Positions 1-64,000 of a stretch of 64,000 nt of DNA are shown here, in pieces (within the stretch, counting starts at the first letter, position 1; every line of letters starts with the position of its first letter). The notes under the pieces were generated by a model. It was not told the origin of the DNA, did not search any database, and was given only the letters and a program-made list of their open reading frames with translations. The stretch comes from Thermococcus sp. M39. GTDB taxonomy: Archaea > Methanobacteriota_B > Thermococci > Thermococcales > Thermococcaceae. The stretch covers positions 265,211 to 329,210 of the forward strand of contig NZ_SNUG01000002.1 in the NCBI RefSeq assembly GCF_012027325.1, written 5' to 3'. Position numbers and translations under genes: made by a program.

Positions 1-1
1 A

Positions 2-352
2 ATGCCAAGACAGATAAAAGCTAAGGGCAAGCATTTGGCAACATTTAGAGCTGAAGATGGACTATTGACACTTGGAATTGAAGGAGCAAAAAGACTTCAC
101 AAGATTCTGCCCTATCCAAGGATGAGAGTCGTTGTCAATGATGATGCAGAACCTTTCGCGAGGAAGGGAAAGAATGTCTTTGCAAAGTTCGTGATTGATG
201 CGGATGAGAACATAAGACCATATGATGAGGTCTTGGTTGTCAACAAAAACGATGAGCTTTTAGCCACTGGACAGACTCTGCTCAGTGGAAAAGAGCTTAA
301 GATATTCCAGCAAGGGTTAGCTGTGAAGGTGAGGAGGGGGATTGAGAAGTAG
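2..352 (+). CDS. tgtA: C-terminal part of archaeosine tRNA-guanine transglycosylase (PUA domain), partial
   Basis: The visible 116 residues resemble the C-terminal portion of archaeal TgtA, the enzyme that exchanges guanine 15 of tRNA for preQ0 on the way to archaeosine. The C-terminal PUA RNA-binding fold is recognisable: residues 40-115 carry the phrases RVVVNDDAEPFARKGKNVFAKF, IRPYDEVLVVN and the final GxxLLSGxE, then a basic end. An in-frame ATG sits at base 2. Full TgtA is near 580 residues, so the catalytic part most likely lies upstream of the window and this ATG is internal. A stand-alone PUA protein is the alternative. No trace of the catalytic TIM barrel can be checked here. Confidence 0.7.
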   Translation: MPRQIKAKGKHLATFRAEDGLLTLGIEGAKRLHKILPYPRMRVVVNDDAEPFARKGKNVFAKFVIDADENIRPYDEVLVVNKNDELLATGQTLLSGKELKIFQQGLAVKVRRGIEK

Positions 353-355
353 ATT

Positions 356-865
356 TTAAAGATATCCTCTCTTTTTGAGCCAATTTTTGACATCACGAGC
401 CAACCAACTCTCAGGAACCGGGAGAGCGAAGTCATATCCATATTTTTTAAAGAGTTCCCTACATTGTTGTTCAAATTCTTCTGCCATGTATTTGTAGCTA
501 ATAACAACAATCAACAAGTAGAACCTTCTCATAAACCACGGCTGTTTAACACATTCTTCGTCTCCTTTTTCTGCACATTCACTTTGAATACGAAGCGCTT
601 CCAAGTAGGGCTTCATAGCAAGGAAAGACTCCAAAATTAATCCACCAAATTGTTCTTGGACAAACCATTCCCCAACGAAGTTTCTATAGACAAAATATCC
701 AACTCTATTTAATGTTTTGCTCGCATTTCTAACTTTCTGCACTTTCTCTTTATCCTTCAAGAAATCTTCAACGGATAAACCGTTTAATCTCCACTGTGAA
801 ATATCTCTCAAGTCTTTTTTTGACCTTTTCGTCCATAAGCTCATAGACCGCTGAAATTGCCTCAA
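356..865 (-). pseudogene. C-terminal half of the same frameshifted protein
   Basis: The frame is open from 865 to the stop at 356. The natural protein probably joins it at the A7 run (815-821), giving DEKVKK followed by DLRDISQW. The residues upstream of that point (MRQFQRSMSLW...) would then be read-through of the wrong frame. The soluble half is helical and rich in aromatic and charged residues (VYRNFVGEWFVQEQFGG, QPWFMRRFYLL) with several cysteines. Function is unknown. The stop lies 3 nt from the end of the convergent tgtA. A sequencing error, a real inactivating indel, or transcriptional slippage on A7 are all possible. Confidence 0.5.
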
Positions 866-1052
866 AGTTCAACTCTCGAATTGCAATGTCTAATTCGTAG
901 ATAGTAACTGCCATTATAACAGTTGCCAAGGTTGAAGCTAGCGTTAGTATAACCAAGGTAGTATTAACGTCCCTAGTAATAACCCAAGCTAGCCCCGTTG
1001 CTAGTAGAATAATTCCAGCAGATAAAAAAGCAATACGCTTAATCCGCTCCAT
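768..1052 (-). pseudogene. N-terminal half of a frameshifted membrane-anchored protein
   Basis: This frame encodes 94 residues: two hydrophobic segments (about 7-26 and 31-50) followed by a charged helix that ends abruptly. The last part (NFEAISAVYELMDEKVKK) reads on smoothly into the frame that starts at 865 if one A is dropped from the run of seven A on the minus strand (window 815-821). After the run, this frame becomes an unrelated tail of about 14 residues. I read it as the 5' half of one gene whose 3' half is 356-820. The organisation (short membrane anchor plus soluble helical domain) recalls DUF4760-like proteins, but I cannot name the family firmly. Confidence 0.55.
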
Positions 1053-1058
1053 AATTCA

Positions 1059-2402
1059 TCACTCTAAAGGCGACCTTCCATATTTTATGAAAACTCTCAA
1101 CTCTTTGTTTTTCCTCTTTAAGTAGTTCATGAGAGCCTCAAGCTCTGCCTTAAAAGTCTTCTGCTCAATCTTTACTCCTTCATGCGCCCTCTGAAGAGGT
1201 CTTATATACCCACTACTCTCATGCCAGAGAAGCTTTCCTATGAGTTCATCGTCGATTGTGCGGTTAGATTGAAGCAGATATATAACTCCACCTTTCATTG
1301 TCCTGATGTAAGCTGATGGGACTCCTTTTTCTATGAACTCCTGAACAGTTGGGAAATATCTTCTCAAAACCCTCGGCAGACGATGGGCTATCTTCTTTTT
1401 CTCCTCGGCTTTCTCTGGGTCGTAAATTACGTAATAACCTGGAAGTTCTTCTCCATAAACCTTGAGCAGATAAGCATCAAGGAATGGAACATCAACAGCA
1501 CTGATGCCGAGCTTTGAAGTAATTTTTCTGTTGTAAAAGCTCTTTGCTATGTATATAAGTTCCCTCTGGAGAAGCTTTTCGAGAGAGTGGAGATATTCAA
1601 GATATCCCAAAACAACGTGGATGGTGTTCTTGGCATCTTCAAGAGTCAATGTCTTTTCTTCCCCATATTCGGAGAGATAGCGGTTTATAACATCCTCAAT
1701 GGTCTCTCCCCTTTCGGCAACCTCTTGAAGCGTGATTAATGAAACTTTCAATTTTCTAAGATTACTCGGGAGAGGCGCATCCCTGTATGTGTATCCCTCC
1801 ATGGCTTTATAAAACTCTGAGTATTCGTCCACCACTTCATCTGCCAATATCACGGACTCTCGGATTTCTCTCTTTTCTGCGAGCTTCCTTTCAAGCTCTT
1901 CATAGTGGTCATTAAGTTTATGGATAAAATCATCAATAAGCTGTTCTAAGCTTTTCTCGCCTAAAGCATTCATCACGGTAGTTATACCTCTTACACTCTC
2001 CGGATAAACCGGAGGTCTTGTTAAAGAACCTGTAAGTGTTCCATCCATTAAAATCATGTGCTCTTTAGTCCCAACTAAAGCACCAAGCTTGTTCTCAAGG
2101 GTTTCCATCTGCAACCTAATTATCTGGTCAGAGATTCCATGATTGTAAATCATAGCATTAGTATAAACCAAACGTGCGCTTTTGCCATTACCAAAGGCAA
2201 AGGATGCCACAGTATAGATTATCGTTCCGCTTAGCCTTGCCTTTCCTTGACTACCATCAACGGCATAAACTTTGCTCTCTTTCTTTTCTGGCAGAGGTTT
2301 CCACTCAATTTTTCCACTTAAAACATTCTCGGCCTCTCTAAGCTCATTAGTGAGCATGTTGAGAATTTTATCCGCTTGATCCTTCGAAATTAGGCGATAC
2401 AT
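1059..2402 (-). CDS. nurA: NurA 5'-3' nuclease
   Basis: NurA is the Mn-dependent 5'-3' ssDNA exonuclease/endonuclease that works with the HerA translocase and Mre11-Rad50 to resect DNA double-strand breaks and leave 3' tails for RadA. The 447-residue length is typical for Thermococcales. The first catalytic aspartate is in AVDGS (D49) and a second acidic strand is ILMDGT (D120); a further acidic motif is [10 protein letters not shown]. The ATG at 2402 directly abuts the rad50 stop codon, so the two are translated as one operon. It is the last gene of herA-mre11-rad50-nurA. Identity is secure from family similarity together with this context. Confidence 0.93.
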
Positions 2403-5054
2403 TCAGCTCACCTCGACCTCTTCCACTTTCGAGACCCCATTCTCAAGTCTAACCCTAATGACCCTGTCTGCAGCGTCCTTCAGCTCCTCATCGTGAGAAA
2501 CTATGATTACCTGCGGAATTCTCCTAAGGTAGCGTTCCATTATATCAATGAGCCTTCTTCTCCTCTCGTCATCAAGATAAGGCGTTGGCTCGTCCATTAT
2601 AAGTAGAGGAATTTCCCCAGCCAGATACAAGGACAAAGCCAGTCTAAATGCCAATCCAAGTGCTATCCTTTCACCACCACTTAAGAATGATAAATCCCTT
2701 TCCTTTCCATCGTAAATAACGCCAAGAACAACCTTGTTCTCCTTAGCCCTTACAGTTATCCCTGAATACTTCTCCTCTGTCAGCTCCTCAAAGATTTCAC
2801 TTGCATATTCTCCAACTTTTGCCAAAGCATCTTCCTTGAGAATATTCTTGAACATTCTGACTTTTTCTCTCAGCTCTTGAACTCTCTCACGGGCTTTCTT
2901 TAAGTCTTCAAGCTCTTTTCTCTTGATTTTGACGTTTTCCTTCTCATTCCTTAAGTTCTCTAAGTTTTTAATCAGCTCTTCTTTCCTCTTTTCAAGATTT
3001 TCGAGCTCAGTTTCTGCCTTTATAAGTGCCCCTCTCTTTTCAATGTACTCTTTTCTAACTCTTTCATGTTCATCTTTGCTGTAATCCTTCTCAAGTCTCT
3101 CTAACCTTTCCTTTATCTCAGAAAGAGCTTTTTCCAGCTCAGCTTTTTTCTCTTTAAGGATATCTAATTCGTTCTTGTCCCTTTGAAGACGTTCTTTCTC
3201 AGCTTTGAGTTCTTTCTCCGAGTTCAAGAGCTTTAGATATTTTTCATAAATTGGTTTCAACCTCTCAATCTCAGCTTTTAGAGTGTCGATGTTCTCAAAT
3301 CCGAGATTTTTAAGTTTAGCTTCATATTCATATAGATTGGCTTTGATTTCCGAAATCTTTCTCTCCAAATAGGTTTTCTTCTTCTCCAAGGCAGTTTTTT
3401 TCTTCAGTTCATCTTGAATGCTCCTTAATCTTCCCTCAAGCTTGTTCTTCTCAGCAGAGAGGTTTTCATACTTCTTAACTTTCTCCTCAAGTTCCTTGAG
3501 GTCAAATTCAGAGATTCTCTTCTCATTTTCTCGTATTTGATTGAGAATCTCCTCGTTAGTTATAACATCCTTCTCCTTTTTTAGTATCTTCTCAATGTTT
3601 ACAAGCTCAGCCCTAAGTTCCTTTTCTCTCCTCATAAGCTGCTCCATTTCTTTTGCATAGCTCTCAATTTCCAGAGTGTATTTTTTGATTAAATCTTCCC
3701 TATGCTCGTCTGTTAGTTCAGCTCCACAAACTGGACATTTGCCCCTAGCTTTCCTAAGCTCCAAAATAGCCTTGTTCTTCTCACTTGTGGCATTTTTTAA
3801 CTCTCCCTTTTTCTCTCCAATTTCTTCGATCTCCCTAAGAATTTCCTCTTTTCTTTGCTTGGCGTTTTCAATTTCAGCTTTGAGCTTTTTGAGTTCATCT
3901 TCACTTAAGCTAAGCCTTTTTCTGAGGGATTCAATCGTCTTTTTAATTCTTAAGGCTTCATCATACTGCTTGGCATATTCCTCCAGTTCTCCAAGCTGTT
4001 CGTCAATTTCGGATATTTTCTCTTGTAATTCCTCAAGTTCCTCTGCCTTTCTCTCCAGCTCCTTAAGTCTTTCCTCAATCTGAGCTATCTGACCCTCATA
4101 ACCTTTAATCTCTCTTTCTGCCTTGGCTTTCACATCGCTGTACTCTCTATAAAATTCTTCAAGCTCTTTGTATCTTTCTGCTTCGGGCTTAATTTTCTCA
4201 AGCTCTTTGGCTTTTTCTTCAAGTTCTTTAACCTTTGACTCCCTCTCAGCTATGGAAGTAGTAAGGGAATTTATCTTTGCGTTTGTTCCTTCAAGAGATT
4301 TCTCAATCCCAGACTTGCTTTCTTTTAACTTCTCAAGCTCTTCAGCAAGCTTGTCAAGCTCGTCTAATTTTTTCTCAAGCTCCTCAACTTCCCTTCTAAG
4401 TTTTGGAATTTGAGGAGAAAGCTCATTTATCTGATTAATAGCACCACTTAGTTCTTTCTCAGCCTCTCTAATCATATCATCTATGTTCTTCATTGCGTTC
4501 AAGTATTCTTCAATTCCTTTAATTTTGGAGTCTATTACTTTTCTGACCTCAAGGAGATTTTTATATGCGTTTTCGTATTTATCAAGCCCCAATACTTTCC
4601 TCACAACTTTTTCTCTACTTTCATCACTCTCGAGTATTGCATCAATCTCCCCCTGTCTTATGTAAATTGCATTGACAAAAATGTCATAAGGAATAAGTTT
4701 TTCCATCCAGTCTCTCACAGCTTTTTGATTAGCCTCGGTTACATAGTGCCAAGTGCCGTCGTAGTACTTAGCAAAGGCAATACCCCTCGTTATGTTGCGG
4801 TGAACTTGATATTTCACTCCATCTTTTTCGAAGAATATCGTTATCTCTGTGCTTTTTCCATTAACACGGAAGAAGCTATCTTTTTTGAGGTCTTTAGGTT
4901 TTGTAGGCCAGTATAAGCCGATGAGAATTGCATCAAGCAGAGAGCTTTTTCCAGACCCATTCTGACCTATTATCAGATTTATTCCAGACGTAAAAGTTAC
5001 TTTAGTAAATTCATGAGAGCGAAAGTCTCTCACAATGATTTTTTCAATTCTCAT
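2403..5054 (-). CDS. rad50: Rad50 SMC-like ATPase of the Mre11-Rad50 complex
   Basis: ATPase that clamps and tethers DNA ends together with Mre11. At 883 residues it matches Pyrococcus Rad50. Visible motifs: N-terminal Walker A (GQNGSGKSS, residues 30-38), a long coiled coil rich in Lys/Glu/Leu (about 170-730) interrupted near residue 440 by the zinc hook CPVC, the ABC signature LSGGERIALG (about 787) and Walker B LLIMDEPT (about 817). The start lies 4 nt beyond the mre11 stop and the stop touches the nurA start. The coiled coil causes several long opposite-strand open frames that are only codon shadows. Confidence 0.96.
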   Translation of the reverse strand: MRIEKIIVRDFRSHEFTKVTFTSGINLIIGQNGSGKSSLLDAILIGLYWPTKPKDLKKDSFFRVNGKSTEITIFFEKDGVKYQVHRNITRGIAFAKYYDGTWHYVTEANQKAVRDWMEKLIPYDIFVNAIYIRQGEIDAILESDESREKVVRKVLGLDKYENAYKNLLEVRKVIDSKIKGIEEYLNAMKNIDDMIREAEKELSGAINQINELSPQIPKLRREVEELEKKLDELDKLAEELEKLKESKSGIEKSLEGTNAKINSLTTSIAERESKVKELEEKAKELEKIKPEAERYKELEEFYREYSDVKAKAEREIKGYEGQIAQIEERLKELERKAEELEELQEKISEIDEQLGELEEYAKQYDEALRIKKTIESLRKRLSLSEDELKKLKAEIENAKQRKEEILREIEEIGEKKGELKNATSEKNKAILELRKARGKCPVCGAELTDEHREDLIKKYTLEIESYAKEMEQLMRREKELRAELVNIEKILKKEKDVITNEEILNQIRENEKRISEFDLKELEEKVKKYENLSAEKNKLEGRLRSIQDELKKKTALEKKKTYLERKISEIKANLYEYEAKLKNLGFENIDTLKAEIERLKPIYEKYLKLLNSEKELKAEKERLQRDKNELDILKEKKAELEKALSEIKERLERLEKDYSKDEHERVRKEYIEKRGALIKAETELENLEKRKEELIKNLENLRNEKENVKIKRKELEDLKKARERVQELREKVRMFKNILKEDALAKVGEYASEIFEELTEEKYSGITVRAKENKVVLGVIYDGKERDLSFLSGGERIALGLAFRLALSLYLAGEIPLLIMDEPTPYLDDERRRRLIDIMERYLRRIPQVIIVSHDEELKDAADRVIRVRLENGVSKVEEVEVS

Positions 5055-5058
5055 ATTC

Positions 5059-6390
5059 TCACCCCCTCAACCAAGCCAAAATGTCAGATTTCTTCTTCGG
5101 GGGGATGCTTTTCACTTTTTTCTCGGTTTTTTGCACCTTTACCTCTCTTTCCACTTGTGGCTCTGTCTTTTGGAGCTTTTCTTCTGTCTTTTCCTTCTCA
5201 ACGACTTTCTCACCAGTACTAATAGACTCATCAATGCCTTCTAAAATTAGCCTTATTATTTCATCGAACTCCTCAAAGTCCTTCTCTCCAACTCTCTCAA
5301 TTACCTTAAGCTCTATAGGTGTAAAAAACTCGCTTGCAGTTGTCCCTTTTGCCTTCAAGAGAGAAACTTTACCGAACTTTGTCCTTATGTAAAGATATTT
5401 AACCTTGAAAACATCATGAAGGAAAGAAACGTCAAAAGGCTTTTCCCATTCAATATGAACTCTTAAGAATGCCTCACTCGGTATCTTTGCCACTAACCTT
5501 TTCAGCTCCCTTCTTGCAACACTCTCATTTGCCTTTATCCTAATATCATAGAAAGGTCTGACGTCTAATTTAATAAACTGAGGCTTAAAGTCTTCAACTA
5601 TCAAAAAGCCCTTGTCCTCTCCAGCTTGAGGTAAGAACTTATTTCCATCCCATCTATATCTTATCTCATAATCCCCAAAGTCCCACCTCTGCAATGAACC
5701 TGGGTAAGCTACGATGCCAAAACCTTTACTAGTCTGCCACCTCTTGTGTATATGACCCATTGCGTAATAGAGAAATCCATCTGGCAAGTCTTCAAGGCTT
5801 ATCTCAAAGTAATCTCTCTGGGTTTCAAGATAAAGCTTGTCCATCATCTCCCTTATTCCTTGATGGAGCATCAATATGGCATCTCCACTTGGTTTGAAAT
5901 AATCGCTGAGCTTATTTCTCTCAAACCATGCGGCACTCATGAACTTCATTCCGTAAATCTCAATGCTCTTATTCCCTTTCTCAAAAATTCCCTTGACAAT
6001 TAATTTTCCGTTGACTTTCTCCGTAGTTTGATATTTATTCTCCTTTTTTTCCTCGCTGAATCCAAGGAGATAAATCAACCCCAAAGACTCAAGAAGATGA
6101 TAGGCAGAGATTTTTTTCTGGGTTCTATCGTGATTTCCCTCAATGGCAAAAACTGGAATGTTGGCTTCTTTTGGAATTGACAAAATATCAATAGCATCTT
6201 TAATAGTCTGAGGGCTTGGATTACTCCTGTGGAATAAATCTCCAGCTATCAAGATAAAATCAACTTTCTCCTCAATTGCTTTTTTTATCGCCATTTCAAA
6301 GGCTTCTCTAAACTCTTCAGCTCTATAGGGCAAGCGGTACTGCTCAAATCCAAGATGGACGTCAGCAATGTGAGCAAATTTAAAGGTCAT
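5059..6390 (-). CDS. mre11: Mre11 DNA double-strand break repair nuclease
   Basis: Phosphoesterase-type nuclease with Mn-dependent 3'-5' exonuclease and endonuclease activity, partner of Rad50. The metallophosphatase motifs appear in order: HIADVHLG (7-14), AGDLFH (about 49-54), EGNHDRT (about 84-90), LHQG and GHIH. After the capping domain the last 75 residues form a charged Lys/Glu tail ending in a short basic and hydrophobic piece ([10 protein letters not shown]). Length 443 is close to the family norm. The ATG overlaps the 3' end of herA by 11 nt, showing translational coupling within the operon. Confidence 0.95.
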
Positions 6391-8113
6391 ACTCTATCCC
6401 CTCATCCTCATAAATTTGCTGAATTTCCCTCTCCTTTTCTTCTTCTTCAGCCCTCTTGAGCCATCTTGAGACAACTCCTATATCTTCACCACCGTAATCT
6501 CCGCCTTTAGATTTGAAGTTGTGTATTTTGACCAAAGCGGGCAGAGCAATTGCTTGACCAACTATTACAGCCTCACCTTTACCGAGAGAGGCAATATCTG
6601 AGAGCAAATCAGAGCTCAGTTGCTCACTCGCTTTGAGAACATAATCTTGGTCTTTTGGATTCACAATCCTTAAAATTATCTTCGTGTTTGTTTGACTCAA
6701 GACATCTTCATTGAGCTTATTTGGTCTTTGAGACACTATTCCCAAACCAACTCCAAATTTTCTACCTTCCCTTGCAATCCTGCTTAAAATTCTCACAGCG
6801 TCATTGTGCTCTCCTTGTGGAGCAAAGATGTGAGCCTCTTCCACAATCAGAAGGATTGGTTCAGCGAGAGCTTTGCTCTTAGCTTCAATATCCCTCATAG
6901 TTTTCTCAAGCTCTCTCATTTCTTCTTCTAGCTTTGAAGTTCTGGCAACTCTGCTTTCTCTCAGTTCTTCTTTTATACGTTCAAGCTTCTTCCTTGCTTT
7001 TTCATAATCCACTCTCGCCTCAAATATAGCATGCAGAAGCTTACCAACGACAACTTTCATCTGCCCCTCATCTAAAGGACCCAAATCGATGACATTAGCT
7101 TTACCCGGCTCAATCTGGGAAATTAAATCCTCACTCGTCAATAGTGCTCCATAGTTTCTTAAGAATCTTCTGATTCTCAGGACAACTCCTCTCAAAGTAT
7201 CAACTCTCTCTGACTTGAGTTCCTCAGTAAGATAACTCTGCTTTGCTCCATCCCAGTATCTTGCTTCCTTATGCCTTATCCAATCGCTTATTGTTTCCAT
7301 AAGCTTTTCGATAATCTCTCTGCCACCTAGGTTTGGATAGTCATGCTTAACGGTTTCCCAAGCTTTGGCCAAGAATTCTCTCTGAATTGTTGCATTCTTT
7401 GCAACCTCAATTAAATCAGCTAATTCCTCACTGTCCATCTCCTCTGGTCTTATTTTAGCTTCAATTATCTTGACATACTCTTTTCCAGTATTTGGAAGCT
7501 TTAGCTTAATGTAATCTCCATGAGGATCGAGAACAACAACTGTGCCTCTAAGCTTTTCAACAATCTGACTAATCATCACAGCCACAGTATTTGATTTGCC
7601 AGCACCTGTAACAGCTAAAACTGCAAAATGCCTTGAAACGAGTTCATCAGCATTTAGATAAATTGGAACACTTTCTCTCAAAAGAAGATTTCCAATCTCT
7701 ATGTATCCAACTCCGGGATTGTATATTGCCTTGAGAACTTCATCGCTTAGACGATACACCTTCCTACCATTGGGAATAGGAACTCTATTTGGCAAAACTT
7801 CAACTTTTTTCCCGTTAATTTTGATTTTACCAAGAATTCTTACAGTAGCTATAAGTTCTTCATTAGCTTCAATACTATCTCCATATTGTTCTAAATCCAG
7901 CTGAAGAGCATGATAGGTGCTTTTTCCTCCGCTGAGAAGCCAGTTTATATTTTCAAGCTTTCTAATATTGCCAATAACCCACTCACCCTCCCTATTTTGA
8001 GCAACAACAAATTCTCCAAATCGTAATTCAGCGTCTGGCTGAGCAGAGAATGTATAATTTGTGACAGTTGCCTCACCTCTGACTATACCAACGACCTCTT
8101 CTGTTATTTTCAT
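6380..8113 (-). CDS. herA: HerA bipolar DNA helicase/translocase
   Basis: Hexameric FtsK/HerA-superfamily ATPase that drives NurA in break resection. The protein is 577 residues long with the N-terminal HAS-barrel (1-100), Walker A TGAGKSN (169-175), an inserted helical region (about 200-400), Walker [10 protein letters not shown] (about 425), and a downstream [19 protein letters not shown] segment with the arginine-finger region. The ATG at 8113 is preceded by the minus-strand sequence GGTGGTAAC, a fair ribosome-binding site. It is the first gene of the operon; the next element upstream is an sRNA gene on the same strand. Confidence 0.95.
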
Positions 8114-8177
8114 GTTACCACCTTCTCATAATTACTCTCGATGTGAATATAAATCTTTGTCAATAAACAAAAGGAGA

Positions 8178-8236
8178 AATCAGCCAGGAATCCGTTCATC
8201 ATCTTGTCATCAGAATCAAGGGCACTCATCACTGAG
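8178..8236 (-). ncRNA. C/D-box guide sRNA (2'-O-methylation), double guide
   Basis: On the minus strand the elements occur in canonical order: C box GTGATGA (8226-8232), a 12-nt guide, D' box CTGA (8210-8213), C' box ATGATGA (8196-8202), a 12-nt guide, D box CTGA (8180-8183). Size is about 55-60 nt, normal for archaeal C/D sRNAs. The guide before box D (ACGGATTCCTGG) pairs with 23S rRNA at 28050-28061 of this window: ten Watson-Crick pairs (CAGGAATCCG) plus a G-U. By the box D+5 rule the methylated base would be G at 28054. The guide before D' has an 8-nt match (CAAGGGCA) at 28071-28078, only about 10 nt further on, but with mismatches next to the box. Ends are estimates. Confidence 0.82.
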
Positions 8237-8249
8237 CATACTTCCCAGC

Positions 8250-8264
8250 TGGCTCTTTTAAATC
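8250..8264 (-). promoter_or_regulatory. TATA-type promoter of the C/D sRNA gene
   Basis: The minus strand reads AGATTTAAAAGAGCC here. The A/T core (about 8254-8262) lies roughly 23-26 nt upstream of the expected sRNA 5' end near 8235, the usual archaeal TATA-to-start distance. This suggests the sRNA is transcribed on its own rather than processed from an mRNA. Confidence 0.5.
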
Positions 8265-8307
8265 TTGCTCCCAAAATGTTAAAAGCCATCAAAGAGTAAA
8301 TTAAAAT

Positions 8308-8817
8308 ATGAACGCCTCCTCAAGAGACCTGTCACAAATGAAAAGAATTCCTCTAAGTTTAGTTGCCATCAGGCCTGCAAAGCTTTTTGATTTACCAGAG
8401 ATAGTTAGGATAGAGCACCAATCATTCAGAGAACAGTATCCGAGAGGACTTTTCATGATCTTCTTAGAGAACAATCCGGACACTTTTTTAGTAGCCGAGT
8501 ACAATGGGAAAGTTGTGGGCTATGTTATGGCATATCTAAAGCCGGATTTAGAAGGGCACGTGATGAGCATAGCCGTTGATCCCATTTATAGGGGAAATGG
8601 CATAGGTAAAGCTTTGATGACTTCGGTAATTAATAAACTCATAGAAAAAGGAGCTAGATACATAGGATTGGAGGTTAGGGTTAGCAATGAAAGGGCGATA
8701 AAGCTTTATGAAACCCTTGGATTTAGAAAGGTAAAGAGGATCATCGGCTACTATTCAGATGGAGAAGATGCATATTACATGGTCTTACCAGTGAATGAAT
8801 GGAGGGGAGGGAATTGA
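8308..8817 (+). CDS. rimI: RimI/ArdI-type N-terminal protein acetyltransferase (GNAT)
   Basis: GNAT-fold enzyme transferring acetyl from acetyl-CoA to protein N-termini, in archaea of the RimI/Naa10-like type. Visible features: RPAKLFDLPEIVRIEHQSF at the N-terminus, the acetyl-CoA loop Q/RxxGxG/A seen as RGNGIGKALM, and the C-terminal LEVRVSNERAIKLYETLGF typical of RimI. The start is uncertain: ATG 8308 or ATG 8338 (MKRIPLSL), neither with a clear ribosome-binding site. The 3' end overlaps endA by 19 nt, so the two are cotranscribed. Confidence 0.87.
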   Translation: MNASSRDLSQMKRIPLSLVAIRPAKLFDLPEIVRIEHQSFREQYPRGLFMIFLENNPDTFLVAEYNGKVVGYVMAYLKPDLEGHVMSIAVDPIYRGNGIGKALMTSVINKLIEKGARYIGLEVRVSNERAIKLYETLGFRKVKRIIGYYSDGEDAYYMVLPVNEWRGGN

Positions 8818-9329
8818 AGGAACCAATTGCTTTTTATCTAAGCGGAGAAAGGGTTTTCAGTGAAAGAGAGAAGGCAATAAATCAGTTTTACAACAAGCGG
8901 TATTTTGGGGAGGTCATCAACGGAAAGCTTTTCTTATCCCTAATTGAGGCTGCGTATTTGGTGGATAAAGGGAAGATTAAAGTCTTTGATGGGGATAGGG
9001 AGCTGAGCTTGAGAGAGCTTTTTGATTTAGGAAAGAAGAAAGACGAGCAGTTTGATCTGAAGTTTTTAGTCTATAAAGACTTAAGAGATAGGGGATATGT
9101 TGTGAAAACTGCCCTCAAATATGGCTCTCACTTTAGAGTTTATCGCAAAGGGATGGAGGAACATTCAGATTGGCTCATTTGGGTTGTAAATGAGAGCCAA
9201 AAAATGTTTCCAAATGATTTAACGTCAAGGGTGAGAGTTGCACATGGAGTGAGGAAGAAAATGATCATGGCGGTTGTTGATGAAGACAACGACATTGTAT
9301 ATTACCAGATCGAGAGGGTGAAGTTTTAA
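8799..9329 (+). CDS. endA: tRNA-splicing endonuclease EndA
   Basis: Homodimer-type archaeal endonuclease that cuts the bulge-helix-bulge motif in pre-tRNAs and also in the processing stems of pre-rRNA, such as those in this window. The 176-residue length fits the alpha2 class. The C-terminal catalytic domain shows the Tyr in YGSHFRVY, the His in RVAHGVRKK and a following Lys. The start overlaps the acetyltransferase gene, and GGAGGG at 8801-8806 lies inside the overlap, so the ATG at 8799 could alternatively be replaced by a start just after it (for example TTG near 8814). No frame damage. Confidence 0.93.
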   Translation: MEGRELKEPIAFYLSGERVFSEREKAINQFYNKRYFGEVINGKLFLSLIEAAYLVDKGKIKVFDGDRELSLRELFDLGKKKDEQFDLKFLVYKDLRDRGYVVKTALKYGSHFRVYRKGMEEHSDWLIWVVNESQKMFPNDLTSRVRVAHGVRKKMIMAVVDEDNDIVYYQIERVKF

Positions 9330-9330
9330 G

Positions 9331-9822
9331 TTAAAGTTTGAGCTCTCCAAATTCTCTTTTGAGGATGCTCAGCTCTCTTGTGTCGAATATTTCTTCTTTA
9401 ATTGGGACTACAATAATAGTATTATTCATAACTGCATAGTCCTTTAGAGCAGTTAAAAACTTGAAAACAGGTATGAACCCATTTTCTAAAACCAAATACT
9501 CAAGGCCATCGAAGAGTACCACTTTTGGATTTTTATTTTTCTTCATGAAATTTACCAATGTATGAAGCAGAAATTCTAGCCTGTGAGGATGAATCGTGCT
9601 CTTTCCTTCGATTTTTGTGAGCCACAAAACTGGTGTCTTTTCAAGTTTGAAGTTTTTGCGCAGTGTATCTGGTGAAATCCTTGAAATTATAACTCCAGCC
9701 CTTCCTTTCAATAATTTGAGAAAAGCAGGGTAGCATTCTTCAACTTTACAAAGATAAATCCCAGCAGGAATCTCTTCATAAGTCTCGTCACTTTCAAATT
9801 CAACTATAGGAACAAAGTTCAT
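9331..9822 (-). CDS. DUF835 domain protein (soluble half of a split pair)
   Basis: DUF835 proteins are archaeal signalling-type P-loop-like domains of unknown biochemical role. Characteristic pieces are present: GIYLCKVEE, GVIISRISPDTLRKNF, VLWLTKIEG, VVLFDGLEYLVLENGF, FLTALKDYAVMNNTIIVVP and the C-terminal LSILKREFGEL. The 163-residue protein begins at an ATG that lies inside the last codons of the upstream membrane protein (23-nt overlap). The fused paralogue at 15941-16855 carries the same two parts in a single chain, so this pair probably functions as one membrane-bound unit. The start could be a reinitiation or frameshift site. Confidence 0.8.
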   Translation of the reverse strand: MNFVPIVEFESDETYEEIPAGIYLCKVEECYPAFLKLLKGRAGVIISRISPDTLRKNFKLEKTPVLWLTKIEGKSTIHPHRLEFLLHTLVNFMKKNKNPKVVLFDGLEYLVLENGFIPVFKFLTALKDYAVMNNTIIVVPIKEEIFDTRELSILKREFGELKL

Positions 9823-10156
9823 ATTTAGCGATCAATGTTTTTAAAATATGCATCCATCCAAGAATGAATAATACACCTCCAACCATAAAGAGAGAATTTC
9901 CAATCATGTTTATTATGCTTCTCTGAGAAGCATAGATTGAAATCAACCCCATATCGTCTAAATCGAGGGGTATGAATACCAACTTTGCCACAGCAGAAAA
10001 TACAAGACCTAGAAGGATATAATCATAGAATCTTCCCAACCTAGGATGATGGTGGATAAATACTGATCGATACTTGACACTAAATGTAACTATTATAATT
10101 GCTATGATTCCAATAGCAAGTACGAGTAATGTCCCAACTATCCACATTTTTTTCAC
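9800..10156 (-). CDS. Small membrane protein, partner of the DUF835 protein
   Basis: 118 residues with about three hydrophobic helices (5-25, 47-64, 82-108), ending in HILKTLIAKYELCSYS. A ribosome-binding site GGAGGTGA stands 5 nt before the ATG, and a TATA-like TTATATAA lies near 10180-10190. It matches in layout the N-terminal membrane portion of the 304-residue DUF835 protein encoded at 15941-16855. No enzymatic motif is visible. It probably anchors the downstream DUF835 domain to the cytoplasmic face of the membrane. Confidence 0.72.
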   Translation of the reverse strand: MKKMWIVGTLLVLAIGIIAIIIVTFSVKYRSVFIHHHPRLGRFYDYILLGLVFSAVAKLVFIPLDLDDMGLISIYASQRSIINMIGNSLFMVGGVLFILGWMHILKTLIAKYELCSYS

Positions 10157-10259
10157 CTCCAGTTTATAAAACTATATTGTGGGTTATATAATTTTTGTGA
10201 GGAGAATTGAGGATAATTACCCAAATTAGTGCAAAAAATCAGAGAAAAGCAGAAAAAGA

Positions 10260-11447
10260 TCACTTTAAGAAGCCGGTTTTCTTTCCAAGATCCTCAAAGG
10301 CATCAATAACATATTGCAAATCTTCCTTGCTGTGAGCTGCTGAGGGCTCAAGTCTAATACGAGCGGTTCCTAATGGGACTGTTGGATAAACGATTGCTTG
10401 TGCAAAGATGTTGTACTCCTCATATAATCTCCTTGAGAACTCTTGGGCTAATTTCTCATCATAGAGCATAACTGGAGTAATTGGATGCTTAGTGTTTCCG
10501 AGGTCATAACCGAGGTCTCTCAGACCTTTCTGGAGGAAGTGAGTGTTGTCCCAGAGCTTCTTGACGAGCTCATCACTGTGCTGAAGGATCTCAACGGCAG
10601 CTATGGCAGCAGCAACGTCTGGTGGGTTAAGTGCTGATGAGAACAAGAATGGCCTTCCTCTCTGTCTTAGGTATTCAATAGCTTCCTCCGGACCGGCAAC
10701 GTAACCACCGATGACACCAAATGCCTTGCTTAAAGTACCCATCTCAAAGTCAACTCTGTCGTGGAGCTTGTAGTGGTCAACAATACCTCTACCATGATCT
10801 CCAAGGACACCTTCACCGTGAGCATCGTCAACGTAAACCATTGCATCATACTGCTCGGCTAACTCAACAATCTCTGGTAATGGTGCAAGGTCACCATCCA
10901 TTGAGAAGACACCGTCGGTAACAATGAGCTTCTTCTTGTAATTCTTTGTCTCCTCAAGCCTCTTCTTTAAGTCCTCCATATCAAGGTGCTTGTAGATGAC
11001 CTTTGGTGCACCGCTCAAGCGCATGCCATCAATTATACTCGCATGGTTGAGTTCCTCGCTGATAAAGACACCGTTATCCTTCTTAGTGATGAGAGCACTT
11101 ATTGCACCTAAGTTAGCATTGTAACCGCTCTGGAATAGGATTGCAGCCTCTCTCTTCTTGAACTTTGCAAGCTTTTCTTCAAGTTCAACGTGGAGCTCCA
11201 TTGTTCCAGCAATGGTTCTTACTGCTCCAGCACCAACACCATAGTCAAGAATAGCTCTAATTGCTGCCTCCTTAATCTTTGGATGTGCAGCCAAGCCAAG
11301 ATAGTTGTTTGAACACATGTTCAAAACTTTCTTTCCATCGACGACAACCCATGGACCCTGGGCGCTTTGAAGAACTCTAATTTTGACGTAAAGACCTTTT
11401 TCTTTAAGTTCGTTTAATTCCTCAGTAATCCAGTCAAGCTTTCCCAT
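10260..11447 (-). CDS. kbl: Glycine C-acetyltransferase / 2-amino-3-ketobutyrate CoA ligase-type enzyme
   Basis: PLP-dependent alpha-oxoamine synthase that interconverts glycine plus acetyl-CoA and 2-amino-3-oxobutyrate, the second step of threonine breakdown after threonine dehydrogenase. Features: [14 protein letters not shown], [13 protein letters not shown], [18 protein letters not shown] and the PLP-lysine motif [12 protein letters not shown]. The 395-residue length is typical. I place the start at ATG 11447, which sits 5 nt after GGTGG; the longer frame would need TTG at 11459. AONS/BioF is the close alternative, but no biotin genes are near. Monocistronic, with a T-rich stretch after the stop. 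Confidence 0.88.
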
Positions 11448-11509
11448 AGAAACCACCAAATAAAATTAGAGTTTCATGGGTATAAAAGTTTTGCACCAAT
11501 TAATAGCTG

Positions 11510-11998
11510 TCACTTTGCCAAAAGGTTTAGCCGAATAAGTAGAACGATGAGTGCTACTAAAGCTATTGCCAAACTCTCGTTTGAAAATCCGACATAGCTT
11601 CCTCTAGACTTAGTAGGGTATCCAACAAGAATCTCATACTTGATGTCTATTTTTGGCAGGCGTTCAAAAATTATAATTCCTGACACTTTTAAGCCAAAAC
11701 CCTTCTTTCTGAGCGGATACAAAAACGGGATAACGCCAGAGAAGAAATCTAAGACGAGATGCACTGCTACACCAAAAGCAAACATCCAAAGATAAATGTT
11801 CCGAACATAGAGGGAAGCAGCGAAAAGAGGAATCAAAAACAGAAGGGAGTGAAAATAACCTCTGTGCTCCCCAAAGAAAATATCAAAATCCGGAAAAATA
11901 GCCCCAAATACGAGGATAGTAATTGAAATTAAGCCGGGATTCTTGCTCAGAGCCAAAAATGCAAGCAAAGGAATTGAGGCATGCTTCAGAGGATCCAT
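11510..11998 (-). CDS. Membrane-bound metal-dependent hydrolase (DUF457/YdjM-like)
   Basis: About 162 residues and four hydrophobic segments. The family's metal-binding pattern is visible: an early His in LKHASIP, GAIFPDFDIFFGEHRGYFHSLLF with clustered Asp/His, and HLVLDFFSGVIPFLYP. These match the LexA-binding, inner-membrane metal-dependent hydrolase family, whose substrate is not established. ATG 11998 is preferred over TTG 12010 because it follows GGGGGT. It is transcribed divergently from rfcS with a short shared promoter region (11999-12067). Confidence 0.72.
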   Translation of the reverse strand: MDPLKHASIPLLAFLALSKNPGLISITILVFGAIFPDFDIFFGEHRGYFHSLLFLIPLFAASLYVRNIYLWMFAFGVAVHLVLDFFSGVIPFLYPLRKKGFGLKVSGIIIFERLPKIDIKYEILVGYPTKSRGSYVGFSNESLAIALVALIVLLIRLNLLAK

Positions 11999-12067
11999 CC
12001 TACCCCCCAAAGTTTTTAATATCCCGAGGCATAATAAACCTTTAGCTCACGATGATGGGTGATAGCT

Positions 12068-13048
12068 ATGAGCGAAGAAGTTAAAGAAGTTAAAATCCTT
12101 GAAAAGCCATGGGTTGAGAAGTACAGGCCGCAAAGGTTAGATGATATTGTTGGACAGGACCACATTGTTAAGAGATTAAAGCACTATGTTAAAACCGGTT
12201 CAATGCCCCATCTCTTGTTTGCTGGTCCTCCTGGTGTTGGAAAGACAACAGCAGCTTTGTGTTTAACTAGAGAACTCTTCGGAGAACACTGGAGGCACAA
12301 CTTTCTTGAACTGAACGCCTCTGATGAGCGTGGAATTAACGTTATTAGAGAAAAAGTCAAGGAATTCGCAAGGACAAAGCCAATTGGTGGAGCAAGCTTT
12401 AAGATAATCTTCCTCGATGAGGCAGATGCTTTAACACAAGATGCTCAGCAAGCATTGAGAAGAATGATGGAGATGTTCTCAAATAACGTTAGGTTCATCT
12501 TAAGCTGTAATTATTCATCCAAGATTATCGAGCCGATCCAATCAAGATGTGCAATCTTCAGATTTAGACCTCTTAAGGATGAAGATATCGCAAAGAGATT
12601 AAGACTCATAGCAGAAAGTGAGGGACTGGAGTTAACGGAGGAAGGGCTACAAGCAATTCTCTATGTGGCTGAGGGAGACTTAAGAAGAGCAATTAACGTT
12701 CTGCAAGCTGCTGCAGCGCTTGATACAAAGATTACAGACGAGAACGTCTTCATGGTTGCTAGCAGAGCAAGACCAGAGGATGTTAGGGAAATGATGCTTA
12801 TGGCATTGGAGGGTAACTTCCTCAAAGCAAGAGAGAAGCTTAGAGAAATTCTTCTCAAGCAAGGTTTGAGTGGAGAAGATGTTCTCATTCAAATGCATAA
12901 AGAAGTGTTTAATCTACCAATAAGCGAGCCTAAGAAAGTCGCTTTAGCCGATAAGATTGGAGAGTACAACTTTAGACTGGTTGAGGGAGCAAATGAAATG
13001 ATTCAGCTTGAGGCTCTGCTTGCCCAGTTCACTCTGCTGGGCAAATGA
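12068..13048 (+). CDS. rfcS: Replication factor C small subunit
   Basis: AAA+ clamp-loader subunit that with RfcL opens and loads PCNA onto primed DNA. Visible are the RFC boxes: [17 protein letters not shown] (box II), Walker [26 protein letters not shown], Walker B LDEADALT, and the SRC motif ([10 protein letters not shown]). Uninterrupted at 326 residues, so it lacks the inteins found in some Pyrococcus homologues. ATG 12068 is chosen because GGTGAT stands 4-5 nt upstream; a GTG at 12059 would overlap that site. rfcL follows after a few bases in the same operon. Confidence 0.97.
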
Positions 13049-13061
13049 TTAGGTGAGCGCA

Positions 13062-14573
13062 ATGGACATACCATGGGTTGAAAAGTACCGTCCAAAAAGG
13101 CTGAGGGATATAGTCAATCAAAAGCAGGCTATTGAGAAAGTTGAAGCGTGGATTAAACAGTGGTTTCACGGAACACCAAAGAAAAAAGCTCTGATCTTAG
13201 CCGGCCCACCGGGAAGTGGAAAGACCACTACGGTTTATGCTCTAGCCAATGAGTATAAATTCGAGGTTATTGAGCTTAACGCAAGCGATGAAAGGACCTT
13301 CGAGAAAATCAGGCGCTATCTTGATGCTGCATACACAATGGATATATTTGGACGGAGGAGAAAGATCATATTCCTTGATGAGGCCGACAACATAGAGCCG
13401 AGCGGTGCCCATGAGATTGCAAAGCTCATAGACAAAGCAAGAAATCCCATAATCATGGCAGCAAATAAGTACTGGGAAGTGCCGGCTGAAATAAGAAATA
13501 AGGCTGAAGTCGTTGAGTATAAAAGATTGACTCAAAGAGACATTATGCAAGCTCTATTTAGAATTATCAAGGCAGAAGGCATCTTTGTGCCAAAGGAGAT
13601 AGTTGCTGAGATAGCAAAAAGAGCAAGTGGAGATTTAAGAGCTGCAATAAATGATTTACAGACCGTAGTTGCTGGTGGAGTAGAAGATGCAAGAGAAGTG
13701 CTTGCTTACAGAGATGTCGAAAAAACAGTCTTCCAAGCGCTTGGACTGATTTTCGGAAGCGACAATGCAAAGAGAGCAAAGATGGCAACATGGAATTTAG
13801 ACATGACTCCCGATGAGATACTCATGTGGATTGATGAAAATATCCCATATATTTATTACAAGCCAGAGGACATCGCTGAGGCTTACAATGCCATAAGTAG
13901 GGCAGATATTTACTTAGGAAGGGCTAAAAGAACTGGAAACTATGGGCTTTGGAAGTACGCTTTAGACATGATGACGGCAGGAGTTGCAGTGGCTGGAGTG
14001 AAAAAGAAAGGATTTACAAAATTCTATCCACCAAAGACTCTTAGAATGCTCAGAGACACAAAAGAGGAGAGAGAAATTAGAGACTCGATAATTAAGAAAA
14101 TTATGAAGCAGATGCATATGAGCAAGCTTGAAGCTATCGAGACAATGCAGATATTCAAAACAATCTTTGAAAACAACTTAGATGTTGCTGCTCATATAGC
14201 TGTTTTCCTAGATTTAGGGGATAAAGAGATAGAGTTCCTAGCTGGAGACAAAGAAAAAGCAGCAAAAATTAAAGGCAAGACCCTTTCAATTCACAGAAAG
14301 CTCAAAAAAGCTGGAATTGAGATAAAGGTTGAGATAGAAGAAGAGGCTCCCAAAGAAGTCGAAGAGGAAGAAATTGAAGAAGAGCTTGAGGAGGCTGCAG
14401 AGACAGAAATTAAAGAGGACATTGCTGAGGAAGAAAAAGAAACCGAAGAAATCGAGAAGGAAATAGAAGAGGCAGAATGGGAGAAAGAAGAAAAACCTAA
14501 GAAGGAGGAGAAGATTGACAAAGCTAAGAAGAAAGGTAAGCAGGCAACACTGTTTGACTTTCTAAAGAAATGA
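13062..14573 (+). CDS. rfcL: Replication factor C large subunit
   Basis: Large clamp-loader subunit. N-terminal AAA+ domain with [11 protein letters not shown], Walker [10 protein letters not shown], Walker [11 protein letters not shown], then the collar region (about 230-400), a very acidic Glu/Lys-rich linker (about 425-485) and a C-terminal PIP box [10 protein letters not shown] that binds PCNA. 503 residues from ATG 13062, which lies 5 nt after GGTGA; GTG 13053 is an alternative. No intein. The gene follows rfcS by 13 nt, so the two subunits are made from one mRNA. Confidence 0.97.
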
Positions 14574-14606
14574 GCCCTCTTTTATTTTTACTTCACGGTG
14601 AAATTC

Positions 14607-16855
<2,249 letters not shown>

Positions 16856-16910
16856 AAAACCTCACTTAATTATATGGGTTATTGTGTTATATTAAAATTT
16901 CTCTCGCTAA

Positions 16911-17834
16911 TTACATCCAGTACGGCTTTCTCATTAGGATTGCTTTCTTAAAAATTTCAACTAGCTCCTCATCACTGGCCCCTTCTCTAATCGGCGTCAA
17001 TATGTCAATCAGGTCATCTCTTCTGAGAAGGCAAGTTTTTAGGTGCCCATCAGCCGTCAATCTTATTCTCGTACAATTTGCACAGAATACTGTATTATGC
17101 ATTGAACGGACTACTTCAACCTCTGCCACTCCATTTTCAGTTGGTATGAGGTACTTCTTTCTCCTGTGCATCCTCCTTTCTTTAATATCAATAGCCTTCT
17201 TAGTAAACTCCTCCTCAAGAGGCTTCAGCGGGTAGAAATATCTTTTAAAGAACCAAGAATCCATGAGTTCCCTTGGAACCTCAATTTCAATGAGCTGAAG
17301 AACGGCCCCAATTCTGGCTGCATAATCCATCATATCCCATATTTCCATGTGATTCAGATCCTTCATAACAACCATATTGAGCTTGACGAGTTTGAAAAGC
17401 TTAACAGATTTTTCAATGCCCTTTAAGACCCAAGGAAGAACATCAAAACCAGTGATCTTTTTGTATTTTTTCCTATCCAGCGTATCGAGACTTATATTCA
17501 CCCTGTCGAGTCCTGCTTCTTTTAGTTCTTCCGCTAGTCTGTACATGACAGTTCCATTTGTAGTTAAGGATAAGTCAACCACATAAGGTCTGATCCTCCT
17601 TACGATTTCAACAATATCACGTCTTATTGTAGGTTCTCCTCCCGTGAGCTTAACCTTCTTAATGCCAAGACGAGAAGCTATTTTAACTATTCTCTCAATC
17701 TCTTCTGGTGTCATCTCTCTCTTTCCTTTCATCTGTCCTTCTCTATGACAGTAAAAACAATTTAAGTTGCAATCCTCAGTTACAGAAATCCTGAGGTTAG
17801 TTACTGGCCTCCCAAATTTATCAACCAGAGCCAT
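16911..17834 (-). CDS. moaA: GTP 3',8-cyclase MoaA (molybdenum/tungsten cofactor)
   Basis: Radical SAM enzyme for the first step of molybdopterin synthesis, in Thermococcales used for the tungsten cofactor. N-terminal cluster CNLNCFYC with the SAM motif GGEPTIR, and the C-terminal second Fe-S cluster CANCTRIR...CLL. Also VNISLDTLD and [13 protein letters not shown]. 307 residues; GGTGG precedes ATG 17834 by 4 nt. No other cofactor genes sit next to it. Divergent from the gene at 17957. Confidence 0.93.
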
Positions 17835-17956
17835 GATTCCACCTTCACTTTGATTTAATCTACTAACTTAAAAAAACCTTATGGATAAATACTTCTGTTT
17901 AACAACGAAAAGTAAAAGTATTATGTGTGAGCATAAACTTATAGGAGGGAGTAAAT

Positions 17957-18715
17957 GTGGATGTTGAAAAATTGAAAGAGCTAATTTTAAAAGCAGAGAT
18001 GTTACACAAAGACTTTGAAAAACTGTTTTTGAAGCTTTATGAGTATGCCAATCAAGAAGACTTCAATGCTATTGGTGAAGCCATTATCAAGCTCCATGAG
18101 CTAAGTGAGGAAAAGTTTGAAACTGCATCTCAAATTTATAAAGGGATTGCCCCAGTTGGAGGAGATCTCGAAAAAGCTGGTAGAGAACTTCAGAAAAATG
18201 AGCATCAGATGAAATTTAGGATTGAGGAAATAATAACCCTACTAGGACACATAAAAGAGAGTTTTAGTGAAAAGCTCAAAGCAAAAGCAGCTCTTCAGAG
18301 ATTGTTCCAGTTCCACAGAATTTATGACTACTCAGTAACCCAGGCCCTGCAAAAGCTTAGTACTGAAATTGATGGATTGATTTTCATAAGCGAAAAAGAG
18401 AAAAAGCCACCGACGAGTATAATTGAGAGACTCAAAAAAATTGAAGAACTCGAAGAGAAGTTGAGTATCTTAATCGCTTTCATATCTCATACTTACTCTC
18501 ATCCTTCATGGGTTCACAAAGTTGAGGATTCGCTTAGAGAATGGCACTCTAAAGGCTTACTGTGGGTCGAGCCTAGGAATGTAGAGCAAAACACGGGAAT
18601 TGATAGGGCACATGTAGCCCAAATATTAGAAGGTCTAACTCTCATCGGCGTTGTGGAAAAAAAGAGAAGAGGTGGTGAAAGTGTCTACAAGCTCAGAGGT
18701 TTCGGTGAGGATTAG
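17957..18715 (+). CDS. Helical protein with C-terminal winged-helix domain, function unknown
   Basis: 252 residues. The first 190 are almost entirely helical with coiled-coil character ([32 protein letters not shown]). The last 60 ([50 protein letters not shown]) look like a winged helix that could bind DNA or RNA. Start is GTG 17957 after an excellent AGGAGGG. It overlaps the FAU-1 gene by 35 nt, so the two are translationally coupled. This hints at a role beside rRNA/RNA processing, which is inference only. Confidence 0.7.
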
Positions 18716-20096
18716 AGGGATATACAGTACAGCACTGACCAAGCTTTTACTTGACAAAGGGTTCAAAATCAGTCAGCCCAGCCAAAAAATAGCAGAAAGA
18801 CTAAATCTTGAAAAGACGTATAGTGAATTTGATGTTGATATATACGACAAAAAGGACAACCAAGGAGTTATCTTAGTTGGAACCAAGGTTGAGGAAGTTA
18901 AGAAGGTTTTTGAGGGGGAGTTTATTGACGTATTTTTTAGGAAAATGCCTTACCAGCTCTATGGGATTTACAAGGGAATTGTCGTTAAAAGAGATGAGCA
19001 GTACATCTATGTGGACATTGGGAGTGCAATTGGAACAGTGCTGATCGAGGAACTGCCAGATGTTGCTGAGGGAGATGAAGTTCTTGTTCAAGTTAAAAAA
19101 CACAATGTACTGCCCCATTTAAGCACGTTGCTGACAATTCCTGGAGATTACGCTGTGCTGATACCTAAACCAATCGGTGCCCAAAGGCACGTAAAAATTT
19201 CAAGGAAAATTAGAGATCCAGAGGAGAGGGAGAGACTTAGAATCCTAGGACTGAGTGTCGATTTAGGTGAATGGGGAATACTCTGGAGAACTGCCGCAGC
19301 ATATAAGGACTGGAATACTCTAAGGGACGAGCTTGTTAATCTATCAAAGCTTGCAGACAAGCTCAAAGAGGCAGATAAATACTCTGCACCAGCAAAGATA
19401 ATTGAGGGAAGAGACATTTATGAAGTTGAATTCGGAGGAGGAACAAGGAAAAAGCTCGACAGCATTAGGAATGAAGTCCTGCCAACAATTGAAGGGCATC
19501 ATCAGTTCAAATCTTATGACCCAGAGTTTAGCTTTGCAGTAGAGATAGCCGAAGGGATTTTAGCAAAGATTCCCTCTCAAAGAATGAAGGTGAGGGAAGG
19601 ATTCATTGAGGCCTTGGTGGACAACAAAGGGCCAAGGGTTGGGTGGCTGTTTGCTCTGGAACATATCAAACCTGATGGCCAAAAAGTTAGAATCGGGCCT
19701 GGAGAGATTCTTGAAGTATCAGTTAATCCTCTCAGAATAAAAATCAAACGAAATCTCAAGCCTGGAAAAGTATATGATGGCTTAGAGATACCAATTGAGT
19801 ATGGAGACTATGCAATAACTGAAATTGAAGAGGGCAAGTGGTGGTACAAGCACAGCTACTACGACAAGGACGGCAACTTAAAGGGTGAATACTACAACAT
19901 AAACACGCCAATTGAAATTTATCCAGATAAGGCAAGGTACATAGACCTTGAGGTCGATATCGTTAAGTGGCCAGATGGAAAGAAGGAGATAATTGATAAA
20001 GAAGATCTTAAGAGACACTATGAAGACGGCATAATAAGTGAGAAGCTCTATAAGGCAACTCTCAGAATTACACAGGAAGTTTTTGAGAAGATTTAG
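18681..20096 (+). CDS. FAU-1 RNA-binding protein / ribonuclease E/G-family homologue
   Basis: FAU-1 binds AU-rich RNA and has been linked to endonuclease action on 5S rRNA precursor in Pyrococcus. 471 residues from GTG 18681, which is preceded by GGTGGTGA; the open frame extends 10 codons further upstream but lacks a signal there. Domains: N-terminal RNase E/G-like region with an S1-type fold ([26 protein letters not shown]), middle helical part, and C-terminal DUF402 (about 325-450: [41 protein letters not shown]). It overlaps the preceding gene by 35 nt. Confidence 0.88.
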
Positions 20097-20126
20097 CATC
20101 CTTCACCTTTCTCTTTTTCTCAATAA

Positions 20127-20792
20127 TCAAATGTCCTCAATCCCTTTGTCAGTAATTTTGAAGTAAACTATCCCCCCTTCCGGCCTGAAGCGGTGTCTCT
20201 CCAGTACTGCTATCCTGAGTCCTGGCCTACTAAGCCTTTCCAATCTCAGAATATCTTTGCACTTGTAACCCAAAGTATGCTCGGCAATAGGCTTTAGAGA
20301 ATTCGAATTTGAATCAAAGTAAACCTGATTGACAACTATCACAGCCAAATTATACTTCCTCGCAAGCCAGAGAAGGACTTGAAGCTGCTTTCCCAGCTCA
20401 ACATTCAAGCTCTGTTTGTTCTTCTCTACCCTATAGTGAGAAGTTATAGAGTCAACCACGATGAGAGAAAATCTCTCATTGACTACCGTTTTGAGTTTGG
20501 ATATAACTCGCTTCTGCTCTTTAAAATCATGAGGTTCAAATATTATGAACCTCTGAAGGACTTCATCGGCATTTAACCCTCTCTTCTCCGCCATTATTTT
20601 GAGTCTCTCTGGGGAAAATCCACCTTCAGTATCAATGTAAGCAACTTTGCCATTATTAAGAAGACCCACCTGCATCGCAAAGGTAGTTTTTCCAGTGGCA
20701 AATGCTCCATATACCTGAGTTAAAACACCCCTTCCTACTCCCCCACCTAGAAGCTCATCCAAGCTTTTGCTGCCAGTTGTTAGCTCATCCAT
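20127..20792 (-). CDS. radB: RadB recombinase paralogue
   Basis: RecA/RadA-core protein without the N-terminal DNA-binding extension of RadA. It modulates recombination in euryarchaea and interacts with Hjc and DNA polymerase D in Pyrococcus. Motifs: TTGSKSLDELLGGGV, Walker A GAFATGKTTF, VAYIDTEGGF, Walker B FSLIVVDSI, VVNQVYFD. 221 residues, normal for RadB. GGTGA stands 4 nt before the ATG. The stop is 30 nt from the convergent FAU-1 gene. Confidence 0.94.
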   Translation of the reverse strand: MDELTTGSKSLDELLGGGVGRGVLTQVYGAFATGKTTFAMQVGLLNNGKVAYIDTEGGFSPERLKIMAEKRGLNADEVLQRFIIFEPHDFKEQKRVISKLKTVVNERFSLIVVDSITSHYRVEKNKQSLNVELGKQLQVLLWLARKYNLAVIVVNQVYFDSNSNSLKPIAEHTLGYKCKDILRLERLSRPGLRIAVLERHRFRPEGGIVYFKITDKGIEDI

Positions 20793-20831
20793 GAAATCAC
20801 CAAGTCCGAGTTAAGGAACAGGGTTTTAAAC

Positions 20832-21476
20832 TTAATCTAGTTGAACATAAAATGCTTCCCCAACTTTGAGAGGCTTCATCAATGTCCAAACTCTTCTCCT
20901 TCTAAGCTCTGTCTGAAGCTTTTCAACACTCCCTTGCCCATAAACTCCATAGTGCATTGGTATAACAATCCTCGGTCTGACAGCTTCGATTATATCAGCT
21001 GCTTCCCTCTCATTTGCTGTGGAGCGACCGCTTATTGGAACTAGCAGAATATCTACCATCCCTCTCAATTGTTTAAACGATGGTGTATAATATGTGTCAC
21101 CAGTATGCCAGACACTCATCTCGCCAAGTATTATGTAGCTAAGAGGGTACTGGCTTGATGGATGCTCAGCATAGACTGCTTTGATTTTAACACCATTTTT
21201 AAGCTCGATCTCTTGACCTTCTTCAATAGTTTGGACGTCCGTTAATCCATCGCTGATTGCCATTAGATACACTGTTTTGGGCCCAATTACCTTTGCTTTT
21301 CTAAGTCTCGCCAGAAGGGGTGTTTTGCCATAATGGTCACTGTGTTCATGGGTAACTAGGATGTAGTCTATCTCACCAATTTTGTCATCATCAACATCTG
21401 GGTAAGGGTCAATTAAAATTCTCACTCCATTAGTTTCAATGAGAAAACATGCGTGCCCATACCACACAATCTTCAT
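20832..21476 (-). CDS. Metal-dependent hydrolase, MBL fold (UPF0173)
   Basis: Metallo-beta-lactamase superfamily protein: [19 protein letters not shown], the [10 protein letters not shown] zinc motif, HTGDTYYTP and IPMHYG. The 214-residue length fits UPF0173. No substrate is known for this subgroup. ATG 21476 follows GGAGG at a good distance; an in-frame ATG 15 nt upstream overlaps that signal. The gap to radB is 39 nt, so they may share a transcript. Confidence 0.85.
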
Positions 21477-21611
21477 TGGCTCTGCCTCCAAAATAAGAGT
21501 TTGGTGTCCTTAAACTTAAATCTTTCCATTCGCTGTTTGTTTCATTAAATAACCTCAGAACGCTTTATAGTAAATAGTTGAATTTATAAATGACATCCAA
21601 ACTACAAAGTA

Positions 21612-21974
21612 ATGAGGAAAATGAAGGGGCTAATAGTGAGAGAACCCTTTGCTTCATGGATAGTTGAAGGTAAGAAAGTCTGGGAAATCAGGAAAAGCAA
21701 TACAAAAATCAGAGGAGAGATTTTCATAATAACCAAAAAGAAAGCAATAGGGAAAGTTGAAATTGTTGATGTTCTTGGACCTTTTACGCCAGAAGAACTT
21801 GCAAATCATAAAGATAAACATTTAGCAGACTACGAATTTTTAAAGAAATATGCAAAGGGAAAGAAACTTTACGCATGGGTATTATCAAACCCTCAAAAAT
21901 TTGAAGAGCCCAAGGAGGTCATTATGGCAAATGGTGCCCAAATATGGGTCAACATAAGGGGGTTTAAGAAATGA
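21612..21974 (+). CDS. ASCH domain RNA-binding protein
   Basis: 120 residues of ASCH fold (PUA-like): LIVREPFASWIVEGKKVWEIRKSNTKIRGEIFI with the conserved GxKxxEiR core, IGKVEIVDVLGPF, and YAWVLSNPQKFEEP. ASCH proteins are suspected to bind RNA; some act as nucleases or amidohydrolases. ATG 21612 or ATG 21621. A TATA-like TTTATAA stands near 21584-21592. The stop overlaps the next gene by 4 nt, showing an operon. Confidence 0.82.
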   Translation: MRKMKGLIVREPFASWIVEGKKVWEIRKSNTKIRGEIFIITKKKAIGKVEIVDVLGPFTPEELANHKDKHLADYEFLKKYAKGKKLYAWVLSNPQKFEEPKEVIMANGAQIWVNIRGFKK

Positions 21975-22669
21975 GAAAATTTCTCTTTCTCCCACTAAGC
22001 TTGCCATTCCTTATACTTTTTCTGCTGTTAATACCCATCTTATTTTTGCTCTTTGCGGGAACTATAACACTGGCATTTCAAAAGCTTGGTCTTCCTCTGC
22101 CTGTTGCGTATACTCTCTTTTGGGCTTCCTTAATTGGAAGCTTCATAAATATCCCCATAGCAGAAACAAGGACATATGCACCAATACTAAAGGTAAAGGA
22201 AGTCAGTTTTTTTGGAATTAGATACCCTGTTCCGTACATCGATTGGGGAGAACAAAAGATGATAATTGCTATAAACGTTGGTGGAGCACTAGTTCCTTTA
22301 AGCATAGTTACCTATGAGTTCGTTAGGTTTGCACTTATTGGAGATACAGAATTAATTGCTAGGATACTCATAGCAATATTGATATCTGCAATACTTAGCC
22401 ACATCTTTTCAAAGCCAGTTAAAGGACTAGGAATTGCAATTCCAACATTTATTCCTCCTCTCATAGCTGCCTCATTGGCTCTCTTAATTGGGGGTCCTAA
22501 CAAACCAGCAGTGGCCTATGCAAGCGGAACCATGGGTGTTTTAATTGGTGCGGATTTACTTAATTGGAATAAAATTAAGGAACTTGGAGCTCCAATGGTA
22601 AGTATCGGTGGTGCTGGTACATTTGATGGCATCTTCCTAGCTGGTATAATTGCCGTATTGTTAGTTTAA
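21971..22669 (+). CDS. DUF1614 membrane protein
   Basis: 232 residues with about seven hydrophobic helices, beginning with a very hydrophobic first 35 residues. Family pattern: GSFINIPIAE, INVGGALVPLSIV, AIPTFIPPLIAAS and GVLIGADLLN plus the repeated glycine-rich SIGGAGTFDGIFLAGI. Function unknown, perhaps a transporter or membrane protease-like unit. Starts inside the end of the ASCH gene (ATGA overlap) and is followed 12 nt later by prs, so the three form one transcription unit. Confidence 0.82.
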   Translation: MRKFLFLPLSLPFLILFLLLIPILFLLFAGTITLAFQKLGLPLPVAYTLFWASLIGSFINIPIAETRTYAPILKVKEVSFFGIRYPVPYIDWGEQKMIIAINVGGALVPLSIVTYEFVRFALIGDTELIARILIAILISAILSHIFSKPVKGLGIAIPTFIPPLIAASLALLIGGPNKPAVAYASGTMGVLIGADLLNWNKIKELGAPMVSIGGAGTFDGIFLAGIIAVLLV

Positions 22670-22681
22670 GGAGGTGATACC

Positions 22682-23536
22682 ATGAGGATTGTTCTTGGAA
22701 GTGGAGCTCAGCACTTAAAAAATGAGATTGAAGAAAAAAGTCAAAATTACAAGAAAGATCTCCTTGAGGTAGAGATTAAAAAGTTTCCAGATGGTGAAAA
22801 ATACGTCAGAGTGCTTGGAGAAGGAGAGGGAGCTATTGTCGTACAATCAACCTATTCCCCCCAAGACGAACATTTAATTGAGCTTCTTTTATTGGGAGAT
22901 GCACTTAGAGAAAAAGGATTCAAAAAGCTAATTGCAGTTGTCCCATATCTTGCATACTCAAGACAAGACAGAGTTACAAAAGATGGGGAACCAATAAGCA
23001 TTAGAGCTGTTATGAGAGCGATAGGCATTTACTATGATGAACTTTATGTTTTTGACCTGCACAATCCCAAGACACTAGAATTTTTCCCCAAAAAAGCAGT
23101 TAATCTTAGTCCAGCAAGGGCCATTGCTAGTTATTTCAAAGACAAACTTGGGGAGGGCATAGTTCTAGCGCCAGACAAGGGAGCTTTAGAGAGAGCAAGA
23201 GCTGTTGCCGAAATTTTAGGAGTAGAGTTTAGCCACTTTGAGAAAAAGAGAATTTCCCCAACTGAAGTTCAGATGACTCCAGTCAATATTGACGTTGAAG
23301 GAAAGAATGTGCTAATAGTTGATGACATTATAAGCACAGGCGGAACTATGATAAGGGCAGCAAACATATTGAGAAAAATGGGGGCAAAAAGGATATACGT
23401 TGCAGCTACTCATGGAGTCTTTGCTGAGGGTGCTATTGAAAGAGTTAGCAAAGCTGTCGATGAGCTAGCGGTAACAAATACTATTCCAACCCCAGTTTCA
23501 AAGATAAGTATCGTTGAGGACATATTGATGCTTTAA
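22682..23536 (+). CDS. prs: Ribose-phosphate pyrophosphokinase
   Basis: Makes PRPP from ribose 5-phosphate and ATP for nucleotide, histidine and tryptophan synthesis. Visible: [21 protein letters not shown] (ATP-binding flexible loop region), DLHNP (metal-binding), and the PRPP motif [14 protein letters not shown]. 284 residues, as in archaeal class III-like enzymes, shorter than bacterial PRS. GGAGGTGAT precedes the ATG by 4 nt. Ends just before a T-rich terminator and the rRNA promoter. Confidence 0.95.
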
Positions 23537-23573
23537 TTTTTAACATTTTTTTGCTTATTTTTTGTTTTATAAT
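23537..23573 (+). terminator. Poly-T terminator after prs
   Basis: After the prs stop come three T-runs (TTTT, TTTTTTT, TTTTTT and TTTT with few other bases) and no strong hairpin. Oligo-T tracts on the non-template strand are the known intrinsic termination signal in Thermococcus. Confidence 0.6.
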
Positions 23574-23599
23574 GCAATTATTTAACATAAATTTGGAAA

Positions 23600-23640
23600 T
23601 TCCTCGACTATATAAGTGTTTTGCAAAAATTTTTTATTGG
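23600..23640 (+). promoter_or_regulatory. rRNA operon promoter
   Basis: The TATA box CTATATAAG (23608-23616) lies in an AT-rich stretch directly upstream of an abrupt shift to GC-rich DNA. A transcription start about 25 nt downstream would fall near 23636-23640. It is the only good TATA box between prs and the 16S leader. Confidence 0.7.
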
Positions 23641-23902
23641 TGGTGTTGCAAAGTATTGGGTGGAGCCCCCGAATAAGGGGGCGCAAGCCCAGGCACAAGA
23701 CGGCGGCGTCGGGGGGACTGGGTGCAAAGCACCCAACATGAACCCCGCCCTCCAGCCATGGGCACAACCAATGCACTCCCGAGGAAAACCCCGAAATGGG
23801 GGACCCCTCGGGGGTAAGGCAGGCCCAACACCCCGACCAAACCCCGGACGGGAATTGGTACTCCCCTTTGAGGGGAGTCCCACCGGCCGTACTCCCATTT
23901 CA
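23641..23902 (+). other. Pre-16S leader with processing stem arm
   Basis: This GC-rich, non-coding leader contains several small hairpins (for example CCCCC...GGGGG at 23671-23685 and GGGTGC...GCACCC at 23721-23733). The arm 23818-23850 pairs with 25411-25443 downstream of 16S: 17 perfect base pairs (GGCAGGCCCAACACCCC with its complement), an internal loop, then an inner helix. This is the bulge-helix-bulge-type substrate that EndA cuts to release 16S. Open frames here are composition artefacts. Confidence 0.8.
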
Positions 23903-25397
<1,495 letters not shown>

Positions 25398-25410
25398 ATC
25401 GCCGGAAACC

Positions 25411-25443
25411 CGTCCGGGGGGTTTAAGGGGTGTTGGGCCTGCC
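25411..25443 (+). other. Pre-16S processing stem, 3' arm
   Basis: Complement of the leader arm at 23818-23850. The outer 17 bp are perfect (25427-25443), followed by an internal loop and an inner helix of about 12 bp with two extra G. The helix brackets 16S and is cut by the splicing endonuclease in archaea. Confidence 0.75.
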
Positions 25444-25450
25444 ATAGAGT

Positions 25451-25527
25451 GGGCCGGTAGCTCAGCCTGGGAGAGCGCCGGCTTTGCAAGCCGGAGGCCC
25501 CGGGTTCAAATCCCGGCCGGTCCACCA
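25451..25527 (+). tRNA. tRNA-Ala (UGC)
   Basis: Full cloverleaf in the 16S-23S spacer: acceptor GGGCCGG/CCGGTCC with the G3-U70 wobble pair that marks alanine tRNA, anticodon stem CCGGC/GCCGG with loop TTTGCAA (anticodon TGC at 25485-25487), T stem CCGGG/CCCGG with TTCAAAT. Discriminator A at 25524 and an encoded CCA (25525-25527). No intron. Standard for euryarchaeal rRNA operons. Confidence 0.97.
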
Positions 25528-25594
25528 CGAAGAGGTGCACATCCCGAGCAAAGCTCGGGGTGGAAGGGTCCTAGGCCCCGAACAGGGGTCACGA

Positions 25595-25621
25595 TGAGGA
25601 CCGTGCATAGGCGGATTGGCC
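25595..25621 (+). other. Pre-23S processing stem, 5' arm
   Basis: This 27-nt arm is perfectly complementary to 28704-28730 downstream of 23S. Together they make the long helix bracketing 23S that the splicing endonuclease opens. Confidence 0.8.
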
Positions 25622-25628
25622 CAAAAAA

Positions 25629-28699
<3,071 letters not shown>

Positions 28700-28703
28700 G
28701 ATA

Positions 28704-28730
28704 GGCCAATCCGCCTATGCACGGTCCTCA
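28704..28730 (+). other. Pre-23S processing stem, 3' arm
   Basis: Exact 27-nt complement of 25595-25621. It ends 5 nt before the short gap leading to the DUF2139 gene. Confidence 0.8.
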
Positions 28731-28806
28731 GTAATTGATCTTTTCTAAAAGCTTTCAATCGCAAGATTTAACTGTTGATTGTGTGCTAATTTTTGTGGTG
28801 ATCATT

Positions 28807-30282
28807 GTGATATGGGAAAAGTTACACCGTTTTCCTCCTCGTTATGGTCCCGAGTGGGGAAGTGGCGGAATTTTTGGCTTGAGATATCACAATGAAGTTC
28901 TTTATTTCACAGTGGCATTTGAAGCAGAAGCTCACTTTATACGAGACAACATCCACAGGATCTACGAATTTGAGCTTGTTGGCGAAAAACCTACTTCGGG
29001 CGGAGATACATACAATGCTGTTGAAGTCGTTGATGAATTCATTTATTTCGGCGGGTGGGTTCACGCTCCCGCAATCTATGAGGGGAAAGGAAATGGAAGA
29101 GCAACAATAAACTTCATCAACAAGTATTCTCACGTGCATGAATATGATACAGAAAATGACTCCATACGCTTAGTCTGGAAGGAATCTATCCATCATCCCA
29201 CAGACTGGGCTGGAGAGGTTAGCGATATAATATATGACCCATACAATGATAGACTGCTGTTAGCAAGAGAGGATGGGCATCAAAACTTGGGAATATATGC
29301 CCTCGATCGACGAACAGGAAAAATCGAACAACTTAATCCAGAACCAAGTTCAAAAGGAACGATTGTCCACGACACTGCATTCTTTGGCATTGGAAACAAC
29401 TTCACAGAAGGACTTAGAGAAATCCATGCCTTCGACTTAATAACGGAACAATGGGAAAAATTAAAGCTTGGAGAAAGTATTGATAGCGGGAATTACATTC
29501 ATCCCCACCTTGGAGCAATGGGAAGTGCCCATAATAGAGCGTTTGCCTTTGTGAGAGGTGGACTTTTTGTGGGAAACCCCCTTAACGACGAACCTTTTAA
29601 CTTTGTTAGACTGTTTGACTTTTACACATTCTACGCTCCCTTCAGAATCGACGCCCTTCATGTAGATGGAGGGATCCTAATAGCATATACCTCTCACCAT
29701 GACACCTTCTATAAGCCAAGAACCCCAGAAGAGATTAGATTTGCAAAATTCACTAACACAATAGTTGGACCAAGTGTCTTGGTTTACATTGCCCCACCAA
29801 TGGTCAAAATAGTTGGAGTTTTCGGTGCTAGAGTTACAAGCCTAGAGAAAGCTATGGGCAAAATACTCGTAGCAACAAATACCACTCCAAACGTTGGAGC
29901 ATTGGATGCAACACCTTTTGATACTGGAAACAGAGACATAGTGATCCTTGACGAAAAAATCCTCCAAGACAAACCTCCACGGGTTAGCTTTTCATTACCA
30001 CTAGCATTCCCCGCAATGGCTATGCAATTCGGAGCCGGCACATTTGGTGGAATTCCTCTTGATGGATACAAAGAACCACGGCTCATTCTTTATGCATCAA
30101 AAGATAATGAGCTGACAGTTTATGAGTATGATCTTTCCTTACCATTAAGTCCTGCATACACCGACAAGTTCGATATCAAAAAAGGCAAAAATATCATTGA
30201 TCTAAGCTCTTTCAGCGGCATTGTCTCATTTAAGCTTAAAGAGCAAGATTTCAAAGGGAAAGCAAGAATAGACTTAAGGTAA
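28807..30282 (+). CDS. DUF2139 protein, probably beta-propeller
   Basis: About 491 residues of a protein family known mainly from Thermococcales and other hyperthermophilic archaea, with no assigned activity. The N-terminus WEKLHRFPPRYGPEWGSGGIFGLRYH and repeated strand patterns such as YNDRLLLAREDGHQNLGIYALDRRTGKIEQLN suggest a beta-propeller. The frame is open back to 28735, but GGTGA at 28797-28801 sits exactly 5 nt before GTG 28807, so I start there. No signal peptide from this start. It follows 23S by about 80 nt; whether it has its own promoter is unclear. Confidence 0.8.
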   Translation: MIWEKLHRFPPRYGPEWGSGGIFGLRYHNEVLYFTVAFEAEAHFIRDNIHRIYEFELVGEKPTSGGDTYNAVEVVDEFIYFGGWVHAPAIYEGKGNGRATINFINKYSHVHEYDTENDSIRLVWKESIHHPTDWAGEVSDIIYDPYNDRLLLAREDGHQNLGIYALDRRTGKIEQLNPEPSSKGTIVHDTAFFGIGNNFTEGLREIHAFDLITEQWEKLKLGESIDSGNYIHPHLGAMGSAHNRAFAFVRGGLFVGNPLNDEPFNFVRLFDFYTFYAPFRIDALHVDGGILIAYTSHHDTFYKPRTPEEIRFAKFTNTIVGPSVLVYIAPPMVKIVGVFGARVTSLEKAMGKILVATNTTPNVGALDATPFDTGNRDIVILDEKILQDKPPRVSFSLPLAFPAMAMQFGAGTFGGIPLDGYKEPRLILYASKDNELTVYEYDLSLPLSPAYTDKFDIKKGKNIIDLSSFSGIVSFKLKEQDFKGKARIDLR

Positions 30283-30321
30283 TTTTTATAACCCCTCTCA
30301 TTATTTTACTTTGGTGGTCAA

Positions 30322-30795
30322 ATGAAGCTGTTGGTTTTAGATTTAGATGGCACTTTATGGGATCATGAGGATGCTTCTCAGCTTGTACCACCTTTTGAAG
30401 TTCATGAGGACACTGTGATTGATGCCTATGGCAATGAGCTTTCACTGTTCCCAGGCGTTAGAGAATTCCTAAACTGGGCAAAGGATAAGTTCATCCTAAG
30501 CATCGCAAGCTGGAATATGGAAGAACTTGTCAGACCAATTCTTGAAGCTCTTGGCATCTGGGATTACTTCATCTTCCCCAAAATTGAGAACCACCCAGAC
30601 AAGGCAAGCATGATTTCAAGAACAGTTGAACAGCTCAAGAGCATAGGGTATGAAGTTGATGAAATAATTTATATTGACGATAGGACGCTTCATATTAGAG
30701 ACATAAAGAAAGAAATTCCAAATGTTAAGTTCATTCAAATGTGGGTTGATGCAAAAAGTTTTGAAGAGCTGAAAAAAGTTTTGGAGGGTCTATGA
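30322..30795 (+). CDS. Magnesium-dependent phosphatase-1 family HAD phosphatase
   Basis: 157-residue HAD hydrolase. Motif I DLDGTLWDHEDAS (catalytic Asp pair), FPGVREFLNWAKD, motif II SIASWN, PKIENHPDKASM, and motif III with IIYIDDRTLH. This matches MDP-1, which dephosphorylates phosphotyrosine or sugars and possibly repairs glycation products in eukaryotes. The archaeal substrate is unknown. GGTGG lies 4 nt upstream of the ATG. The gene overlaps the next one by 4 nt, implying cotranscription. Confidence 0.88.
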   Translation: MKLLVLDLDGTLWDHEDASQLVPPFEVHEDTVIDAYGNELSLFPGVREFLNWAKDKFILSIASWNMEELVRPILEALGIWDYFIFPKIENHPDKASMISRTVEQLKSIGYEVDEIIYIDDRTLHIRDIKKEIPNVKFIQMWVDAKSFEELKKVLEGL

Positions 30796-31361
30796 TGGAA
30801 CTTCTGGTTGTTAAAGACAAAAGAGTTGATTATGATGGAAGCGCAATACGGAGCCACTGGGCTTATAGAAATTTTGGGATTCTTGGAAATTCCATAGTTG
30901 TGTTTAGGGGCAAGTGTAACGTTAAAGTCGAGGAGATGATTGACATTGAAGACGTGAGGGCCCAAAAGGAAATCAAAAGCGATGATATGGTTCATTACAT
31001 AATCGAGGTTTTTGACTTTCCCAACGTCCTACTTGCATCAGCATTACAAAAGCTGTTCATAGCGAAAATCTGCGAGCTCTTGTCTGAATATGGTGTGAAA
31101 ACCAAACGAAAAGGAGACGATATATACGTTGAAGGTAAAAAGCTCAGCATCTCAATAGCAACTGTTTCTCCAGTTAGCATTAAAATCCACATAGGTATAA
31201 ACGTTGAGGCCAAAGGAATACCCAAAGATGTCAATGCTGTTGGCTTAAAGGAAATTGGAATTGATGACGTCGAAGCATTTATGGAAAAAAGCGGGAAGGC
31301 TTTACAAGAAGAGTTCAATAAAGTGAAAAAAGATAGCTTAAAAGTTAGATGGGCTGAGTAA
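30795..31361 (+). CDS. DUF366 family protein
   Basis: 188 residues matching the archaeal DUF366 family: DYDGSAIRSHWAYRNFGILGNSIVVFRGKCNV, DMVHYIIEVFD, KLFIAKICELLSEYG, LSISIATVSPVSIKIHIGINV, GIPKDVNAVGLKEIGI. Function is not established. ATG 30795 directly follows the ATG used by the longest frame; GGAGG stands 7 nt upstream. Its start overlaps the phosphatase stop, so the pair is cotranscribed. Confidence 0.82.
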   Translation: MELLVVKDKRVDYDGSAIRSHWAYRNFGILGNSIVVFRGKCNVKVEEMIDIEDVRAQKEIKSDDMVHYIIEVFDFPNVLLASALQKLFIAKICELLSEYGVKTKRKGDDIYVEGKKLSISIATVSPVSIKIHIGINVEAKGIPKDVNAVGLKEIGIDDVEAFMEKSGKALQEEFNKVKKDSLKVRWAE

Positions 31362-31565
31362 TTACAAAAGCCATTTTACTAAAACTCCAACAAGAGGAAC
31401 TGCTAAGTTATCATCGAGAAACCTCTGATACTCTGCAAGTGTGAGTATCCCAGCCCAAACAACCTTTGATATAATCGAAGATTGTGGGAAAATAATCGCC
31501 ACTATTATGACCGCGGAAATTAAATAAGCAACAGCTGTCGCTGAAAATGCAAAGGAAAAATGAAA
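31362..31565 (-). pseudogene. 3' remnant of a polyprenol/dolichol (CTP) kinase-like membrane protein gene
   Basis: The minus strand reads 67 codons without a stop but without an ATG, GTG or TTG near its start, and is closed upstream by TAA. Translation begins FHFSFAFSATAVAYLIS and ends LTLAEYQRFLDDNLAVPLVGVL. The ending, an acidic residue run (TLAE) followed by DDNLAVPLV, is the C-terminal signature of SEC59/dolichol-kinase-like and diacylglycerol/polyprenol kinase proteins. The rest of such a gene (about 130 codons) is missing. I read it as a truncated relic that has lost its 5' part. The ORF is too short for ordinary gene calling. Confidence 0.5.
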
Positions 31566-31602
31566 TTAATATACTTTTCGTCTTACACTTAACATCGAGA
31601 AT

Positions 31603-32502
31603 CTAAACGCCGAAGGCATTTCTAACATTCAAAAGTGCCCAATAGAAGTCATTGGAATGAACTATAATGAAATGATCTTTTTCATTACTGAGCTCTCCTC
31701 TTGACTTTCCTTCCAGCTCTCCATAAAGCCCGACAATCTTAATTTTTGGATATGTTGTTGAAAGCTTAAGCGTTATCTTCTCTGCCTTTCCTTCTCTCCA
31801 TACTATGCCAACTTTTAAGCCAGCTTTTGTTTCCTTTCTCTTTTTTAAACTCAGTTTGAGATATGGTAGAACCTCCTTATTTACTCCACTTTGCTCCGCT
31901 TTTTCTTTTAGGTACTCTCCAACAAGTTCAAATGAATTTAAGCTCAGATTATAGCCAAAAACTGGGATACCAAGATTTTTAGCCTTCCGTCCTTTATAGG
32001 AATAAACATCAATGTTTTTCCCATTGCTCTTTGAGGCAAGGTACATACCTTTCGGCTTTTCACTAGCAAATTCCTTAAGTTTTTCGTTTATTTCTTCAAA
32101 AGTATTAATAGGCAGTGAAAAGCTGGCCCAAGTGCTCCAAATTCTTGGAGGAACTCTCACAAAGCCTAAATCCTCAAGATGATAGGTTTTAACTTCAAAC
32201 CCTAATTTCAAGAACCCTTTCTCATTTATTAGCAGTTTCAAGAGTGCTTTTTCTGGACTAATCTCAACAAAATTACCGTTCTCTTTAATTTTCTTGCCCT
32301 TTAACAGCTTATCTTTTCTGAGTTTTCTACCTGTTTTAAAAGCTGCTACAACTGGTATTGGAGTTGCAAAGTCCTTTTCTTTGTCATAGGGCACTTTAAA
32401 TCCTGCTTTTAGAAGTTCTTCTTGGATTTCCAAAGATGCAGGAAAGAACACTTGAAAACTTTCAAGCTCATAACTCCCCAGCTCTTTCCAAACCATTTTC
32501 AT
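31603..32502 (-). CDS. Hypothetical protein conserved in Thermococcales
   Basis: About 299 residues, soluble, rich in Lys and Glu, no signal peptide or membrane helix. Features are a GSYELESFQVFFPASLE N-terminus, GFVRVPPRIWSTWASF in the middle and a C-terminal HFIIVHSNDFYWALLNVRNA. I recognise no motif that gives a function. Starts possible at ATG 32502 or 32496 after AGGTG. Divergent from lysS with an AT-rich promoter gap of about 120 nt. Confidence 0.65.
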   Translation of the reverse strand: MKMVWKELGSYELESFQVFFPASLEIQEELLKAGFKVPYDKEKDFATPIPVVAAFKTGRKLRKDKLLKGKKIKENGNFVEISPEKALLKLLINEKGFLKLGFEVKTYHLEDLGFVRVPPRIWSTWASFSLPINTFEEINEKLKEFASEKPKGMYLASKSNGKNIDVYSYKGRKAKNLGIPVFGYNLSLNSFELVGEYLKEKAEQSGVNKEVLPYLKLSLKKRKETKAGLKVGIVWREGKAEKITLKLSTTYPKIKIVGLYGELEGKSRGELSNEKDHFIIVHSNDFYWALLNVRNAFGV

Positions 32503-32623
32503 CAACACCTTTAGTTTTAAATTTACTTTTTATATTCGTTATATATTCACAACTTTATAAAGTTTTCGGAGAAAGAGCCAAAGCTTAAAAACTATCTCTC
32601 ATATTTACCAGCAGGTGGTGAGA

Positions 32624-34204
32624 ATGGTTCATTGGGCAGATTATATGGCTGAAAAGATAATACGAGAGAGAGGAGACAAAGAGGAGTACGTCGTTGAAAG
32701 CGGCATAACCCCAAGCGGATACGTCCATATCGGCAATTTTAGGGAACTTTTTACTGCTTACATTGTCGGTCATGCATTAAAAGACAAAGGGAAAAAAGTT
32801 AGGCACATTCATATGTGGGATGATTATGATAGATTTAGAAAAGTTCCAAAGAATGTTCCAAGCGAATGGAAAGAATACTTGACAATGCCGGTCAGTGAAG
32901 TTCCCGATCCTTGGGGATGTCATAACAGCTATGCAGAGCATTTCATGGAGCTCTTTGAAAGTGAAGTTGAAAAACTCGGCATAGAAGTTGATTTCCTGAG
33001 AGCGAGCAAGCTTTACAAGAGTGGAGAATATGCCAACGATATAAGAAAGGCTCTTGAGAATAGAGACAAGATAGTTGCAATTCTTAACAAATTCCGCGAC
33101 ATGGCGAAACAGCCTCATTTAGAAGAGAGTTGGCAACCTGTTCAAATTTACTGTCCAAAGTGTAGAAAAGAGGCAGATTTTATCAAATGGGACGGTGAAT
33201 GGAAGATAGAATACAAGTGTCCTCACTGTGGAAGTGAAGGAGAGACAGACATAAGGGAAGGAAATGTAAAGCTGAGATGGCGTGTGGATTGGCCTATGAG
33301 ATGGGCACACTTTGGAGTCGACTTCGAGCCTGCAGGAAAAGATCACCTAGCAGCTGGTTCAAGCTTTGATACTGGAAGGGAAATTATCAAAGCAGTTTAT
33401 GGTAAAGAGCCTCCACTGACACTCATGTACGAGTTTGTTGGAATAAAAGGACAAAAAGGTAAAATGAGCGGCTCAAAGGGCAACGTAATCCTGCTCAGCG
33501 ACCTCTATGAAGTTCTTGAGCCTGGAGTGATAAGATTCCTCTATGCCAGACACAGACCAAATAAGGAGATTAAGATTGACCTCGGTTTGGGTTTGCTGAA
33601 CCTCTACGATGAATTTGACAAAGTTGAACGCATATACTTTGGTCTCGAAAAGGCAAAAAATGAAGAAGAAGAAATTGAGCTCAAGAGAACATATGAACTC
33701 TCAATGCCAAAGATTCCAGAGCGGTTAGTTGCCCAAGCACCATTTAGATTCCTTGTTGTCCTTGTGCAGATGCCTCATTTGGATGAAGATAAAATTATTG
33801 AAATCCTCAAAAAGCAAGGCCACGTCTCACAAAATCTTACAGAAGAAGACATTGAAAGAACTAAACTCAGAATTATGCTCGCAAAGAATTGGGTAAGCAA
33901 ATATGCTCCAGACACAGTGAAATTCTCAATCCTCCAAGAGCTTCCAAAAATTGAGATAAGCGAAGAGATTAAAGAAGCCCTCAGAGAAGTTGCTGAATGG
34001 CTGGAGAAGAGGGAAGAGTTCAGTGTTGATGAGCTCAACAATATAATCTTTGATGCTGCAAAGAAGCGTGACATTCCAAGCAAACAGTGGTTCAAAGTTC
34101 TCTATCAGCTGTTCATAGGAAAAGACAAAGGGCCAAGATTAGCAAGCTTTTTGGCTTCTCTTGACAGAGAATTCATAATCAGAAGGCTTAAGCTTGAAGC
34201 CTGA
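32624..34204 (+). CDS. lysS: Lysyl-tRNA synthetase, class I
   Basis: Charges tRNA-Lys. This is the unusual class I LysRS of many archaea, unrelated to the class II enzyme of most organisms. The HIGH-like motif is HIGNFRE (in [10 protein letters not shown], about 34-43), the KMSKS equivalent is KMSGS (in GKMSGSKG), and a zinc site CPKC...CPHC sits in between. 526 residues, typical. ATG 32624 lies just after AGGTGGTGA; GTG 32615 is possible. Confidence 0.97.
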
Positions 34205-34206
34205 TT

Positions 34207-34899
34207 CTATCTCTTTTTTGGTTTATACACTTGGAGATAAGAGTACTCGCCAATTTTTAAACTTTCTACTTGAATGAAGTATAATTTTGCCAATAGCTCA
34301 ATTGCAGTTTTTCCCCAAATGTTAAACTTAACCCTGAAGTAATCATTAGGGCCTTGATATTCAAGAATGACGAATTTTTCATCTTTATCAACCAGCACTT
34401 TGCTAATCCAGTATTCCTCCCCAACTATATTACTCGATTTTAACATCGGAAGCATTTCCCTTAAGTCATTAAAGTGCAGTATGAACAATCCATCCTTACT
34501 CAAAACCCTACAAATCTCTTTAAAAACTTGGTTCAGCTCTGAAGGCGTAAAATGAACAACATTATCTCCAACAAACAAAACATAATCAAAAGAATGATCT
34601 TTGAAAGGTAACTTCTTTGCATCAGCTTGCACAAAGACAACATTAGAGCCTCTTTCTTTTTTATATTCCCGAGCTTTTTTAAGCATATCTTCATCTATAT
34701 CTACACCAATAACTTCGAATCCATAATCTTCCAGTAAAAATGAAAACCCCCCAGCACCACATGCAAGGTCAAGAACCTTCCCTTTGTTAGCTAAAAACCT
34801 CATTAAATATGGTTCGAGTTCTTCAATTCTTTTCTTGTATTCCGGGGAATTGATATCCGAGTAAACCTTGAAAACTTGGTAGTATTTTCTAAAGCTCAT
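34207..34899 (-). CDS. Class I SAM-dependent methyltransferase
   Basis: 230 residues. SAM-binding motif I VLDLACGAGGFSFLL, motif II EVIGVDIDEDML, then VVFVQADAKKLPFKDHSFDYVLFVGD, as in UbiE/Methyltransf_11 enzymes. Substrate unknown. The stop is 2 nt from the convergent lysS stop. The start region lacks an evident ribosome-binding site, suggesting a leaderless message from a promoter near 34920. Confidence 0.85.
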   Translation of the reverse strand: MSFRKYYQVFKVYSDINSPEYKKRIEELEPYLMRFLANKGKVLDLACGAGGFSFLLEDYGFEVIGVDIDEDMLKKAREYKKERGSNVVFVQADAKKLPFKDHSFDYVLFVGDNVVHFTPSELNQVFKEICRVLSKDGLFILHFNDLREMLPMLKSSNIVGEEYWISKVLVDKDEKFVILEYQGPNDYFRVKFNIWGKTAIELLAKLYFIQVESLKIGEYSYLQVYKPKKR

Positions 34900-35180
34900 G
34901 TTATTAAATTTGGCACGAATCCTTAAATATCTAACCTTTTATCCAAATTCAATAGAGATTAATGGAACAATAGGATTAACCACAAACGAAGTCCAAAGAA
35001 GCCGCTGAAAGGAAGTCTATACTCCCCAATGGAATTGTAAATAGAATGTATGAAAACATTGTTGAGACATCAAAATCTCGATTATGTTTTAATTAAGGAG
35101 AAGGAAAAGCTTAAGATTTTCGAAAAACTCCACGTTTAGGCTTACATTAGCTTTTTAACCTCTTCTTGTAAATTTTTTAT
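34900..35180. other. Gene-poor gap with degraded-looking short frames
   Basis: This 280-nt stretch holds no complete gene. One short frame (35050-35139, plus strand, 29 codons) reads MKTLLRHQNLDYVLIKEKEKLKIFEKLHV-like sequence and an upstream one (about 34945-34993) reads GTIGLTTNEVQ before a stop. They could be residues of a decayed gene, but I recognise neither. Base composition is AT-rich, and the promoter of the iorB-like gene probably lies near 35150-35180. Confidence 0.3.
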
Positions 35181-35190
35181 GGTGATGCTA

Positions 35191-35772
35191 ATGGAATTCA
35201 ATCTTATCATAGCTGGTGTTGGAGGTCAGGGAGGATTAACTCTTTCAAGGATAATTGGAAGTGCCGCAATGCATGAAGGATATAGAGTTAGAATAGGAGA
35301 AACACTTGGCATGAGCCAGCGTTATGGGAGCGTTCTCTCATATCTGCGCTTTGGTGAAGATGTTTATTCTCCTCTTATTGAAGAAGGCGAAGCTGATTTA
35401 ATGCTAGCTTTGGAGCCGGCAGAAGCTTTAAGAAATGCACGCTTCTTAAGCAAAAAGAGCTATGCTATTGTCAATGCATATCCGATACACACAGCAACTA
35501 CACTTGTAGGAAAAGAGAGATACCCAGATTTAGGTGAAATAAAAGAAGCGCTCTCAAAGATTTGTCCAACTGACATGTTCAACTTCCAAGAGGTGGCTGA
35601 TAAAATAAATCCAAGGACTCTAGGGGTTGTGATGCTCGGTTATGCTTATGGGAAAGGCCTTATTCCTCTCAAGAAAGAAAGCTTAAAGGAAGGAATAAAA
35701 GAGACACTCAAAGAAAAACTTTGGGATATCAACTTTAGGGCTCTTGAAGAAGGCATAAACTTGGCCCGCTGA
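35191..35772 (+). CDS. iorB: Indolepyruvate:ferredoxin oxidoreductase beta subunit-like protein
   Basis: 193 residues of the gamma/beta-type 2-oxoacid:acceptor oxidoreductase domain: AGVGGQGGLTLSRIIG, GETLGMSQRYGSVLSYLRFG, LMLALEPAEALRNARF. IorB works with IorA to oxidise aryl pyruvates with ferredoxin. No alpha subunit lies in the window, so the partner is elsewhere or this is a second, orphan IorB paralogue. ATG 35191 is 5 nt after GGTGA; two earlier codons in frame are less likely. Confidence 0.8.
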   Translation: MEFNLIIAGVGGQGGLTLSRIIGSAAMHEGYRVRIGETLGMSQRYGSVLSYLRFGEDVYSPLIEEGEADLMLALEPAEALRNARFLSKKSYAIVNAYPIHTATTLVGKERYPDLGEIKEALSKICPTDMFNFQEVADKINPRTLGVVMLGYAYGKGLIPLKKESLKEGIKETLKEKLWDINFRALEEGINLAR

Positions 35773-35783
35773 TTTTGCTCTTC

Positions 35784-35880
35784 TCACAATCTTTATATAT
35801 GATACTCAATCTATATAGACACTGACTGCCAATAATCTCAATATTGATGAGTATTGTGAAGATATTTATAAAACGAGGGT
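35784..35880 (+). promoter_or_regulatory. Upstream region of the AbrB-PhoU gene with paired inverted arms
   Basis: TCACAAT (35784-35790) and ATTGTGA (35853-35859) are inverted copies 62 nt apart. ATACTCAAT (35802-35810) is similarly mirrored by ATTGATGAGTAT (35843-35854) with 3 extra bases. A TATA-like TTTATAAAAC follows at about 35865-35874. The spacing suits a loop or paired operator controlling the next gene, but no known Thermococcales consensus is matched. Confidence 0.35.
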
Positions 35881-35898
35881 ATTCTTAGGGTGGTAGAG

Positions 35899-36813
35899 AT
35901 GGAGTTTAGAAAAATTCAGTTTACCGGCAGGAGTTCGTACATAATCTCTCTTCCAAAAAAATGGATTAAGGAAAATAACTTGAAGCAGGGGGACGTCGTG
36001 CCACTGGTCATAAATCCCGATGGCTCAATAATAATATTCCCTAAAGAACCCAAAGAAATCAGTGAAAAGAAAGAGCTGGTAATTTCAGAGGAATATTCAC
36101 CAGATATGGCAGTGAGGTTGATCATCTCAGCGTACATTCAAGGGTATGACGTTCTAGAAGTCAAATTTACAAAAGAGCTTCCTCATTATAAGGTCAAAAT
36201 TAGAAAGATAATCCAAAGCCTTCCGGGAGTAGAGATAATACTTGATGAGCCCACGAGAATAGTGGGAAAAAGCTTGCTTGCTGATGAGGAAATAAATCTC
36301 AGGGAGATTTTGGAGAGGATAAACTCGATAATAGTATCAATGCTTGAAGACTTGTACTTCATGAAGAAGTCTCATACAAAGGAATTGATTAGAGATATCA
36401 ATGATCTCGAAAACGAGCTTGACAGATTTTATTTCCTTACAATTAGAGCGGTTAACAAAATACTATCTAAACGGAGCCTATCTGAGGAAAGCGGTATTGT
36501 CAAGAGGAGTTTCGATCTAATTGGCATTCTCTTCCTAGTCCGCAACATTGAAAGAATTGGAGACCACATAATCAGAATTGCCGAGAACTTTGACGACGAC
36601 ATTGAGGTTGAGTACATAAAAGAGATGTACATTGAAATGCTCAGCCAGATAACCAAGAGAGACCTGAAGAAAATAGATTCCCTCATGCTCGCTTTAAAGG
36701 AAAAAATCAGACAGATTGACTATAAGAAATCAATCGCAATGGACAGCTACCGCAGAATTCTCGAATATCTGGAGAATATAGGCGAGACAATAATCAACAT
36801 GGCATTGAGCTGA
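35899..36813 (+). CDS. AbrB/SpoVT-domain PhoU family regulator
   Basis: 304 residues. N-terminal swapped-hairpin AbrB DNA-binding domain (MEFRKIQFTGRSSYIISLPKKWI, about 1-45), then a helical PhoU-like body (about 130-300) with ERIGDHIIRIAEN, the metal-cluster motif typical of PhoU. Bacterial PhoU couples phosphate transport to signalling; this archaeal type likely represses transcription directly through its AbrB part. No pst genes lie nearby. ATG 35899 after GGGTGGTAGAG is preferred to the start at 35890. Confidence 0.85.
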   Translation: MEFRKIQFTGRSSYIISLPKKWIKENNLKQGDVVPLVINPDGSIIIFPKEPKEISEKKELVISEEYSPDMAVRLIISAYIQGYDVLEVKFTKELPHYKVKIRKIIQSLPGVEIILDEPTRIVGKSLLADEEINLREILERINSIIVSMLEDLYFMKKSHTKELIRDINDLENELDRFYFLTIRAVNKILSKRSLSEESGIVKRSFDLIGILFLVRNIERIGDHIIRIAENFDDDIEVEYIKEMYIEMLSQITKRDLKKIDSLMLALKEKIRQIDYKKSIAMDSYRRILEYLENIGETIINMALS

Positions 36814-36875
36814 ACATCTTCCCGCTTCCACAATTTTTTTAACATTCTTAAACTCATTAAATAGCGGTGGTTTTG

Positions 36876-37796
36876 ATGGTTGCGATTATTGTTCATGGGG
36901 GAGCTGGGACTATCAAAAAGGAAGAGAGGATTCCAAAGGTCATTGAAGGTGTGAAAGAGGCAGTTTTAGCAGGCTGGAGAGAGCTTAAGAGAGGCTCAGC
37001 ATTAGATGCTGTTGAAGAAGCTGTTAAAGCTCTAGAAGATAATCCAATCTTTAATGCTGGCACAGGAAGCGTTCTAACGCTTGATGGCAGGGTTGAAATG
37101 GATGCTGCAATTATGAGGGGCAAAACCCTTGATGCTGGAGCTGTTGCTGGCATATGGGGAGTTAAAAATCCAATAAGTGTCGCAAGAAAAGTTATGGAAA
37201 AGACCGACCACGTTCTTTTGGTTGGCGAAGGAGCTGTAAAATTCGCTCGCATAATGGGTTTTGAAGAATACGATCCAACGACTGAAGAGAGGAGGGAGCA
37301 ATGGAAGAAGCTCAGGGAAAAGCTCCTAAAGGAAGGCACAATTCCACACTGGAAGAAAATCAGTGGGCTAATCAAAGAGTATCCCGAAGTTCTAAGAAGC
37401 ACAGTTGGTGCTGTTGCTTTTGATGGAGAAGAAGTAGTTGCAGGAACCTCGACAGGAGGAGTCTTCTTGAAAATGTTTGGAAGAGTTGGTGATACCCCAA
37501 TAATCGGTGCTGGAACTTATGCTAATGAATTTGCTGGAGCATCTTGCACTGGGCTTGGAGAAGTTGCCATAAAGCTTTCCCTAGCAAAGACTGCAGTTGA
37601 TTTTGTCAGGCTTGGATTAAGCGCACAAAAAGCGAGTGAAGCAGCGATTGAACTAGCAACCAAGCACTTTGGAAAAGACACCATGGGAATAATCATGATT
37701 GACCGCGAGGGAAACGTTGGATTTGCAAAGAATACAAAGCATATGAGCGTTGCATATTTGAAAGATGGAATGAATGAGCCATTTGCAGGGATATGA
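36876..37796 (+). CDS. Plant-type L-asparaginase / isoaspartyl peptidase (Ntn hydrolase)
   Basis: 306 residues. N-terminal HGGAGTI motif, a GTGSVLTLDGRVEMDA segment, and the autocleavage site before the nucleophile Thr in RSTVGAVAFDGEEVVAGTSTGG (Gly-Thr-Val/Ser pattern: the residue is T in STVGA). The enzyme cleaves itself, then hydrolyses asparagine or beta-aspartyl peptides. ATG 36876 lies 5 nt after GGTGG. It is followed 1 nt later by an MFS gene and then by a LipS2-like gene, so these three appear to be one operon. Confidence 0.88.
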   Translation: MVAIIVHGGAGTIKKEERIPKVIEGVKEAVLAGWRELKRGSALDAVEEAVKALEDNPIFNAGTGSVLTLDGRVEMDAAIMRGKTLDAGAVAGIWGVKNPISVARKVMEKTDHVLLVGEGAVKFARIMGFEEYDPTTEERREQWKKLREKLLKEGTIPHWKKISGLIKEYPEVLRSTVGAVAFDGEEVVAGTSTGGVFLKMFGRVGDTPIIGAGTYANEFAGASCTGLGEVAIKLSLAKTAVDFVRLGLSAQKASEAAIELATKHFGKDTMGIIMIDREGNVGFAKNTKHMSVAYLKDGMNEPFAGI

Positions 37797-37797
37797 T

Positions 37798-38982
37798 ATG
37801 GTGCTGAAAGATTTCCCGAGAGACATTTGGCTGCTCCATTTCTCGACGTTTTTCTTCTTCCTCGGCATTGCGTTAGTCTCACCCCTGATTTCTCCCTTGG
37901 CAATTTTACTAGGCGCAACCCCGCTCATAGTTGGCTCAATAGCCTCAATTTCTTCCATAGTTGCTTTATTTCTGAAGCCTTTTGGCGGACTTCTTGGAGA
38001 TAGAGGCTGGAAGTTCCAGGTCATGATGCTCGGCAGTCTATTGGGTGCAGTTGCGGGAGTTTTGTATGTGCTCTCCGTCTACCTTGGGAATCTGGCCCTG
38101 TTTGCGGTTGGGAGAGGAATTCATGGCTTTGGAATGGCATTATTCTTCCCCTCATCTCTTGCAACGGCAATTGAGCTGGCTCCAAAAGGCAGGGTTGGAG
38201 AAACCCTCGGCTGGCGTGGAATGATGTTCTCTTTGAGCAATCTAATTGGTCCCGCAGTTGGCGGTTTTGTCGCTGAGTACTTAGGATTTCAGGTGGCTTT
38301 CACTTTTACAATAATTCTGTCCTTGATTGCAGTAGGCTTTGTATCAATAGCATATAAAGCCGATAAGAACAAAACCCACCAGAAAAAGACAGAAACTCAT
38401 GAAGATGCTTCCTATCGTTTGTTGCTGAATCCTTTCTTCGTTGCTGCAAGCTTAGCACTCTTTTTGCTTTCCCTCGCGTACAGCGGAATGTTTACTTTCC
38501 TTCCAGCTTTATACAAGATTTTAGGCCTAGGAACAAGTGCCTTTGGAGTGTATGCAAGCATAATGGGTGGCTTCAGCTTGCTCACGAGAGTCTTTGGAGG
38601 GAGGGAAGCCGATAAGAGAGGCCCTTTACCAGTCGCAACTTTCGGATTTCTGCTGCTTTTATTGGCATATGTCTCGCTATCATTGAATCCAACTCCGCCT
38701 AAAGTTTACCTAAGTGCAGTTCCTCTTGGAATGGGCTTTGGCTTTGCAGTTCCCGCTCTCCAAATGATGGCACTTGCTAAGCTTCCACAGAAGATAAGGA
38801 CATTTGGTTCGAGCATTTACACAATGTTCTTTGACCTTGGCTATTTATCTGGTCCTCTCATATTTGGCTACATCGCTCAATTGGAAGATAGCTATTGGGT
38901 TGTTTTCCCAATCCTTCCAGCTGTGATTTTAATAGCCGTGATTATTCTTCAGCTCCCAAGGTTTTTAAAGGAAAAAAGATAA
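37798..38982 (+). CDS. MFS transporter
   Basis: 394 residues and about 12 hydrophobic helices. MFS loop motif seen as KPFGGLLGDRG between helices 2 and 3, and a repeat in the second half (GGREADKRGPLP). Hydrophobic residues dominate and there is no signal peptide. ATG 37798 overlaps the asparaginase stop region (TGATATG). Substrate unknown; the neighbouring asparaginase might suggest an amino acid or peptide. Confidence 0.85.
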   Translation: MVLKDFPRDIWLLHFSTFFFFLGIALVSPLISPLAILLGATPLIVGSIASISSIVALFLKPFGGLLGDRGWKFQVMMLGSLLGAVAGVLYVLSVYLGNLALFAVGRGIHGFGMALFFPSSLATAIELAPKGRVGETLGWRGMMFSLSNLIGPAVGGFVAEYLGFQVAFTFTIILSLIAVGFVSIAYKADKNKTHQKKTETHEDASYRLLLNPFFVAASLALFLLSLAYSGMFTFLPALYKILGLGTSAFGVYASIMGGFSLLTRVFGGREADKRGPLPVATFGFLLLLLAYVSLSLNPTPPKVYLSAVPLGMGFGFAVPALQMMALAKLPQKIRTFGSSIYTMFFDLGYLSGPLIFGYIAQLEDSYWVVFPILPAVILIAVIILQLPRFLKEKR

Positions 38983-39000
38983 GCGAAAATGGTGTAGCCT

Positions 39001-39954
39001 ATGCTCATCAGAGTCTCATATGGGACAGCCATTGCAATGGGACTGATAAAAGCAAAAATGCTCGCAAGACCGACAACAGCTTATTTAATGGTCTATCATA
39101 ATGGAAGGTGCATAAATAACTGCGCTTTCTGCCCTCAAGCAAGAGAGAGCAGAGCAGATTTAAATAAGCTCTCAAGGATAATATGGCCAGCTTTTGACCT
39201 TAAAACTGTCCTTGAAAAGCTGAAAAATGGGAAATTTGCAAGAATATGCCTGCAAACTGTTGATTATGACGGTTTGGAAGAAGATGTGCTGACCCTTCTT
39301 GGTGCCTTTTATCATCTAAATCTACCAATATCTCTTTCAATAACCCCCGTTGATAGGAGCTATCTTGAAAAGTTCAAGGAGCTGGGCGTTGATTATGTTG
39401 GTGTTGGATTAGATGTTGCTAGTGAGAGACTCTATAAAGAGATAAAGGACTCACTATACTCATGGAATGACATGTGGGAATTTGCTGATGAGATAATTGA
39501 AATATTTGGTAAAGGAAGGGCTTTCATCCATCTGATAATTGGGTTAGGGGAGACAGATAAGGAAGCAATTGAGACAATTCAGAGGGCATATGACATTGGG
39601 GCCGAAGTTTCCCTCTTTGCTTTCACTCCAATAAAAGGAACGAGGCTTGAAGATCACAAACCACCAGAGCTTATGAGATACAGGAAAATTCAAATTGCAA
39701 GGTATCTAATTCAGAAAAGGATAAAAAGAGCTGAGGACTTCAAATTTGATACGAAAGGAAATCTAGTTGATTTTGGAATGAGCAAAGACGAGCTTACAAA
39801 ACTTCTCAGTGAAGAAGCATTTATGACTCACGGCTGTCCAGGATGCAACAGACCATACTACAACGAGAAGCCAAGTAAAGAGCCCTACAACTTTCCAATT
39901 CTTCCAGGAAGAGGATATTTAGAGGAAGTGACATCAAAGTTACTCTCGGAGTAA
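39001..39954 (+). CDS. lipS2: Radical SAM protein, LipS2-like lipoyl synthase subunit
   Basis: 317 residues, radical SAM cluster CINNCAFCPQARESRADL (CxxxCxxC), then a TIM-barrel body and a C-terminal cysteine cluster HGCPGCNRPYYNEKP that could hold an auxiliary Fe-S cluster. In T. kodakarensis the two-subunit lipoyl synthase LipS1/LipS2 contains a radical SAM protein of this type, and gene order next to an asparaginase agrees with what I recall for TK2246-TK2248. So lipoyl synthesis is a good but unproven call. Biotin-synthase-like radical SAM enzymes are the alternative. Confidence 0.65.
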   Translation: MLIRVSYGTAIAMGLIKAKMLARPTTAYLMVYHNGRCINNCAFCPQARESRADLNKLSRIIWPAFDLKTVLEKLKNGKFARICLQTVDYDGLEEDVLTLLGAFYHLNLPISLSITPVDRSYLEKFKELGVDYVGVGLDVASERLYKEIKDSLYSWNDMWEFADEIIEIFGKGRAFIHLIIGLGETDKEAIETIQRAYDIGAEVSLFAFTPIKGTRLEDHKPPELMRYRKIQIARYLIQKRIKRAEDFKFDTKGNLVDFGMSKDELTKLLSEEAFMTHGCPGCNRPYYNEKPSKEPYNFPILPGRGYLEEVTSKLLSE

Positions 39955-40479
39955 TATGGTCAGGATTTCCTTAATCTCTGGGGTGCTGATTTCATCCAAA
40001 TATTTTTCAATTTCTCTGTTCCCTTCGGCAATTGAAATTAGGGCTTTTACAAATGAGCACAGCTCTGGATTGCCTTCAATAAGCTTGCATGTTGGGGCCA
40101 TGTTCTCTTTGAGACTATCAAGCAATCCACGCTGCTTGAGAATGAAGAGGATATCCCTCAGTCTCTTTGCACCCAAGATATATAAATCCCAGCTTGGAGC
40201 GTTGTACAGAGCCCTCAAAGCACACTTCACACAGCCTCTGTAGTTTTCTTCCTCAAAGAAGACCTCAGCCAGCTTGAAGCATGCTTCAAAGTAAATTCCG
40301 GGAAACTCATCTCTTGAGAGCTCCATTATTTCATCAAGCTTTTTCTTTGCTGTTTCAAGCTCTCCCCTATTTTCGGCTTCTAGAGCCTCTCTAAAAAGCT
40401 CAGCTATCTTACGCCTTTTCTCCCACACTTCAAACTTCTTCAAAAATCTCGGTCTCTCTCCCATCCCGCTTCGCCACAT
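39940..40479 (-). CDS. Hypothetical helical-repeat protein
   Basis: About 179 residues, helical with TPR-like spacing (REALEAENRGELETAKKKLDEIM, ACFKLAEVFFEEENYRGCVKCALRALYNA). No catalytic motif. The longest frame runs to 40599 inside rio2, but family-like content begins near MWRSGMGERPRF, so ATG 40479 (or 40464) is chosen. It overlaps the 3' end of the convergent lipS2-like gene by 15 nt and follows rio2. Confidence 0.6.
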   Translation of the reverse strand: MWRSGMGERPRFLKKFEVWEKRRKIAELFREALEAENRGELETAKKKLDEIMELSRDEFPGIYFEACFKLAEVFFEEENYRGCVKCALRALYNAPSWDLYILGAKRLRDILFILKQRGLLDSLKENMAPTCKLIEGNPELCSFVKALISIAEGNREIEKYLDEISTPEIKEILTILLRE

Positions 40480-40492
40480 TATTAATATTTCA

Positions 40493-41428
40493 TTACTCCT
40501 TATTATCTTTTTCTCCCCTACTCTCAAGCCAAGCTTCGTAGAACTTATTCCAAATCTCATCAAAGTCCTTTTTGACTCTCCATCTTCTGCGAAAAGCATT
40601 TAACAAAACGGATATGTCCCTCTTTAGATATTCAAGGCTCTCAGGATACGCGGTTGGTAGATACTGAGGCCAGTCAATAATTAAGATATCATCGTTTTCC
40701 GTCAGAACTATGTTGAACTCGCTCATGTCAGAATGAACAATCCCAAAGCGTACAATCTTGAGGTACTCTTCCAAAACCTTGTTAAGTATTTCTTCAGCCT
40801 CCTCTCTTGTCAAATCATCATCCCTAAGCTCGCTCAGCTCAACTCCTTCAATGAACTCCATCACTATGGCATGTCTGTTCCATGCTACAGGCTTTGGAAC
40901 TTTTGCTATAGGAGAAAGCAATTGCAAAGCCTCATACTCTCTCTCGGCAACTAAACGTGAAATGTAAAGCCAGCTTATGTGGTGTTTGTCAATAAAATCT
41001 CTTCTGTAGAGCTTAATTCTGGTAAAGCTCGTCCTCCCAATGCGGTTGAACTTAACCGCAACTTTCTCTCCTTGAGGAGTTATTCCAACATAAACATCAG
41101 CCTCTTTCCCAACACCAATCTGCGTCTGGCTTATCGCTTCAATCACACCCTTCTTTGCAAAAGCCCTAATAGCCAGAGCATCGTAACCGTGAATGGTGAG
41201 CTGATAACCAATATAGCCGATATCACTCCTTCTCCTTACAAGCATCCAGTTATCGAGCCTTCCTAAACGGTATGAAGCAGTTTCAACATCAGTCCTAGCA
41301 AATTTTGCAATATCCTCCAATGGAACCCACTGATGGTAGCGCATATTTAGCTCTACCCCTCTCAATATTCGGAAATCTATGTCTTTAAGGTTGTGATAAA
41401 CTTCAAGTGCTATTAGTTTGCTGACCAT
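40493..41428 (-). CDS. rio2: Rio2 serine protein kinase/ATPase
   Basis: Atypical kinase needed for late small-subunit ribosome maturation. N-terminal winged helix (about 1-85: VPLEDIAKFARTDVETASYRLGRL), then the RIO kinase domain: IGVGKEADVYVG (P-loop), EKVAVKFNR with the catalytic Lys, the flexible loop, HSDMSEFNIV (catalytic loop) and LIIDWPQ (metal Asp). 311 residues. The ATG at 41428 is the only good start. Confidence 0.95.
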   Translation of the reverse strand: MVSKLIALEVYHNLKDIDFRILRGVELNMRYHQWVPLEDIAKFARTDVETASYRLGRLDNWMLVRRRSDIGYIGYQLTIHGYDALAIRAFAKKGVIEAISQTQIGVGKEADVYVGITPQGEKVAVKFNRIGRTSFTRIKLYRRDFIDKHHISWLYISRLVAEREYEALQLLSPIAKVPKPVAWNRHAIVMEFIEGVELSELRDDDLTREEAEEILNKVLEEYLKIVRFGIVHSDMSEFNIVLTENDDILIIDWPQYLPTAYPESLEYLKRDISVLLNAFRRRWRVKKDFDEIWNKFYEAWLESRGEKDNKE

Positions 41429-41473
41429 TTTCGCTCAAATGTAAATCCGATTTGGGTTTATAATTTTGTTGGC

Positions 41474-42037
41474 TTATCCAGAGCAGAAGTCATACGCATA
41501 ATAAGCTGTTCCTTTATACCGCTTAATGCCCTCTGCCAGAACGAAGTCAACTCTAACCTCCACGGGATAATTAAAAGCGCATATTGGAGTCACGAGATAC
41601 TCAAAGGTCAGTGTTCCTTCTCCAATAAGTCCTAAATTGCTGAACTCTGCCTCATTAATTGTGTATCCACTCTCTATGTCTTTTCTTATCCTAACGTTGT
41701 CCCAAGGTCCTCCTTCTGGAAAGAGCATATACACAGTGCCATCTCCCCAGCTTTTGATGATTATTTTGAGATATTCCAAGTTAGTGCTTCCAGAATGCGT
41801 TATGGATACTTCAAGGTTTCCAGACTTCCCAGCAAGAACATCAACATCAGCCATCCATTCACCTTTCCAGTAAAACTTCTCGGTTTCCCAATTATCGAAT
41901 TTTCTTAGCTCATTGGAATAACCATAAACTTTCAGCTCTTTAGGAACGCTCAAGTATGCAAGTGAGATGATCATTACAAGGAGTACAATAACCGGAAGCC
42001 TTCTATCAACTCGTTCTATGATCTCATCAAAATCCAT
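41474..42037 (-). CDS. Membrane-anchored extracytoplasmic protein, unknown function
   Basis: 187 residues with one N-terminal hydrophobic helix (about 14-33) after a short charged stretch, then a beta-rich domain likely outside the cell. GGTG lies 4 nt before ATG 42037. The C-terminus ends in an AYYAYDFCSG segment with two cysteines in the last part (PICAF, DFCSG) that could pair. No recognised family. Divergent from the MFS gene at 42122. Confidence 0.65.
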   Translation of the reverse strand: MDFDEIIERVDRRLPVIVLLVMIISLAYLSVPKELKVYGYSNELRKFDNWETEKFYWKGEWMADVDVLAGKSGNLEVSITHSGSTNLEYLKIIIKSWGDGTVYMLFPEGGPWDNVRIRKDIESGYTINEAEFSNLGLIGEGTLTFEYLVTPICAFNYPVEVRVDFVLAEGIKRYKGTAYYAYDFCSG

Positions 42038-42121
42038 AGGGCACCAAAATTACTACCCAGAATTAGATTTAAACCTTTTGGACAAACAAATTTTTAAACG
42101 CTTAACTCTTTATCTAAAAGC

Positions 42122-43234
42122 ATGCGGAAGAAACTTTTACTGCTCCTTTCCCTCGGCTGGATATTCAACTATGCCCACAGAATGGCTATCCCACCCCTCA
42201 TTCCTATAATCAAAGCGGAGCTTGGAATTAACAACGCCCAAGCAGGACTTCTGATGACTTCTCTCCTCTTACCTTACGCTCTAATCCAAGTTCCCGCTGG
42301 ATACTTAGGAGACAAACTTGGAAGAAAAAAGCTTGTTGTAGTCAGCATTCTCGGCTATTCCCTTGCAAGCGCTTTCATAATTTTTGCAAAAGACTACTGG
42401 GAATTGTTAAGCATAAGAGCCCTTTACGGTATCTTTGCGGGCCTTTATTATGCTCCAGCAACGGCTCTAATTAGCGACATTTACAAAGAAAGAAAAGGCA
42501 CAGCTCTTGGTGTTTTTATGGTTGGTCCTCCAATAGGAAGTGGAATCGCACCTTTAATTGTTGTTCCTATTGCACTAACTCTAGAGTGGAGATATGCATT
42601 TTTGGTTCTCTCCATTATGAGTGCAATAATAGGCATTGCTTTACTCATTTCAATAAATGGAGAAGTTCACAAAGTCAAACATGCAAGGCTTAGGATTCCA
42701 AAGCACGTAATTGGACTGAGCATTATGAATTTCATCGTCTTAGCTGCATTCTTTGGCATGCTCACTTTTCTCCCAGATTTCTTCGTAAACAAAGGAAGGA
42801 GTTTAGGGGAGGCATCACTGTATTTCTCCGTTCTCTCAATAGTTGGCATTATAGGCTCCTTAAGCGGTGGAGCAGTTTATGACAAGCTTAAAGAAAAAAG
42901 CTTAATTTTGTCCCTTGTTTTTAACGCGTTTCTTTCATTTCTGCTGGCAAAAACTGCCCTACCATTGATAATTCCAATTCTTGGCCTGTTTTTCTATTCA
43001 GTTGGACCAATAGTTACGGCATACACGGCTGAGCAAGCAACAGAAGAAAACAAGGGATCGGTGATGGGTTTTGTAAACATGATGGGATTCTTCGGGGCAA
43101 CTCTTGGTCCATACCTTCTGGGAGCGTCAATTGACAGATTGAGCTATGAGAGAGCCTTTTACTTAATCCCTCTGATGTATTTAATCGCATTGAGTATAAT
43201 TGGAATAGAAAAGGGAAAAGTCATCCGTACATAA
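42122..43234 (+). CDS. MFS transporter
   Basis: 370 residues, about 11-12 hydrophobic helices. Helix 1 has [17 protein letters not shown], and the loop after helix 2 contains the signature [11 protein letters not shown]. Helix 4 has [23 protein letters not shown]. Substrate unknown. A TATA-like AATTTTTAAA near 42090 lies ahead of the ATG, and no ribosome-binding site is evident. The stop overlaps PAN's stop region by 14 nt on the opposite strand. Confidence 0.85.
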
Positions 43235-44420
43235 CTTCGTGCATAGCTATCTGCTGAGCTAACCTCTGCTCCGAGCCTATGACCTTCTCAATAGCCTTTA
43301 TGAAATCTTCATGAGTTACGTACTCTCTTCTCTCTCTAATAGCGAACATTCCAGCTTCGGTTGCTATTGCCTTCAGGTCAGCACCGCTTGCACCTTCTGT
43401 TATCTCCGCTATTGCTCTTAGATCAACGCCTTTAAGGTTCATCTTCCTTGTGTGAACTTTAAGTATTTCCAGTCTTCCTTCAAAGTTGGGCAATGGAACT
43501 TCAATGAGCCTGTCAAATCTACCCGGTCTGAGTAATGCTGGATCTAAAATATCCGGCCTGTTGGTTGCTGCTATAACCTTAACGTTACCCCTTGGGTCAA
43601 ACCCATCAAGCTCAGCTAAAAGTTGCATGAGAGTTCTGTTGACTTCCCTTTCTCCACCTGTTGTCTCCTCCAATCTTTTAGCACCAATCGCATCAATTTC
43701 ATCAATGAAGATTATTGTCGGAGCTTTTTCTTTTGCTAATTCAAAGAGCTCATGAACTAATCTAGCTCCTTCTCCAATGTACTTTCTCACGAGCTCACTG
43801 CCAACAACTCTAATGAATGTTGCATTCACTTCATGCGCCAATGCTTTAGCCATTAATGTCTTTCCACATCCTGGTGGACCATAGAGCAATACTCCTTTTG
43901 GAGGATCTATTCCAACCTTCTCGAAAAGCTCTGGGTGTTTAAGTGGAAGTTCTACTGCCTCTCTAAGTTCTTGGAGTTGCTTTTTCAGACCACCAATGTC
44001 GCTATACGTAACGTTTGGCCTTTCAATTACTTCAAATCCAAGAACTGATGGATCCTTTGGTGATGGCAATATTTCAACAACTGCCATAGTTCTCTGATCA
44101 AGTGCTACTCTACTCCCTGGTTTGAGCTTTTCTTTCTCAATCCATGGTGCTATTCTGACCACAAACCTTGGACCGTTGTAGTTCTGGACTATCGCTCTGT
44201 CATCATCAAGGAGTTCGAGAAGGGTTCCAGCGAATGCTGGAGGTTGCCTTAACCTCGACATCTCCATCCTTAAGCGTGAGAGCTCCCTCTCCAGTCTCTC
44301 CTTATCTGCCTCAAGTGTTCTCACTTGGAGTTCAAGCTGTCTTATACGTCTCTTTAGGTAGATGATATAATCATCATACTCATCATGAGATTTAATTTCC
44401 ACATCATTAATGTCGCTCAT
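43221..44420 (-). CDS. pan: Proteasome-activating nucleotidase PAN
   Basis: AAA+ hexamer that unfolds substrates and opens the 20S proteasome gate. N-terminal coiled coil (about 12-62: [33 protein letters not shown]), OB domain (about 65-130), Walker [10 protein letters not shown], Walker [10 protein letters not shown], and a C-terminal HbYX signature (VMYG: Met-Tyr-Gly). 399 residues. GGGGGATC precedes the ATG by about 6 nt. Identity secure. Confidence 0.97.
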
Positions 44421-44655
44421 AATTTGATCCCCCCATAATTAACTCTGCAAGAAGAACTTTTAACTCTATCTAAGATTACCATCATTAGACTCTCCTGACT
44501 CTCACTTTCTCGCGTTCTTTATAAAGTTTTGGTATAACGTAATACCCAGCTGGTCATCTAAACTTACCATTTCCCTGTAGATACTAAACATTACTCGAAA
44601 TCCTTATTAACAATAAACGCGTATATTGTAATGCTTAATCAGGAGGGAGGGTTTA

Positions 44656-45405
44656 ATGAGAGTAGAAATCAAGCTCAAACCTAGAGATAATGGAACAATT
44701 CTCCCGTTTAATTATAACTATGATATCTACAACCAGCTTATTCAGAAAATTGCTCTTATCTCTTCAGAACTTGCGAGACTCCTGGAAACTGCCCATGTGG
44801 ATTACTTCACATTCTCAAGGATTATGGTTAGAAAAAGAGAGCTAATTCCTGACAAAGGCATCAGAATTCTCTCCGATGAAGTGTGCTTATACATATCCTC
44901 TTCTGTCGCTGATGTTATAAAATCCATAGTCGAGGGCTTCATTGAAAACCCAATACTCCATATTGGGGACTCCGTTTTCATTATGGATAGAGTTAAAGTC
45001 CTTAGAGAACCAAAAATAAAAGACGGCACATTGTTTTCCACCCTCAGTCCAATAATGGTTAGAACAGTGAAGCTTGACGGAAATAAAATGAAAATCTGGG
45101 ACTTGTATCCAAATGAAGATCTGTTCCATGATAAGCTGAGAAAGATAATGCTGATGCGCTTTTCTGAAATAGAAGGAAGAATGCCGGAAGAAAAAGAATT
45201 CAAAATAGAGGTTATAAAGCACAAGCCCGTAAGAATCAAAGTCAAAGATTCCTATTTCCGCGGTTCTCTCATGGTTTTTCGTTATTATGGCTCAAGGGAA
45301 ATAGCAAAATTCGGTTATGAAAACGGATTTGGAGAAAAAACAAAATACGGATTTGGTATGGTTAAGGTAATTGATGAAGAAGAAGCACAACGAAGCCAAG
45401 AATGA
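44656..45405 (+). CDS. cas6: Cas6 family CRISPR RNA endoribonuclease, stand-alone
   Basis: 249 residues of two ferredoxin-like halves, ending in the glycine-rich loop GFGEKTKYGFGMVKV typical of Cas6. It aligns with P. furiosus Cas6 along its length (LREPKIKDGTLFSTLSPIMV). From memory, the Pfu catalytic residues are Tyr31, His46 and Lys52; here H47 is kept, the Tyr position falls on a Gln in the LIQKIA stretch, and the region holding Lys52 is 3-4 residues shorter. No CRISPR array or other cas gene is in the window. A strong AGGAGGGAGG lies before ATG 44656. The 3' end overlaps the convergent next gene by 44 nt. Confidence 0.9.
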   Translation: MRVEIKLKPRDNGTILPFNYNYDIYNQLIQKIALISSELARLLETAHVDYFTFSRIMVRKRELIPDKGIRILSDEVCLYISSSVADVIKSIVEGFIENPILHIGDSVFIMDRVKVLREPKIKDGTLFSTLSPIMVRTVKLDGNKMKIWDLYPNEDLFHDKLRKIMLMRFSEIEGRMPEEKEFKIEVIKHKPVRIKVKDSYFRGSLMVFRYYGSREIAKFGYENGFGEKTKYGFGMVKVIDEEEAQRSQE

Positions 45406-46267
45406 CCTCAATTGCCCAGACAATTGCAACAAGTTCGTACTCTTTTACTCTCTTTATCCTCATTATCAATCCCAAAAAGCTCAGATATGGTGGTGCTTTT
45501 AATGTGCCGTCTTCCAAAATTTCTGTTTTTCCTAGTGGGCGCCCTTTAAACCTTATTTTTGTTTTAAGCAAGAAATCAAGTGCATGAGGAATTAGAAGAA
45601 TTGCAGCAAAAAGCTCTACTTTTCCAAGTATTCCCACCAATCCTATCAAAGCCCCCAAGCTTAAAGTCCCAGTGTCTCCCGGAAAAACCCTTGCAGGATA
45701 CTTATTCCACCATAAAAATCCAAGAGCAACCGCAAAGCTCACAAAGGCTAATATCTGGGCATCACCTGAAGTAACTAACCCCAGGAAGAGCAGAGCTATC
45801 GCTGAAGTTCCAACTTCAAGCCCATTGAAGCCTGCAAGCATGTTAACTAAGTTTGCAGAACCAGTGACAAATAAGACAGCGAATAGGTAGTACAGCATTT
45901 TCAAATTAACTGTGAAAATAAGTAAATCGATCTCCTTATTTACATCCAAACTCAAAAGGGGCAAAGAAACTAATAAAGACAGCAAAACTTTATGTGACTG
46001 CTTGAGATTAGTTAAATCATCAAGAATCCCAACCAATCCAAAGAGTAGGAATATTAACAGAGCTTTTGAGAGATCACCATCCAAAGCGGGTATCAGAGCC
46101 AATGGTAGAGATATTAGAATGGTAATTCCTCCCATCTCAGCAACTTCCGGCTTGTGCAGCTTGTGTATGTCCTTTCCCACTATTCCAGCTTTCTTCATAA
46201 GATTCGCTACATAGGGAGTTAAAACCAATGAGAGGGATAACCCTATAAATACCAATACCCAAATCAT
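45362..46267 (-). CDS. UDP-GlcNAc/polyprenyl-phosphate GlcNAc-1-phosphate transferase (GT4/MraY-type)
   Basis: About 301 residues with ten hydrophobic helices. Key motifs of the MraY/WecA/AglH superfamily are present: GLVGILDDLTNLK (DDxxD), NLVNMLAGFNGLE, ARVFPGDTGTLSLG, and the late PHALDFLLKTK loop with a His. This enzyme puts the first sugar phosphate onto a lipid carrier for N-glycan or envelope glycan synthesis. ATG 46267 is favoured; TTG 46279 is possible. The 3' end overlaps cas6 on the other strand. Near the GT2 fusion at 46322, divergent, with a 54-nt gap. Confidence 0.87.
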   Translation of the reverse strand: MIWVLVFIGLSLSLVLTPYVANLMKKAGIVGKDIHKLHKPEVAEMGGITILISLPLALIPALDGDLSKALLIFLLFGLVGILDDLTNLKQSHKVLLSLLVSLPLLSLDVNKEIDLLIFTVNLKMLYYLFAVLFVTGSANLVNMLAGFNGLEVGTSAIALLFLGLVTSGDAQILAFVSFAVALGFLWWNKYPARVFPGDTGTLSLGALIGLVGILGKVELFAAILLIPHALDFLLKTKIRFKGRPLGKTEILEDGTLKAPPYLSFLGLIMRIKRVKEYELVAIVWAIEVILGFVVLLLHQLP

Positions 46268-46321
46268 CTTTAATCCCAAAGAAATGAGTGAAAAGACAAA
46301 ATAAATTCTTCGGTGATTTCA

Positions 46322-47644
46322 ATGGACATAAAGTTAGCAATCTTTGACTTGGACGGAACACTCATAGGTGCCCCCACATCTTTTGCAGAGATTAAAGAAA
46401 AACTGAAGGAAGAACTCCTTGAGATTGGAATTCCCAAGGAAATTATAGGTGATCTAACGCCTATGTATGAGAGTCTATTCAGAATTGCTGAGGAAACTGG
46501 AAGAGACGTCAATGAGTTAAAAAAATTGCTTGAAGATTTGGAAGTCCAAAGGGTCGACGAAAGCTTTCTATTCGAAGGCACAAAAGAAGTTTTGGAGTTC
46601 TTAAAGAGCCAAGGAATAAAATTAGCAATCATGACAAGGAACTGCAGGAAAGCAACTCTCAAAGCTTTAGAAATGCACGAAATAAGAGACTACTTCGAGT
46701 TAATTCTCACACGGGATGATGTCTCTTGGAGAGAAGTTAAGCCAAATGAAATGCATATTAAAAGAATCCTTGGACATTTCAAAGTTTCTCCTACAAAAGC
46801 CGTCGTTATTGGTGACCACGGATATGACATTATCCCAGCAAAGAGAGTTGGAGCTTTAAGCATTCTGATAACGGAGCATAAAAGCGGAAGAATGAGCTTC
46901 TCTGTTGAAGAAAAAGCTGACTTTGAAGTTCCAACCATGAAAGAACTTTTATCTCTCTTTCACAGGATTTTAAATGCCTATGTTGTTGTTCCAGCATACA
47001 ATGAAGAACTTACTATTGGGAAAGTTCTAGATGACCTCCTGATGTACTTCAAGCCGAAGCATATAATTGTAGTTAATGATGGGAGCAGGGACAGAACAGA
47101 AAAAATAGCAAAAAGTAAAGGCGTCAGAGTTCTAACACACCTCGTTAACAGAGGGCTTGGAGGGGCACTTGGAACAGGGATAACATTTGCTCTCAAAAAA
47201 GGAGCAGAGCTTATAATAACTTTTGACGCAGATGGACAACATTTAGTTAAGGATGCACTTAGGGTTATGAAGCCTGTAGCTGAAGGAAAAGCTGATTTAG
47301 CTATCGGTTCGAGACTTAAAGGAGATGTAAGCCAGATGCCCCTCATAAAGCGCTTTGGAAACTTTGTTCTCGATACAATAACAGCGGTTTTTGCTGGTAA
47401 ATACGTCAGCGATTCCCAAAGTGGATTAAGATGCTTTAATAAAGAGTGTGCCTCTAAAATTAAAATAACATGCGACCGATATGCAGTTTCAAGTGAAATA
47501 ATAATTGAAGCAAGCAAGAAAGGGTGCAGGATTGTGGAAGTCCCAATCAAAGCTGTTTATACTGAATATGCTATGAAGAAAGGAACAAATGTGTTTGAGG
47601 GCATTAAAATTGCTCTAAACTTGCTCTTTGATAAATTGAGGTGA
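46322..47644 (+). CDS. HAD phosphatase fused to GT2 glycosyltransferase (dolichol-phosphate mannosyltransferase-like)
   Basis: 440 residues in two parts. Residues 1-215: HAD phosphatase with FDLDGTLIG, IMTRN and VIGDHGYDIIPAKR, in line with phosphoglycolate-phosphatase-type enzymes. Residues 220-440: GT-A glycosyltransferase with VVVPAYNEELTIG, NDGSRDRT, FDADGQH (DxD), SRLKGD, and a C-terminal AYSEF-like stretch (TEYAMKK); no C-terminal membrane helix. The fusion may join release of sugar-1-phosphate to transfer onto a dolichol carrier. ATG 46322 is 5 nt after GGTGA. The next gene begins inside its stop region, so the DUF2304 protein may be its membrane partner. Confidence 0.85.
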   Translation: MDIKLAIFDLDGTLIGAPTSFAEIKEKLKEELLEIGIPKEIIGDLTPMYESLFRIAEETGRDVNELKKLLEDLEVQRVDESFLFEGTKEVLEFLKSQGIKLAIMTRNCRKATLKALEMHEIRDYFELILTRDDVSWREVKPNEMHIKRILGHFKVSPTKAVVIGDHGYDIIPAKRVGALSILITEHKSGRMSFSVEEKADFEVPTMKELLSLFHRILNAYVVVPAYNEELTIGKVLDDLLMYFKPKHIIVVNDGSRDRTEKIAKSKGVRVLTHLVNRGLGGALGTGITFALKKGAELIITFDADGQHLVKDALRVMKPVAEGKADLAIGSRLKGDVSQMPLIKRFGNFVLDTITAVFAGKYVSDSQSGLRCFNKECASKIKITCDRYAVSSEIIIEASKKGCRIVEVPIKAVYTEYAMKKGTNVFEGIKIALNLLFDKLR

Positions 47645-47649
47645 TGAGA

Positions 47650-48015
47650 ATGTTAGCAGTTCAATATATAGCACTTGTAGTTATAGGTAGTCTGATGCTT
47701 TATGTTCTGAGTAAATATGGCAAGAAAGAATTTGACTGGAAAGACTTGCTCTTTTGGGAATCTCTGCTTGTAATAATGCTGATAATTGCCCTTAAGCCAA
47801 TAGAGATTTCACTTGAGATAAAACGGATTCTTGGACTTGGCAGGGGTTTGGATTCTCTCTTTGTAGTAGCAATTGGGATAAGCTACTTACTGATATTCAG
47901 AGTTTATCTTGCAGTTGATAAGGCAGAAAGAGAAATAACAGAGCTTACAAGAAAGCTTGCAATAGAGTTAAGGGAAATTAATGAGAAGTTAGAAGAAATA
48001 AAGAAAAAAGGCTAA
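47650..48015 (+). CDS. DUF2304 membrane protein
   Basis: About 121 residues with three hydrophobic helices (4-22, 35-50, 70-90) and a coiled C-terminus (EREITELTRKLAIELREINEKLEEIKK). DUF2304 proteins often neighbour polyprenyl-phosphate glycosyltransferases, as here. ATG 47650 is 5 nt after GGTGA, which lies in the previous gene's stop region (GGTGATGA). The stop overlaps the convergent dCMP deaminase by 4 nt. Confidence 0.8.
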   Translation: MLAVQYIALVVIGSLMLYVLSKYGKKEFDWKDLLFWESLLVIMLIIALKPIEISLEIKRILGLGRGLDSLFVVAIGISYLLIFRVYLAVDKAEREITELTRKLAIELREINEKLEEIKKKG

Positions 48016-48557
48016 TCTTTCTCACAAAACTCATCTCCAAACAGCTCCTCTAAGAACGCCTTAACTCTCTCCTTAGAAAGCTTAAACTGTCTAATTTTTA
48101 TCATGCCCTTTTCTTGGGCCTCCTTAAGCAGAATTTCCGTTGCTTGATTGGGGTACATATCCTCATAAACAATTTCTTTTATCCCTGCATTTACTAAGAG
48201 CTTAAAGCAAGTATCGCACGGAAAGTGGGTAACGTAAAGAGTAGCCCCTTCAAGGCTTATTCCCTTTCTTGCCGCCATTGCTATGACGTTCTGCTCGGCA
48301 TGAACTGCTCTGTGGCAGTGTCCATCAACTATCAAACAGCCAACGTCAATACAGTGATCCATACCCCTTGGAGCTCCGTTATAGCCTGTTGCGAGGATGT
48401 AGCCATCCTTAACAGCAACTGCACCAACCCTCAGTCTCGGACAAGTGGCTCTAAGTGAAACAAGCTTTGCTATCAGCATGAAGTATTCATCCTTTGTGGG
48501 GCGGATTTTCTTTATTCTTTCTGCTTTTTCTCTATCGAGAATGATCTCAACCGTCAC
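48012..48557 (-). CDS. dCMP deaminase-like cytidine/deoxycytidylate deaminase
   Basis: 181 residues from GTG 48557, which lies 4 nt after GGTGG. Zinc site: HAE in VHAEQNVIAMAA and PCDTC (PCxxC) in FPCDTCFKL. It deaminates dCMP to dUMP for dTMP synthesis. The open frame continues 21 codons upstream without a matching signal, so the shorter start is preferred. Extra cysteines near HCIDVGCLIVDGHCHRA resemble the second zinc or structural Cys of the family. Confidence 0.88.
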   Translation of the reverse strand: MTVEIILDREKAERIKKIRPTKDEYFMLIAKLVSLRATCPRLRVGAVAVKDGYILATGYNGAPRGMDHCIDVGCLIVDGHCHRAVHAEQNVIAMAARKGISLEGATLYVTHFPCDTCFKLLVNAGIKEIVYEDMYPNQATEILLKEAQEKGMIKIRQFKLSKERVKAFLEELFGDEFCEKD

Positions 48558-48616
48558 AATCCCACCCATGGAAAAATTAAAGATTGCTTTTAAAGAATTT
48601 TTGGAAACTAAAGCTA

Positions 48617-49396
48617 TCACTTAAGGGTATCCCTAAACGCCCTTCCTTCAATCTCCGCAATGATCTTCCATATTCTCTCGTCGTAGCTCGGATGAGTGGC
48701 CATAAAGCTCTTCTTCTGCTTTCTTTCAATATTTGGTTCAATTCCGGGCAAAGCTGATGCTCTAACATTTATCCTCAAGTCTTCATAGTATTTGAGTTCT
48801 TCAAGCGCTTCTTTAAGTGAGAATGGCCTATCCAACAGATAGAGAGCAGTTTCATCTGCTTTGAACTCCCTTTCTTTGAGGAATTTGACTCTCTCAATCT
48901 CGTAGAGAACATATAAACCTAAAGATGCAAGCACAGCTATCGTCGTGTGAACAAACACAATAATTACAGCGCTCAAGAAAAGCATCAGATACCTGCCATA
49001 TGCCATTAACGGGAAGAGTATTGTATCTCCATTTTTTATATGCCCAATCTCGTGAGCAGCAACACCTAGAATCTGATCTTCATCAAGGACTTCAAACAAA
49101 CCTAATGAGAGGACTATGGAGTTTCCAAATGAATAGGCGTTGGGAATGTAATCATCAAGAATGTAAACATAGGGCATGCCTATTCCAGCTTTTTTTGCCA
49201 TCCTCGCAATGCCGTCATAAAGCCAAGGCATCTCTTCCCACTGAAGCTTTGAGTAATCCCTTGTGAGAGAATGCCTTGTTATCCAGATATAAGTCAGAAA
49301 CAAAAATGCAATGGTGCCTAATATAACAACTAACCCCAACTTACCGAGATAGAATAGTGTAATGAGGAGCTGGGCTAATATAATAAGCTTCAACAT
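48617..49396 (-). CDS. M48 family membrane metalloprotease
   Basis: 259 residues. Catalytic zinc motif HEIGH in GVAAHEIGHIKNGDT, the third ligand E in FKADETALYL, and four hydrophobic segments (1-18 and 19-35 at the N-terminus, then about 133-170). This is the HtpX-like layout, cleaving membrane or misfolded proteins. It starts 5 nt after the stop of a BlaI-type repressor gene, so the two form an operon in the way BlaR/MecR proteases pair with BlaI/MecI in bacteria. No penicillin-binding sensor domain is present. Confidence 0.9.
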   Translation of the reverse strand: MLKLIILAQLLITLFYLGKLGLVVILGTIAFLFLTYIWITRHSLTRDYSKLQWEEMPWLYDGIARMAKKAGIGMPYVYILDDYIPNAYSFGNSIVLSLGLFEVLDEDQILGVAAHEIGHIKNGDTILFPLMAYGRYLMLFLSAVIIVFVHTTIAVLASLGLYVLYEIERVKFLKEREFKADETALYLLDRPFSLKEALEELKYYEDLRINVRASALPGIEPNIERKQKKSFMATHPSYDERIWKIIAEIEGRAFRDTLK

Positions 49397-49401
49397 CTAA
49401 A

Positions 49402-49767
49402 TCACTTCTTTATTTTCGAAAGGTATGCAAATGTCGCCTCTTTGAAATTGTTCATTAATGCGTTCAGTATTGTCTCAACAATCCTCTTTTCAAATTCCTC
49501 TCTAGTTGTTGTTACGCTGTATACGTATCTCATTCCACCCCTGCCAGTCTCAACGCTCCTCTTCAAAAGTCCACGCTCGCAGAGGCGGTTCATTAGTATG
49601 CTGACTGTTGAGCGTCTCATGTCTGGGTGCTTCTTCTTCATGTGCTCATAAACCTCTCCAGCCGTAGCTACCTTTACCTTCCACATATACTCCATAATCT
49701 CCGCTTCTAGTGGTGGCAGAACAGCTTTGAGTCCTTCCTCATTAAGCTTGAATTCATGAGGCTCCAT
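49402..49767 (-). CDS. BlaI/MecI/CopY-family transcriptional repressor
   Basis: 121 residues. Winged helix (LPPLEAEIMEYMWKVKVATAGEVYEHMKKKHPDMRRSTVSILMNRLCERGLL, about 13-65) with the wing RGGMRYVYS, then a helical dimerisation part. BlaI-type repressors bind palindromes and are inactivated by a protease. GTGAT stands 5 nt before ATG 49767. The M48 protease gene follows in the same operon; an inverted repeat lies upstream at 49834-49857. Confidence 0.88.
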   Translation of the reverse strand: MEPHEFKLNEEGLKAVLPPLEAEIMEYMWKVKVATAGEVYEHMKKKHPDMRRSTVSILMNRLCERGLLKRSVETGRGGMRYVYSVTTTREEFEKRIVETILNALMNNFKEATFAYLSKIKK

Positions 49768-49833
49768 TCTTTATCACTCTCCCAAAAAGTATTTCTCGAT
49801 AAATATAAATAAACTTTGTGTTTATATAGGTGA

Positions 49834-50607
<774 letters not shown>

Positions 50608-50672
50608 ATTTTCTTTTTTACCTCGATTTTTGATAAAACTTTTATAGTTTCTGGATCAGGCTGTTCTTCTTC

Positions 50673-50942
50673 ATGTTATTCACGATATTTGGCTACGCTC
50701 TCATCTACTGGTTAATCAGAAACTACACAAGCTTTGGAGAAGTCTATTCCTCAATAACTGGAGAGCAAATCAAGGGCTTTCTGGCACTTCTCTACTACAG
50801 CCTCGTAACCTTTACAACCTTAGGTTACGGCGATATGCATCCAACAGGCGGGCTTAAAGCTCTAAGTGTAATAGAAGCCCTCACTGGCGCAGTCTTCATG
50901 GCACTTATCGTTGCAGTCATCGCAAGAAAGTGGATGCGCTGA
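50673..50942 (+). CDS. Minimal two-helix potassium channel
   Basis: 89 residues: an outer helix (1-16, hydrophobic), a pore helix and selectivity filter TTLGYGD (in LVTFTTLGYGDMHPTGG), and an inner helix (about 68-85). It is KcsA-like in layout but has TLGYG in place of TVGYG and no cytoplasmic ligand domain. The N-terminus may be short: the frame is open up to a stop at 50634 but no other start codon occurs. TATA-like TTTTATAG near 50640 fits a leaderless transcript beginning close to the ATG. Confidence 0.78.
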   Translation: MLFTIFGYALIYWLIRNYTSFGEVYSSITGEQIKGFLALLYYSLVTFTTLGYGDMHPTGGLKALSVIEALTGAVFMALIVAVIARKWMR

Positions 50943-50987
50943 ATAGATTTTTATACCTCCCCTTCAATCTTTTCTTTGGTGATAATG

Positions 50988-52307
50988 ATGAGAATCGTTG
51001 TCATTGGTTCTGGAACCGCTGGGAGCAACTTCGCGCTTTTTGCAAGAAAACTTGACAGAAAGGCTGGGATTATTGTCATCGGGAAGGAAAAGACCATGCA
51101 GTATTCCCCATGTGCCTTACCCTTCGTTCTTAGCGGGAAAATTCCAGAGCTTGAGGATATAGTTGTCTTTCCAAACAGCTTTTATGAGAAGCAGAAAATT
51201 CAGCTGATGCTTGAGACAGAGGCAAAAGAAATTGACAGAGAAAGGAAAGTTGTAGTAACAGACAAAGGAGAAGTTCCCTACGATAAGCTCATCCTTGCAA
51301 CGGGTTCAAAAGCTTTCGTACCTCCAATAAAAGGAGTTGAAAACGAAGGTGTCTTTACACTCAAAAGCATAGATGACGTGAGAAAAATCAAAGCCTACAT
51401 CGAGGAGAAAAAGCCGAAGAAAGCTGTTGTTATCGGTGCTGGTCTTATAGGGTTGGAGGGCGCTGTAGCATTTAGAGAGCTTGGCATGGAGGTTCTAGTT
51501 GTAGAGCTTTTAGAACATTTGCTGCCAACTATGCTCGATAAGGATATGGCAAGAATTGTGCAGCAGTACTTAGAAGAGAAAGGCATAAGCTTTAGATTCG
51601 GTGTTGGAGTAAGCGAGATAATTGGAAGCCCAGTCAAAGCTGTCAAGATTGGAGACGAAGAAATCGAGGCGGATCTCGTTCTTGTAGCTACTGGAGTTAG
51701 AGCCAACGTCGATTTAGCCAAAAAAGCAGGTCTCGAAGTCAATAAAGGAATAGTTGTAAACGAGTATCTACAAACCAGCGACCCAGACATTTACGCTATA
51801 GGAGACTGTGCGGAGGTCTTTGATGCAGTAACAGGTCAGAGAACCTTAAGCCAGCTCGGTACAACTGCTGTGAGGATGGCAAAGGTTGCTGCTGAGAATG
51901 TCTTCGGCAAAAACGTGAAGTTCAAGTCCGTGTTCAACACGGCAATAACAGAGCTGTTTGATCTCGAAATTGGAACCTTCGGAATGACAGAAGAGAGAGC
52001 TAAAAGAGAGGGCATAAATGTTGTCATTGGAAAGTTCAAGGGTTCAACGAAGCCAGAGTATTATCCAGGAGGGAAGCCAATTCACGTTAAGCTGATTTTC
52101 AGAAAAGAGGATAGAAGACTTATTGGAGCCCAGATAGTCGGTGGCGAGAGAGTTTGGGGCAGAATAATGACTCTTTCTGCTTTAGCACAGAAAAATGCCA
52201 CAGTTGAGGACATCGTTTACCTTGAAACTGCCTACGCTCCGCCAATAAGCCCGACCATTGATCCAATAACCGTTGCAGCAGAGATTGCCTTAAGGAGATT
52301 TAAGTGA
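50988..52307 (+). CDS. FAD-dependent NADH oxidase / CoA-disulfide reductase family enzyme
   Basis: 439 residues. Two nucleotide-binding Rossmann parts (IGSGTAGSNFALFARK and VIGAGLIGLEGAVAF), a redox Cys in YSPCALPFVLSG, and a C-terminal dimerisation domain with DPITVAAEIALRRF. Related Thermococcales enzymes reduce CoA disulfide or elemental sulfur with NAD(P)H, or O2 to H2O/H2O2. Which is true cannot be decided here. ATG 50988 is 5 nt after GGTGA. Confidence 0.85.
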   Translation: MRIVVIGSGTAGSNFALFARKLDRKAGIIVIGKEKTMQYSPCALPFVLSGKIPELEDIVVFPNSFYEKQKIQLMLETEAKEIDRERKVVVTDKGEVPYDKLILATGSKAFVPPIKGVENEGVFTLKSIDDVRKIKAYIEEKKPKKAVVIGAGLIGLEGAVAFRELGMEVLVVELLEHLLPTMLDKDMARIVQQYLEEKGISFRFGVGVSEIIGSPVKAVKIGDEEIEADLVLVATGVRANVDLAKKAGLEVNKGIVVNEYLQTSDPDIYAIGDCAEVFDAVTGQRTLSQLGTTAVRMAKVAAENVFGKNVKFKSVFNTAITELFDLEIGTFGMTEERAKREGINVVIGKFKGSTKPEYYPGGKPIHVKLIFRKEDRRLIGAQIVGGERVWGRIMTLSALAQKNATVEDIVYLETAYAPPISPTIDPITVAAEIALRRFK

Positions 52308-52346
52308 TTTCCCCTTCTTTTTACACTCTCTTCTGGTGAACCTTCA

Positions 52347-52952
52347 ATGGGGGACATCTACATCCACAACGGCAAATTCACAGAAGAACGTAAAGGCAAG
52401 CTGTTCTTAGATAGTAGGAGAAGGGTTAAGCTGAGTAAGCTGATGAGCTATATCCTTAGACACTCACCTTGGGAGTTTAATCTTGAGCCTGATGAAATGG
52501 GATTTGTGGAATTGAACGAATTCATTAGGGCTCTTAGGGATGTTTATCCTTGGGTGAGTGGAGAGCATGTAAAGGCTGTAGTTGAGCTCGATCCAAAAGG
52601 ACGCTTTGAGATTAGGGGAGATAAAATTAGAGCCCGCTATGGGCACAGCTTTGAAGTTCTCCTTGATCACGAAGAAGACAAAGAGTCAAAAACCCTTTAC
52701 CATGGAACTCCAAGAAAAAATCTAGCTAAGATTCTGAAGGAAGGACTGAAGCCGATGAAAAGGAAGTTTGTTCATTTGACAAAAAGCAAAAGAGAAGCTT
52801 ATGAAACAGGTCTTAGGCATGGAAAAGACGTTGTTGTTCTAATCATAGACGCTGATTGCTTGAGAAGGAAGGGTTACAAAATCTATAAGGCTGGGAAGAA
52901 TGTTAGAATCGTTAAATTTGTGCCAAAGGAATGCATAATCTTTTATGAATAA
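52347..52952 (+). CDS. kptA: RNA 2'-phosphotransferase Tpt1/KptA
   Basis: Transfers an RNA 2'-phosphate to NAD+. 201 residues with the [31 protein letters not shown] head, the RYGHSFEV segment, [18 protein letters not shown] (NAD-binding core) and [21 protein letters not shown]. In archaea its role is unclear; it may trim 2'-phosphates left on spliced or damaged RNA. GGTGA lies 7 nt before the ATG. It follows the flavoprotein gene by 39 nt. Confidence 0.93.
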
Positions 52953-53084
52953 AAAAGTTGTCATGATGCCAAAATTTTGAGAGAAACTCTTAATTAGACA
53001 AAACACGTTCAGCTCTAGTGGTATTCCGCAATGTCCATGAAATACCGAGATTCTTTCTGATTATCCACTTATGCGGTGGTCCCA

Positions 53085-54143
53085 ATGGAGTTCAATAAGC
53101 TCAAAGACCTGTCAAAAATTTGGCACGATTATGGGACTATCTCAGTTAAAGGTAATTTCGTAGACTGTTCTCTGGGGGTTAATCCATTTGGATGCTCGCC
53201 GAAAGTTTTGGAGGTTTTTAAAAATATCAGTCTTGAAGAAATCTCTAATTACCCCAAAAGAGACGATGAGCTTAAGAAGGCAATTGAAGAATACTGGAAC
53301 CATGAAGTAGTTACGGAGGAGATTTTTCTTGGTACTGGCTCAATGGGGTGCCTTCAAAAGATCAACAAGCTTCTGAGAGAAGGTTCTGTGGTTTTGGGGT
53401 ACTCTCCCCAGTTTGTTCCATACATAAACGATGCGGTTGCAAATGGGGCGATTTACGAGTATGTGCCTCTAAAACAAGAGAAAAACTTTGAAATAGACGT
53501 TGGTGAAATTATAAATGCATTGAATGATAAAACAGCTTTCATTTATGTTGACAATCCAAACAACCCTACTGGACAGGCTATAAGGCTCAAAGACTTAGAA
53601 GAACTCGTTGAAGAAGCTGAGAGGAAAAATGCTATCGTGATAGTTGATGAAGCCTATGGCGAATTCATGCCAATGAAAAACTCTGCAATAAATTTAAACT
53701 ATGAAAATCTCATTGTTGTTAGGTCTTTTTCAAAGGGTTTTGGCTTAGCGGGGCTTAGAATAGGATATTGCATAGTTAAAGGAAAAGCTTTGAGAGAACT
53801 TATAGCTAAGGTTGATACTCCGTTCTCAGTTACTTCACTTTCAGCAAAAGCCGCAATAGAAGCATTAGAGGATAGAAATTTTGTGAAAAAGACAGTTAAA
53901 GAGATCAGAAAAAGAAAGGTCACGCTTCTCAGAGCTTTAAAGAGGGAATTCCATATTGCTAAAACAAGCGATGATACACCAATATTTCTCTGCGGTGGAA
54001 AAGAAGATACACATGCTTATTTTCTTGAGAGAGGAATACTAACAGTCCCAGGGAATGAATTCATAAATCTAGACAACTCGTATGTCAGAATAAGGGTTCC
54101 TAAAAATGTTGAGGAATTTTTGAGGAGGCTACTCTTTGTCTGA
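53085..54143 (+). CDS. Class I/II PLP aminotransferase (HisC/CobD-like)
   Basis: 352 residues of PLP fold I: VDNPNNPTGQ, IVDEAYGEF and the PLP-lysine SFSKGFGLAGLRIGY. Similar to histidinol-phosphate aminotransferases and to the CobD L-threonine-O-3-phosphate decarboxylase. No histidine or cobalamin genes are nearby to decide. ATG 53085 is 5 nt after GGTGG. The 3' end overlaps the convergent MFS gene by 15 nt. Confidence 0.8.
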   Translation: MEFNKLKDLSKIWHDYGTISVKGNFVDCSLGVNPFGCSPKVLEVFKNISLEEISNYPKRDDELKKAIEEYWNHEVVTEEIFLGTGSMGCLQKINKLLREGSVVLGYSPQFVPYINDAVANGAIYEYVPLKQEKNFEIDVGEIINALNDKTAFIYVDNPNNPTGQAIRLKDLEELVEEAERKNAIVIVDEAYGEFMPMKNSAINLNYENLIVVRSFSKGFGLAGLRIGYCIVKGKALRELIAKVDTPFSVTSLSAKAAIEALEDRNFVKKTVKEIRKRKVTLLRALKREFHIAKTSDDTPIFLCGGKEDTHAYFLERGILTVPGNEFINLDNSYVRIRVPKNVEEFLRRLLFV

Positions 54144-55370
54144 AATCATGAACATCAAAAGCAGGGCTATTCCAAGGGGAACCAAAGTCGAGAGAAACAT
54201 GAACCTAAAGCTAATTCCAGCCAAGTAACCTCCTAACATAGGGCCAATGACCCAACCGAGGCTCATCATGGTATTCAGAAGTCCCATCGCCTGGGCCTTT
54301 TCACTTGCCTTAACCTTTAATGCTACATATGTTGAAGCGGAGCTGAGGGTCATTGACCACTTAACCCCAGACAATATGCAGACTACAACCATAAGCTTGA
54401 GGCTTGTGGCAAAGGTATAACCAACGAAAACAGCCATATAGCCAATAATTGACAAAACGTAGAAAAGCTTTGCCCCATATCTGTCTATCAGCTTTCCGAT
54501 AAAAACTGCACTCGCAGCAGCAGCTAAAGAGTCTATCCCAAAAAGGATTCCAACCCATCTTTCTCCAAAAAGCTCACCGAAATAAACCGATAAAACAGAA
54601 TACACTTCTCCCGACGCTATCATTATCAAAAGCATCGAAATGTAGAAGATCCTTAAATTTCCATGCATCAGTCTTTTAAAAGCCGCCCCCTCAAAGGCAA
54701 CTCTGTCGCTTTCTCTTGCCTCTTGAACTGCTATTATGCCGAAGTCCCTCTTTTTAGGTCTCTGCTTTTCGCTTATCATCAGAACAAACAGCGTTCCAAG
54801 GGTGGCAAATAAGAAAGCGGCAAAAAACGCCCCCTTAATTCCAAAATATTCGACGATAAAGCTCCCAAGGAAGTTTCCAAGCATGTAGCCAGCATTTTCG
54901 ACCGAGCTAAAAAACCCAAAAGCTGAGCCGACCTTAGTTGAAAGCTCCGAGATTAAAGCTGAATGAGCAGGCATCATGGCTGAAGTTAAAGCTCCTTGGA
55001 GAGTTCTCAAAGTTAAAAGCAGAATTGGTGAAGAGACCAGTGCCATGAAAACATAAATCAAGCCCGAAGAAAAGACACCAAAGGCTATGAAAGGCTTTCT
55101 CTTTCTAGTTTTATCTGAGAGATATCCAAATGGGTACTGAAAGACTGTCGAGGTCATATTGAACACTACACTCAAGAGACCAACGAAGAGCATCGTTCCT
55201 CCGATTATCCTCATGTAAACGCTCAGATAAGGGAATGCTATGCCCCAAGAGACATTGGCAAAGAACATTCCAATAGCAAATAGCACAATATTTCTTCTCT
55301 TCTTCCGCTTTGTGTTAAATTTGCCCACTCTTTCTCTTAGCGCTTGTATCACTGTCTTTTCCCTCTTCAT
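54129..55370 (-). CDS. MFS transporter
   Basis: About 413 residues with 12 hydrophobic helices. Signature after helix 2: GYLSDKTRKRKP. Family shape resembles MFS drug or sugar exporters. The first 25 residues are basic and precede helix 1 (RNIVLFAIGMFFANVSWG). ATG 55370 or ATG 55379. Divergent from the C69 dipeptidase with about 60 nt between them. Substrate unknown. Confidence 0.82.
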   Translation of the reverse strand: MKREKTVIQALRERVGKFNTKRKKRRNIVLFAIGMFFANVSWGIAFPYLSVYMRIIGGTMLFVGLLSVVFNMTSTVFQYPFGYLSDKTRKRKPFIAFGVFSSGLIYVFMALVSSPILLLTLRTLQGALTSAMMPAHSALISELSTKVGSAFGFFSSVENAGYMLGNFLGSFIVEYFGIKGAFFAAFLFATLGTLFVLMISEKQRPKKRDFGIIAVQEARESDRVAFEGAAFKRLMHGNLRIFYISMLLIMIASGEVYSVLSVYFGELFGERWVGILFGIDSLAAAASAVFIGKLIDRYGAKLFYVLSIIGYMAVFVGYTFATSLKLMVVVCILSGVKWSMTLSSASTYVALKVKASEKAQAMGLLNTMMSLGWVIGPMLGGYLAGISFRFMFLSTLVPLGIALLLMFMISDKE

Positions 55371-55431
55371 CGCTCTCAACTTTTCAAAAACGTTTTATAA
55401 ATCTTTATCTAAACATTCAGAGGGGAATCTT

Positions 55432-56715
55432 ATGTGCGACATCTTAGTTGCGACTCCAGATGCTACTAAAGAAGGAATAATGATTTTTGCCAAAAACAGC
55501 GATAGAGACCCAAATGAAGCTCAAATTCTGGAGTTCCTTCCGAGGCAGAAACATGAAGAAGAGAATGTTAAGCTCGCCTACGTTGAATTCCCGCAAGCTA
55601 AAGAAACCTACGCTGTAATCCTCTCGCGCCCTTGGTGGATGTGGGGAGCAGAGATGGGAGCCAATGAATTAGGTCTTGTAATTGGAAATACAGCAGTTTT
55701 CACAAAGCTAAAAGTTCCCGAGAGAGGAATTTTAGGAATGGACATGATTCGCCTAGCTTTAGAGAGAACAAAATCAAGCAGAGAAGCCCTAGATTTCATA
55801 ATTTCGCTAATTGAAGAGTATGGACAAGGAGGAAACGGGAGCTATGAGCATAAACTTTTGTATCACAACTCCTTCATAATCGCTGACAAAAACGAAGCAT
55901 GGGTTCTTGAAACCGCAGATAAGCACTGGGTTGCCAAGCAGATTAGAGATGTTTACTCCATCTCAAACGCTCTCACCATAGGGAATGGCTGGGATTTGGC
56001 ATCGGAAAGCGTTGAAAAGCTTGCAAAGGAAAAGCCAAACTTCAGCTTTGCCAAATATTTCTCCGACAGATTTTACACCCACTTTGCTCACGGCAGAGAA
56101 AGGAGAGCTTTCACTTACAAAAAGCTCAGTGAGAAGAAAGGAGAGATAACCATTGAATATATGATGCAGATTCTTCGCTCTCATCAAGCTGAAGACTTTG
56201 AGCCTGCTAAAGGTTCCATGAGAGATATATGCATGCACTTTGGGGGCTTAACGAGGCCGTCTCAGACAGCCTCATCACAGATATCGGAGCTTTATGAGGA
56301 CTTGCCCGTGCACTGGTTCACAGGAATTTCACTTCCATGTCTGAGCATCTTCAAGCCAATATACTTTGAAAGCGGAATCCCAGATTTAGGAGAGAAGCCG
56401 ACGAACAAGTACAACCCAAACAGCTACTGGTGGAAATTTGAGCTCTTCCACAGAAAGTTCCAGACGAACTACAGAGCCTACATAGAGGAGTTTGCTGAGG
56501 AGAGAGACAAGCTGCAGAAAGAGATAATCGAGAGGGAAAGGCAAGTTAGGGAAAATCCATCTCCAGAAGAGTTTAGAGCTTTAACAGAGTGGGCTTTTGA
56601 AAATGAGAGGAAGTTGATTGAGAGGTGGAACGCAAAGGTCAAGCCGGGAAAGATGCCATTTTTGTATGAAAGAAACTGGAAGAAAGTGAATGAGAGGGCT
56701 GGGATTAAACTCTAA
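55432..56715 (+). CDS. C69 family dipeptidase (Ntn hydrolase, secernin-like)
   Basis: 427 residues. Nucleophile Cys2 directly after the initiator Met (MCDILVATPDATKEGIMIFAKNSDRDPNEAQ), which requires Met removal. N-terminal Ntn motifs: AKNSDR, RPWWMWGAEMGANELGL, GGNGSYEH. Possible role: hydrolysis of dipeptides or amides. Start is ATG 55432, chosen because the Cys must follow Met; the frame is open 64 codons upstream but is unrelated there. GAGGGG lies 6 nt upstream. Confidence 0.9.
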   Translation: MCDILVATPDATKEGIMIFAKNSDRDPNEAQILEFLPRQKHEEENVKLAYVEFPQAKETYAVILSRPWWMWGAEMGANELGLVIGNTAVFTKLKVPERGILGMDMIRLALERTKSSREALDFIISLIEEYGQGGNGSYEHKLLYHNSFIIADKNEAWVLETADKHWVAKQIRDVYSISNALTIGNGWDLASESVEKLAKEKPNFSFAKYFSDRFYTHFAHGRERRAFTYKKLSEKKGEITIEYMMQILRSHQAEDFEPAKGSMRDICMHFGGLTRPSQTASSQISELYEDLPVHWFTGISLPCLSIFKPIYFESGIPDLGEKPTNKYNPNSYWWKFELFHRKFQTNYRAYIEEFAEERDKLQKEIIERERQVRENPSPEEFRALTEWAFENERKLIERWNAKVKPGKMPFLYERNWKKVNERAGIKL

Positions 56716-57695
56716 AAGCATTTCCCCTTAGCCCCGATCCTTTTAGTTATCTTTCTGCAAGCCTCCTTCAACTTTTGGGCATTCTCCTCTGGAACTCCAT
56801 CGTAGGTGAACTCCCAAGTGCCGAGCTCAATGCCTGCGGCATATTTCAGCTTATCCCTATCTCTAAGCATCGGATAGAACTCGATGTGCAGATGGTAAAA
56901 CTCACAACTACCCTTAAACGGTGCCTGAAAAATGTTCATCACATAAGGCATCTGCCTCTCAAAGAGAGCATTAAGCGTTGCCGTTGCAACCCTTAAGCTA
57001 TCAGCCAAGTCCTCGATTTCGTTTTTATTCAACTGAGTTAGCCATTGAATGTGCCTCTTGGGGTAGATATGAATTTCAAAAGGCCAGTTTGCAAAGAAGG
57101 GCATAAAAAGCACAAAGTTATCGTTCTCATAAATGACCCTTTCATTCCCCTGTATCTCCTCTTCCATAATGCAGCAGAAGAGACACTCACCAAAGCGTTT
57201 GTAATGTCTCCTCGAGTTTTCAATCTTCAGCCGAGCTTTTAACGGGATGAAGGGTAAAGCGTAGAGTTGCCCATGTGGATGTGTTAAGCTGACACCAATC
57301 TCTTCACCCTTATTTCGAAAGATTGCAAGGTAGGCAACGTGAGGATTATTCTTTAATTCCATAGTTACATTTTTCCATAATCCAACAACCTTAACCATCT
57401 GCTCAAGAGAAAGCTCGTCCAAATCCTTCAAATCATGCTCCGGAGTTTCAACTATAATGCTGCACTGCCCAATTGCTCTCGCTTTTTTATAAAAACCTCT
57501 GCTTTCTGGATTCTTGGCTTTAAAATCAAGCATTGGAAATCTGTTGGGCAAAATCAAAACTTCCCAGCCGTAGCCCGTCTCCTCACTCCCGGGACAGAAT
57601 GGGCAAAAATCTCTAGGACGCCAAGGTCTGTGTTTTCGAACGGCAGAAACCATTATCCACTGACCCGTTAAAGGATTGTAGCGAAGCTCCCTCAT
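56712..57695 (-). CDS. galT: Galactose-1-phosphate uridylyltransferase
   Basis: Leloir pathway enzyme swapping UMP between UDP-glucose and galactose-1-phosphate. 327 residues. Zinc site CPFCPG near residue 32, active site SLTHPHGQ (HPH, second His nucleophile), second metal site FAEIHIYPKRHIQW-like (EIHIYPKRH), all typical. Start ATG 57695. Its stop overlaps the C69 gene by 4 nt on the other strand. It is divergent from the GH1 gene, with about 50 nt between their starts. Confidence 0.95.
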   Translation of the reverse strand: MRELRYNPLTGQWIMVSAVRKHRPWRPRDFCPFCPGSEETGYGWEVLILPNRFPMLDFKAKNPESRGFYKKARAIGQCSIIVETPEHDLKDLDELSLEQMVKVVGLWKNVTMELKNNPHVAYLAIFRNKGEEIGVSLTHPHGQLYALPFIPLKARLKIENSRRHYKRFGECLFCCIMEEEIQGNERVIYENDNFVLFMPFFANWPFEIHIYPKRHIQWLTQLNKNEIEDLADSLRVATATLNALFERQMPYVMNIFQAPFKGSCEFYHLHIEFYPMLRDRDKLKYAAGIELGTWEFTYDGVPEENAQKLKEACRKITKRIGAKGKCF

Positions 57696-57746
57696 AATGA
57701 CCACAAAGTTAATTTCTCCTCACCTCTAAAAATCTTTGGTGGTTGT

Positions 57747-58994
57747 ACGAAGTTCCCAGACTCATTTCTCCTCGGAACTGCTACCTCTTCTTACCAGATA
57801 GAGGGAGACAACGTGTGGAGCGACTGGTGGTACTGGGCTGAGAAGAGAAAGCTTCCCAAGGCTGAAAAAGCCTGCAACCACTGGGAGCTTTATAAGGAGG
57901 ATATAGAGCTGATGGCATCACTCGGTTATCCCGCTTATAGGTTCTCGATTGAATGGGCACGCATATTTCCTGAAGAGGGAAAGCTGAACGAAGCTGCGCT
58001 CATAAAGTACCAAGAACTCATAAATCTGCTCAACAAAAAAGGAATAACTCCAATGCTCACAATTCATCACTTCACCTTGCCGACATGGTTCGCACTAAAA
58101 GGAGGCTTTGAGAAGGAGGAAAACCTGAAGTATTGGGAGGAATACATCAGCGTCATAACTGAGCTTAAAGGTGTTGAGCTTGTTGCAACATTCAACGAGC
58201 CGATGGTCTACGTTGTCGCTAGTTATCTTATGGGGATGTGGCCCCCATTCAAGAAGAACCCACTAATAGCAGGAAAAGTTGCTGTTAACATGATAAATGC
58301 CCATGCAATAGCCTATGAAATCCTCCACGGAAAGTTCAAGGTTGGAATTGTTAAGAACTACCAGCACTTCATACCAGCCTCAGACTCAAAGAGGGACAAG
58401 GAAGCGAGAGATAGAGTTGATTACCTCTTCAACTGGGCTTTCATTGACGGCATTTTCTATGGAAGCTACGAAGGCTTTATGAAAAAACATAAAGTAAGCG
58501 AAAGCGACTTGGACTTCATAGGGATAAACTACTACAACATCCAGAAGGTTAAGAAGAGCCGGAATCCGCTGAATCCCTTCATAGTTGAAGATGCCAACGT
58601 AAGCAGAAAGACCGATATGGGATGGAGCGTTTATCCAAAGGGAATTTATGATGGGATAAGAAGCTTTTCGAGATACGAAAAACCAATGTACATAACGGAA
58701 AACGGCATAGCAACGCTTGATGATGAGTGGAGGATAGAGTTCATAGTCCAGCATCTGCAGTATGTCCACAAGGCTATTAAAGAGGGTTTTGACATCAACG
58801 GCTACTTTTACTGGTCATTTATGGACAACTATGAGTGGGCTGAGGGATTCAGACCGAGATTTGGACTGATCGAAATTGATTATGAAACTTTCGAGAGAAA
58901 GCCAAGGAGAAGCGCCTACATTTACGGTGAAATTACTAAGAAAAAGGAAATAAGTGATGAGGTGTTAGAAAAGTACGGTCTCGAGGAGTTTTAG
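57747..58994 (+). CDS. GH1 beta-glycosidase, with ACG in the expected start position
   Basis: Related to P. horikoshii alkyl-glucoside-type beta-glycosidase. Acid/base Glu in FNEPM and nucleophile Glu in YITENG are both intact. The open frame before the first ATG (57813) continues as KFPDSFLLGTATSSYQIEGDN, which is genuine GH1 N-terminal sequence with the conserved FxFGTATSSxQIEG; no ATG, GTG or TTG lies near its beginning. ACG at 57747 sits 4 nt after GGTGG, the place where ATG would be expected. The true start is therefore either a non-canonical ACG or a mutated start codon. Inside start GTG 57810 or ATG 57813 would remove the first beta-strand. 415 residues from 57747. Confidence 0.85.
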   Translation, partial: TKFPDSFLLGTATSSYQIEGDNVWSDWWYWAEKRKLPKAEKACNHWELYKEDIELMASLGYPAYRFSIEWARIFPEEGKLNEAALIKYQELINLLNKKGITPMLTIHHFTLPTWFALKGGFEKEENLKYWEEYISVITELKGVELVATFNEPMVYVVASYLMGMWPPFKKNPLIAGKVAVNMINAHAIAYEILHGKFKVGIVKNYQHFIPASDSKRDKEARDRVDYLFNWAFIDGIFYGSYEGFMKKHKVSESDLDFIGINYYNIQKVKKSRNPLNPFIVEDANVSRKTDMGWSVYPKGIYDGIRSFSRYEKPMYITENGIATLDDEWRIEFIVQHLQYVHKAIKEGFDINGYFYWSFMDNYEWAEGFRPRFGLIEIDYETFERKPRRSAYIYGEITKKKEISDEVLEKYGLEEF

Positions 58995-60298
58995 CCTTTT
59001 ATCATTTTTCGGATTTCTTCCATGTTCTCTTCGCTGAACTGAGGAAGCATGTCTAAATTGAGTTCAATCAGCTCTGCAATAGCTTTTAAGCCGTTCTCTG
59101 CGTTGTTCACAAGGGGATCGAGGAGAATAGCTTTGACTACCTTTTCTAAACTGCCTTCGGCAGCGGCCTCAGCTGAGAGCTTCTGAATCTCTGCTTGAGT
59201 TCTCAGCATCGGTATTACTTCCCCCGGAAGCTCAACCTTCAAAGGTTTGACTCCCCCAGGAGAAACTTCAGCTGGCACTTCAACTATAGTCCCATCAGGC
59301 AAATTAATGTAGCCTTTATTAGGAACATTTATAGCCTCTTGAAGCTTTTCTTTACCGTCAAGCCCTTCAACGATGTTCATTGCAATATCCGGAAACTTGA
59401 TGAACTTATTGAATGCGAACTTGGGCACGAGACCCTTGAGGAACAGCCGCAAAAGCTTTCTAACTTCCTCTCCCTCTTTTTTTGTCCGCTCGATCCACTT
59501 CAAGCCTTTCCTCTCTTCTGGAATTAAATCCCATGCAAAGCTTAAGTATTCCCCAATGTGGTTATCATCAGGCGATGGAAACAGCCCAAAAGCTCTGTAT
59601 AAGAGCTGGGACAAAGGCTCAAACTTTGGATTCTTCTCTAACGCAGAATCAAGCTTTTCATAACTTTCTTCCCCATCCATGTAAAACTCCTTGATCCATG
59701 TGAAGTGATTCAGACCAGCAGCAATGAAAGTTATCTGATTTTCTTTAACCCTCAACAAGGGAGCTAACATTTCTTTCCTCTCAAGATAGCCCGTGCACAG
59801 TCCATAGACATTTCTCAGCTTGGTGTAGTTTAAGACAGCATACGTAACTCTTGGCTCGGGATTTGAATAGATGAAAACACGAGCATCACTGTTTATATCC
59901 TCCAGCTCTTTTGCAATATCTAAGACTAAAGGAACAACCCGTAAGGTGTGGCTTAAACCCCCAATACCGCCGTTCTCTCCCAGAACTTGCTTTATGCCGT
60001 ATTTATGGGGAATCTTAAAATCCAGCCTCCAGCGCTTGTAGCGTTCTTTCTCAACTGATATAACTGCATAATCAATACCAAACTTCTCAAGTCCTCGGAT
60101 GTCTTGGAAAGTCCAAATTTTCAGCTCTTTCTTAAAAACTTTGCCAATTTTTCTCCCTACAGCTTCAATAAATTCCAGCCGCTCTTTATCAATATCAACG
60201 AGGTAAATCTCTGCTTTGCTCAAAATTTCGCTGTTCGCTATCGTATAAAGAGCTAAGGGCGTGAATATACTCCCCGCCCCAATGAAAGCTATTCTCAT
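58991..60298 (-). CDS. GH4 family glycosidase (NAD+, Mn-dependent)
   Basis: 435 residues. GH4 enzymes cleave alpha- or beta-glycosides by a redox route. NAD-binding GAGSIFTPLAL (7-17), YSNPEP (144-149), metal ligands Cys168 in LCTGYLE and His198 in GLNHFTW. Subgroup (alpha-glucosidase, alpha-galactosidase or 6-phospho-beta-glucosidase) cannot be told; no PTS is present in archaea of this kind, so a non-phosphorylated substrate is likely. The ATG at 60298 shares one base with the stop of the upstream PIG-L gene. Convergent with the GH1 gene (4-nt overlap). Confidence 0.87.
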   Translation of the reverse strand: MRIAFIGAGSIFTPLALYTIANSEILSKAEIYLVDIDKERLEFIEAVGRKIGKVFKKELKIWTFQDIRGLEKFGIDYAVISVEKERYKRWRLDFKIPHKYGIKQVLGENGGIGGLSHTLRVVPLVLDIAKELEDINSDARVFIYSNPEPRVTYAVLNYTKLRNVYGLCTGYLERKEMLAPLLRVKENQITFIAAGLNHFTWIKEFYMDGEESYEKLDSALEKNPKFEPLSQLLYRAFGLFPSPDDNHIGEYLSFAWDLIPEERKGLKWIERTKKEGEEVRKLLRLFLKGLVPKFAFNKFIKFPDIAMNIVEGLDGKEKLQEAINVPNKGYINLPDGTIVEVPAEVSPGGVKPLKVELPGEVIPMLRTQAEIQKLSAEAAAEGSLEKVVKAILLDPLVNNAENGLKAIAELIELNLDMLPQFSEENMEEIRKMIKG

Positions 60299-61122
60299 TA
60301 AATCACCTCTGCGAAGGGAGTAACATGCAACAGTAGCTTTGGAAGAACTTTAATGCCTTCCCCATACATCACTCCAATTTTCTTTCCATAGAACATTCCA
60401 ACAGCCCTAATAAAAAGCTCCCATTGGTGCCAGTTACTCTCAAACTGACTTCTGTGCTCTCTTAAGGCTTTAAGTTTTATGTCAAAAACATCCGTCACAT
60501 CCTCAATATAATTAGGCCTCGCAGTGTAATATAAACCAACAAGTGGGACTTCATGAGGGGTCAAGCCCTTCTCAAGATCATCCTTGTTTATGTAGGGAAA
60601 TGGAGCAAAAAAGACAGCTTCCAAAGCCAAGAGACCAGCATTCTTATGGTCCGGATGAGCCTCATATGGGAGCCAAGGATCCGGGGCTAGGACAATGTCA
60701 GGCTTTTCTTCACGGATTACGCTTATTATTCTGTTTCTTACTTCGAGGGAATAAGGAAGCTCTGTATCTTTGTAATCAAACCATATCAGCTTTTTAACCC
60801 CAATGACTTTTGCAGCTTTTTCTTGCTCCTTCTTTCTAATCTCAGCAAGCTCTTTGGGAGAGATGCTTAAATCTCTAGTCCCCATAGCCCCGTCTGTCAG
60901 CGTTAAATACACAATTTCCTTTCCTTCCAAGAAAAGCTTAGCCAAAATCCCTCCAATTGCAAGCTCACAGTCGTCTGGATGTGGCTGGATGCATAGAACC
61001 TTTTTGACATTTTCAAAAGGATTGTCCAAATCAACTCCAAGCATATTTTGGAGTAAAAGTCTAACCGCTTCCTTTTGATCTAAACTTCCGATCATCTGAT
61101 TAAGCATTTCAAACGGCATCAT
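60298..61122 (-). CDS. PIG-L family deacetylase, diacetylchitobiose deacetylase-like
   Basis: Zn-dependent deacetylase of N-acetyl sugars. 274 residues. Metal motif IQPHPDDCE (HPDD) and AHPDH; also LPDPWLPYEAHPDH-like (APDPWLPYEAHPDH) and HRSQFESNWHQWELF, which follow the P. horikoshii/P. furiosus Dac pattern closely. Start ATG 61122 after GGGAGGGGG. It overlaps the upstream MFS gene by 14 nt. Position between transporter and glycosidases suggests removal of acetyl from imported oligosaccharides before hydrolysis. Confidence 0.87.
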   Translation of the reverse strand: MMPFEMLNQMIGSLDQKEAVRLLLQNMLGVDLDNPFENVKKVLCIQPHPDDCELAIGGILAKLFLEGKEIVYLTLTDGAMGTRDLSISPKELAEIRKKEQEKAAKVIGVKKLIWFDYKDTELPYSLEVRNRIISVIREEKPDIVLAPDPWLPYEAHPDHKNAGLLALEAVFFAPFPYINKDDLEKGLTPHEVPLVGLYYTARPNYIEDVTDVFDIKLKALREHRSQFESNWHQWELFIRAVGMFYGKKIGVMYGEGIKVLPKLLLHVTPFAEVI

Positions 61123-62449
61123 ATTTCCCCCTCCCAACGATTTCCTCAGCTCTCTTTTTCAAAATCTCTTGAATTCTCTCCCTATCCTCTGGATATTGCC
61201 TTTTAATCCAAAGCCAGACCAAAGCACATGGGATCCAAAAGAGCGAGCCAATTATGAGAGCATATTCATAAGCCAAAGCATTTGAGTAGCCAGCATTTCT
61301 GAGCGTTTCTATCAAAAATCCCCCGAAGAGAGGACCAAGAGCTTTTCCGATGTTGTCTATTATGTTGAAAACTCCAAAGACAGTGCCTCTGTCTTCAGGG
61401 AGGTTAACTTGAGAAATTATTGCCGTAACGTTCGGCCCAGCAAAGCTCACCAGCTGGAGAAAGAGAAGCGAATAAACTGTAAGGGCAATCCAACCTTTAA
61501 TACTGAGCTGACTTGGAAGCGGATAGAGGATTACTCCTATAGCCGCGAGCATACCTAAGAATATTGCCAAGCCCGTTACTATCGCTCTACCTCCTCTCAT
61601 CTTTCTTTCAAAGTAATCTCCCACAAAACCTCCAACAAGAGTTCCTATAACTGTCGCAATTCCTAAGATTAGCAGAACAAACGTCGCTGTATCTTTTGCC
61701 ATTCCTCTCGTAACAATGAGGAATGAAACCAGCCAATACATTAAAACGCCCCATGGAACAGTTCCACTTAACCCTTGGAGGAATATCAAGAGATTTGTCT
61801 TTGTTTGGAACGACTTTTTAACAACATCCCAGCTGAGCTTGTAAGTGTACTCGTAACCTTTTTCGAGAACCTCTTTCAGAACTTTCTCTCCCTCGCCTCT
61901 CTTAGGTTCTTCTGCTATCAGATAGAACAGAGGTGCGAGGATAAAGTTTGGAACTGACGCTATTATAAACGGTGGTCTCCAGCTCACTATTAGTCCAGCG
62001 ATTATCATTCCAAAAAGTGTTCCAAATCCAAAAGCAGTTTGAATGTATGCATAGCCTTTTCCTCTGTGCTCTTCCTCAAACATATCCGCTATCAGAGAAT
62101 ATCCTATCGGAATTATTGAACCAACCCCAATTCCAGTAAAAAGACGCATGAGTAAAAGCTGCCAATAGCTGTGAACAAATGCTGTTAAAAAACATGGAAT
62201 TTCTCCGATTAGGACGCCAACTACGAGAAGCTTTTTCCTACGCCCAATGTCTGAAAGAAACCCCCAGATAAGGGTTATTAATGCACTTGTTGCAACAAAG
62301 ATTGTCGAAACTAATCCCATTTGGGTTTCGCTTATGCCGAACTCCTGCATAATCTGCTGATAGTTTGGAGGCAAAAGATTCTGGTCAGCCATTAAGAAAG
62401 CAGCCATTAAAACGAGAAGCGCAATAGAAACTTTACGCCTAATGCGCAT
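61109..62449 (-). CDS. MFS transporter, probable oligosaccharide importer
   Basis: About 446 residues, 12 hydrophobic helices. GFLSDIGRRKKLLVVG after helix 2 and RLFTGIGVGSIIPIGYSLIADMFEEEHRGKGYA are MFS hallmarks. Start ATG 62449; TTG 62467 is possible. GGAGGG stands about 11 nt before ATG. Its start overlaps the stop of the upstream GH57 gene by one base. Organisation within the galactoside cluster suggests sugar uptake, but Thermococcales usually use ABC importers for sugars, so this is inference. Confidence 0.82.
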   Translation of the reverse strand: MRIRRKVSIALLVLMAAFLMADQNLLPPNYQQIMQEFGISETQMGLVSTIFVATSALITLIWGFLSDIGRRKKLLVVGVLIGEIPCFLTAFVHSYWQLLLMRLFTGIGVGSIIPIGYSLIADMFEEEHRGKGYAYIQTAFGFGTLFGMIIAGLIVSWRPPFIIASVPNFILAPLFYLIAEEPKRGEGEKVLKEVLEKGYEYTYKLSWDVVKKSFQTKTNLLIFLQGLSGTVPWGVLMYWLVSFLIVTRGMAKDTATFVLLILGIATVIGTLVGGFVGDYFERKMRGGRAIVTGLAIFLGMLAAIGVILYPLPSQLSIKGWIALTVYSLLFLQLVSFAGPNVTAIISQVNLPEDRGTVFGVFNIIDNIGKALGPLFGGFLIETLRNAGYSNALAYEYALIIGSLFWIPCALVWLWIKRQYPEDRERIQEILKKRAEEIVGRGKYDAV

Positions 62450-63537
62450 CACCCAATTTCCCTCCAAGCTTGGTAGATAGCTCTAAAAGCGTCCAACCTC
62501 CTCTCAGCCAGCGGCTCCCAACCGCGAGCATCACTGTTTTCAGCTAAAAACGCATGCTTCCACTTCAACTCCCACGAAAGCATGTTCAATCTTTGATTTC
62601 CCCAATCTTTTGTCCAAATATCTAAACTTTTATCCGGTGCCCAGCTTGAAGTTCTTAGGTAAAGATTCCTTCCGCTGTGTTTCAGCTTGCTTGGAAGAAC
62701 AATCTCATTGTTAAGCTCATTTATCAGTTCTTTAAGCCTCCGAATGCTCAATACGTAACCTGCTAAATCCCTGTATCCGAAAAACTCCAAGTCAGTGCTG
62801 TATAATATTATTTCATCCAATCCTTTAATCCACTTCACGGCTTTCTTAATGTTCATCAGCGGAAATTTTCCTATTCCAAGCATAACGGCAGTGTTAACTG
62901 CTACCCACACTGGGATGCCTGTTATTTCTTTTACCGCTTTAAGAGTCACTTTTCCACTAAATACAAGCTTTATTGCATTTTTTAGCTCTTTCAGACCGAG
63001 AAGGTAATTCCAATATAGGAATCTCTTTCCTCTTTGTGCTTTAATTAAATGAGGATAAAGAGGTTTTATGGGCCTAATTGCTGAATTTAAGTGATTTGAG
63101 AAAAGCAACGCTTCTCCATCAACAAAGACCCCCTTATACCCACAGTCTCTTAAGATGGCAGGTATTATAGGATCGTAAGCTAATTCGGGAAGCCAGAAGA
63201 TTTTCGGTTTCACTTCAAAAGTTCTCTCTTTAACTGCTATGTCCTTCATTATTTGTGCCTCTACTCTATCCAAGGGAAGGAGAGGCAGAATAGCATGAGT
63301 GTAAGCAGTGCCAGTAATCTCAACTAGATCGCTTTCAATACCTTCTTTTATGAGTGTTATCAGGTCTCTTGGCAAATACTGGAGAGAAAAACCCGTAATA
63401 TTCAAAGCAAAAGGAATCTCGCTTTTTATGAGCTCCGAGATTGTTGGAATATATGACTTTTTAACAACTTTTGGAATCTCACTCTTTGGAATTTCAGCGT
63501 ACTGGAGGTTTGCATGAAAGACCAAGGCATTTGCCAT
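62449..63537 (-). CDS. galA: GH57 alpha-galactosidase (GalA-type)
   Basis: 362 residues, matching closely the P. furiosus GH57 alpha-galactosidase, which lies beside galK and galT. N-terminus VFHANLQYAEIPKSEIPKV; catalytic nucleophile Glu in FWLPELAYDPIIPAIL and the acid/base Asp in YSTDLEFFGYRD; C-terminal LRTSSWAPDKS and WEPLAERRLDAFRAIY. ATG 63537 is 5 nt after GGTGG. galK follows upstream with a short gap; the whole minus-strand set galK-galA-MFS-PIG-L-GH4 is closely packed. Confidence 0.87.
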   Translation of the reverse strand: MANALVFHANLQYAEIPKSEIPKVVKKSYIPTISELIKSEIPFALNITGFSLQYLPRDLITLIKEGIESDLVEITGTAYTHAILPLLPLDRVEAQIMKDIAVKERTFEVKPKIFWLPELAYDPIIPAILRDCGYKGVFVDGEALLFSNHLNSAIRPIKPLYPHLIKAQRGKRFLYWNYLLGLKELKNAIKLVFSGKVTLKAVKEITGIPVWVAVNTAVMLGIGKFPLMNIKKAVKWIKGLDEIILYSTDLEFFGYRDLAGYVLSIRRLKELINELNNEIVLPSKLKHSGRNLYLRTSSWAPDKSLDIWTKDWGNQRLNMLSWELKWKHAFLAENSDARGWEPLAERRLDAFRAIYQAWREIG

Positions 63538-63546
63538 TGTAACCAC

Positions 63547-63999
<453 letters not shown>

Positions 64000-64000
64000 T

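What the first reader, a model, noticed from the sequence alone, without database searches (positions are those of the whole stretch)
8178..8236. C/D-box sRNA with a guide for the 23S rRNA encoded in the same window
Minus strand carries C, D', C' and D boxes in order with normal spacing and its own TATA box. The D guide makes ten Watson-Crick pairs plus a G-U with 23S at 28050-28061, predicting methylation of G28054. The D' guide has an 8-nt match at 28071-28078, 10 nt away. Two neighbouring sites served by one double-guide RNA is a known archaeal design. The locus is overlapped by a spurious 60-codon frame that would hide it.
Basis: partly seen in the sequence, partly recalled or inferred. 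Interest (0 to 1): 0.75.

Follow-up and report, generated by a model that had tools for sequence, protein, structure and literature searches.

The report
Known sR5 methylation guide, second target corrected

Summary
Window 8180-8232 (minus strand) has C, D', C' and D boxes, two 12-nt guides and a TATA box; the box pattern occurs once in the window and never in 200 shuffled windows. The locus is not new: Rfam family RF01304 (sR5) matches it full length at 53.9 bits (cut-off 40), and about 60 Thermococcaceae genomes carry it. The D-guide claim holds: the core CGGAUUCCUG and its rRNA target 28051-28060 are nearly invariant and predict 2'-O-methylation of G28054 (E. coli position 2309). A better target is 28018-28028, the 3' strand of a variable 23S hairpin (E. 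coli 2273-2283), with 11 contiguous pairs; it is the best or tied-best rRNA site in 20 of 21 genomes tested. Guide and hairpin change together between genera, including at the N+5 pair (C-G, U.G, U-A). In this species that pair is a U.G wobble, so D' methylation may be weak or absent. Verdict: a new member of a known family, with a corrected D' target and a modest guide-target co-variation result. RNA and methylation were not tested.

The parts
8255..8262 (-). TATA-like element TTTAAAAG of the sRNA promoter
   Evidence: 30 nt upstream of box C; kept at -30/-31 in all own-genus genomes
8180..8232 (-). sR5 C/D-box sRNA, box C to box D (mature RNA probably ~58 nt, about 8178-8236)
   Evidence: Rfam RF01304, 53.9 bits, full length; boxes located
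8226..8232 (-). box C GTGATGA
8214..8225 (-). D' guide GTGCCCTTGATT
   Evidence: best rRNA target 28018-28028
8210..8213 (-). box D' CTGA
8196..8202 (-). box C' ATGATGA
8184..8195 (-). D guide ACGGATTCCTGG
   Evidence: 10 WC + 1 GU with 28050-28060; core nearly invariant in orthologues
8180..8183 (-). box D CTGA
28050..28060 (+). 23S target of the D guide; predicted 2'-O-methyl at G28054 (E. coli position 2309)
28018..28028 (+). 23S target of the D' guide (3' strand of a variable hairpin); N+5 nucleotide G28021 (E. coli 2276)

Best explanation
The locus encodes the Thermococcaceae C/D-box guide sRNA sR5. It is transcribed from its own TATA promoter between herA (minus strand) and a GNAT acetyltransferase gene (plus strand). 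The RNA folds into a C/D K-turn and a C'/D' K-loop and binds L7Ae, Nop5 and fibrillarin (inferred from the family; genes of all three protein families are present). The D guide pairs with 23S 28050-28060 and directs 2'-O-methylation of G28054. The D' guide pairs with 28018-28028, the 3' strand of the neighbouring variable hairpin, and aims at G28021. Guide and hairpin strand have changed together between genera. In this species the pair at the D' methylation position is U.G, so that methylation may be reduced. Shown here: anatomy, family membership, pairing, conservation, co-variation. Inferred: RNA production, RNP assembly, methylation.
For: Rfam RF01304 53.9 bits against gathering 40, full length. 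76 of 94 family genomes match at E<=0.001, 60 over the cut-off, all 6 genera. Box pattern 1 hit against 0 in 200 shuffles. D-guide core identical in nearly all parsed orthologues with an invariant target. D' site 28018-28028 is the best or tied-best rRNA site in 20 of 21 genomes (in G004 and G030 an equal score lies beyond the 3' end of 23S, in G013 a tie lies inside 23S, G002 fails). Permuted guide/target haplotypes reach the observed pairing in 3 of 20,000. On 14 distinct guide/target combinations 92.9% of cells pair, against 42-51% when slid by 1-3 columns; three pairs change on both sides; covariation score 0.337 reached by 0 of 500 shuffles. Fibrillarin, Nop and L7Ae-family genes present.
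Against: No RNA or methylation data for this organism. The D' N+5 pair is U.G here, while one survey states that the methylated nucleotide forms a Watson-Crick pair (PMC4644070). G002 keeps the D guide but its D' guide no longer pairs with the hairpin; in g3 the D' pairing needs a mismatch or an A bulge. No sR5 was found in a set of near-complete g4 and g5 genomes whose D target is intact. The permutation does not correct for phylogeny and the number of independent double changes is small. In this genome alone the D' match is weak (7% of random 10-mers do as well).
Confidence: 0.9

Rival explanations
1. One reading: sR5 with the D guide on G28054 and the D' guide on 28071-28078 (N+5 at A28072), 10 nt away.
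For: Eight contiguous Watson-Crick pairs exist there in this genome; a neighbouring-site double guide is a known design (PMC4644070).
Against: The three guide positions next to D' make no Watson-Crick pair; the site ranks 6th to 8th in the own genus and 187th or worse in other genera, although the rRNA there is nearly invariant.
Confidence: 0.07
2. The D guide methylates G28054, but the D' guide acts on the 28018-28028 hairpin strand mainly as a folding chaperone (it mimics the 5' strand of the hairpin), with little or no methylation at G28021 in this species.
For: U.G at the N+5 position here; the target strand is part of a stable local hairpin; a chaperone role for double guides has been proposed (PMC4644070).
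Against: Most other genera keep a C-G pair at N+5, and three own-genus species have U-A there, which suggests methylation is selected.
Confidence: 0.3
3. A chance box arrangement or a decayed gene that makes no functional RNA.
For: No expression data for this organism; sR5 seems to have been lost in some relatives.
Against: Boxes, D guide and promoter element are intact and conserved across the genus; no such pattern in 200 shuffles; Rfam match over threshold.
Confidence: 0.02

Closest known systems
Rfam RF01304, sR5 (C/D-box sRNA)
   Same: Full-length match over the curated threshold; same boxes and same D-guide region.
   Different: The D' guide (GTGCCCTTGATT) differs from the Rfam consensus and the D'-C' loop is 4 nt longer than the model: ordinary variation within the family.
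Archaeal double-guide C/D-box sRNAs with two nearby rRNA targets (PMC4644070)
   Same: Two guides aimed at nearby 23S positions, 33 nt apart on the corrected reading.
   Different: That survey covers seven species, none from the Thermococcales (its Table 1); I found no paper in the held library that lists this target pair.
RF00095 snoPyro_CD, RF01150 sR11, RF01141 sR18
   Same: Same box architecture.
   Different: 15-19 bits against gathering scores of 39-45; different guides.

Membership tests
Archaeal C/D-box sRNA | C/C' RUGAUGA and D/D' CUGA in the order C-D'-C'-D with ~12-nt guides | tested here: met
   All four boxes match the consensus; 12-nt guides; 7-nt loop
Archaeal C/D-box sRNA | Guide complementary to rRNA in the N+5 register | tested here: met
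   D guide 10 WC + 1 GU, C-G at N+5. D' guide 9 WC + 2 GU, but U.G at N+5 in this species
Archaeal C/D-box sRNA | Core proteins L7Ae, Nop5 and fibrillarin encoded in the genome | tested here: met
   PF01269 341 bits, PF01798 253 bits, PF01248 113 bits; the first two adjacent on contig C4
Archaeal C/D-box sRNA | Small stable RNA assembled with L7Ae, Nop5 and fibrillarin | not testable with these tools
   No expression or binding data for this organism
sR5 (RF01304) | Covariance-model score over the gathering threshold | tested here: met
   53.9 bits against 40, model positions 1-53 of 53
sR5 (RF01304) | Shared D guide and genomic position in relatives | tested here: met
   D-guide core shared in six genera; herA - sR5 - GNAT gene - endA order in the own genus and many g4 loci, mostly not in g3
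sR5 (RF01304) | 2'-O-methylation of the predicted 23S nucleotides | not testable with these tools
   P. furiosus RiboMeth-seq data are deposited (PMC7758197) and modified nucleotides are modelled in a 2.1 A P. abyssi ribosome (PMC13324472), but neither table could be read here

The most novel reading that the evidence does not exclude
The D' guide of sR5 co-evolves with a fast-changing 23S hairpin strand (E. coli 2273-2283), and the N+5 pair itself has passed from C-G through U.G to U-A within one archaeal family, so that the same guide RNA would methylate G in some species, A in others, and perhaps nothing in the wobble state.
Probability: 0.7. Interest if true: 0.4.

Novelty: new member of a known kind. 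Interest (0 to 1): 0.27.

Why it matters
As a gene it is routine annotation: one more copy of a known rRNA methylation guide. The modest extra value is the corrected D' target. Because the guide and the hairpin it reads change together, and the pair at the methylated nucleotide differs between close species, the Thermococcaceae offer a natural series (C-G, U.G, U-A) for testing how strictly archaeal C/D RNPs need a Watson-Crick pair at the modified nucleotide. The apparent absence of the guide from some genomes that keep the same D target suggests that the methylation is dispensable.

Tried and rejected
Alternative D and D' targets in 16S were scanned; none is competitive. A coding reading of the 60-codon frame was rejected. 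Lower-scoring RF01304 matches elsewhere in g1 genomes and in this genome (L092-L097) carry unrelated guides and are other C/D sRNAs, not sR5 copies. The D-guide pattern in the named genome collection hit Thermococcaceae plus a few isolated bacterial or other records that I take to be chance and did not follow up. Literature searches for published sR5 targets and for 2'-O-methyl maps of Thermococcales 23S gave no readable site table. An E. coli record first taken for numbering (NZ_AP027888.1) was not E. coli-like 23S and was replaced by MG1655 rrlB.

Full report
What was checked. The finding places a C/D-box sRNA at 8178-8236 on the minus strand. Reading that strand and locating the boxes by script gives: TATA TTTAAAAG 8262-8255; C GTGATGA 8232-8226; D' guide GTGCCCTTGATT 8225-8214; D' CTGA 8213-8210; loop TGACAAG 8209-8203; C' ATGATGA 8202-8196; D guide ACGGATTCCTGG 8195-8184; D CTGA 8183-8180. 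The pattern RTGATGA-(9-14)-CTGA-(3-9)-RTGATGA-(9-14)-CTGA occurs once in the window and not once in 200 dinucleotide-preserving shuffles of it.

What it is. cmscan at Rfam's curated thresholds reports RF01304, sR5, at 8179-8235 minus, 53.9 bits against a gathering score of 40, model positions 1-53 of 53. Other C/D families score 15-19 bits there, far below their thresholds. The family rings in 76 of 94 genomes of the window's taxonomic family at E<=0.001 and passes its cut-off in 60, in all six genera. The D-guide-plus-boxes pattern is found in 58 of 115 genomes of the phylum sample, all in this one family. In the named collection the archaeal hits are nearly all labelled Thermococcus, Thermococcaceae or Thermococci; one genome of the window's own genus is labelled T. 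paralvinellae. The gene is therefore an orthologue of a catalogued sRNA.

Surroundings. It lies between herA (6380-8113, minus; HerA domains) and a GNAT acetyltransferase (8308-8817, plus), followed by the tRNA-splicing endonuclease gene (8799-9329). The same neighbours flank sR5 in the own-genus loci and in many g4 loci; most g3 loci lack them within the 1.5 kb examined. The TATA-like element sits 30-31 nt before box C in all own-genus genomes.

D guide. Guide positions -2 to -11 make ten Watson-Crick pairs with 28051-28060 and -1 makes a G-U with U28050; the N+5 nucleotide is G28054. By alignment to MG1655 rrlB this is E. coli position 2309. Only 0.4% of random 10-mers find a full 10-bp match anywhere in 16S+23S. 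The core CGGATTCCTG is kept in nearly every orthologue (exceptions G062 and G078, one change each), and the target is invariant in the genomes read.

D' guide. Scanning the guide against the whole rRNA shows a better site, 28018-28028: 11 contiguous pairs, 9 Watson-Crick and 2 G-U. Alone this would be weak (7% of random 10-mers do as well), so I compared relatives. The D' guide differs by genus: g1 GTGCCCTTGATY, g3 mostly GCGCCATCGATG or GCGCCATCCGATR, g4 mostly GCACTCTCGAAN, g5 GCGCTTCCGATC. The hairpin strand differs too: TATCGAGGGCGC or TATCAGGGGCGC in g1, TATCGGGGGCGC or TATCGGAGGCGC in g3, TATCGAGGGTGC in g4, TATCGGGGGCGC or TATCGGGGGTGC in the g5 genomes that have sR5. In 20 of 21 genomes with a full operon this site is the best or tied-best one within the rRNA; in G004 and G030 an equal score occurs beyond the 3' end of 23S, and in G013 a tie lies inside 23S. 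The exception is G002 (g2), whose D' guide pairs with neither site.

Co-variation. Shuffling target haplotypes among the 17 distinct combinations reaches the observed pairing in 3 of 20,000 trials. On the 14 distinct combinations with 12-nt guides, 92.9% of cells pair, against 42-51% when the partner is slid by one to three columns; three pairs change on both sides (guide positions -10, -6 and -5), and the covariation score of 0.337 was reached by none of 500 shuffles. The number of pairs with a double change is itself not above the shuffles (173 of 500). These controls do not fully correct for shared ancestry, and the number of independent events is small. The 13-nt guides of some g3 genomes pair completely if one A is bulged.

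The N+5 pair. For D' the N+5 nucleotide is G28021 (E. coli 2276). The guide base is C in g3, g4 and g5 (C-G) and U in g1. The target is G in this species and in G088 (U.G), and A in G087, G089 and G092 (U-A). A survey of archaeal guides states that the methylated nucleotide forms a Watson-Crick pair (PMC4644070), so methylation at G28021 in this particular species is uncertain.

Mechanism. Genes of the fibrillarin, Nop and L7Ae families are present. From established knowledge of archaeal C/D RNPs, the RNA should form a K-turn and a K-loop, bind L7Ae, Nop5 and fibrillarin, and have the N+5 nucleotides methylated. RNA production, assembly and methylation are inferred, not shown. A chaperone role for the D' pairing is a live alternative, since its target is one strand of a stable local hairpin.

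Dispensability. Several near-complete g4 and g5 genomes have no recognisable sR5 or D guide, while the D target is unchanged there. Loss thus appears tolerated, although a strongly diverged guide could have been missed.

Limits. No expression or modification data for this organism are available here. Supplementary tables that could settle both positions in Pyrococcus could not be opened. I found no paper in the held library that lists sR5's targets, so I cannot say whether the corrected D' target has already been published.

Noticed in passing
23665-23766 (+): H/ACA-type sRNA Pab19 (RF02794, 98.1 bits) directly upstream of the 16S gene; T. kodakarensis has an snoRNA called Tko-19 in the rRNA leader (PMC4247193).
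   Followed up: no
G014, G015, G016, G023, G027, G034, G035, G040, G042, G045, G055, G060, G068 (g4); G076, G079, G080, G085 (g5): No sR5 or D-guide pattern found although the D target is intact; the g5 genomes without sR5 carry a different hairpin strand (TATCGAGGGTGC) from the g5 genomes with it.
   Followed up: partly
L091 (G002, genus g2): sR5 with a conserved D guide but a D' guide (TGGCCACTATC) that no longer pairs with the hairpin: an orphan or retargeted guide.
   Followed up: partly
L092-L097: Second RF01304-like hits in g1 genomes (35-43 bits) with a different D guide (RTGGACGGYTGG): another C/D sRNA, conserved within the genus.
   Followed up: partly
L137 (NZ_AP027888.1): A 2,750-base circular 'E. 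coli plasmid' record that consists only of a 23S rRNA unlike E. coli 23S; looks like an assembly or contamination artefact.
   Followed up: no
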